NCBI GenBank assembly: GCA_017443585.1
Contig: JAFSYV010000278.1
Location: 1 to 33,433 of the forward strand
Origin: Lentisphaeria bacterium
GTDB lineage: Bacteria > Verrucomicrobiota > Lentisphaeria > Victivallales > Victivallaceae
Reading direction: 5' to 3'
DNA: 33,433 bases
Every line of letters starts with the position of its first letter. Positions within the stretch are counted from its first letter, which is position 1. The position numbers were made by a program, and so were the translations under genes. Below the pieces are notes generated by a model. That model saw nothing but the letters and a program-made list of their open reading frames with translations, ran no database searches and was not told the DNA's origin. This document shows positions 1-33,433 of this stretch, piece after piece.

Positions 1-2
1 CG

Positions 3-1295
3 GAGAGGATTTTTCACGCGCTCAATCCGGCATCGTGGTTCGTCGGCTTCTGGCCCAATTCCGACAACTTTATTTGGTCGCCGCACCATATGTTTTCCGG
101 CGCGGTCGTCGTGCTGCTGCTCTTTTGCTATTTTCAGATGCTCAAAGCCAAAGAGCGGCGCGAAAAGCTGTGGCTCGCCGTCCTGACCGGAATTCTGGGC
201 GCTTCGGCTTCATTCACCTCCGTATACGCCGGAGCCTTTGCGCTCGTGTATGCCGGCATCGCAGCGATGATCCTCTATATCGCCTGGGGCAGTTTCCGCA
301 GGAGAGTCAACCGGGATATCCTGCCGCATCTGCTCACGATCGCCGTATTCGTGCTGTTTTCGTTTTCCTATTTCCGTTACCTGATTTCTGTCAAGTCGGA
401 AACTCTCCCTCTTGCATTCGGCATGATGCCCGTCTTCGGGGGGTGGACCGGTCCGTTCCGCTGGATGCGTTATATTTTTTCCCTGTACTGCTTCCACCTT
501 CCCAACAATATCGGCCTGTATTTTCTTCTGGGGATGATCGCCTGTCTGGCACCGCGGCTTCTGCCGAAAAACGGCATGATGATTTTTCTGCGGTTTTTCG
601 TTCCGGTTTCGCTTTTGAGCATCACCTTTGTTCACAGCAGTTTCTACTCCAACGATTTCGGCTGGCGCACCTTTACCGCGACGGTCTACGTGCTCAGTCT
701 GTTTTCCGCATTTCTTCTGGTGAAATTCATCGACTGGTTCCGCGGCGGAAAAAGGGGACGGCAGATTTTCGGATACGCCATGATCTTTCTGCTGGTCGTT
801 TTCGAATGTTCGCTTTACCCGGACATGACGTGTATCGGACTCCGGAAAACCTACCCGGAACTGCGGGGGCAGTTCGCGCGGTCCGTCAAAGGCTGGGACG
901 TCGTTCACCGGTATACGGAAAAGAATGATCTGGTGCAATGCAATCCCAAAAGTTTTTACGAACTGGGAATGCTGTATGAAATGAAGGATTATTCGACCAA
1001 CGTCTTCTTTTCCCTGTATTCCAGACGTGCAACGGCGGTCGCCGATATGATTTTCGCCAAGTGCTACTCCGAATATTATCCGCAGCAGAAACTTCAACAG
1101 CGGTATGACCGGGTCTGCCGGATATTCGACGGAGATCCGGCGGAGCCGGATGTCGGTTATTTGGCCGGAGACCTGAAGGTCAAGGCCATTCTGGTCACTC
1201 CGTATGACGGTATGTGGAAGAAGCCCGGCGCGATTCGGAAATATTTTCCGCGCCTCATCCAAACGCCGGACTACAAAGTTTACCTTCGGCAATAA
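3..1295 (+). CDS. Polytopic membrane protein, 5' end outside the window
   Basis: The frame is open from base 3 through the first ATG at 90, so the gene begins before the window; the N-terminal part is missing. Roughly the first 270 residues contain about seven hydrophobic segments (for example near GAVVVLLLFCYF and GYAMIFLLVVFE) separated by short basic loops. A soluble C-terminal region of about 150 residues follows, starting after the aromatic loop with YPDMTCIGL. The pattern of a multi-spanning N-terminal half and a C-terminal extracytoplasmic domain resembles uncharacterised glycosyltransferase-39-like or dolichyl-phosphate-mannose-mannosyltransferase-like membrane proteins, but I see no catalytic motif and do not assign an activity. 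It is separated from the next gene by 55 bp and may share a transcript with it. Confidence 0.75.
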   Translation, partial: ERIFHALNPASWFVGFWPNSDNFIWSPHHMFSGAVVVLLLFCYFQMLKAKERREKLWLAVLTGILGASASFTSVYAGAFALVYAGIAAMILYIAWGSFRRRVNRDILPHLLTIAVFVLFSFSYFRYLISVKSETLPLAFGMMPVFGGWTGPFRWMRYIFSLYCFHLPNNIGLYFLLGMIACLAPRLLPKNGMMIFLRFFVPVSLLSITFVHSSFYSNDFGWRTFTATVYVLSLFSAFLLVKFIDWFRGGKRGRQIFGYAMIFLLVVFECSLYPDMTCIGLRKTYPELRGQFARSVKGWDVVHRYTEKNDLVQCNPKSFYELGMLYEMKDYSTNVFFSLYSRRATAVADMIFAKCYSEYYPQQKLQQRYDRVCRIFDGDPAEPDVGYLAGDLKVKAILVTPYDGMWKKPGAIRKYFPRLIQTPDYKVYLRQ

Positions 1296-1350
1296 CATCC
1301 GGTATATTTGACCTGAACATGGTGCGAAACAACGGAGAACAGACAGGACG

Positions 1351-2160
1351 GTGAACGGAAAGCTGATCGTGAAAACCGCTCTCATCACGGCTGTTGCAGT
1401 TCTGCTCGCAGGATGCGGGACCGCACGGCCCGATGCGCTTTCCCCGGTGCGGGACCGGGGCGTCCTGCGCGTCGGGGCGACCGGGGACTACAAGCCGATG
1501 TCGTTCCGCGAACCCGCAACGGGGAAGTACTGGGGCTTCGACGCCGCGCTGGCGGAGGACCTGGCGCACAGTCTCGGCGTGAAGCTGGAATACGTCCACA
1601 CCACCTGGCCGACGCTGATGCGGGACACGCTGGACCGGAAATTCGATCTCGCCCTCTGCGGCATCACCATAACGAAAGAGCGCAAACGCCGGGCGCTGAT
1701 GTCGAAGGGCTATCTCGGCAACGGCAAGACCGTCCTCTGCCGGGCGGAAGACGCGAAGAAGTACACCTCGCTCGCCGCCGTCGACCGCCCGGAAGTGCGC
1801 GTGATGGAAAATCCCGGCGGCCTCAACGAGAAATTTGCCAGAAAACATCTTCCGCATGCGACTCTGATCATCCACCCGGTCAACGAGGAGATCCCCGGAC
1901 TTGTCGCTTCGGGCAAGGCCGATGTGATGATCACGGAGATCATGGAGGCGGCGTATTATTGTTCCCAAGACAAGCGGCTTGCCGCGCCCCTGCTCTCGGC
2001 GCCCTTCACCCGCGGGGAACTCGGCGCCCTGCTGCCGCCCGGAAACGAGGCGCTGCGGGACTATGTCGACGCTTTTTTCGTCCGCGCCCGCCGGAGCGGA
2101 CGTCTGGAGAAACTGAAGTCGATCTATCTGCACGGCAAAACCGGATCCGAAGGGAAGTAA
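1351..2160 (+). CDS. PheC-like cyclohexadienyl dehydratase, lipoprotein form
   Basis: A 269-residue protein starting at GTG 1351, with AGGACG just upstream. Residues 1-22 form a lipoprotein signal with lipobox LLAGC (Cys22). The rest is a bacterial solute-binding-protein type 3 fold that matches the periplasmic cyclohexadienyl dehydratase PheC closely from memory: VLRVGATGDYKPM, TTWPTLMRD, NPGGLNEKFARKHLPHA, and TEIMEA, where Glu199 sits at the position of the PheC catalytic Glu in TDASEA. PheC converts prephenate to phenylpyruvate and arogenate to phenylalanine outside the cytoplasm. A plain amino-acid-binding lipoprotein is the alternative, but no transporter genes are adjacent and the PheC-specific segments favour the enzyme. 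It is followed after 3 bp by the sialidase-like gene. Confidence 0.78.
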   Translation: MNGKLIVKTALITAVAVLLAGCGTARPDALSPVRDRGVLRVGATGDYKPMSFREPATGKYWGFDAALAEDLAHSLGVKLEYVHTTWPTLMRDTLDRKFDLALCGITITKERKRRALMSKGYLGNGKTVLCRAEDAKKYTSLAAVDRPEVRVMENPGGLNEKFARKHLPHATLIIHPVNEEIPGLVASGKADVMITEIMEAAYYCSQDKRLAAPLLSAPFTRGELGALLPPGNEALRDYVDAFFVRARRSGRLEKLKSIYLHGKTGSEGK

Positions 2161-2163
2161 AAA

Positions 2164-3204
2164 ATGGAAATCGAAAAGTTCACCATCAGCCGTGACCCGG
2201 AGTGGTATCACGCCTGGCCGGATATTGTGCTCACTCAAGACGGGACACTTATCTGCACCTTCAGCGAGTGCACCCACCACCATGACCGGAAACATACGCG
2301 GATCATGCTGTGCAGCTCCTCTGACCGCGGACGCTCCTGGACGCCCAAACGCCCCCTGACCGAGGCCACCGACGGACTCCCCGGGTACTACAACTGCGCC
2401 CGCATTTTCCATTTGCCCGGAGGAGAGCTCGGGGTCATCGTCGACCGGGTCCCCGCCGCGGGGGAAGGCGGCCGGGAGATCGACGCGGTCAACGTGCTTT
2501 ACCGTTCAGCGGACAACGGCCGGACTTGGCGCCCGCCGGAAATCCTGCCGCTCCGGGGGATCGTGCCGGACAAGATCCACGTGCTGGAAAACGGCCGGTG
2601 GCTTGCGTCGGCGCACTACCGGTACAACGGTTCCCTTTCCCAGTTCCTGCGGTATTCCGACGACGGCGGCAAGACCTGGAGCGGTGAAATCCTCGTGGCC
2701 CACGATCCCCGGTATCAGCTCTGCGAAGTTTCCCTGCTGCCCATGGGCGGCGGCACGGTGGCGGCGTTCCTGCGGGAAAATTCCCGCCTCGGTCTGGACT
2801 GTTTCAAGACCATCTCCCACGACAACGGCGAAACGTGGGGCCCCCTGACGCAGTTTCCCCTGCCCGGCTGTCACCGGCCCGTTTCCGGCTTCCTGCGGGA
2901 CGGCAGGATCTTCATCACCTACCGCTTCCTCCACGGCGGCGGGGGAGGCTCCTGCAAGCAGAATTTTTTCTGTGCCGTAACGGACCGGGAGTCGGTCCTC
3001 TCCGGAGAGCGGAACGGGGCATTCACCCGGATCATTCCCCTCGACTACGACCCCGCGCCCAGAGCGGACACGGGCTACTCCGGCTGGGTCCAGTTCGCCG
3101 ACGGCGAGATCTACATCGTCAACTACATCGTGGACGACGCCGCGGACAAAGGCCAGATCCGGGGCTATTCCTTCCGCCCCGAGGATCTCGTCAGGCGGGG
3201 CTGA
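2164..3204 (+). CDS. Asp-box (BNR) sialidase-like glycoside hydrolase
   Basis: A 346-residue protein with at least four Asp boxes (S-x-D-x-G-x-T/S-W): SSDRGRSW, SADNGRTW, SDDGGKTW and SHDNGETW. These are spaced as in a six-bladed beta-propeller of the exo-alpha-sialidase superfamily. No signal peptide is visible (the start is MEIEKFTISRDPEW), so it would act in the cytoplasm on imported sugars, unlike secreted mucin sialidases. The start ATG lies 3 bp after the stop of the PheC-like gene with GGGAAG overlapping that stop, so the two are probably co-translated. The superfamily also includes Asp-box proteins that are not sialidases, so the substrate is not assigned. GC-rich codon use here stops abruptly at the gene's end, where the AT-rich island begins. 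Confidence 0.8.
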   Translation: MEIEKFTISRDPEWYHAWPDIVLTQDGTLICTFSECTHHHDRKHTRIMLCSSSDRGRSWTPKRPLTEATDGLPGYYNCARIFHLPGGELGVIVDRVPAAGEGGREIDAVNVLYRSADNGRTWRPPEILPLRGIVPDKIHVLENGRWLASAHYRYNGSLSQFLRYSDDGGKTWSGEILVAHDPRYQLCEVSLLPMGGGTVAAFLRENSRLGLDCFKTISHDNGETWGPLTQFPLPGCHRPVSGFLRDGRIFITYRFLHGGGGGSCKQNFFCAVTDRESVLSGERNGAFTRIIPLDYDPAPRADTGYSGWVQFADGEIYIVNYIVDDAADKGQIRGYSFRPEDLVRRG

Positions 3205-3210
3205 AGAACC

Positions 3211-3240
3211 GACTCGTACGGAGTTGTACGGATTCGTACG
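3211..3240. repeat. Three tandem 10-bp repeats (GANTYGTACG)
   Basis: Three consecutive 10-mers, gactcgtacg, gagttgtacg and gattcgtacg, start 7 bp after the sialidase-like stop codon. They are bracketed by an inverted repeat, CCGACT before and AGTCGG after, so the transcript could fold into a stem whose loop contains the repeats. No T-tract follows, so it is not a classical intrinsic terminator. It marks the junction between the GC-rich chromosome and the AT-rich island. Confidence 0.6.
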
Positions 3241-3292
3241 GAAAAAGTCGGCCTCTCAACGCGCCCTCTGCAAGGTGCCGGAGAGATAGGCG

Positions 3293-3463
3293 TCATCCGT
3301 TCCAGTTTTTCCGGCGCATCCGGTCCATGCGCTCGGCAAAGCCGCCGTTGTCGAGAAAGGTTTTTGCCTTGCCTTCGATTTTGCGCTCGCACGGCACGTT
3401 TAATGCAAATCCTTCCGGACAGAATTTCCAAAAGGTAGCGATTTCATGAATTTTTCCATACAT
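3293..3463 (-). pseudogene. Remnant of a four-helix-bundle-suffix protein
   Basis: In a frame different from the HsdS-like gene it overlaps, a 56-codon stretch reads from ATG 3463 to TGA 3293. Its last part, with FLDNGGFAERMDRMRRKN, resembles the C-terminus of four-helix-bundle proteins of the 'suffix' type, which end in a GGF-x-ERL-x-R-x-R pattern. No upstream part of such a gene is visible, so this looks like a truncated 3' end stranded when the restriction-type sequence was acquired. It could alternatively be a short real gene. The family call rests on one short motif. Confidence 0.35.
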
Positions 3464-4081
3464 GCCCAGTCTGGAGCTCCATCGGGCTCGGCAGGAAGTC
3501 TCAACATCGTATTTTTTATAAAATCCACGGTAAAAGCCCTGCCGTAAGAATATCGAAAGCGCTCATGCTTCAACATAGTCACAATAAACAATCCGGACCA
3601 AACATTTATCCAAGGAGCTCTGATAACGACGATATGATCTCCCGCAATAAACTTTTGGGCCTGATAGGAAACTGTTGCCGTGGTATCACCTACTACTATC
3701 GCGTTTCTGTCTTCAACTCCTTCCAACCCTTCATTTTTTACGAAAAAATCTACCGAGTTGTTCGGTTCAGTACGACTCACGAACGGAATACTTCCAGCGA
3801 CGGAACTATCGCATATTTCAACATCTTCTTTGGTATGGGCCTTCGCTTTTCTCATACCGCTTTCTCCAATTAACGCCCCAAATCGAAATTCCTTGCATTT
3901 TGTAAATTTAATGTTGGGCGACTGCGGAGAAACAGATGCTCTCATATGCTCAAATTCTTGAAAGTCACCACATAAGATCAAGTGTGACAGGTAAGCATTT
4001 CTGGAAGCTGAACTCATCATTTTCAATGTTGCTTACAAGATACTCCCGACCAATGGTTCGAATTATATCTATTCTTTCCAC
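3400..4081 (-). pseudogene. HsdS-like DNA specificity protein, frameshifted
   Basis: The start is GTG 4081, 6 bases after GAGGTG, with a promoter at 4124-4151. The first frame (VERIDIIRTIGREYLVSN...) stops after 38 codons. The remainder continues in the next frame, open from about 4026 to 3400. Removing one A from the AAA in CCAGAAATGC joins the frames smoothly into about 226 residues. The C-terminal half has features of target-recognition domains of type I/IIG specificity subunits: IPFVSRTEPNNSV, GDHIVVIRAP, LPAEPDGAPDW and a terminal MEKFMKSLP. Such proteins direct DNA methylation or cleavage. No HsdR is present and only a remnant of HsdM lies nearby, so it is either decaying or a sequencing indel hides an intact orphan gene. 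Confidence 0.6.
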
Positions 4082-4123
4082 ATCAACACCTCAAAAACAT
4101 GAATTTCCGGCTCTCTCAATGTA

Positions 4124-4151
4124 AATATAGCACATAAACAATGAATTTCAA
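4124..4151 (-). promoter_or_regulatory. Promoter of the HsdS-like gene
   Basis: Reading the minus strand, TTGAAA (4151-4146) is followed by 16 bp and TATATT (4129-4124), with TG at the extended -10 position. It lies about 43 bp upstream of GTG 4081 and its ribosome binding site, so transcription and translation signals of the broken gene are intact. Confidence 0.55.
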
Positions 4152-4349
4152 GCGTTATGTCATGAAATTTTGCGCCTTTGCTTGACTACTTTTGGCGAGT
4201 CGCGCTCACAAATAGGTCAAGACTTACAGTAATACATAATTTTGGCGCCATATCCAAGTAGAAAATGTTCTTTTCCGAAGCCTCCCCTCCCTAGCAAAAA
4301 CTCCGACAACGCGCTAAAGCCCCCAAAACCATTTCCGTATTATGGTCCC

Positions 4350-4605
4350 CTACACAATTCCCGCAATTCGCACACGAACCCACCTCTGCCGACGAGGATA
4401 TTCTGCAAACCCGGTGTCAAGGCGAACGTGGTTTTTACGACAAGCGCCTGGCGAGTCCCGACCGCAAAACCAAAGAGGTGTGGATCTACGACCCGCTGAC
4501 CGACATGCTCTTCACGTTGAAAAAAACCCGATGACCTTCAAAAACCTGAAGGGATTCGTCCGCTGCTACAATCCGCAAAACCGCCACGACCGGAAGGAAA
4601 CCTAG
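4350..4605 (+). pseudogene. 3' remnant of an N-6 DNA methylase (HsdM-like)
   Basis: Three plus-strand frames in succession spell the C-terminal end of a type I restriction-modification methylase. One frame reads IFCKPGVKANVVF (the family's GVKANVLFF segment). The next reads FYDKRLASPDRKTKEVWIYD followed by PLTDMLFTLKK, and a third reads NPMTFKNLKGFVRCYNPQN to a stop at 4605. Two frameshifts therefore lie within about 150 bp. The catalytic NPPF domain and everything upstream are absent. The region from 4152 to 4350 shows nothing I can recognise. The remnant points away from the HsdS-like gene, so the two need not derive from one operon. Confidence 0.6.
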
Positions 4606-4639
4606 AGTCCAAACAACCCCGACGGGCGTTTTCGCCTTG

Positions 4640-5335
4640 CTATAGATAACCTAGATTTCTAGGTTTTTTTAACGATTGAAAAAATCTATACCCCATGGAG
4701 CCAACATCGAAAAGAGGTAAACACCCATCTACAAATTCACTTTGCCGGACGGACTCTGGTTGCTCCAAAGCATAATAATGTAAGAACTCAACCATTTTAG
4801 CTATTAGACGTGGAGAATGCTCAACGTTATTTTTTTGTGCCAAAACCCAATCCATATCGTCTATAGGAACGGACTTTATAATTTCTGACGCCGCAAAACA
4901 ATTTCTTCTCTCCGATGCAGCGTTAGCTGCGCAAATGGTCCTAACACACCAAACAAGCCGTTTGTTACATAGAAGGGGTTCGTTGATTTTACTATAAAAC
5001 TTGATTATCGCCCAAGCCAAGATTTTCGCTTCATCAATTACTGGGGCATAGGATGACTTGAATTGAAATAATTTGAACAAATCCGAGGCTTTCTCGGCAT
5101 TTTCAAAAATAATTTTGCTCTCCGTTGCCAAGTGAAGCGCAAAAAGTTCTCCATTCAGCATCATTCGCCGTAATGTTTGTTCCGGATAAAAAGAAAAATA
5201 AAGCTTTTCATATTCTTTGACACGATAAATTCCTTCATCGTGGATGGCGAGCATGTCAACATCAGAATCTTTCGTCTGGTCGCCCCTTGCGCAACTGCCG
5301 AAGAGGATCAATGCATTAACAATCATTTTAATCAC
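4640..5335 (-). CDS. Minimal nucleotidyltransferase-domain protein
   Basis: 231 residues if started at GTG 5335; ATG 5326 is an equally likely start because the upstream stop gives TAAAATG coupling. The N-terminus enters directly into a DNA-polymerase-beta-type nucleotidyltransferase core: ALILFGSCARGD followed by SDVDMLAI, i.e. the GS-x(n)-D-x-D signature. A later segment, ELFALHLATESKIIFEN, resembles the helix and strand that follow this core in MNT-like proteins. The C-terminal 130 residues are mostly helical and could be a HEPN-like partner domain, but I see no clear R-x(4-6)-H motif. It overlaps the preceding pore-like reading frame by 8 bp. MNT proteins are antitoxins or AMP-transferring regulators in known systems; here the partner would be the membrane protein. 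Low GC, unlike neighbours outside the island. Confidence 0.7.
   Translation of the reverse strand: MIKMIVNALILFGSCARGDQTKDSDVDMLAIHDEGIYRVKEYEKLYFSFYPEQTLRRMMLNGELFALHLATESKIIFENAEKASDLFKLFQFKSSYAPVIDEAKILAWAIIKFYSKINEPLLCNKRLVWCVRTICAANAASERRNCFAASEIIKSVPIDDMDWVLAQKNNVEHSPRLIAKMVEFLHYYALEQPESVRQSEFVDGCLPLFDVGSMGYRFFQSLKKPRNLGYL
4648..4670 (+). terminator. Candidate intrinsic terminator on the plus strand
   Basis: Perfect 8-bp inverted repeat AACCTAGA / TCTAGGTT with a very short loop, followed by TTTTT. It would stop plus-strand transcripts coming from the methylase remnant. It lies inside the last codons of the minus-strand nucleotidyltransferase gene, and on that strand it has no T-tail. 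Confidence 0.5.
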
Positions 5336-5624
5336 GCCGTCTAGTTAGCTTATTTGTGATTGTTGGAATCGCAATGGAATACCAAAAAATACCGAAACCC
5401 AAATTGATAAGCTCTGCAATGTCGATTGGCGGGGGATTTGCCGGGCCATATTTCGAGTATCCCGCAACAATTGTTATATCAAATGCCCTAGTAAAGGAAT
5501 CAAACCACGAAAGGGTTGCTCGATTAGCATAATAATACAAGCTAAAAAGCAAAACGATGCATAACCCAGAGAACACACACTTAAAAAAAACTCTCTCCCC
5601 ACCCAAATATCTCACCGGAGACAT
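5328..5624 (-). CDS. Pore-like membrane segment, probably the C-terminal part of the pentapeptide protein
   Basis: A 98-codon frame. Two membrane segments are visible (CVFSGLCIVLLFSLYYY and the stretch ending FWYSIAIPTI), flanking a re-entrant-like loop SWFDSFTRAFDITIVAGYSKYG. That arrangement (helix, pore loop, helix) recalls the 2-TM ion-channel domain that ends many pentapeptide-repeat membrane proteins, where the loop reads TTLGYGD; here it is VAGYSKYG, so selectivity is uncertain. The first 14 codons are probably never used: the natural reading enters this frame from the upstream gene at the T8 tract (5583-5590). It overlaps the nucleotidyltransferase start by 8 bp, implying coupled translation. 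Confidence 0.55.
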   Translation of the reverse strand: MSPVRYLGGERVFFKCVFSGLCIVLLFSLYYYANRATLSWFDSFTRAFDITIVAGYSKYGPANPPPIDIAELINLGFGIFWYSIAIPTITNKLTRRRD

Positions 5625-6336
5625 ACATTGTCACTAACTCTACAACATCCACTACTGTAAATATCAACAAAAAAGGGTTATAAAACCATTTTATCAAGGT
5701 GTTGTCATAAAAGCGCATTAGGATTCGGGCTTTTATTTCCTGCAGAACCGCAACCTTGATGGATGAGTAATAGTACTCCGAAAATCTATTATTTAAGCGA
5801 TAAAGTTTTTGGGCAATTTCTGATTTTGTTTTTGATAAACGGGCTCTTTGCATGAAAGGCGTCTTGCAATGTACTTCCAAGGTTCTCACGTCTGTGTTAG
5901 TGTACGCAGACGCAATCAATTTTTGAGAGTCAATGATACAATCCACAAACGTAGTTTCATTTCCAGATAGACCAATATTGCAAAAAGAGCAAGCGATAAA
6001 TTGGCATTCAATAAAATTTGCAAATGAGAAAGAGCTACTTTCAAATCTGCAATTTTGGAACTTGATTTTTCTCCACTGATATCTGTTCCAAAAACAGCTT
6101 TTGAATTCACAATCCTTAAAGGTAATATTTGATAAATCTCCGACGAAATCACAAACATGAAATTTTTTATCTGATATTAACTTATGGTCACCTTGGTATT
6201 TACTCCAATCACATATATCCTTATATGGGCCACTTCCAGTAAACAAGTTAGACCAGTTAAATGTGGCAAGGTCTTGACGACTCGTTTTGCCATCATATGT
6301 TGGTTCCCAATAGTTACAAGTTCGATGATAACCCAT
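5581..6336 (-). CDS. Pentapeptide-repeat-like protein, N-terminal part of a split membrane protein
   Basis: 251 codons from ATG 6336. Residues about 60-125 form an irregular pentapeptide-type beta-helix (repeated F/L every fifth residue: CDFVGDLSNITFKDCEF, CRFESSSFSFANFIECQF). A helical segment follows and then a first hydrophobic stretch, FLLIFTVVDVVELVTMYV, ending GEIFGWGESFF-stop. The G-(W/Y)-GE motif just before a membrane helix is typical of pentapeptide-repeat proteins that continue into a channel-like domain, and that continuation exists one frame away at 5328-5624. The predicted intact protein is about 335 residues. The gene starts 13 bp after the stop of the VOC gene, exactly where base composition falls from GC-rich to AT-rich, marking the right edge of the island. 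Cytoplasmic sensor plus membrane pore is my inference. Confidence 0.6.
   Translation of the reverse strand: MGYHRTCNYWEPTYDGKTSRQDLATFNWSNLFTGSGPYKDICDWSKYQGDHKLISDKKFHVCDFVGDLSNITFKDCEFKSCFWNRYQWRKIKFQNCRFESSSFSFANFIECQFIACSFCNIGLSGNETTFVDCIIDSQKLIASAYTNTDVRTLEVHCKTPFMQRARLSKTKSEIAQKLYRLNNRFSEYYYSSIKVAVLQEIKARILMRFYDNTLIKWFYNPFLLIFTVVDVVELVTMYVSGEIFGWGESFF
5583..5590 (-). other. T8 homopolymer at the frame junction
   Basis: Coding-strand sequence GAGAG-TTTTTTTT-AAGTG. With eight T the upstream frame ends in SFF-stop; with seven T it continues as SFFKCVFSGL into the downstream membrane frame. This is either a slippage-prone (phase-variable) site, a ribosomal slippage site needing a +1 shift, or a sequencing/assembly indel. 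Confidence 0.6.
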
Positions 6337-6349
6337 AGAAAATCGCCTT

Positions 6350-6721
6350 TCACCTTCTTTGGGGGAGGACTTCGAGCCAGTAGTGGTCGGGGTCTTCGCA
6401 GAAGTAGATGCCCATGGCCGGGTTTTCGTAACAGATGCAGCCCATCTTTTCGTGGCGGGCGTGGGCCGCTTCGAAGTCGTCAGCCTCGAAAGCCAGGTGG
6501 AATTCGTCGTCCCCGAGGTCGTAGGGCTCCTTGCGGTCCCGGAGCCAGGTCAGCTCCAGCTGGTGGGAGCTGTTCCCGTCCTCGAGGTAGACGATGATGA
6601 AACTGCCGTCCGGCGCGGCGATCCGCCGGACCTCCGTCATATCGAAGGCGTCAGCGTAGAACGCAAGACTCCTCTCCAGGTCGAGCACGTTGAAGTTGTT
6701 GTGGACCATGGCGAATTTCAT
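6350..6721 (-). CDS. VOC-family glyoxalase I-like metalloenzyme
   Basis: 123 residues, one vicinal-oxygen-chelate unit pair as in bacterial lactoylglutathione lyase. Putative metal ligands line up with the GloA pattern: His7 (MVHNN), Glu56 (LELTW), His75 (EFHLAFE) and Glu117 (YWLEVLP). DLERSLAFYADAFDM is the classic early helix and the length is normal. Such enzymes isomerise the methylglyoxal-glutathione hemithioacetal or act on related substrates. GGGGAG precedes the ATG. It begins 36 bp after the DEAD-box helicase gene and is probably the last chromosomal gene of that operon. The island's pentapeptide gene begins 13 bp further on and could be read from the same transcript. Confidence 0.82.
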   Translation of the reverse strand: MKFAMVHNNFNVLDLERSLAFYADAFDMTEVRRIAAPDGSFIIVYLEDGNSSHQLELTWLRDRKEPYDLGDDEFHLAFEADDFEAAHARHEKMGCICYENPAMGIYFCEDPDHYWLEVLPQRR

Positions 6722-6757
6722 TTTTTACTCCCCTTTCTCCTCTTGTGAAGGCCGTTT

Positions 6758-8308
6758 TCAGTGTCGGCGCGGGCCACGGCGGCCCGAAGAGGGACGCCCC
6801 GGACGGCCCGGTCGGCCGCTCCTTTCAGGCCGCTCGGGCAGATGGGCCCCCGGCACGGGTTCGGGCAGCTTCACCATCTCCTCGGTCGGCTGTTCGCTGT
6901 GGAACGTCACGCCCAAAAGCTCCTCGATGGCCGGCAGATAATAGGCGCCGTATTCGCACAGGAAACTGATGCTCGTCCCCCGGTGCCCCGCCCGGCCCGT
7001 CCGGCCGATGCGGTGAATGTAATCCTCGGCCTGCTCCGGCAGGTCGTAGTTGATCACCAGCGAAACGTCGTCCACATGGATCCCCCGGGCCGCCACGTCG
7101 GTGGCGATGACGATCTTTTCCGTCCCCGCCCGGAACTTTTCGAGGATCTGGATCCGCTTCATCTGAGGGATGTCCCCCGACAGCACCGGGACCTGGAACC
7201 CGTATTTGGCCAGATCGTACTGAAGACGCAGATTCACATCCTTCCGGTTGCCGAAGATGATGACCCGCTCGTACTCACGGGTCTTGAGGATGTGGAGCAG
7301 CAGCCCCAGTTTTTCCTCCCGCGAAACCGAAAAGAAGGTCTGGTCGATGTTCTCGCTGACCAGTTTTTCCGGCTCGCTTTCGATGACCGCGGGCTCCGTC
7401 AGCCATCCGGCGCTGAGCCGCAGGATGCTCTCTTCGAGGGTGGCACTGAAAAGCATGGTCTGCCGCACCCCCTTGGGAGGCAGCTGGTAGACGATGCGCT
7501 TGATGTCGGGGATGAAGCCCATGTCCAGCATCCGGTCGGCTTCGTCGATGACCAGGATCTCCGCGTTCTTGAGCTTCAGGTCGCCCGTCCGGCAGTAGTC
7601 GATGACCCGGCCCGGCGTCCCCACCAGCAGATCGATGGGCTTGAGCAGGCTCCGGCGCTGTTTCTCGTGATCCATGCCGCCGAAGACCACCACGCTTTCG
7701 AGCCCGGTGAAAACGCCCAGCTCCAGCGCGTCCTTGTGGATCTGCATGGCCAGCTCCCGCGTGGGAGCCAGCACCACCATGCGGGGTGCGCCCGGTTCCG
7801 GCGCCGTCGGCCGGGGCCGGTTCAGCATGAGGGTGAAGCCCCCCAGCAGAAAGGCCGCCGTCTTGCCGGTGCCCGTCTGGGCTTTTCCGGCCACGTCCCG
7901 GCCCGCCAGCACATGGGGAATGGTGAGCGCCTGAATGGGGGTGCAGTACTCGAATCCCGCATACTGGACTCCGAACTGGACCTCGGGGTGCAGGGGCAGA
8001 TCAAGAAAGCGCGTCTTGCCCTCGGCGGGAGGGACTTCGCGCAGAGACTCGGGGTGAACGATTTTTTCCTTCGTTTCCGGAACGCTCCGGGGAGCGGCGG
8101 ACTCGGACTCCTTCGGAGCCGGCTTCTTCCGGGCCTGAGGGGTCCGGGGCGGCTTTTCGCCCTGAGCGGGCGCTCCGGCGCGTTTTTTCTCCTTGTGCTT
8201 CCCCTCTCCGCGGGACTGCGGCGGGGTCTTTTGGGCTTCCCCCGCCGCTTCCCGGCGGGGCGTTTCCTCGGGCTTGACGCCGAAAAGTTTTTTCAAAAAT
8301 CCAAACAT
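6758..8308 (-). CDS. DEAD-box ATP-dependent RNA helicase, RhlB-like
   Basis: 516 residues from ATG 8308, preceded by AAGGA and 1 bp after the stop of the GalU-like gene. A longer in-frame start at 8368 lies inside that gene and is rejected. All helicase motifs are visible: Q motif (GFEYCTPIQ), I (AQTGTGKT), Ia (APTRELA), Ib (TPGR), II (DEAD in VIDEADRMLD), III (SAT) and VI (HRIGRTGRAG). FLDLPLHPEVQFGV before the Q motif is like RhlB. The first 95 residues are a charged, Pro/Lys-rich low-complexity arm and the last 30 an RPGRP-type basic tail, both suited to RNA or partner binding. It would unwind structured RNA, perhaps in a degradosome or in ribosome assembly. Its place in a sugar-nucleotide operon is unusual. 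Confidence 0.9.
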   Translation of the reverse strand: MFGFLKKLFGVKPEETPRREAAGEAQKTPPQSRGEGKHKEKKRAGAPAQGEKPPRTPQARKKPAPKESESAAPRSVPETKEKIVHPESLREVPPAEGKTRFLDLPLHPEVQFGVQYAGFEYCTPIQALTIPHVLAGRDVAGKAQTGTGKTAAFLLGGFTLMLNRPRPTAPEPGAPRMVVLAPTRELAMQIHKDALELGVFTGLESVVVFGGMDHEKQRRSLLKPIDLLVGTPGRVIDYCRTGDLKLKNAEILVIDEADRMLDMGFIPDIKRIVYQLPPKGVRQTMLFSATLEESILRLSAGWLTEPAVIESEPEKLVSENIDQTFFSVSREEKLGLLLHILKTREYERVIIFGNRKDVNLRLQYDLAKYGFQVPVLSGDIPQMKRIQILEKFRAGTEKIVIATDVAARGIHVDDVSLVINYDLPEQAEDYIHRIGRTGRAGHRGTSISFLCEYGAYYLPAIEELLGVTFHSEQPTEEMVKLPEPVPGAHLPERPERSGRPGRPGRPSSGRRGPRRH

Positions 8309-8309
8309 A

Positions 8310-9200
8310 TCATCCTTCTTCAGTTTTGGCGACGGTCTCCCCGAGCCAGGCGCGGAAGGGTCCGGCAAATTCGGGACGCTTCAGGCCGAACTCCACCGTG
8401 GCTTCGAGGAAGCTCAGTTTGTCGCCGATGTCGTAACGCTTGCCCGCAAAGACGCGCCCGTAGACGTGCGCCCCTGCTTCCATGAGTTTCCGGGTGGCGT
8501 CGGGCAGCTGGATCTCCCCGCCCTTGCCGGGAGGCGTGGCCTTGAGGCAGGGAAAGATTTCGGGCGTGTAGATGTACCGGGCCGCCACGGCCAGATCGCC
8601 GGGAGCGTTTTCCGGATCGGGTTTTTCCACCAGCTGCTCCACCTCGACCACGCCGGGGGCGATCTCCTTTCCGGCGGCGATGCCGTAGCGGTGGACCAGT
8701 TCACGGGGCACGCGCTCCAGCGCCATGACGGTGCCCTGGGTCCTGTCGAAGACCTCCATCAGCTGCCCCAGCACGGGAACGCCGTTCGAGGAGCCCATGA
8801 CCGTGTCGCCGTTCAGGATGGCGAAAGGTTCATTCCCGACGAACTCCTCGGCGCAGAGGATGGCGCCGCCCAGGCCGTCGAGGACCTTCTGGTACACGTG
8901 GGAGATCCGGACCTTGCGGGCCGTTTCCATGACTTCGGCCAGTTCCCCCAGACGGTTCTTCTTCGCCAGCTGAGCCTCCAGCGCGGGAGCGGGGGCGAAG
9001 ACGTTGAGCAGAGACTCCTTGCCCTCGGAAATGATGAGCAAAATTTCCTCGATGCCGCAGGCGGCGGCCTCTTCCACCACATACTGCAGAACGGGCTTGT
9101 CCACCAGGGGGATGAGCTCCTTGGGCACCGACTTGGAAAAGGGAAGGAACCTCGTCCCGAAACCCGCCGCGGGGATCACCGCCTTGCGCACCTTGCTCAT
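8310..9200 (-). CDS. galU: UTP-sugar-1-phosphate uridylyltransferase, GalU type
   Basis: 296 residues from ATG 9200, which overlaps the stop of the GHMP kinase gene as ATGA. The N-terminal nucleotide-binding signature AAGFGTRFLP, then SVPKELIPLVDKPVLQYVVEE, NGDT (metal-binding Asp), VEKPDPE and the C-terminal GKRYDIGDKLSFLEATVEF are all diagnostic of the GalU/UgpP family. The reaction is UTP + sugar-1-phosphate to UDP-sugar + PPi in the cytoplasm. Coupling to a glucuronokinase-like enzyme suggests that glucuronate-1-phosphate (or galactose-type sugar phosphates) rather than only glucose-1-phosphate may be a substrate; that part is inference. A much longer open frame upstream of this ATG is out-of-frame readthrough of the kinase gene. 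Confidence 0.88.
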   Translation of the reverse strand: MSKVRKAVIPAAGFGTRFLPFSKSVPKELIPLVDKPVLQYVVEEAAACGIEEILLIISEGKESLLNVFAPAPALEAQLAKKNRLGELAEVMETARKVRISHVYQKVLDGLGGAILCAEEFVGNEPFAILNGDTVMGSSNGVPVLGQLMEVFDRTQGTVMALERVPRELVHRYGIAAGKEIAPGVVEVEQLVEKPDPENAPGDLAVAARYIYTPEIFPCLKATPPGKGGEIQLPDATRKLMEAGAHVYGRVFAGKRYDIGDKLSFLEATVEFGLKRPEFAGPFRAWLGETVAKTEEG

Positions 9201-10216
9201 AATTGCGGCCCTTCCGTGACGATGTCGGGCTTGATGACCTCGATGCCGTGGGACTTGCAGACCGCGGAAAGCCGGGCGAACATCGCTTCGTCCTCGTAGG
9301 TCCCGATGATGGCTCCGCCCGAGCCGGTGAATTTCGCCGAGGCTCCCACGGAACGGGCCAGTTCCACCATCTTGCGGTTCATGGCCGAAACGGAGCCGCC
9401 GCAGACCTGGACCCGCAGGTCGAAATTCCGGTTCAGGATGCCGGGGATCACGGAAAAATCCCCCTTCTCGAGGGCCTTCTTGAACGCGACGGTCATGTCC
9501 GCCCACTCCCGCATGGCGGCGAGGACCTCGGGAACGCCCGATTCGAAATCGTCCCGAAGCCGGCTGTGGAGGATCTCGGAACCTTCCGCCAGGTCCGTGC
9601 GGTAGGCCACGTAGAGCTTCAGCGCTTCGGGGATGACGATGGGCTCGTAGCGGCCGATGCCGTGAAGCTCCATGTACTCCTTGTCGAAGTCCATGTAGAC
9701 GGGGGTGTTGTAGGCCTGAGCCACCCGGTCCTGAAGACCGGCGGGGATCGAAAGCTCCTCCCGTTCCGTGGCCAGCACCAGATTGGCCAGGTGAGCCGGA
9801 TCGATGTGCAGTTCGTAGAACTTGAACAACGCCCGCATGGCCGCGGTGATGATGGCGGAGGAACCGGCCAGCCCCAGCCGGTTGGGGATGGTGCTGCCGT
9901 AACGCATGGTGAAGTTCCGGTCGGCGATCCGGATCCCGGATTCGTGACAGAAACGGTTGAAGCGGTTGACGGCGGCCTTCAGCAGCCGGATCCCGCCGTA
10001 ATAGCCGTAGACCCGGACATCCTCGCTCAGGGCGTCCATGTTCTTGAACACGTTCGAGTCCCTTCTGGCGAGCAGAAGTTCCAGTTCGGGGGTCTCGTAC
10101 AAGGTCACATCGGCCGAATAGTTGCGGAAGACGAAAGCGATGGTCTTGCCGTGATAGCCGTCGGAAGGATTGCCGACCAGCGCGGCCCGTGGATAGGCTG
10201 ATTCTTCGATTATCAT
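9197..10216 (-). CDS. GHMP kinase, glucuronokinase-like
   Basis: 339 residues from ATG 10216, with AGGAG upstream and a clear promoter at 10255-10283. The N-terminus PRAALVGNPSDGYHGKTIAF is close to plant glucuronokinase and its bacterial relatives. The GHMP ATP-binding motif is PNRLGLAGSSAIITAAM near residue 113, and motif 3 is AKFTGSGGAIIGTY near the C-terminus. These enzymes phosphorylate the anomeric carbon of sugars (glucuronate to glucuronate-1-phosphate). The 4-bp overlap with the following uridylyltransferase gene gives a two-step salvage route from free uronic acid to UDP-uronate. A related sugar kinase (e.g. for galactose or arabinose) is the alternative; the NPSDGYHGK segment favours glucuronate. 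Confidence 0.8.
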   Translation of the reverse strand: MIIEESAYPRAALVGNPSDGYHGKTIAFVFRNYSADVTLYETPELELLLARRDSNVFKNMDALSEDVRVYGYYGGIRLLKAAVNRFNRFCHESGIRIADRNFTMRYGSTIPNRLGLAGSSAIITAAMRALFKFYELHIDPAHLANLVLATEREELSIPAGLQDRVAQAYNTPVYMDFDKEYMELHGIGRYEPIVIPEALKLYVAYRTDLAEGSEILHSRLRDDFESGVPEVLAAMREWADMTVAFKKALEKGDFSVIPGILNRNFDLRVQVCGGSVSAMNRKMVELARSVGASAKFTGSGGAIIGTYEDEAMFARLSAVCKSHGIEVIKPDIVTEGPQL

Positions 10217-10254
10217 GATTGCTTCAACTCCTGGAAATGGACAGTCATGTATAT

Positions 10255-10283
10255 AATATACAGCCTCAACGACTTTTTTACAA
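10255..10283 (-). promoter_or_regulatory. Sigma-70-type promoter of the GHMP kinase operon
   Basis: Minus strand: TTGTAA (10283-10278), 17-bp spacer, TATATT (10260-10255). The start codon lies about 40 bp downstream of the -10 element. Confidence 0.75.
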
Positions 10284-10317
10284 GGCGGAACACCCCCGGA
10301 AGTTGCCGCGGCGGGCC

Positions 10318-10355
10318 AAAAAGAGGGATGTATCCGCAAAAAAAATCCCTTTTTT
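10318..10355. terminator. Bidirectional hairpin between two divergent promoters
   Basis: AAAAAGAGGGAT and ATCCCTTTTTT form an imperfect inverted repeat with a 15-nt loop; each strand ends in a run of T. It separates the promoter of the leftward kinase operon from that of the rightward receiver-HNH pair and could insulate them from each other. Confidence 0.45.
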
Positions 10356-10367
10356 CGTCGGACTCGT

Positions 10368-10396
10368 TTGCACTTTGCGTTTTTTTGTGGTATAAT
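10368..10396 (+). promoter_or_regulatory. Sigma-70-type promoter of the receiver-HNH operon
   Basis: TTGCAC (10368-10373), exactly 17 bp, TATAAT (10391-10396). The leader to GTG 10484 is about 80 nt and contains GGGAGGGAGGTGA just before the start. Confidence 0.8.
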
Positions 10397-10483
10397 ATAG
10401 GAGGTGCATGTTCCGTTTCCGGGCGGCCGTAAGGAACGGCTCCGGCGGAAGAACGATGTCGAAAGGGAGGGAGGTGATTTTCC

Positions 10484-10906
10484 GTGAGCGAGGAACTGCC
10501 GCAGGGCAACGAGATGATCCTGGTCGTCGATGACCACGAAACCATCTGGGACTTCCTCATCGAAGCGCTCCAGATGCTGGGCTATTCCGTACTTCTGGCG
10601 GAAAACGGCCTCGACGCCGTCACCATCTACAAGGAAAATCCCGGCATGGTGGACCTGGTGCTTCTCGACATGATCATGCCCAAATCGGGCGGCCATGAGA
10701 CATTTCTCAAACTCAAGGCCATCGATCCGCAGGTCAAGGTCCTTCTTTCCAGCGGCTTCGTCAACGAAAGCGCCGTGGAAGACCTGCTGGCGCAGGGGGC
10801 TTGCGGCTTCATCCCCAAACCCCACCGGCTTCCCGTCATCGCCAGGGCCATCAGGGATGTGCTGGACGGCAAAACGCCCGTCCTGCCCGGTGTCTGCAAT
10901 GGATGA
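10484..10906 (+). CDS. Stand-alone response-regulator receiver protein (CheY-like)
   Basis: 140 residues; the start is GTG 10484 because GGAGGTGA lies at the right distance. A single REC domain fills the protein: acidic pair Asp16-Asp17 (VVDDHE), phospho-acceptor Asp62 (LLDMIMP), Ser89/Ser90 (LLSSGF) and Lys112 (IPKPH). There is no DNA-binding or enzymatic output domain, so it must act by protein contact or as a phosphotransfer relay. The IPKPH segment and FVNESA are like receivers fused to hybrid kinases. No histidine kinase is adjacent; the nearest is the hybrid kinase at 25707-29006. Its last codons overlap the start of the HNH gene by 8 bp. Confidence 0.88.
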   Translation: MSEELPQGNEMILVVDDHETIWDFLIEALQMLGYSVLLAENGLDAVTIYKENPGMVDLVLLDMIMPKSGGHETFLKLKAIDPQVKVLLSSGFVNESAVEDLLAQGACGFIPKPHRLPVIARAIRDVLDGKTPVLPGVCNG

Positions 10907-11234
10907 CTGGATCGAGATCGCTGCCGACGAGCGGCACATCAGGCGGGAACGGGCCAAGGCCAGGGAACTGCGGGAAACGCCCTACTTCAAAGAGCTTTTC
11001 GCCAGAGGCATCTGCCATTACTGCGGGAAAAAATTTCCCCGTGAAGAGCTGACGATCGATCATATCGTCCCCATCTCACGGGGCGGTCGGAGCACCCGCG
11101 GCAACATGGTGGTCTGCTGCCGCAGCTGCAATCAGGCCAAGAAATACCTGACTCCGGCCGAAATGATTTTGCGGAACGCCGGTGCGGAAAGCTCCGCCCC
11201 CGCTCCCGACTCCTCCGCCGGCGACAAGCCGTAA
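10899..11234 (+). CDS. HNH nuclease-fold protein with zinc-knuckle cysteines
   Basis: 111 residues from ATG 10899, inside the end of the receiver gene. Cys39-x2-Cys42 (CHYC) and CCRSC at 73-77 form the usual four-cysteine zinc site. DHIVPISRGG at 54-63 supplies the first catalytic His (55), and Asn69 and Asn78 are the motif's Asn residues. The N-terminal 38 residues are charged and helical (RRERAKARELRETPYF), and the C-terminal 20 are a Pro/Ser/Ala-rich tail. HNH proteins cut or nick DNA. It differs from phage HNH proteins beside terminase in lacking that neighbour, and from McrA in size. The overlap with a receiver gene means co-translation. It ends 10 bp before the convergent phage-type cassette. 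Confidence 0.82.
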   Translation: MDDWIEIAADERHIRRERAKARELRETPYFKELFARGICHYCGKKFPREELTIDHIVPISRGGRSTRGNMVVCCRSCNQAKKYLTPAEMILRNAGAESSAPAPDSSAGDKP

Positions 11235-11243
11235 CAAATAGGC

Positions 11244-11663
11244 TCACTCCCGGTCGGAGCCCTTGTGCCCGAGAATCTCTTCGGGGGCTGCCCCGAGACG
11301 GAGAGCCTCGACGCAGTATCCGGTGATCTGGCGGCCGATCTTGAGCTTCACGCCCCCCGAGCCGTTCACTCCGGCGGGATCGCCGCGCTCCGCCGTCCCG
11401 GCGGGGCCCGAGCCCGTCCCCCGCATCTCGAGTTCGGTGTTCTCGCGGACACAGGCCGTCAAAATCTTCCCGTACCGGAAGGTGATCCCGAAGGCATACG
11501 CCTCGGGGTTGAAAGTCGTTTCCAGCATGATGCCGTCACCGTAGCTGATCGTGTTGTGACCGCACCCGGAAACGAGGAGACACGAGACCAGCGCGGAGAG
11601 GAGCGCAGCGGTCCGCAGGAAATGGCTCACGCCGCTGAACGCTTCGGACGTTCTTTTCTTCAT
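11244..11663 (-). CDS. Small lipoprotein at the end of the phage-type cassette
   Basis: 139 residues starting at ATG 11663 behind AAAGGA. Residues 14-34 are hydrophobic and end in the lipobox LLVSGC. The mature part contains a Gly/Pro-rich central stretch and no motif I recognise. Position at the end of a fibre-DUF1353-XhlA-like gene series suggests a spanin-like or adhesion role, but it has none of the Pro-rich brevity of Rz1, so this is only positional inference. The stop lies 10 bp from the convergent HNH gene. Confidence 0.6.
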   Translation of the reverse strand: MKKRTSEAFSGVSHFLRTAALLSALVSCLLVSGCGHNTISYGDGIMLETTFNPEAYAFGITFRYGKILTACVRENTELEMRGTGSGPAGTAERGDPAGVNGSGGVKLKIGRQITGYCVEALRLGAAPEEILGHKGSDRE

Positions 11664-11675
11664 TTTGGGGTCCTT

Positions 11676-11906
11676 TCAATTTCTGGTGAAAAGCGAAACG
11701 CAGAATCCGATCCCTGCGCCGACGATCCCGGCCAGATATTTGACCCAGCGCCAGTTCAGCTCCAGGGCGCTCACCCGGTGGACGAGCCCCGACTGACCGT
11801 TGCCGTGCAGGACCTTGTAATCCCTGGTCAAGGCCCCTTTGATCTCTTCCATCCCGGCTTCCAGCTTGATCAGTTTGGAAAGCACATCGTTTTCGAAATC
11901 GGTCAT
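11676..11906 (-). CDS. XhlA/holin-like small membrane protein
   Basis: 76 residues. The start ATG 11906 overlaps the stop of the DUF1353 gene (ATGA). Residues 1-50 are an amphipathic helix with heptad-like spacing (LSKLIKLEAGMEEIKGAL), and residues 53-72 form a single membrane span (YLAGIVGAGIGFCVSLF) followed by TRN. This is the layout of the hemolysin XhlA family of phage lysis accessory proteins. No endolysin is nearby, so lysis by this cassette alone is doubtful. A membrane tether for the fibre proteins is another possibility. Confidence 0.6.
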   Translation of the reverse strand: MTDFENDVLSKLIKLEAGMEEIKGALTRDYKVLHGNGQSGLVHRVSALELNWRWVKYLAGIVGAGIGFCVSLFTRN

Positions 11907-12253
11907 TTTCCGCCTGCCTTCCATGCCGAAACTCCGAAAAGCCGCACGCCCCAGTAGGCCATGTTGGCGGAGTTCCGGGAGATGCCGTCCTCGATCAGCA
12001 CCCGGCGGAACAAATCGTCCGCCTGTTTCCGGCTCCACCCCTCCGGATGGGTCCGATAGATGAAGTCGTGGAGGAAGGCCGCCCGGAGCGCTTTCTGGTC
12101 TCCCGGCGGGAAAACGATCCGCCAGAAAACGCGGGGGACGCTGGCGCCGTCGGAGGAAAAGCCCGACGGCACCCTGAGATCGCCGCAAACCAGTTCCTCC
12201 CGGAGCGTGAAGACGTTCCCCATTTCGTCCGATCCGTGGATGTCGACAAGCAT
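11903..12253 (-). CDS. DUF1353 family phage protein
   Basis: 116 residues from ATG 12253, one base after the TGA of the preceding gene. It shows the family's recognisable blocks: VPSGFSSDGASVPRVFWRI, then AALRAAFLHDFIYRT with the HD pair, then ADDLFRRVLIEDG and AYWGVRLFG. The family has no known activity; its members sit beside lysis and tail genes in many tailed phages. A longer start about 26 codons upstream would run into the previous gene and is not needed. Confidence 0.75.
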   Translation of the reverse strand: MLVDIHGSDEMGNVFTLREELVCGDLRVPSGFSSDGASVPRVFWRIVFPPGDQKALRAAFLHDFIYRTHPEGWSRKQADDLFRRVLIEDGISRNSANMAYWGVRLFGVSAWKAGGK

Positions 12254-12254
12254 G

Positions 12255-12665
12255 TCACGCCTCCCCCGCCGCCGCGAAGACGGCGTCAAGCGTCGGTGCG
12301 TCGATGCCGAGTTTTTCCGCAGCGGCGGCAAAGTCGGCGTTGTTCCGGTCCAATTCGTTGACGCTGTTCCACCAGAATTGCAGGTCGGCGTCGCTCGCGC
12401 AGGCTTCCCGCAGGGAGGTGAGCAGCTCGGGGAAGCGCTCCCGCAGGACCGAGATGAGCTCGTACCTGGTGCAGGTGGTCCGGGGCGGGGGCTCCGGGGC
12501 CGGGTGCGCCCCGCGCCACTCTTGAGCCTCCTCCTCGGTCATGGTGAAGCCGTGGGCGGTCATGAGCTCCGGCGAGCTGGAAAAGTTGCTGACGGTCCGC
12601 CCGTCGGGGAGTGTGAAGGTCGCCGGGGCGGGGAGAAGAGTGTCGTTTTCGATCTTGTACTGCAT
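12255..12665 (-). CDS. Phage-type hypothetical protein, possible fibre-assembly partner
   Basis: 136 residues from ATG 12665 with GAGGT upstream. The N-terminal part, ending near EEEAQEWRGAHP, resembles the start of small phage proteins that follow tail-fibre genes. The C-terminal 70 residues (ELISVLRERFPELLTSL, LGIDAPTLDAVFAAAGEA) look like a compact helical domain. I recognise no family. Its place directly after a fibre gene suggests a chaperone or a cap for that fibre. Confidence 0.5.
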   Translation of the reverse strand: MQYKIENDTLLPAPATFTLPDGRTVSNFSSSPELMTAHGFTMTEEEAQEWRGAHPAPEPPPRTTCTRYELISVLRERFPELLTSLREACASDADLQFWWNSVNELDRNNADFAAAAEKLGIDAPTLDAVFAAAGEA

Positions 12666-12673
12666 GTTTTACC

Positions 12674-13933
12674 TCACCGGATCGCCTGTTCGAGGGCTTC
12701 GATGCGGGCGATGAGGGCCGCCAGCGTGGTGGCCGAACCGCCGGTCGGGGTAAAGGCGAGGTCTCCCGCGATGGTGAGATTCCCCTGCCAGTCGAGGACC
12801 TCGATGTTCCGCCGTGCGTTGTTGCCGCTGCCGTTTCCGGTGACGCGGGCTCCGGAAACCAGCGCGTTATACTGTCCCGTCACCAGCTGGGCCGTATCAT
12901 AAGCGGCGCAGTAATTCCCAGCCACGAAACTGCAGGGACGGTTTGTCGAGCAGTAATTGCCGACGCAGACGGCCCCCTGTCCCGACGCGTTGACCGTGCA
13001 GGAGACACCGACGGTCATAGATGCCTCGCCGCGGGCGATGCTGCCTTTCCCGGCCGCGACTGCGTATGATCCCGTGGCGTAGGCGCTGCCGAGTGAGACG
13101 GAGTTGCCCGGTGCGTCGCTCCACTGCGTCGAGCCGGGGCCGTAACCCTGCATTATCTTGCCTGCGGCGTTGAGACCGCCGCCGAGGATCTGGTCCCCGG
13201 CAAGGGTGTTCCCGCCGCTCAGCCGGGCATATTCGCTCAGGTCGGGAACGGCCCACCCTTCCCAGCTCTCGCCGTTCCAGGAAAAGGCGAGCTCGGAGGT
13301 GGTCCCGGCGGCGAGGGTCGGGATGGCGAAGCGCCAGACGAGGGCGGCGGGCCACGTCACGGTCACGGCGGGCGTCGGCATGATGATGCGGAGTTGGAAA
13401 GCGTTGGTCCTTCCCGCGGCCGGAGTCGGGAAAGTCATCGTCACGGCTCCGGCGGGAGCGAAAGAGTAAACCTTGCCCGGTTCGGGGATGAAGCCGGAGG
13501 TCAGTTCCTCGAGCTCGAGCCCCTCCACGCTCACGGCGCCGATGCTTTGAGGCGTGACGACTGCGTCGGTTGCCGTGACGGGCGCCGCGGGGACCGCGTT
13601 GGTGGCCCTGTTCCGGATGAAGAGGGGGAAGAGGTAGACTTGACTGGAACTGTCGGTCAAAGTGGCCGTGCAGGCAAGGGTTTCTTCGCCCCGGATCGCC
13701 TCGGTGAGCGAGGCGGAATCCATCGTTTCCAGGGTAACGACGAGGTCGGTCCCTTCCCGGGTCACGGTCCCGGAAAGAAGGGTTTCGCCCTCCCAGTCGT
13801 TCCCCACCAGAAACGTCCATTCGCCCCCGGGATCTTCGACCCCGGAAATAGTGATCCGCGCCGGAATGGCCCGCCACAAAGAGAGGGGGACCGGACGCTC
13901 CGACGGTTCGACGGTGTATTCGACACTCTGCAT
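12674..13933 (-). CDS. Fibre protein with YadA-like head repeats
   Basis: 419 residues from ATG 13933, behind AAGGAGACAGCA; a start 13 codons earlier lacks that signal. Residues 1-130 are an adaptor-like domain shared with the collagen-like gene (both begin MQS and end in an I-R-N-R segment). The middle is a beta-rich domain. Residues about 265-360 carry trimeric-autotransporter head-like repeats (SVSLGSAYATGSYAVAAG, then GSIARGEASMTVGVSC, with G-S/A-x-A every 14 or so residues). The end has a short coiled coil (LAALIARIEALEQAI), which usually trimerises such fibres. No signal peptide is present, so it is phage-style, assembled in the cytoplasm. Probable role: receptor-binding fibre. Confidence 0.65.
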   Translation of the reverse strand: MQSVEYTVEPSERPVPLSLWRAIPARITISGVEDPGGEWTFLVGNDWEGETLLSGTVTREGTDLVVTLETMDSASLTEAIRGEETLACTATLTDSSSQVYLFPLFIRNRATNAVPAAPVTATDAVVTPQSIGAVSVEGLELEELTSGFIPEPGKVYSFAPAGAVTMTFPTPAAGRTNAFQLRIIMPTPAVTVTWPAALVWRFAIPTLAAGTTSELAFSWNGESWEGWAVPDLSEYARLSGGNTLAGDQILGGGLNAAGKIMQGYGPGSTQWSDAPGNSVSLGSAYATGSYAVAAGKGSIARGEASMTVGVSCTVNASGQGAVCVGNYCSTNRPCSFVAGNYCAAYDTAQLVTGQYNALVSGARVTGNGSGNNARRNIEVLDWQGNLTIAGDLAFTPTGGSATTLAALIARIEALEQAIR

Positions 13934-13943
13934 TGCTGTCTCC

Positions 13944-14474
13944 TTATGATCGCAGGATCGCCGCTTGCGCAACGGAAATGACGCTCACGGAATCCATGTA
14001 CCACTCCTGACCGGGAGCGGGAAGCATGGTCCTGCCGTTGTGAAGGTCGTCCCCGGAGCCGACGATGGCTCCCGTGGCAGGGTCGACCTGAATGGAAAAA
14101 TCGTAACTGTTCCCCGCTTCGCCCACGGTGTAATACCGCCACTGGGGATACTCGCCGCCCGGATCCAGCCCCGGACTGCGGACTCCGTACTCGGTGCTCA
14201 TCAGCTGCCACCGGTAGTTGGAATAAGTCTCGTCCCCGGTATTCGGGTCGTACTCGACGTCGGCGTCGCAGATGTAGTTCTCGACCTTGACGGTCACGGG
14301 GAACCAGCCGTAGGGATCCCGGTCGAATTCCGCCTCTTCGATGCTTCCCAGGGGGTACCAATTCCCGGCGTGTCGGATCCAGTCCCGGTATTTGAGGGCG
14401 ATCCATGTTCCGCCGGTGTATATTTTTTTCCCGATCAGCGGGTACCAGGCGCCGTTGTGACAGACTTTGACCAT
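13944..14474 (-). CDS. Phage-type structural protein of unknown role
   Basis: 176 residues. The N-terminus contains two similar short motifs, GAWYPLIGKKIYTGGTWI and GNWYPLGS, of the W-Y-P-L type seen at tips of tail-associated proteins. The rest is beta-rich with many Tyr/Trp/Gly (YSNYRWQLMSTEYGV, YPQWRYYTVGEAGNSYDF). It starts 6 bp after the collagen-like gene and ends 10 bp before the YadA-head gene, so all three are probably co-translated and may form one fibre assembly. No family recognised. Confidence 0.5.
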   Translation of the reverse strand: MVKVCHNGAWYPLIGKKIYTGGTWIALKYRDWIRHAGNWYPLGSIEEAEFDRDPYGWFPVTVKVENYICDADVEYDPNTGDETYSNYRWQLMSTEYGVRSPGLDPGGEYPQWRYYTVGEAGNSYDFSIQVDPATGAIVGSGDDLHNGRTMLPAPGQEWYMDSVSVISVAQAAILRS

Positions 14475-14480
14475 TTGCGC

Positions 14481-15653
14481 TCAATCCCGGATCCACAACA
14501 TGCCCTCGACGGGGGTCGCGGGCGCGGTCGAAGAGAGCACGACGGTCATGGTCCCGGCCGGGCCGGTCGCCCCCGTGGCGCCCGTTGCCCCGGTCGCCCC
14601 CTGGGGGCCTTGGACGCCCTGTATCCCCTGCGGTCCCTGCGGACCGGCGGCCCCCTGAGGACCGCGAAGAGGGAGGGCCGCGGACCAGTCCCCGGATGTT
14701 CCGGAAAGTTTGAAATACAGATCGCCGTTTTCGATGTCGAGGAACGCGAAGCCCGCCGACTCGGCGTCGTACAGAGATCTTCCGGCAAGGAGCCCCCGCG
14801 CGTCCGGCGCGAAGGAGCTTCCCGGTTCGCCCGTATCCCCCTTGGGGCCCTGCGGGCCGGCGGCCCCGGTCTCTCCGGTGTCTCCCTTGGGGCCCTGGGG
14901 GCCGACGGAGCCGGGGTCCCCCGTTTCCCCCTTGAGGCCGCGGGGGCCCATGGGGCCGGTATCGCCGGTGTCCCCCTTGGGGCCCTGCGGCCCGGTATCC
15001 CCGGTGTCCCCTTTGGGGCCCTGGGGGCCCGTTTCGCCGGTTTCGCCCTGGGGCCCGCGGGGGCCGATGGCGGAGATTCCCGTATCCGAACCGTTGACCT
15101 GCCAGGTGCCGCCCGCGGTGATGACGGGAGCGGCGGCGGAGGTCTGTTCCGCCACGAGGGCCCTGACGCTGCCCGCGGTCAGGTAGGGCAAGGGGAGCTC
15201 TGCCGGGGACTCCGCCCCCGGCGGCGCCACCCGGTTGCGGATGACGATCTCGAACTGCACCGCCAGCGCGGGGGCCTCCCGCCCGGAAGCGAAGCCCAGC
15301 AGTTCCGCGTGGAAGGAACGTTTTTCCGAACTCCCCAGCGCGGAAGCAAGGGGGACGTTGTTGGTATGGGCCACGGGGATCCTGACCTCGTTCCCGGTCG
15401 CGGTTATGTTCTCGGTCACCGCCAGAAGCACGGGTGTGGCGGGATCCCAGTCGTCTCCCGCATAAAACTCCCACGCGGCGTAATCCTCCAGGCCTTCCCA
15501 GGGATCCCCCGACGGGCCGCTGAGTTTCAGCACCAGTTCCGTTTCCAGTCCGCGGGTGATCTCGGGAACCTTGCTTCGCTGCAGATTGCCCGCGCCGTCG
15601 GTCCGTTCGCCTCTGACGCCGTCGACCTGCAGAAAGACTGTGATACTTTGCAT
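14481..15653 (-). CDS. Collagen-like tail-fibre protein
   Basis: 390 residues from ATG 15653 behind AAGGAGGAGCAACA. Residues 1-150 are an adaptor-like domain related to the N-terminus of the YadA-head protein. Residues about 197-275 are Gly-X-Y collagen repeats dominated by [10 protein letters not shown] units. A short globular insert with [20 protein letters not shown] follows, then a second collagen run (about 332-374) with [16 protein letters not shown]. The end is an ~18-residue segment, [18 protein letters not shown] followed by RD. Collagen-like triple-helical shafts occur in many phage side fibres. The GC-rich codons make this region repetitive at DNA level. The N-terminal half would attach it and the C-terminal tip would contact partners. 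Confidence 0.72.
14553..15064. repeat. Collagen-coding direct repeats
   Basis: Degenerate direct repeats with 9- and 18-bp periods (for example cccttggggccctg recurring at several points) that encode the Gly-X-Y units. They can recombine to change shaft length. There is no spacer structure, so this is not a CRISPR array. Confidence 0.6.
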
Positions 15654-15665
15654 TGTTGCTCCTCC

Positions 15666-16517
15666 TTATTCGATTGGGTCGAAATATCGCGCAAAATCCG
15701 GATGGGTGGAAAGGTCCGCCGCGCCGAAAAGCCGGACGATGCCGCGGGCGGAAAACTGCCCCGCGTATTCCCCGGCCAGATAGCGCCCCCCGTCGTGCCA
15801 TCCGCGTCCGGCGACGGGCGGAGGCGGATAGCCGTTGTCGGGTTCGGACCAGCCCCCTTCGAAAGCGATCCTGCAGACGGCGCTTCCCCGAGTCCAGTAT
15901 TCCGGAATCTCCGCTTCCAGCAGAATGTATCGGCCGGTGTCGAGGCGGCCGTTCCAATAGAAGTTGTCGGTGTTCAGGTACCCGTATTGATAGGACTGGT
16001 AATAGTGATCGATCCAGGAGACGGCGCCCGTATTGGGATCGCGCACCTTCGAGCGGATGTTCAGCGGAACGGTCATGTACCGCATTTTCCGGATGAGTTC
16101 GTACCGCTGGAGCGGCCAGGCCGGATCCATAATCTGCGTCCGCATCCGGAGAGAGGCGTAGGGGCACGGGACCGTCTCCGTACCGAGAAGCGTCTCTTCG
16201 GTCTGCGCGAAGATGCCGCTCCAGTCGGGCACGGCCTCCCAGTAAACTTCGGGGATCGGACGCCCGAGCACTTCGGTTTCGGCGGGAAACGAAAGGTACT
16301 TCCAGAGAAGCTCCCAGTCGAGCCGGGTGTTCCGTTCCCGTTCCCCGGCCTTGCGGCGCAGCGAAAAATCGAAATCGGGAAGCTGCTCCGACCCGGTGTC
16401 GGGCCAGATGTGTTTCCGCACTTCGGCGAAAAAGCCGTATGCGGCATTCAGGAAGGTGCAGGGATCCACCCCGTTCATCCGGCCGTCGACCAGCCCCATG
16501 TCGCTCCAAACGCTCAT
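15666..16517 (-). CDS. Phage-type tail/baseplate protein, unknown
   Basis: 283 residues from ATG 16517, which overlaps the previous gene's stop as ATGA; longer upstream starts fall inside that gene. An early segment, MNGVDPCTFLNAAYGFFAEV, is followed by charged helices, then a beta-rich C-terminal half with many aromatic residues (YYQSYQYGYLNTDNFYWNG) and a proline run, PPPPVAGRGW. It is 12 bp upstream of the collagen-like gene. Position upstream of the fibres suggests a baseplate or tip component, but there is no family match from memory. Confidence 0.5.
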   Translation of the reverse strand: MSVWSDMGLVDGRMNGVDPCTFLNAAYGFFAEVRKHIWPDTGSEQLPDFDFSLRRKAGERERNTRLDWELLWKYLSFPAETEVLGRPIPEVYWEAVPDWSGIFAQTEETLLGTETVPCPYASLRMRTQIMDPAWPLQRYELIRKMRYMTVPLNIRSKVRDPNTGAVSWIDHYYQSYQYGYLNTDNFYWNGRLDTGRYILLEAEIPEYWTRGSAVCRIAFEGGWSEPDNGYPPPPVAGRGWHDGGRYLAGEYAGQFSARGIVRLFGAADLSTHPDFARYFDPIE

Positions 16518-17392
16518 CCGAGGTAGTACCTGCTGCTGAAGTCGATCACGCCCCCCTGCCACAACTGGACGAAGGAACGGGGCGGGGATCCGCCCGAAGT
16601 AAGCTGAGCGAGGGGCCAGCAGATCTGCTCTCCGGGGATATACCCGCCGTACATGCCCTCTTCGATCGAGAAGAAGAGGTTCCAAACACCGCCGGAACGC
16701 CGGGCATTGAGCAAAGCAAGCAGAAGCCTGCTGCTCGACGGCTTCTGCAGTGTCGCTTCTTCCACGATCCTCGGGCCGTCGCCGAAGGTGGTTATGGCCA
16801 TTCCGCCGCCGATGGTGACGGTAGCGTCTTCATTTTCCGTCACGGCGAACATGCCGGTGTAGCCGGAAGAGCCGCCCCCGCCCAGGTAGATCACCGCGTC
16901 GGGTGTGGCGGCGGAACTGCGGTAAAGGACCTCCGCCCGCCCCCCGGCCGAGAAATGGAAATCCCCGTCCGGTTTCGGCACGACGTACCGGTCCGGCGTT
17001 CCCCGCACATCGCGGACGACGGCGGGCCCGACGACCTGGACCAGCCCCCCGTGCCCGGAGGGGATGTTTTCCGTGGCGATGCCCCAGAGGAAACACTCCT
17101 CGGTCACGGCCCGGCCGAAAAGCACGGGCCGGCGGAAATCGATCCCCGTTCCCGGCCGGGGCTCGGGACAGATCTCCACAGCCCGGCCGACGGGCAGGAG
17201 CTCATCGGTGACGTTGCGGACCGGAAGCAGCACTTCGCCGCCGCGGGAGGGGGCCGGCTCGAAGGAACGGGAGAGTTCCTCCTGCCGGAGCAGCGCATTG
17301 AGCGCGTTGTACCGCGCCGCGGGTTCGGGCTGCCAGGGGCTGCCCGGCAGAACATCGTTCAAAGCCTCCACGGGAACCGGAATATCTTTCAT
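16514..17392 (-). CDS. First gene of the phage-type cassette, unknown structural protein
   Basis: 292 residues. ATG 17392 has AAGGAGA about 13 bases upstream. The N-terminus (ALNDVLPGSPWQPEPAARYN) is like phage proteins that begin with a 'new gene alphabet' helix. Later blocks include YLGGGGSSGYTGMFAVT and IVEEATLQKPSSSRLLLAL, mostly beta-rich with Gly clusters. It heads nine same-strand genes running to 11244 with overlaps or gaps of at most 13 bp. No promoter of its own is clear in the 300 bp upstream. Family not recognised. Confidence 0.5.
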   Translation of the reverse strand: MKDIPVPVEALNDVLPGSPWQPEPAARYNALNALLRQEELSRSFEPAPSRGGEVLLPVRNVTDELLPVGRAVEICPEPRPGTGIDFRRPVLFGRAVTEECFLWGIATENIPSGHGGLVQVVGPAVVRDVRGTPDRYVVPKPDGDFHFSAGGRAEVLYRSSAATPDAVIYLGGGGSSGYTGMFAVTENEDATVTIGGGMAITTFGDGPRIVEEATLQKPSSSRLLLALLNARRSGGVWNLFFSIEEGMYGGYIPGEQICWPLAQLTSGGSPPRSFVQLWQGGVIDFSSRYYLG

Positions 17393-17695
17393 TTCTTACG
17401 CTTGGTCTCCTTTCCGGAAATGAAGGAAACGTCAAGATATTCCGCTCCGGAACCGGAGAGCGGATGCGGGGGAGCACGGATGCGCGCCCCCCGTCCCCTC
17501 GCGGAGAAAAAATAAGGAAAAAATAAAAAAAAAACGTTTTTTGCGTAAAAATGATTTGACTTTTGCGCGTTTGCAGTATAAAGTATACACCGGACCAGTC
17601 CGGGTGCGCGAAAGGTTTTTCCTCTTGCGCTCTTTACGGACGGGACTGTTGTCAAACCCAAAGTCACTACTCACCAAAAAGAAAGGAAAAGTGTC
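17393..17695. other. Intergenic region with promoter, operator-like palindrome and long A/T tracts
   Basis: It contains an A-rich tract that ends in A10-CG-T6 (17527-17542), a plus-strand promoter candidate (17556-17584), the inverted repeat CCGGAC-CA-GTCCGG (17590-17603) at the expected transcription start, and a ~100-nt leader with a possible GCGC...GCGC hairpin before the gene at 17696. I see no gene in it. Confidence 0.5.
17556..17584 (+). promoter_or_regulatory. Promoter candidate for the 252-residue protein
   Basis: TTGACT at 17556-17561. The -10 is either TATAAA at 17577 (15-bp spacing) or TAAAGT at 17579 (17-bp spacing). The palindrome just downstream could bind a repressor. Confidence 0.5.
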
Positions 17696-18454
17696 ATGCA
17701 AGCGTTGGGGATCATAAGCATAGCCGTCATGGTCATCGGTCTTATCGGGATGATCATCTGCAGCAAGAAGCAGAAGACCAATCCTGCCATGCAGCCCGTT
17801 TCCATCGGTCTTTTCGTCGTGGTTTTGGCCGGCGCCATCGGTCTGCTGGTCGAGCGCGGAGTCATCGGCGGGGGAGCCAACTCCGTCATGGAAAGTGAAC
17901 TGGCCTTCCTGGCCTCCCGCGGCCACGCCGCCGGCGATTACCTGAAGAAAGTCGCCCCCGGCAAGAAGATCCTCATCATCGCCGAGCCCAACTTCGACAA
18001 GAGCGCCCAGATCACTGCCATGGTCGACATGATCAAGAAAGCTTACGGCAGCCAGGATGTGACCATCGCCGCCATTCCGGTTCCCGCCAGCACTGAAGAC
18101 AATCCCCAGCCCATCGAAGAGGTCATGAAGGCCAAGGACTTCGACAAGCTGACCGACCAGTACAAGGATGCCGGCATCATCATCTCCCTCATCGGACTGC
18201 CCTCCAATGCCCGGTCCATGAAGGCTTTCTCCGCCAATCCGGCTCCCAAGTTCTTCCTGCTGAGCACCGGCATCGGCACCGGCAAGTTCGTCCAGGAACA
18301 GATGAACAAGGGCGTCATCGTCGGCGCCGTCGTTCCCAATCCCAAGGCCAACTACGACCTCAAGGCCCCCGCGGATCCCGCCAAGGCCTTCGCCATCCGC
18401 TTCGTGCTGGTCACCAAGGAAAACCTGGCCGCCAACAAGCAGTTCTTCGAATAA
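17696..18454 (+). CDS. Membrane-anchored protein of unknown function
   Basis: 252 residues. Two membrane helices at the N-terminus (residues 4-22 and 36-54) with a short KKQK-rich loop between them, then a soluble domain of about 190 residues. That domain alternates strands and helices in a Rossmann or binding-protein-like order: GKKILIIAEPNFDKSAQITA, VTIAAIPVP, GIIISLIGLP, KFFLLSTGIG and GVIVGAVVPNPKANYDL. I recognise no family. Lysine is almost always AAG and codons are strongly biased, as in highly expressed genes. AAGGAAA precedes the ATG. It is followed by a strong terminator, so it is a monocistronic unit. Confidence 0.7.
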   Translation: MQALGIISIAVMVIGLIGMIICSKKQKTNPAMQPVSIGLFVVVLAGAIGLLVERGVIGGGANSVMESELAFLASRGHAAGDYLKKVAPGKKILIIAEPNFDKSAQITAMVDMIKKAYGSQDVTIAAIPVPASTEDNPQPIEEVMKAKDFDKLTDQYKDAGIIISLIGLPSNARSMKAFSANPAPKFFLLSTGIGTGKFVQEQMNKGVIVGAVVPNPKANYDLKAPADPAKAFAIRFVLVTKENLAANKQFFE

Positions 18455-18533
18455 GTTCCGCTTGTTCTTCCGGGACCGCATCCGGCGGTCCCCCATTCCG
18501 CCTTGCGCCTTTCCGGCGCCGGGCGGGATGATG

Positions 18534-18575
18534 AAAACGCCGGTCCCGGTCCACGGGAGTGGCGTTTTTCTTTTT
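18534..18575 (+). terminator. Intrinsic terminator after the 252-residue protein
   Basis: AAAACGCC pairs with GGCGTTTT, and an inner stem TCCCG-GTCCA-CGGGA extends the hairpin. TTTTTC and a further T5 follow. The stem lies 23 bp before the sigma-factor gene. Confidence 0.8.
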
Positions 18576-18597
18576 ACGTAAACACTCGGGAAACAGC

Positions 18598-19941
18598 ATG
18601 AGCCAGGAAAGCACCGCCAGGCCCCCCCGGCCCCGTCAGACGCGGAGCTCGGAAGGAGTCGACTTCTCCAGTTCCCTCGACTCCTACCTGAGCAGCGTGG
18701 GCCGTCTCGGTCAGGTCGACGCCGACGAGCAGCAGGCACTGGTGGGCGCCATCGACGACGCCCGGCTGGAGCTGGAATCCCTGCTTTCGCGCTTCGGCTT
18801 CGTGGCTTTGGAGTACTGCCGAGCCCTGGAAAGCTGCTGCAACACGGGCGACTCCCCCGAAGATTTCTTCCTTTCCTCCTCGCTCCGCCGGGGAGCCGAT
18901 GCGCTGCCGCCCCGACTGCCCGGAGAGCTCCGCCGCTGGCTCACCGAAATCAGGAAGGCCCACGCCAAGCTGGAAAACGCGTTCCGCACCGGCGCGGACT
19001 GCGCCGCCGACCGGGAAGCCTTGAGCACTCTCCTCAAGAAGTTCCGCCCCAACGGGTTGATCCTGGACGAACTCTGCCGGACCGCGACCGGATACGAGGA
19101 GCTGAACCCCGGCCTTTCCAGCCAGCTGGAAGAGCGGTTCCTGATGAACGAAGAGGAGCTGCGGGCCGCCCTCGACGCCCTGAAAGCGGCCCTGGACCGC
19201 CTCGATGCCCTGAACCGCAAGATGGCCGAAGCCAATTTGCGGCTGGTCATCAGCATCGCGGGAAAATACCGGGAAAGCACCGTCCCCCTGAACGACCTCA
19301 TCCAGGAGGGGAATCTGGGGCTCATGGTGGCGGTCCGGCGTTTCGACTTCCGTCTGGGGAACAAATTTTCCACCTACGCCGGGTGGTGGATCAAGCACTA
19401 CATCCTGCGGGCGCTGGCGGAGCAGTCACGGGTGGTCCGGCTGCCCCGGCACATGATCCAGGCCATCCAGAACATGAACAAGGCCGAACAGCGCTTCATC
19501 CAGAACGAGGGCCGGGAACCGGAGATCGAAGAACTGGCCGCGCTCCTCGAAATGCCCCTCGCCCGAGTCAGCGCCCTGCGCAAAATGGCCGCCCAGAGCA
19601 TTTCGCTTCAGGCCGCCGCGGATCCCGAGGACGAAGACGGGACCAGTCTGGAAGAGCGGATCGGCACCGGAGAAAAAGACGAACCGTGGCGCAATTACGC
19701 CCGGCAGCTGCTCACCGACCGGCTCAACGAAATGCTCAATACTCTGCCCGAACGCGAGCGGCAGATCATCGTATACCGCTTCGGCCTCTGCGGGGAAACG
19801 CCCCTGCCCCCCGGCGAGATCAGCGCCAGGCTGAACCTTTCCCGTGAGCGGGTGCGCCAGCTGGAAAACAAGGTCCTGGCCCAGCTGCGTTCCCAGGAGT
19901 ATCTGAAATTCATCGACGGCCTTTCACACCTTGACGATTGA
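18598..19941 (+). CDS. Sigma-70 family RNA polymerase sigma factor (RpoD/RpoS type)
   Basis: 447 residues from ATG 18598. Region 1.2 (SSLDSYLSSVGRLGQVDADE) is present but no acidic region 1.1. A non-conserved insert of about 120 residues follows. Region 2 (ANLRLVISIAGKYR, then LIQEGNLGLMVAVRRFDF, then KFSTYAGWWIKHYILRAL) contains the -10 recognition helix. Region 3 (PRHMIQAIQNMNKAEQRF) and region 4 with the helix-turn-helix (ISARLNLSRERVRQLENKVL) complete it. It directs RNA polymerase to promoters. The GWWIKHYI segment departs from the canonical TWWIRQAI and the strand of TTGCAN-type -35 boxes in this window may reflect region 4 preferences of this or the primary factor. Whether it is the main sigma or an alternative one cannot be told here. 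Confidence 0.88.
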   Translation: MSQESTARPPRPRQTRSSEGVDFSSSLDSYLSSVGRLGQVDADEQQALVGAIDDARLELESLLSRFGFVALEYCRALESCCNTGDSPEDFFLSSSLRRGADALPPRLPGELRRWLTEIRKAHAKLENAFRTGADCAADREALSTLLKKFRPNGLILDELCRTATGYEELNPGLSSQLEERFLMNEEELRAALDALKAALDRLDALNRKMAEANLRLVISIAGKYRESTVPLNDLIQEGNLGLMVAVRRFDFRLGNKFSTYAGWWIKHYILRALAEQSRVVRLPRHMIQAIQNMNKAEQRFIQNEGREPEIEELAALLEMPLARVSALRKMAAQSISLQAAADPEDEDGTSLEERIGTGEKDEPWRNYARQLLTDRLNEMLNTLPERERQIIVYRFGLCGETPLPPGEISARLNLSRERVRQLENKVLAQLRSQEYLKFIDGLSHLDD

Positions 19942-19955
19942 GGAGGATTTTCTGT

Positions 19956-21092
19956 ATGGACAAAGTGTACGTTCTGTTTCTGGCTCTGACGGCGGCAACC
20001 TGTCTCGCGGGGGCTCCCGCCGCTTCCGCCCCTGCGGCCAAGGCTCCGGCACCTGCGGCGGCGAAAACGCAGACGCCGCCCCCGGTCCCCGCCAAGCCGG
20101 CGGTCCCCGAGAAAAAACAGCCCTACGAACTCTGGCTCACCGCCCAGACCGCGGCCCTCAAAGCCGCCGCCGCCGGCAAGGCCGAAGAGGCCCTCGCCGC
20201 TTTCGATGAAGCGGAAAAGGTCGCCAATCAGCCCACCCTCAAAAATCAGTCCCTTTACGAAAAAGTCGCCTTTCTGGCCGCATCGAAGCGTTACGACGAA
20301 GCCCTCGCCCTCCTCGGACGGCCCGTGGCCAGGAACCGCAACACGGCCTTCCACAGGGCCCGTGTGCGCCTCTTCGCCGGGGAAATCATGCTCCGCCAGG
20401 AGCGTTGGGACGACGCCGAAAAGGAGCTGCGGAAAGCCCTCGAAGCGGATGGCTCCACCACCTGGATCTCGGCCGACGCCCGGCTCGATCTGGGCCGCCT
20501 CTGCGAGCGGCGCAAGGACACCGCGGGGGCGCTGAAGTATTACAACGAGCTCACCGGAGACGCCGGGTTGCTGCCGGGGAACCGGGTCCGGGGCGTGATG
20601 GCCGTTGCCGAAATGTATCTCGGGGCGGATGAGTGCGAGAAGGCCCTCGCCGCTCTGGACGAGGCGGCGAAGATCGAACAGATCCCCGCCGACAAGGAAA
20701 CGGAGCTGGCCCTGCTCCGCTGTGCGGTGCTGCGGAAACAGAACAAAAAAGCGGAGGCCCTCAAAGTCCTGCGCGAGGCGGAACGGATCGCCGGACGGAG
20801 CCCCTTCTGTCAGGCCCATCTCCTTTGCGCTTCCGCCGCCTTGCTGCTGGAAATGAACCGCATCCCCGAGGCCCGGAACATGATCCTGCGGGCCAGGGCC
20901 GTCCGGGGCGCCGGAGCGAGTGCGGGCTTCGACCAGGAGCTCTTCGCCCGCATCAACCGGGAGTTCGCCAAATTCAACCGCCAGCGTCAGGAACGGGAAC
21001 GGCGGGCCCGCGCCTGGCAGCAGAGGCAGAAACAGAAACAGCAGCAGCAGAAACAGCAGCAGCAGAAAAAACAGCAGAACAAGGGAAAATAA
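19956..21092 (+). CDS. Exported TPR-repeat protein with Q/K-rich tail
   Basis: 378 residues from ATG 19956 behind GAGGAGGA. Residues 1-24 are a signal peptide (VLFLALTAATCLAGAPAASA). An Ala/Pro-rich linker follows, then about six tetratricopeptide-like helical pairs (AEEALAAFDEAEKVA, YDEALALLG, WDDAEKELRKALEAD, AGALKYYNEL, CEKALAALDEAAKIE, KAEALKVLREAERIA). The last 50 residues are basic, with tracts of Gln and Lys encoded by CAG and AAA runs (21027-21083). TPR proteins scaffold complexes, here in the periplasm. It lies 14 bp after the sigma factor and 6 bp before the NAD synthetase gene. Confidence 0.8.
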   Translation: MDKVYVLFLALTAATCLAGAPAASAPAAKAPAPAAAKTQTPPPVPAKPAVPEKKQPYELWLTAQTAALKAAAAGKAEEALAAFDEAEKVANQPTLKNQSLYEKVAFLAASKRYDEALALLGRPVARNRNTAFHRARVRLFAGEIMLRQERWDDAEKELRKALEADGSTTWISADARLDLGRLCERRKDTAGALKYYNELTGDAGLLPGNRVRGVMAVAEMYLGADECEKALAALDEAAKIEQIPADKETELALLRCAVLRKQNKKAEALKVLREAERIAGRSPFCQAHLLCASAALLLEMNRIPEARNMILRARAVRGAGASAGFDQELFARINREFAKFNRQRQERERRARAWQQRQKQKQQQQKQQQQKKQQNKGK

Positions 21093-21098
21093 GCCGAA

Positions 21099-22952
21099 AT
21101 GCCGGAACTTTGTCGGATCGCCGCCGTGGTCCCCCGTGTGAAGCCGGGGGACGTCGTCTTCAATACCGATGAGGTCATCGCCTGCGCGAAAAAAGCCGTC
21201 GCCGGAGGAGCCGGACTCGTTCTCTTTCCCGAACTCTGCCTCACGGGGGCGACCTGCGGCGACCTTTTCGGTTCCGCCGTGTTGCTCTGCCGGGCGGAAG
21301 AGGGGCTGTGCAAGATAAAGGCCGCTTCACGCGAACTGGATGCGGTCATCGCGGTCGGGCTGCCCCTGCTGTGCCGGGGTTCCTTGCTCGACTGCGCCGT
21401 CGTGCTCCGGAACGGCGTCATCGCGGGCGTGGCGGGCAAATACGGCACCGCGGGAACTCCTTTCGCCTCTTTCGGCGAGATCGAAGGAACGGAATTCGCC
21501 TTTGCCGGAGAAACGCTCCGTTTTGCGGATCTTCCCGTCTTCGAGGCCGGGGAATGCCGTTTCGCCGTGTGCGTGGGCAGCGACATTTCCATGCCGCTTT
21601 CTCCCGCCCCCGAGCTGGCCTGCCGGGGCGCGCAGATCCTGCTCAATCCCTGCGCCGAAGGGGAATTCACCGCCGTTTCCCGTGAACGTTCCGCCCTTCT
21701 CGCCGCGCTCAGCGGCCGGCTGGTCGCAGTCATCGCTTCGGCCGGCGCCGGTCCCGGAGAATCGGGAACCGAAATGATTTACGGCGGCCGGGCGGCGATC
21801 TTCGACAACGGTTGCGTCGATGCGGAAAACACGCCGCTGGCCGAAGAAAGTTCCATCGTTTTCGACGATATCTTCCCCCGGCGGCTGGAATTCCGCAGAC
21901 TGCGGGAAAAGAATTTCCGCTGCCGGGCCGGAAAGGGAGGTCCGTTCGTTCCCCTGGCGCCCCTGCCGGAGCCGCCGGACTGGAGCTGTCTGCACCTGCC
22001 CGCCAACCCATTCGTGCCGGAAGACCCCGAGGAACTGGCGCTCCGTTGCCGGGAACTCACTGCCATCCAAAGCGCCGCACTGGCCCGCCGCGTCGAAGCC
22101 GTCAAGGCCCGGAAACTGGTCCTCGGCCTTTCCGGCGGCCTGGATTCCACCTGGGCCTTTCTGATCTGCGTGGAGTGCTGCAAACGCCTCGGACGGCCCG
22201 CTTCCGACATCTGCGCCGTGACCATGCCGGGCTTCGGGACCTCGGGCCGGACCAGGGGCAATGCGGAAAAGATGGCGGAGCTTTTCGGGGCGGAACTCAA
22301 GATCGTCCCCATCGCGGAGGCCGTCACCGGACACTTCAGGGATATCGGACATGATCCCGAAGATCACAACGTCACCTACGAAAACAGTCAGGCGCGGGAA
22401 CGCACTCAGATCCTCATGGATCTGGCCAACGACCTGGGCGGCATCGTCATCGGCACGGGGGACCTGTCGGAGCTGGCCATGGGCTGGTGCACCTTCAACG
22501 GCGACCAGATGGCCATGTACGGCGTCAACGGCTCCACGCCCAAAACGCTGATGCGTCATCTGGTGACCTGGTACGCGGAGCACATCGCCGGGAGAGAGGG
22601 GCGGCAGGTCCTGCTGGACGTGGTGGCGACCCCCGTTTCGCCCGAACTGCTCCCCGGAGCCCAGCATACGGAAAAGCTCCTCGGCAGCTACGATCTCCAC
22701 GAATTCTTTCTCTGGCACACGGTCCGTTACGGCGAGACCCCGGAGTTCCTCCGCAAGGCCGCAGAGCAGGTTTTCGCCGGGAAATTCACCGCCGCCGAGA
22801 TCGGCGCGGCACTCGAGGTCTTTTCGCGCCGGTTCCAGCGGCAGCAGTTCAAGCGCAATCCCATGCCCGACGGCGCGAAGGCGGGCACGTTCTCCCTCTC
22901 GCCCAGGGGCGACTGGCTGACGCCTTCGGACGGCGAAATGCCTCTTCTGTAG
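21099..22952 (+). CDS. nadE: Glutamine-dependent NAD(+) synthetase
   Basis: 617 residues, two domains. Residues 1-260 are a nitrilase-fold glutaminase with the triad Glu45 (LFPELCLTG), Lys114 (AGKYG) and Cys158 (FAVCVGSD). Residues about 320-617 are the synthetase with the PPi loop GLSGGLDSTWAF, GTGDLSELAMGWCTFNGD and VNGSTPKTLMRHLV. The enzyme amidates nicotinate adenine dinucleotide to NAD using ammonia from glutamine, the last step of NAD synthesis. Length is normal for the two-domain form. The cysteine site reads FAVCVGSD rather than the usual ICEDLW, so the glutaminase is somewhat divergent. The start lies 6 bp after the TPR gene. Confidence 0.92.
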   Translation: MPELCRIAAVVPRVKPGDVVFNTDEVIACAKKAVAGGAGLVLFPELCLTGATCGDLFGSAVLLCRAEEGLCKIKAASRELDAVIAVGLPLLCRGSLLDCAVVLRNGVIAGVAGKYGTAGTPFASFGEIEGTEFAFAGETLRFADLPVFEAGECRFAVCVGSDISMPLSPAPELACRGAQILLNPCAEGEFTAVSRERSALLAALSGRLVAVIASAGAGPGESGTEMIYGGRAAIFDNGCVDAENTPLAEESSIVFDDIFPRRLEFRRLREKNFRCRAGKGGPFVPLAPLPEPPDWSCLHLPANPFVPEDPEELALRCRELTAIQSAALARRVEAVKARKLVLGLSGGLDSTWAFLICVECCKRLGRPASDICAVTMPGFGTSGRTRGNAEKMAELFGAELKIVPIAEAVTGHFRDIGHDPEDHNVTYENSQARERTQILMDLANDLGGIVIGTGDLSELAMGWCTFNGDQMAMYGVNGSTPKTLMRHLVTWYAEHIAGREGRQVLLDVVATPVSPELLPGAQHTEKLLGSYDLHEFFLWHTVRYGETPEFLRKAAEQVFAGKFTAAEIGAALEVFSRRFQRQQFKRNPMPDGAKAGTFSLSPRGDWLTPSDGEMPLL

Positions 22953-22965
22953 AAGGGGGAAGCCG

Positions 22966-23778
22966 ATGGTCGATTACGGATTGAAGGACAAGGTGGCCCT
23001 CGTCACGGGAACGAACAACCCGCAGGGGATCGGCGCGGCGACGGCCCTCGCCTTCGCCCGCGAAGGGGCCAAAACGGTCCTGGTCTACAAAAAGGTGCTC
23101 CGGCCCTTCGACCGGAGCAGGACCGGCGGCAACGGGCCGGACAGGTACTACGCGGCCAACGCGGGAAATGCCGACGCCGTGGAAAGCAGACTCAAGGAGA
23201 TGAACGCGGAGTACCTCATCCTCGAAAGCGACATTTCCGACGAAGACGCGGTGAAGAAGATCTACGAAGCGGCCCTGGCGCGTTTCGGCAGGGTCGACAT
23301 TCTGGTCAACAATGTCGCCGTGGACGATGAAACCGGTCTCGACACGATCGAAAGGATCACGCCCGAGGTGATCGACAATACTTTTGCGGTCAACGTCCGG
23401 GGCAGCATCCTCATGATGCGGGAACTGATCGCCCGCAGGAGCGATCACGGCAGGATCATCAACATTTCCACCGACGCCTCCCAGGTCTTCGCCGGACAGA
23501 TCACCTATGGCGCGAGCAAGGCGACCTTGGAGGCCCTCACCCGGAGCGTCGCCCTCGAAGTCGGGAAATACGGGATCACCGTGAACTGCGTCGCCCCCGG
23601 CCCGACCCAGACGGGCTGGATCGATACCGAACTGGAAAAAGCGGTCGTTCCGCTGATCCCCATGGGCAAACTGATCCGGCCCGAAGAGATCGCCGAAACC
23701 ATTCTCTTTCTGGCGAGCGGACAGGCGGGAATGCTCACGGGGCAGATAATAAAGGTCTCCGGCGGCCACGCCCTCTGA
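22966..23778 (+). CDS. Short-chain dehydrogenase/reductase
   Basis: 270 residues from ATG 22966 behind AAGGGGGA. A Rossmann cofactor site, VALVTGTNNPQGIGAATALA, is followed by DISDEDA, NNVAVDD, the catalytic NIS serine, Tyr181 and Lys185 (YGASK) and a proline-glycine turn, CVAPGPTQT. It has the FabG/3-oxoacyl-ACP reductase-like order, with an extra stretch (RPFDRSRTGGNGPDRYY) between strands 2 and 3. That insertion is not usual in FabG, so the substrate is left open. It ends 1 bp from the convergent SUFU-domain gene. Confidence 0.85.
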   Translation: MVDYGLKDKVALVTGTNNPQGIGAATALAFAREGAKTVLVYKKVLRPFDRSRTGGNGPDRYYAANAGNADAVESRLKEMNAEYLILESDISDEDAVKKIYEAALARFGRVDILVNNVAVDDETGLDTIERITPEVIDNTFAVNVRGSILMMRELIARRSDHGRIINISTDASQVFAGQITYGASKATLEALTRSVALEVGKYGITVNCVAPGPTQTGWIDTELEKAVVPLIPMGKLIRPEEIAETILFLASGQAGMLTGQIIKVSGGHAL

Positions 23779-23779
23779 G

Positions 23780-24532
23780 TCACTCTTGCGGGACGTAATT
23801 CTTTCTGGCGATGTCGACGGGGCGACAGGCGATCTCCTTCAGGAGCTTTGCCAGTTCTTCCGAACCGTGTTTCTCGGCGTAGTCGATCTCCTCCGCATAA
23901 ACCGGGACCACCTGCAGAAACCGGACGGCATTGCCTTGCGGGAAGACGATCCGGGCGGCATCGGCGGGATAATTTTCGGGGCAATCGAAGAACACGCCGG
24001 CGAGATGCGTATTTTCGGCAAACGGGCCCAGGGAAATGGTGTGGCCCCGGCCGATCCAGGTGGATTCCTCCCAGGGGAACCGGGCGAGAAAACGGAGCAG
24101 CCTCATGGGCCAGGCGAACTCGATCTTCTTCATGGACGCTTCATCCGTCGGCCAATCGGCGGGCAGGGAAAGCATGAGTTCGATCCGGTCGGGCGCCTTG
24201 CCCCGGTCCGCCCGCGGCAAGGCCATGCGCCGGGCCCCCATGCCGCAGGTGAAGAGCCGCAGGCAGGGGTATTTTTCCGTCGGCTCGATGATATAGATGT
24301 CGATGTGCATTCCGTCGGGGGAGGATATTTCGTGGAAAACCGACTTGCAGGGACCGAAATTGGTCTCCAGATGTTTTTCGAAGGCATCGGCCTCTTCCGG
24401 AGAGTAGGTTTTCCGCGAATCACGCTTGCCGCCGGGCCGCTTTTTCACCACGAAAATGAGCAGACCGGCCGCGATGACGGCCAAAGCCAGGCCCGATAAA
24501 AAATAAACGCTGTTCGTCTGGATCCACTGCAT
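23780..24532 (-). CDS. Membrane-anchored SUFU-domain protein
   Basis: 250 residues from ATG 24532 behind GGGGAGG. One membrane helix at residues 9-29, a KKRPGGKRDSRK linker, then a domain of the suppressor-of-fused type: FHEISSPDGMHIDIYIIEPT, LFTCGMGARRMALP, RIELMLSLPADWP and GHTISLG. In animals SUFU regulates Hedgehog signalling; in bacteria such domains occur as immunity proteins or as uncharacterised soluble proteins. A membrane tether is unusual. The late part (VRFLQVVPVYAEEIDYAEK) matches the C-terminal half of the family. Its own promoter lies at 24581-24609. Confidence 0.75.
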   Translation of the reverse strand: MQWIQTNSVYFLSGLALAVIAAGLLIFVVKKRPGGKRDSRKTYSPEEADAFEKHLETNFGPCKSVFHEISSPDGMHIDIYIIEPTEKYPCLRLFTCGMGARRMALPRADRGKAPDRIELMLSLPADWPTDEASMKKIEFAWPMRLLRFLARFPWEESTWIGRGHTISLGPFAENTHLAGVFFDCPENYPADAARIVFPQGNAVRFLQVVPVYAEEIDYAEKHGSEELAKLLKEIACRPVDIARKNYVPQE

Positions 24533-24580
24533 TGCGCCTACCTCCCCGAATTGACGAAAGAATCGATGAACTCCCGCATT

Positions 24581-24609
24581 AATATACCCCGTCCCGGCCC
24601 GAATTGCAA
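24581..24609 (-). promoter_or_regulatory. Promoter of the SUFU-domain gene
   Basis: Minus strand: TTGCAA (24609-24604), 17 bp, TATATT (24586-24581), about 50 bp upstream of ATG 24532. Confidence 0.75.
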
Positions 24610-24731
24610 GCCCGGCTGCGGTATAAAAACCCGAACCGGCCCCGGATTTTCGAATCCGTCCCGTTCGTGCCGTGGATTCCCATATTTCCGGCGGGGTCGG
24701 CAGGGGGAAAATCCCCGGGAGCCCATCGCCT

Positions 24732-25670
24732 TCAGCCATCCTGTTCCGGGATCCCGGCGGACCGGGCGTCGCGGGCGGAAAAGAAACATTGTTCCCACCG
24801 GTGATTGAGATGATCCCGGAAGAAGACGCCGTACTCGCCGTCGCCGTAGTAGTCGAAAAAGGCGCCGCGGACCGTCGTGCCGCGCAGGTGATCCAGCGAC
24901 GCGATGTCGAATTGACAGACCGGGGAATCCTCGACCGTCGAGATCTGGCGGTAAAGGTTTTCCTTTGCCCACACCGCGTCCCCGATGTGCGCGTGTCCGT
25001 AAAAGTGGGCGCGGAAATTCGGCGGCAGCGGCAGCATCTGGGCCAGGATGTCCGACGGCCGGTTGCCGCCGGGGAAGGCGCAGTGCGCGAAAGTGAATAC
25101 CGGTTTCCCCGTATCGGCGAAGCGTTTCTTGAGAGAAGTCCACGCCTCCCGGCGATAGGGATAGTTCGGCGCGGCGGGCAGGGTCTGGTGCTCCGCCCGC
25201 CAGCTGCCGTCGGCGGCGGCATGTCCGGAAAGAAAGAGCATCGTGAACTCGGGGAACTCTTCGCAGAACCAGAAATCGGAAAAACTCGGAGCCAGATGCC
25301 AGTTCTTTTTCCCCTTCACGGCCTCGAAGAAGGGGACCTGCGGCTTCTCCCCCCGCGCGACCATTGTCCGGTAGTAATCGAACTCGTGATTCCCCAGACA
25401 GTGATAGATCGGCAGCCGGAGAGAGTCCAATTTCCCGACCTGCATGTCGATCATGATCCGGAGTTTTTCCGGATCGCTCCCCTCGGCGGCGTCGCCGAGA
25501 CTGCAGACCGCCTCCGCCCCCGAGTCCAGTCGTTCGAAATCGGAAAACGCCGCCTCGAAGTAGCGTTCCGCCCGCTCCGGTTCGCTCTGCTGCAGGTCGG
25601 AGATCAGCCAGAAACGGCGGAGCGCCTCCCTGCGCGCGCTTTTGAAGACCGCATCCAGTGAAAATGCCAT
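24732..25670 (-). CDS. Calcineurin-like metallophosphoesterase
   Basis: 312 residues from ATG 25670 behind GAGGTG. Metal-binding motifs in order: Asp25 in ISDLQ, Gly59-Asp60 in SLGDAA, the catalytic GNHE at 93-96, His in TFAHCAF, and GHAH near 237-240. There is no signal peptide. These enzymes hydrolyse phosphomono- or diesters (nucleotides, phosphoproteins, UDP-sugars); the substrate is not readable here. It starts 36 bp after the hybrid kinase gene, so the two are probably co-transcribed and the esterase may act on that pathway. The C-terminus is Arg/Gly/Pro-rich and unremarkable. Confidence 0.85.
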   Translation of the reverse strand: MAFSLDAVFKSARREALRRFWLISDLQQSEPERAERYFEAAFSDFERLDSGAEAVCSLGDAAEGSDPEKLRIMIDMQVGKLDSLRLPIYHCLGNHEFDYYRTMVARGEKPQVPFFEAVKGKKNWHLAPSFSDFWFCEEFPEFTMLFLSGHAAADGSWRAEHQTLPAAPNYPYRREAWTSLKKRFADTGKPVFTFAHCAFPGGNRPSDILAQMLPLPPNFRAHFYGHAHIGDAVWAKENLYRQISTVEDSPVCQFDIASLDHLRGTTVRGAFFDYYGDGEYGVFFRDHLNHRWEQCFFSARDARSAGIPEQDG

Positions 25671-25706
25671 AAAACACCTCGGGGTTTTGCGCGTTCCGCC
25701 GTTCCG

Positions 25707-28700
25707 CTATACGGCGAACCGTTTCAATTCCTTCAGAAGTTCATCGACTTTCAGCGGCTTGGCGATGTGGCCGTTCATGCCCGCGCGCAGGGACCTTTCC
25801 CGGTCCTCCTCGAAGGCGTTGGCGGAAAAGGCGATGATCTTCAATCTCTCCCCGCCGGGAAGTTTGCGGATGAGGGAGGTCGCCTCGTACCCGTCCATCA
25901 CCGGCATCTGGACATCCATCAGGACGAAGTCGTAGGCATCGGCGCCCTTCTTCCGGATCATGTCCACCGCAACTTGGCCGTTGGGGGCGGTGTCGACGAT
26001 CATGCCCTGCTCCTCGAGCAGCAGCACCCCGATCTTCTGGTTGAGGCTGCTGTCGTCGACCATCAGGACCTTCTTGCCGCGGAACGACAAGGTCCGTTCT
26101 TCCCCGGCCGCCGGCTCGGGACCGCCCTCCCCGCAGAACTGCAGGAGCGCCCGGCGCAGATCGGAAAGGAAGAGCGGCTTCGCGAGGAATCCCGTGACTC
26201 CCGCCTCTCTTGCCTCCTTTTCGATGTCGGCCCAGTCGTAAGCGGTCAGGATGATGATGGAAGCGTCCCCCCCCACGGCCCCGCGGATGCGGCGAACCGT
26301 TTCGATTCCGTCCATTTCCGGCATCTGCCAGTCGACGATGTAGACCTTGAAGGGATCGCCGTGGCGGAGCGATTCCGCCGCGCGGATGACGGCCTCCTTG
26401 CCCGAAGCGCACCATTCGCTGCGCATCCCGGCCTGCCGGAGCATGTCGGCGACGCTCTGGCAGGTGTTCACGTCGTCATCCACGACCAGACCGTGCAGGT
26501 CCTTCACTTCCGGGAGCACGGGATCGGCGGCTTTCTTCTCCGCGATCCGGAAATCCAGCGAAACGACGAATTCGGTCCCCTCGCCCTTCTTCGAGCGGAC
26601 CGAGATCCGGCCCCCCATCATGTCCACGATGTTCCTGGTGATGGCCATTCCGAGTCCGGTCCCCTGGATGCCCGAGACCGTGGAGTTTTCTTCCCGCGTG
26701 AAGGGATCGAAGATCGTTTCGGCGAACTCCTCGCTCATGCCGATCCCGTTGTCCCGGCACCGGAATTCGAACGAGGCGTAGCCCGCGCCCGTCACGGCCT
26801 TCTGGATGATCCGCAGCGAGATCTTCCCGCCCGGATTCGTGTACTTGATTGCGTTGGAGATCAAGTTGAGCAGCACCTGATTGAGGCGCATCTTGTCGCA
26901 GTACACCAGCTCGTTCCGGACGTCCGCCGCATCGATGAGGAATTCGTGCCGTTTCGCCTGCATGTCCGCCCGGACGATCTCCCGCAGCGCGTGGATGATC
27001 TCCGCCAGAGACTCCGGCTTCTCGTTCAGGGTCATCTTGCCGGACTCGATCCGGCTCATGTCCAGGACGTCGTTGATCAGCGCAAGGAGATGCTCCGAGG
27101 AGCGCGCGATGGTGGCGAGATAATCCTCGACGCGGTCCTTGTCGTCGATGTGTTTCGCCGCAAGCCCGGTGAAGCCGATGATGGCGTTCATGGGGGTCCG
27201 GATATCGTGGGACATGTTGCTCAGGAAGGCGGTCTTGGCCCGGCTGGCGGCCTGGGCCATCTGCAATGCGTCTTCGAGTTCGTTCTGCTTCTTCTCGAGC
27301 TGTTCCCGCAGTTCGGATTCCTGCCGCCGCTGTTTCTCGATGGTTTCGGAGTACTCCGTCAGCTCCCGGTTGATCCCCGCCAGTTTCCGGTTGCTGACCC
27401 GGTAGCCGATCAAGGCGACGATCAATGCGACGATGCCCGCGACCGTGACGATCACGGGCAGGATATGGTCCTGCAGGAAGTCCATCATGGAATAGGTGTA
27501 GATCCGCCCCATGTAGGAATAGGCGGCCTTGTTGATGAAATCGGGGTCGAGGATCGTCAGACCGCGGTTCATCAGCAGCATGAGCCCGATGTTGTCCTCC
27601 GCGAAAGCCATGTGGATCTGGAAGTCGCTTTTGGCCCGCACCGTCCTGAGCGCATGGTATTTGCCCGGCTTCAGCAGGGCCTCCGACCGGAACCCGTTCA
27701 GGAACGTGCCGTCCAATGTGCCGTCCAGCACACCGTCGAGGCAGCCCTGGATGTCGTCGTGAAGCACGATCTTCGAATTCGGATAAGAATCCCTGGAGTA
27801 GTAGTACTGCATCAGGTTGTGCCGGTTGACGCCGATGCGCTTGTTCTTGCCGTCGCCGTAATCGTCCAGATAAGCAAGGTTGCTGGCGATGGTCGCCAGG
27901 CTTTTGCCGCCGATGATGCGGTAATCGTGCTTGACCGAATTGCTGACGTAAGCGGGGAACATCAGGTCGATCTTTCCCGCTTCGACCGCCTTGTATCCTT
28001 CCCGCTGATCGTCGAAGCAGATGAACTCCACCTTCAGTTTGTTTTCCAGTTTCAAAGCCTTGAGGAGCTCGCCTATGATTTCGATACATGCGCCGATGGG
28101 CCGGCCGTTTTCATCTTTTGCGGAAAAGGGGAGATATTTGTCGAAAAAGCCCACCCGGAGCACCTTGTGGCCGGCAAGCCATTTCCTTTCCTCAGTCGTC
28201 AGGTTGCGGCTCAGGACGGTATCGGAAAAGTACCGCTCCTGAAGCCGGGAAAAATAGAAGAGGTCGTTGTTGAGGACCTTTTCCATGGCGGAATTGATGT
28301 CGGCGATCAGATCGGGCCGGTTTTTGCCCGCCACCAGATAATAGGCGGACGCCCCGACCTTTTCGACCGCCGAGAGATCGCGTTTCGCCAGCATGCTGAG
28401 TTCGAGATCGAGATCGATCTTTCCGGCATACAAATCCGCCTCTTTCTTCGAAATCTCCTCATATTCGATGAGTTTGAAATCCACATTCTTTTTTCTGCAC
28501 CATTCTCTCAGGAGTTCGGCCAATATCGTCCCGCTCGTAACCCCTACTTTCTTGCCGTTCATGGACTTATAGTCACCGGGAGTGATGGAAGTGTTCTCTG
28601 CCGAAGAATACAGGTAGTAGTATTCATATCCCATCGGATCGTTCGGGAACAAAAACTCTTCAGCGCGTTCCTTCGTGTAGCTGATTTCATAGATGAGATC

Positions 28701-29006
28701 GACCTTCCCCGCCCGAAGCAGTCTCACGCTGTCGAAAAAACTGGAGCACGGAACATATTTCACATCCCATCCGGCGTAGGCCCCGATGGTCTGGATATAG
28801 TCGTAAGCGTAGCCGGAAACGGGCTTGTTCTGCTCGTCCACGATCATCTGCCGGTTGAATTCCTGATAGGCGACCCGGACGACTTTCCGGGGACTTTTTT
28901 CCGCGCCCCCGAGCGCCCAGGACAAAAGGAAAAGCATCATGCATAAGAAAGAAATCGTCCGGCGAAGCGAAATCCCGGCCGCTCTCCAATGCCCGTATCT
29001 TGTCAT
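25707..29006 (-). CDS. BvgS-like hybrid sensor histidine kinase
   Basis: 1099 residues from ATG 29006 behind AGGAGG; a longer frame upstream is out of register with that signal. Signal/anchor at 12-33. Two tandem periplasmic solute-binding type 3 domains (about 45-265 and 275-510; VRVAYQEFNRQ and LRVGFFDKYLPFSA starts). A membrane helix (about 520-545). A coiled-coil region. HisKA with His600 in SHDIRTPMNAIIGF, and HATPase (GIGMSEEFAETIFDPF, GTGLGMAI). Then two receiver domains with Asp892 (VDWQMPEMDG) and Asp1031 (MDVQMPVMDG). It senses a small molecule in the periplasm, probably an amino acid, and relays phosphate through its receivers. No Hpt domain is visible, so the last step needs an external partner such as the receiver protein at 10484. 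Confidence 0.9.
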   Translation of the reverse strand: MTRYGHWRAAGISLRRTISFLCMMLFLLSWALGGAEKSPRKVVRVAYQEFNRQMIVDEQNKPVSGYAYDYIQTIGAYAGWDVKYVPCSSFFDSVRLLRAGKVDLIYEISYTKERAEEFLFPNDPMGYEYYYLYSSAENTSITPGDYKSMNGKKVGVTSGTILAELLREWCRKKNVDFKLIEYEEISKKEADLYAGKIDLDLELSMLAKRDLSAVEKVGASAYYLVAGKNRPDLIADINSAMEKVLNNDLFYFSRLQERYFSDTVLSRNLTTEERKWLAGHKVLRVGFFDKYLPFSAKDENGRPIGACIEIIGELLKALKLENKLKVEFICFDDQREGYKAVEAGKIDLMFPAYVSNSVKHDYRIIGGKSLATIASNLAYLDDYGDGKNKRIGVNRHNLMQYYYSRDSYPNSKIVLHDDIQGCLDGVLDGTLDGTFLNGFRSEALLKPGKYHALRTVRAKSDFQIHMAFAEDNIGLMLLMNRGLTILDPDFINKAAYSYMGRIYTYSMMDFLQDHILPVIVTVAGIVALIVALIGYRVSNRKLAGINRELTEYSETIEKQRRQESELREQLEKKQNELEDALQMAQAASRAKTAFLSNMSHDIRTPMNAIIGFTGLAAKHIDDKDRVEDYLATIARSSEHLLALINDVLDMSRIESGKMTLNEKPESLAEIIHALREIVRADMQAKRHEFLIDAADVRNELVYCDKMRLNQVLLNLISNAIKYTNPGGKISLRIIQKAVTGAGYASFEFRCRDNGIGMSEEFAETIFDPFTREENSTVSGIQGTGLGMAITRNIVDMMGGRISVRSKKGEGTEFVVSLDFRIAEKKAADPVLPEVKDLHGLVVDDDVNTCQSVADMLRQAGMRSEWCASGKEAVIRAAESLRHGDPFKVYIVDWQMPEMDGIETVRRIRGAVGGDASIIILTAYDWADIEKEAREAGVTGFLAKPLFLSDLRRALLQFCGEGGPEPAAGEERTLSFRGKKVLMVDDSSLNQKIGVLLLEEQGMIVDTAPNGQVAVDMIRKKGADAYDFVLMDVQMPVMDGYEATSLIRKLPGGERLKIIAFSANAFEEDRERSLRAGMNGHIAKPLKVDELLKELKRFAV

Positions 29007-29084
29007 TTGGACCTCCTCTCGGCTGGGGCCGGCAAGGTCCGGATCGTTTCCGTACGCATCATGCCGATCCTTGCGGCCCCTCAT

Positions 29085-29113
29085 AATATAGCACGTTTCC
29101 CGGCGAAGTGCAA
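29085..29113 (-). promoter_or_regulatory. Promoter of the hybrid kinase operon
   Basis: Minus strand: TTGCAC (29113-29108), 17 bp, TATATT (29090-29085). Confidence 0.75.
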
Positions 29114-29166
29114 GTCGGACGTCTCCGGACAAAAACCGCCGTATGGGGCCATTCCCCGGGATCCTC

Positions 29167-29195
29167 TTGATTTTTTCGCCTTTCCGTGCTATACT
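29167..29195 (+). promoter_or_regulatory. Promoter of the flavin-reductase-like gene
   Basis: TTGATT (29167-29172), 17 bp, TATACT (29190-29195). It is divergent from the kinase promoter, 53 bp apart between -35 boxes. Confidence 0.75.
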
Positions 29196-29230
29196 AAGCG
29201 GGAACACCAAAATGAAGGGACCTGATCGAA

Positions 29231-29773
29231 ATGCTGAAAGAGTATCCGTTGAACCGAGTTTTCACCCTGATCGAACCCGGCCCGGCGCTGCTGGTGACCA
29301 CCGCTGAGGGGCGGAAGAAGAATGTGATGACCATAACCTGGTCGCTGGCCATGAGTTTTTCCCCGACCTTCGGGATCGTCACCGGGTCGTGGAACCATTC
29401 CTTCGACACTTTGATGAAGACGCGCCAGTGTGTGGTCGCCGTCCCCGGCGTGGACCTGATCGGCAAGGTCATCGGCATCGGGACCTGTTCCGGGACCGAC
29501 ACGGACAAGTTCAAAAAATTCTCCCTCACCGCCAGGAAGGCGAAAGAGGTCGAAGCTCCCCTCATCGAAGAGTGTCTTTACAACATGGAGTGCGAAGTCG
29601 CCGACTATGTCGAGGACCACGGGATAATCGTTCTGTCGTGTCTCCGCGCCTGGGAGAACCCGGACCGCGCCGAGCGGCGGACCTTCCACGCCGTCGGCGA
29701 CGGCACATTCGTCGCCGACGGCGAGAAGTTCGATCTCCGCAAGGAAATGGCTTCCAAGCTTCCGCCCCTCTGA
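29231..29773 (+). CDS. Flavin-reductase-domain (FMN-binding split-barrel) protein
   Basis: 180 residues from ATG 29231, about 35 bases after the -10 element; GAAGGGACC is its ribosome site. The fold signature of the DIM6/NTAB flavin reductases is visible: PALLVTTAEGRKKNVMTITW, then SWNHSFDTLMKTRQCVVAVP and IGIGTCSGTDTDKF. Enzymes of this group bind FMN and reduce flavins or small substrates with NAD(P)H. It is a single gene under its own promoter, with a strong hairpin at 29821-29845 after it. Confidence 0.82.
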   Translation: MLKEYPLNRVFTLIEPGPALLVTTAEGRKKNVMTITWSLAMSFSPTFGIVTGSWNHSFDTLMKTRQCVVAVPGVDLIGKVIGIGTCSGTDTDKFKKFSLTARKAKEVEAPLIEECLYNMECEVADYVEDHGIIVLSCLRAWENPDRAERRTFHAVGDGTFVADGEKFDLRKEMASKLPPL

Positions 29774-29820
29774 CTGCCGGGGCCGCGGCCCGCCCCCCGG
29801 ATGAAGGGGAAGTCCTGTTC

Positions 29821-29845
29821 CCGGCGCTCCGCGGCGGAGCGCCGG
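29821..29845. terminator. Hairpin in the convergent intergenic region
   Basis: Perfect 11-bp stem CCGGCGCTCCG / CGGAGCGCCGG with a CGG loop, between the ends of the flavin-reductase gene and the GTPase operon. There is no T-tract on either strand; it may act as a bidirectional stop or as an mRNA-end stabiliser. Confidence 0.5.
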
Positions 29846-29859
29846 AAGGGGGGGAAGTT

Positions 29860-30255
29860 TTACTTGCTCAGCACCTTGTGGAGCAGGACGCCTCCGCCGA
29901 CGACGGCGGCGCCGGCGACGAAGCCCACCACCATGCCCGCGATGGCGTCCTCGTTGAAGATGTCGGCGAGATCCGGGTTGGGGCACACGATCTCCCCTTC
30001 GGTGTCGTCGTCCTCCTCCTCCGCCTCCTCTTCTTCGTCATCGTCCGGATCTTCTCCGGGGGGTTCCGGCTCCGGGGGATTCCCGGTTTCCGGGGCATCT
30101 TCGCGTTCGAAGGTCTTCCCGGTCAAGACGGTCAGAGCCTCTTCCAGTTTCCGCTTGAGTTCCTCGTCGTTTCCGACGGCTTCCAGCAGTCTTTTGATGG
30201 AGTCGATGACGCTTTCGGCGGCAGCGGCGGTGTCGGTGTTTCTGCTTTCTTCCAT
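29860..30255 (-). CDS. Acidic tail-anchored small protein
   Basis: 131 residues. Residues 10-45 are a charged helix (SIKRLLEAVGNDEELKRKLE). The middle (about 55-90) is a Pro/Glu/Asp stretch of very low complexity with a run of more than fifteen acidic residues. A single membrane span closes the protein (GMVVGFVAGAAVVGGGVLL, then HKVLSK). So the acidic part would hang in the cytoplasm from a C-terminal anchor. It lies 3 bp after the second GTPase gene and is the last gene in the four-gene operon. No family recognised; an acidic partner for the basic surfaces of the GTPases is conceivable. Confidence 0.65.
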   Translation of the reverse strand: MEESRNTDTAAAAESVIDSIKRLLEAVGNDEELKRKLEEALTVLTGKTFEREDAPETGNPPEPEPPGEDPDDDEEEEAEEEDDDTEGEIVCPNPDLADIFNEDAIAGMVVGFVAGAAVVGGGVLLHKVLSK

Positions 30256-30258
30256 GAT

Positions 30259-31272
30259 TCACTCCTCCTCGATCTTGTTTTCTTTCCAGTTGGTGTTTTT
30301 GGATTCCTTTTCACCTTCGATGAACTTTTCCCGGAGTTCATCCGCGTCCAGCTTCATGCCCGAGGCGAAAAAGGCCTTCGCGGCCTTGCCGACGCCGTAG
30401 GTGATCCCGGCGGCGATGGGCACTTTCAAAAACGGCAGGAAACTTGCCGCCAGCTTCCCCGCGACGGAGCCGCCCGCCACCCCGGCGAGCATGGTGAGGA
30501 TGCTCTTGTCCACGGCGTAGCCGTAAGCCGCGCCGATCCGGTAGATCATGTACGCCTCGTTGGCCATCAGGGGCGCGACGTCGGCCAGCGGGAGCGGGAT
30601 CAGCGCGATCGCCGCCGCCCGGCCGGCCCCCCAGTTGATGTAACCGTCGGCCTCGTCGCCCGCCCGGCGTTCCCAGCGGGCGCGCATGTTGACGTAATAG
30701 GTGTTCCAGCGGTTGCGGAAGCTGAAGAGCTCATCGTCGGCGCCGTCGATGGCGCGGGCGGTCATTTCCAGCGCCCGGTCGAGCAGCTGGGCAAGTCCCG
30801 TCCGGTTGTGGCTGGAAATCATCACGATCCGCTCCGCCGGGAGCAGATCCAGCAGCTGGGACATCATGGCTTCGGTCTGCTCCCTGCGCAGCGTTTCGGA
30901 CTTGGTGACCACCAGCAGCACCTTGTCGGAAAACTGCTCGATGAGCCTGGCGTCCGCGGACTGTATCCTCGCGCCGGAGCCGTCCACGCAGTACCAGATG
31001 TTGTGGACGAGATTTTCCACGGAATCGGAGCTCAGGCGTTTGACCACTTCGCCCATGATGAAAGAGGAATACTGTTCCACGGTCCGGCCGGGCTCCATGC
31101 CCTCGCTGTCGATGAAATTGGCGACGTCGGTCTCGTAGACGTCAAAGCCGCGGGTCGTGGCTTCGGCGTCGCCGATGGCCTCATCCGGAACAGTCCCCGC
31201 GTGGGTCACCGCCTGAATGAGGCTGGTCTTCCCCGCGCCGGTCTTGCCGCAGACGAGAATGTTGGGTTTCAT
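30259..31272 (-). CDS. DUF697-type membrane GTPase, second of a tandem pair
   Basis: 337 residues. G1 GKTGAGKT at 9-16, G3 DSEG at 55-58, G4-like TKSE at 123-126 (the usual Asp replaced by Glu), and a G5-like SSHNRTGL at 153-160. It shares with its upstream neighbour the NILVCG start and the IWYCVDGSGARIQSAD motif typical of YfjP/Era-like 'ribosome-binding-type' GTPases. Residues 220-310 are DUF697-like hydrophobic helices (AAIALIPLPLADVAPLM, LTMLAGVAGGSVAGKLAA, GITYGVGKAAKAFF), so it is membrane-associated. It starts 1 bp after the first GTPase gene. The altered G4 suggests changed guanine specificity. Confidence 0.75.
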   Translation of the reverse strand: MKPNILVCGKTGAGKTSLIQAVTHAGTVPDEAIGDAEATTRGFDVYETDVANFIDSEGMEPGRTVEQYSSFIMGEVVKRLSSDSVENLVHNIWYCVDGSGARIQSADARLIEQFSDKVLLVVTKSETLRREQTEAMMSQLLDLLPAERIVMISSHNRTGLAQLLDRALEMTARAIDGADDELFSFRNRWNTYYVNMRARWERRAGDEADGYINWGAGRAAAIALIPLPLADVAPLMANEAYMIYRIGAAYGYAVDKSILTMLAGVAGGSVAGKLAASFLPFLKVPIAAGITYGVGKAAKAFFASGMKLDADELREKFIEGEKESKNTNWKENKIEEE

Positions 31273-31273
31273 G

Positions 31274-32758
31274 TCACTTCACCTCGATTTTGTTTTTTTT
31301 GTATTCCGCGTAGAACTGCTTGAAAAGTTCCACGTCGAACCCGAGTTCGGGGATTGGCCGCCCCTCGATGCGGGCGATGGCGCATTCCTCGAAATTGCTT
31401 TTGACGTAGAGGCCCATGGCCCCCGTCAGCGAGGCGGCCACGGCGGCGTTGATCGCGCTGCCGAGGCCGGGGATGAGTTTCAGCAGACTTGTCGCCAGAA
31501 AGACGCCGGCCAGCCGGGCGACGAAGGGCAGCGCCGACTGTTTGACGGCTTCCTCCCGGAGTCCGTAGAGCCCGGCGAGGGTGGCGATCATGGTGACCTG
31601 GATCGGCACGATGACCGCGGCGTCCGAAAGGGGGATCGGGACCGCGCCCGCCCCGGCGGCCGCCGTGGCCGCGGTGGCGATGATGGCTTTGGCCTTGCCC
31701 GCCTTGTCGCGGACGGCCTGGATCTTGGCTTCGCGGTCGATGCGCTGGGCCTCCATGAAGGCGTCCTTGTAGGCCTCGGGGAGCATGGCGTACGAAAGAT
31801 TCATCAGCTCCCGGCACCCTTCGGAGCCGCCTTCCTCGTCGCAGGTGAAGATGATCCGGTCGGCCGGGATCCCGGAATCCATGACGACCTGTTGCAATGC
31901 CGCTTTCTGGTTCGGGCGGGTGATGTCGCTCTTGGTGATGACGACGATCACGTTCTTCGTATTGAAGATGTTCCGGATGAGATTCCGGTCGCAGTCCGTC
32001 ACGCGCGCTCCGGGCCCCTGGATCGTGTACCAGACCAGGTGGATGTGATCGTCCACGTTCGGGCTCTCCTGCCGGGAACGGACGAACCGCCGGGTCTCCT
32101 CCGTGAAGGATTCTTCCGTTTCGCCGAGTTCGAGTCCCTTGGAGTCCCAGATCCTCACCAGATCGTTCTCGTAGCAGTCGTAGCCCATGGTTTTCGGGGC
32201 GCCGTCACCGATGGCGGAATCGGGGACGACGTCGCCGAGGATCGCCTTGACCAGCGAACTTTTGCCGCTGCCGGTGTAGCCGCAGACGAGGATGTTCGGC
32301 CGTTTGCCGAACCGTGCCCGCGCTTCTTCGTACTTGCTGTTGAATTCCTTTTTTGCGTCGAAGTTTTCCATTTCGGACCTCCATTGTTGGTTGGTTGGGT
32401 TATCGGGTTCCTCCCGGATGATTCCGATCGCGAAATCTTCCGCAGCGGCCCCGTACTTTTCTTTCATACAGGTGCTTAAGCCGTCGAAGCCGGTTTTTTC
32501 CGGAAGCCCCAGGCAAGAAACGGCCATTTCGAGCGAACTGCCGAATTCCGCCTCGGTTTCCGCAGCATGCATCATGGCGTCGAAACAGCCGACGGCGACG
32601 CCGGACCTTGCGAACACACGGCATTTCCCGAACTCTTCGAAGGAAACGGCCCGCACGGCTCCGGGACGCGGAACGGTCAGCACCACCCGGTGGGAAAGGT
32701 AAAAACCGATCTGCCGCTCCGCCGAGACGAGGAGGGCTCCGAATCTCATCCTATTCAT
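31274..32758 (-). CDS. DUF697-type GTPase fused to an unrecognised N-terminal domain
   Basis: 494 residues from ATG 32758, with an alternative internal start at ATG 32371 (GGAGGTCCGAA just before it, 365 residues). Residues 1-125 have GC-rich coding signal and a compact look (RFGALLVSAERQIGFYLSHR, GVAVGCFDAMMHAAETEAEF) but no family I know. From residue 160: G1 GYTGSGKS (160-167), G3 DSKG (205-208), G4 TKSD (275-278) and VWYTIQGPGARVTDCD. Then DUF697: AAAGAGAVPIPLSDAAVIVP, MIATLAGLYGL and LIPGLGSAINAAVAASLTGA. It would hydrolyse GTP at the inner membrane. The internal strong ribosome site suggests two products or a lost stop codon between formerly separate genes. Seven bp from the upstream gene. 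Confidence 0.75.
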   Translation of the reverse strand: MNRMRFGALLVSAERQIGFYLSHRVVLTVPRPGAVRAVSFEEFGKCRVFARSGVAVGCFDAMMHAAETEAEFGSSLEMAVSCLGLPEKTGFDGLSTCMKEKYGAAAEDFAIGIIREEPDNPTNQQWRSEMENFDAKKEFNSKYEEARARFGKRPNILVCGYTGSGKSSLVKAILGDVVPDSAIGDGAPKTMGYDCYENDLVRIWDSKGLELGETEESFTEETRRFVRSRQESPNVDDHIHLVWYTIQGPGARVTDCDRNLIRNIFNTKNVIVVITKSDITRPNQKAALQQVVMDSGIPADRIIFTCDEEGGSEGCRELMNLSYAMLPEAYKDAFMEAQRIDREAKIQAVRDKAGKAKAIIATAATAAAGAGAVPIPLSDAAVIVPIQVTMIATLAGLYGLREEAVKQSALPFVARLAGVFLATSLLKLIPGLGSAINAAVAASLTGAMGLYVKSNFEECAIARIEGRPIPELGFDVELFKQFYAEYKKNKIEVK

Positions 32759-32765
32759 GGCGAAG

Positions 32766-33134
32766 CTACGTTTTCAGCAGTTCCCGGTCGAGAATCAGTT
32801 CCATCCCTTCGGCGATGGCGTGGAGCCGTTCCAGATGCAGCCGGGCCGCAACCTCGCCCTCCGGGAGCTCGAAGACCCACTCCGCCAGTTCCGCCGGAAA
32901 CACCGCCCGTTTCCCCTCCATGATCCGGCAGTGGTCCTGGTGGATGATCCGGAGCGCCTGCGAGTACGCACCGATCTTCCGGAGCGCCTCGCTTCGGCTG
33001 TTCCAGTCCTCCAGGGTCGCCGCGGACACCAGACTTTCCGCCGCGTCGCAGAAAAGGTCGTCGGCGAGACGAAGTCGGTAATGCAGGTCGAGGATCATTT
33101 CCCGCAGCAGGATCTGTCGGCTTCTTTCACTCAT
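32766..33134 (-). CDS. Small helical protein, first gene of the GTPase operon
   Basis: 122 residues from ATG 33134; an in-frame ATG at 33164 has no better ribosome site. All predicted helical: LLREMILDLHYRLRLADDLF, SLVSAATLEDWNSRSEAL and HLERLHAIAEGMELIL. Charged, with no membrane span and no motif I recognise. It lies 7 bp before the fused GTPase gene, so the products probably act together, perhaps as an adaptor. A promoter is at 33160-33188. Confidence 0.6.
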   Translation of the reverse strand: MSERSRQILLREMILDLHYRLRLADDLFCDAAESLVSAATLEDWNSRSEALRKIGAYSQALRIIHQDHCRIMEGKRAVFPAELAEWVFELPEGEVAARLHLERLHAIAEGMELILDRELLKT

Positions 33135-33159
33135 TATTCGGAGAGTTCCTTTCGCTTTT

Positions 33160-33188
33160 GTCATAATTTACGCCCGACGCCCTGCCAA
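33160..33188 (-). promoter_or_regulatory. Candidate promoter of the GTPase operon
   Basis: Minus strand: TTGGCA (33188-33183), 17 bp, TATGAC (33165-33160). Weaker than the other promoters. If used, the leader before ATG 33134 is only about 20 nt. Confidence 0.45.
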
Positions 33189-33233
33189 ATGATGTCATAC
33201 CGCGGAATTTCAGCGAAAATCCCTCTTCCCGCG

Positions 33234-33262
33234 TTGCATTTTCCGCCGCTTCACGGTATATT
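33234..33262 (+). promoter_or_regulatory. Strong promoter pointing out of the window
   Basis: TTGCAT (33234-33239), 17 bp, TATATT (33257-33262). Confidence 0.7.
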
Positions 33263-33433
33263 ATGGAGAAACGGAATCCGTCATGCCGGGGAGAGGTCGG
33301 GATCGTCATGGACAAGAAAAGCGAGCAGCTGCTGAGAATCTTTGTTTCGATAGCTCCCGTACCAATCTGGGGAAGAGTATAGGCTTCGGACTTGCGCGCC
33401 ACTTCCGGCAGGTTTTCCCCTCCGAAAAGAGCA
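33263..33433. other. Right-end sequence, gene content unclear
   Basis: Downstream of the plus-strand promoter, ATG 33308 begins a 24-codon frame (MDKKSEQLLRIFVS...) that stops at TAG, and ATG 33283 opens a frame that runs past the window end but has no ribosome site inside the expected transcript. The minus strand is also open across this stretch. I cannot say which, if any, is a gene. Confidence 0.3.

Follow-up and report, generated by a model that had tools for sequence, protein, structure and literature searches.

Many bacteria encode pairs of membrane GTPases whose purpose is unknown and which are seldom linked to a signal. Such a pair lies, with two small neighboring genes, near one end of a 33,433-nucleotide contig (the window) from an uncultured gut bacterium of the Lentisphaeria, which raises the question of whether the four genes form one system and, if so, what turns it on. 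Comparison with homologues yields a definable operon, a partnership that can be read from gene fusions, and a searchable promoter element. The reading we favor, with a probability of about one half, is that the operon encodes an accessory membrane GTPase machine belonging to a response that is under WYL control and probably induced by DNA damage or phage.

Gene order and fusions among homologues

The four genes, here called H, NG1, G2, and A, are arranged in tandem on the minus strand with intergenic gaps of 7, 1, and 3 bp, and their reading frames agree with an earlier description of this DNA (the original prediction). H (32766–33134) encodes a 122-amino-acid helical protein with three long helices across residues 3–109, mostly at pLDDT 70–89 in a model of the fused form. 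NG1 (31274–32758; 494 amino acids) consists of an N domain (residues 1–124), a septin-like GTPase domain (G1), and hydrophobic C-terminal helices. G2 (30259–31272; 337 amino acids) is a second septin-like GTPase, likewise ending in hydrophobic helices, and A (29860–30255) is a 131-amino-acid acidic protein with a glycine-rich motif, GFVAGAAVVGGG, and a single C-terminal membrane segment (residues 107–125, 29881–29937; hydropathy 2.13 over 19 residues). Both the hydrophobic helices of the GTPases and the tail anchor of A had been proposed, and the corresponding segments were found.

Four further Lentisphaeria genomes have the genes in the same order, H-NG1-G2-A (loci L034, L061, L062, and L068), and H-NG1-A is present in L111 and L112. 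Because homologues elsewhere keep this gene order, with G2 at 60–86% identity, the cluster is not a chance arrangement. H lies immediately upstream of NG1 in all 13 split-type NG1 loci examined. Of the 12 split loci that could be tested, 7 encode the tail-anchored acidic partner; it is absent or replaced in L035, L051, L052, L070, and L072, and similar proteins adjoin three fusions. In eleven loci G1 and G2 form one open frame, mostly with an H-like N-terminus; profile-profile comparison matches H to the N-termini of the fused homologues with a probability of 97.3 (E = 2e-11). An alignment that combined fused with split proteins was left out because it matched split NG1 to the G2 half. The four genes thus co-occur across genomes and the GTPase pair behaves as a unit, as had been proposed; the homologues are not mostly single GTPases with unconserved small neighbors.

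A fortuitous operon of unrelated genes, with two housekeeping GTPases among them, might be argued from the lone G2 homologues in L078 and L110 and the lone G1 homologues in L050, L113, and L118. The fusions contradict it, the kept order, common promoter, and patchy presence also speak against it, and we consider it extremely improbable. The recurring order and the eleven single-frame loci argue instead that H, NG1, G2, and A are one system: from sequence comparison the partnership of their products is well supported, and the proteins presumably form a complex.

Roles can be proposed for the individual parts of what would be one modular membrane machine. H, which is fused to G1 in other loci, would serve as an adaptor to G1, the N domain would be a second adaptor, and A may act as a glycine-zipper, tail-anchored membrane partner. 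In most fusions the hydrophobic segment of G1 is largely lost and that of G2 is kept, as expected where a single anchor serves the joined pair. In L035 and L157 the N domain has a gene of its own, so the NG1 fusion joins two modules. An internal Shine-Dalgarno sequence (GGAGGT) with an in-frame ATG at codon 130 of NG1 (32369–32382, minus strand) corresponds to the point where the separate G1 gene of L035 begins, and it is possible that it provides a second start yielding free G1.

Two GTPases closer to septins than to dynamins

Both GTPases contain the common NILVCG start and G-x-GAR motif of the original prediction, together with an intact P-loop and DxxG. At G4, NG1 has TKSD and G2 has TKSE. 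The altered G4 of G2 is real, but it is a family trait and not a local defect, as glutamate occupies this position in 13 of 14 aligned G2 sequences and aspartate in the remaining one. The DUF697 label given to both proteins needs correcting: they score 23.5 and 23.7 bits against a Pfam cutoff of 27.7, whereas the Septin profile scores 31.9 and 29.3 bits against a cutoff of 26.2. Only the distant G2 homologue in L078 passes the DUF697 cutoff (35.9 bits). The likeness to YfjP-type and DUF697 GTPases, a GTPase followed by a hydrophobic DUF697-like region, was judged through the DUF697 profile.

Most PDB sequence matches are septins. DxxG is followed by GL or GM, a hydrophobic residue where the catalytic glutamine would stand, and such a replacement is a feature of GTPases that act as dimers. 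These properties are shared with the Septin, GIMAP, Toc34, and IRG GTPases, from which the present pair differs in being bacterial, in having its own membrane helices, and in the glutamate of the G2 G4 motif. Bacterial dynamin-like pairs (Cj-DLP1/DLP2, LeoABC) offer a second comparison, being likewise encoded by two adjacent GTPase genes, membrane-acting, and heterotypic. The NG1 profile matches Cj-DLP1 (5owv; E = 1.2e-6), and LeoA is among the Foldseek matches, which, given weak AlphaFold input, count for the class of G domain alone. In contrast to those pairs, the window GTPases remain below the Dynamin_N cutoff (16.5 and 12 bits against 27) and lack space for a long dynamin neck or trunk, their G domain is nearer septins and GIMAPs, many of their relatives are fused, and H, N, and A are additional parts.

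The proposal to model the pair as a complex did not succeed. AlphaFold models of two fusions had pLDDT values of 60 and 65 and a pTM of 0.37, and at this poor confidence they gave no interface between the two GTPases, no fold for the N domain, and no confident domain contacts. G1 and G2 would form a heterotypic septin/GIMAP-like pair, probably in contact through their G domains, and, judging from sequence, their hydrophobic C-terminal helices would dip into the inner membrane.

A palindromic promoter element and a divergent WYL regulator

The operon is preceded by a regulated promoter (33165–33197, minus strand) in which the palindrome TGACATCATTTGGCA (33183–33197) is followed by a 12-bp spacer and the -10 box TAAATT (33165–33170), fitting TGACA-N5-TGNCA-N12-TAnnnT. 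This site is the only match to TGACA-N5-TGKCA in the whole window, where 0.08 would be expected. Of 28 homologous operons, 18 have the element at the equivalent position, where 0.01 would be expected, usually next to a divergent WYL regulator. As a scan with TG[GT]CA misses TGACA variants, the wider pattern TGNCA was used for genome counts. Hand tallies of that scan gave 58 element sites against 7 reversed-pattern sites in the 35 genomes with G1 or G2, and 56 against 45 in the 163 genomes with neither. The distance to TAnnnT is fixed: 41 of the 76 sites have 12 bp, compared with 12 sites for the next offset. A plain sigma-70 promoter with TTGGCA as the -35 box was rejected, since its spacer would be 12 bp and not about 17.

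A divergent WYL regulator adjoins most loci with sufficient flank, and WYL relatives also occur without G1 or G2. The L035 protein scores above cutoff for both the WYL (50.1 bits) and WCX (45.7 bits) domains, as do its homologues. In the window, the first ten codons of the regulator (MDKKSEQLLR; 33308–33337, plus strand) are identical to the start of the L035 protein; beyond them the frame no longer follows its homologues and terminates close to the end of the contig, at 33433, which cuts the gene off. The window copy is broken or misassembled past codon 10. An insertion sequence was considered as the cause of the break, but the 104 departing bases are single-copy in this genome and establish neither insertion nor misassembly.

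From its proximity, the WYL protein presumably binds the neighboring palindrome, and, judged solely by spacing, it is most likely an activator. The inner arm of the element lies at a predicted -26 position, and the WYL activators PafBC and SiwR bind at -26 (PMC11804915; PMC10693628). The resemblance extends to the HTH-WYL-WCX architecture and to DNA-related targets; the differences are that the present regulator comes from another phylum, has another palindrome, and is associated with membrane GTPases and MoxR-VWA as candidate targets, and that activation is here read from spacing. The alternative is a repressor that leaves the promoter upon infection, as CapW and BrxR are palindrome-binding WYL repressors of defense operons (PMC9122588; PMC9122601) and the WYL gene here is divergent and has the promoter region in common with the operon. 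A simple blocker, however, would not need the fixed 12-bp spacing, a good -35 box is missing at 17 bp, and CapW sites instead overlap the -10 box; a repressor seems the less probable arrangement, though a conceivable one. The operon would be accessory and probably off until required, its WYL protein most likely acting from the palindrome as PafBC and SiwR do.

A candidate regulon and its possible output

The same element lies upstream of UvrD-MoxR-VWA, TerY-P (kinase, vWA, PP2C), DUF445, and patatin-dynamin operons. In the genome of the window it precedes the present operon, a second partial copy of that operon on contig C47, where a WYL protein is also encoded, and the DUF445 and patatin-dynamin operons, and an element with an 11-bp spacer precedes UvrD-MoxR-VWA. 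L042 has a single gene string made up of the GTPase fusion, a MotA/ExbB-like gene, and the genes for UvrD, MoxR, and VWA, and MoxR-like and VWA-like proteins accompany the GTPase there and in L049, L054, and L058. Co-regulation through the common element is well supported by these sequence patterns, and the signal that activates the operon would also turn on UvrD with the MoxR AAA+/VWA pair, the TerY-P kinase/vWA/phosphatase, DUF445, and patatin-dynamin.

We infer the inducing signal and the phenotype from the kind of regulator and its neighbors. PafBC and SiwR respond to single-stranded DNA, and mycobacterial regulators of this promoter type control DNA-damage genes (PMC11804915; PMC10693628), so that septin-clade GTPases would be tied to a DNA-damage type of regulator. 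In other settings, promoters of this kind turn on anti-phage as well as DNA-damage responses. The favored machine would answer DNA damage or phage infection at the membrane, either by sealing or excluding there or by disabling the infected cell. Of the earlier proposal of a heteromeric membrane machine serving as sensor, remodeler, or defense effector, the pair as a unit stands, and sensor, remodeler, and effector are candidate roles. PADLOC profiles assigned the four proteins to no specific defense family, the matches to LeoA, mad8, and others being weak and confined to P-loop similarity, and G2 had no relatives in viral and phage collections. A search of plasmids gave distant partial G2 matches alone (25–30% identity). 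The WYL regulator and common promoter element favor a defense or stress function.

The same machine and regulon might instead help the cell to mend its own envelope or to tolerate DNA damage, and not to resist phage, with the GTPases reshaping or sealing membranes after stress. The control of DNA-damage genes by the mycobacterial regulators, UvrD within the regulon, and the lack of phage-linked homologues in the collections searched are consistent with this, as is mycobacterial IniA, which is described as mediating membrane fission (PMC6715688). It fits less well with the patchy accessory distribution, at E<1e-30 in 35 of 198 genomes, with module swapping in G102, whose G1 is 90% like that of the window and whose G2 is 88% like one of a fused type, and with the TerY-P and patatin modules, which are more typical of conflict systems, and we hold it to be rather unlikely.

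More doubtful still is a Ter-type system against chemical or metal stress, with relatives in tellurite resistance. It would account for the TerY-P triad (TerY-like vWA, PP2C, kinase) that adjoins the operon in L034, L111, and L112, and for the G2-YceG-TelA gene string in L078, a Fusobacteriaceae metagenome-assembled genome. TelA, however, was rejected as a general partner, since a search of 21 Lentisphaeria genomes with G2 found it in none, and no close homologue of TerY is encoded in the genome of the window.

More tentatively, the favored response could be part of a new Lentisphaeria immunity or stress regulon, in which a WYL activator would coordinate the septin-like GTPase pair, patatin-dynamin, DUF445, a MoxR-VWA remodeler, UvrD, and a kinase switch, so that one DNA signal elicits a layered membrane response. 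If true, it would correspond in its logic, among bacteria, to interferon-induced GTPase immunity. This candidate regulon, in a poorly studied gut phylum, resembles vWA-MoxR conflict systems (Kaur 2020, PMC7159879) and the TerY-P triads described by Anantharaman 2012, as relayed in PMC11090510, in combining a MoxR AAA+ protein, vWA, a septin-clade GTPase, and a kinase/phosphatase triad under one promoter type. It differs from the vWA-MoxR systems in that the VWA partner is of the DUF2201 metallopeptidase type and the GTPases are a core pair, not a fused effector.

The four genes and their fusions

Checked on the window sequence, the four minus-strand genes of the operon (29860-33134) exist at the coordinates first described. 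They encode the helical protein H (122 aa, without a confident Pfam match), NG1 (494 aa, a 124-aa N domain ahead of GTPase G1), the second GTPase G2 (337 aa) and A (131 aa), an acidic protein with a single membrane segment at its C-terminus. Both GTPases score above the Pfam cutoff for Septin and under that for DUF697, the family to which the original prediction had assigned them. G1 has TKSD as its G4 motif and G2 has TKSE; the altered G2 motif had been noted from the outset, and its glutamate is kept in 13 of 14 G2 relatives. The residue following DxxG is leucine or methionine instead of glutamine in G1 and G2 alike, and GTPases with this replacement tend to act as dimers. None of PADLOC, NCBIfam and Pfam has a model specific to an H-NG1-G2-A system, and predicted structure models were poor.

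Gene arrangements were assigned with module profiles built in this analysis; L-numbers denote loci with homologues. The window shares H-NG1-G2-A with L034, L061, L062 and L068. L070 and L072 carry H-NG1-G2, L111 and L112 H-NG1-A without G2, L051 and L052 H-NG1 alone, and L035 H, N, G1 and G2 with N as a gene of its own; L046 has kept H and G2 and lost G1. In L036-L045, and in L067, which is cut at a contig end, G1 and G2 form a single open frame of ∼800-900 aa; L049 is one more G1-G2 fusion, cut inside G2. In L039, N, G1 and G2 are fused, with a free H upstream. Most fusions have an H-like domain at the N-terminus (alignment of H with fused N-termini: probability 97.3, E 2e-11), and in most the hydrophobic segment is largely lost from G1 and retained in G2. 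Because of these G1-G2 fusions and H-like N-termini, the window's separate parts are covalently joined elsewhere. Comparison of the loci shows, at the level of sequence, that G1, G2 and H are partners, and the fusions together with the recurring arrangements show that the four genes form one system, as had been proposed.

The predicted acidic tail-anchored partner does recur, and is the less constant member: A was found in 7 of 12 split loci (G1 not fused to G2) where visible, and a comparable acidic protein, its membrane tail rich in glycine, is encoded upstream of the fusion in L040, L043 and L045. The tail form common to A-type proteins is GFVAGAAVVGGG.

L035 (4018-6521) joins a split-type G1, 90% identical to window G1, with a fused-type G2, 88% identical to that of L044, and is probably a recombinant locus. 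At L157 (2237-4179), a WYL gene, the promoter element and free H and N genes occur with no GTPase, a layout which suggests that H-N is a unit in its own right. A third G2-like protein is encoded downstream of the fusion in L040 (7735-9084), L043 (8054-9424) and L067 (3162-4667). The P-loop of the L040 protein is clearly degenerate (GPDQFTNTD), and it is therefore likely a pseudo-GTPase; a MotA/ExbB-like gene follows it. Small proteins consisting of the G2 hydrophobic C-terminal domain, with the GTPase domain absent, are encoded in L056, L057, L110, L116, L117 and L119 within gene strings that look unrelated; a vWA gene adjoins in L116.

A shared promoter element and its putative reader

A divergent WYL-domain regulator, with WYL and WCX above cutoff, adjoins most loci with sufficient flank. 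In the window (33308-33433) its frame starts MDKKSEQLLR, leaves all relatives after ten codons, within the contig's last hundred bases, and then stops; this is either a broken gene or a misassembly at the contig end. The single other good WYL copy in this genome is on contig C47.

The palindrome TGACA-N5-TGKCA was found upstream of 18 of 28 homologous operons (0.01 expected from shuffling), mostly 37-51 bp ahead of the start codon. The window has a single site, at 33183-33197 (0.08 expected). Of 76 distinct sites, 41 have a TAnnnT -10 box exactly 12 bp after the palindrome, the next-best offset being 14 (12 sites); the complete element in the window spans 33165-33197 (minus strand). By hand tally over 198 genomes, the 35 with G1 or G2 held 58 element sites versus 7 reversed-control sites, and the 163 without held 56 versus 45; a shorter pattern gave the same picture (60 versus 10 and ∼99 versus 91). 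Because the element was derived from the same loci, some of its excess in positive genomes is to be expected; what counts as independent is that element and control sites are nearly equal in number in negative genomes. In GTPase-free genomes, several sites (e.g., in G012, G050, G116, G120) have a WYL relative or a TerY-P triad as neighbour; this speaks for the WYL family as the element's reader.

The window's own genome has five element sites and zero control sites. The five precede the four-gene operon; a second H-NG1 copy; a DUF445 gene after WYL; an operon on contig C172 (L170, 151-5120) encoding a 1241-aa patatin-phospholipase/dynamin-type GTPase fusion and then a second dynamin-type GTPase; and an ankyrin/DUF6994 gene pair. 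Its UvrD-MoxR-VWA genes carry a variant with an 11-bp spacer. In G113, the element stands ahead of the GTPase operon, a TerY-P operon and UvrD-MoxR-VWA-vWA. Comparison of these sequences shows that the operon's promoter type is common to a defined gene set.

The regulator reading the element is, by inference, the WYL protein. Taking the -10 box to span -12 to -7 puts the inner arm, TGNCA, at -29 to -25. The WYL activators PafBC and SiwR sense single-stranded DNA and act at -26 (PMC11804915; PMC10693628); the CapW repressor, by contrast, sits over the -10 box (PMC9122588). Activation is favoured because the spacing is fixed and there is no proper -35 box. Phage DNA or DNA damage would then be the probable signal, and the response would act at the membrane, either to protect the cell or to disable it.

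Neighbourhood, distribution and related systems

In L042 the gene order is GTPase fusion, MotA/ExbB-like, UvrD, MoxR-like AAA+ and VWA/metallopeptidase (DUF2201). UvrD-MoxR-VWA lies immediately upstream of the fusion in L049 and L054, and near the second, partial H-NG1 copy on C47 of the window's own genome. A TerY-P triad (kinase, vWA, PP2C) adjoins the operon in L034, L111 and L112, in differing arrangements. Some vWA-MoxR conflict systems have AIG-type GTPase effectors of the GIMAP-septin clade (Kaur et al., PMC7159879), and TerY-P is described in PMC11090510. Dynamin-like pairs are often operon neighbours and assemble as heteromers (PMC6104087). The NG1 profile matches Cj-DLP1 in the PDB (E 1.2e-6), but the window GTPases score below the Dynamin_N cutoff.

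The genomes compared were all drafts, for the most part MAGs, and gene calls beyond the window were the output of a simple script. The window, contig C171, comes from a draft genome of 4.1 Mb (92% complete, 7% contamination). Named relatives are Lentisphaeria, mainly Victivallaceae, from rumen, colon, faeces and other metagenomes. The G2 profile matched 35 of 198 class genomes at E < 1e-30, some partially or via G1, and the G1 profile 26 at E < 1e-40. The majority of species in the window's own genus are without the system; its patchy presence is like that of accessory genes. Outside Lentisphaeria there was one match each in MAGs labelled Lachnospiraceae, which may be mis-binned, and Fusobacteriaceae. 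In the latter, a lone G2 is strung together with genes for YceG and the toxic anion resistance protein TelA (L078, 3773-7523); TelA was not found in the 21 G2-bearing Lentisphaeria genomes searched.

Downstream of the operon, the window encodes a flavin reductase (29231-29773) and then a hybrid histidine kinase with SBP_bac_3 (substrate-binding) and receiver domains (25707-28940). Further along, a calcineurin-like phosphoesterase gene (24732-25670) adjoins a gene whose product contains a SUFU (Suppressor of fused) domain (23780-25222), their frames overlapping as called.
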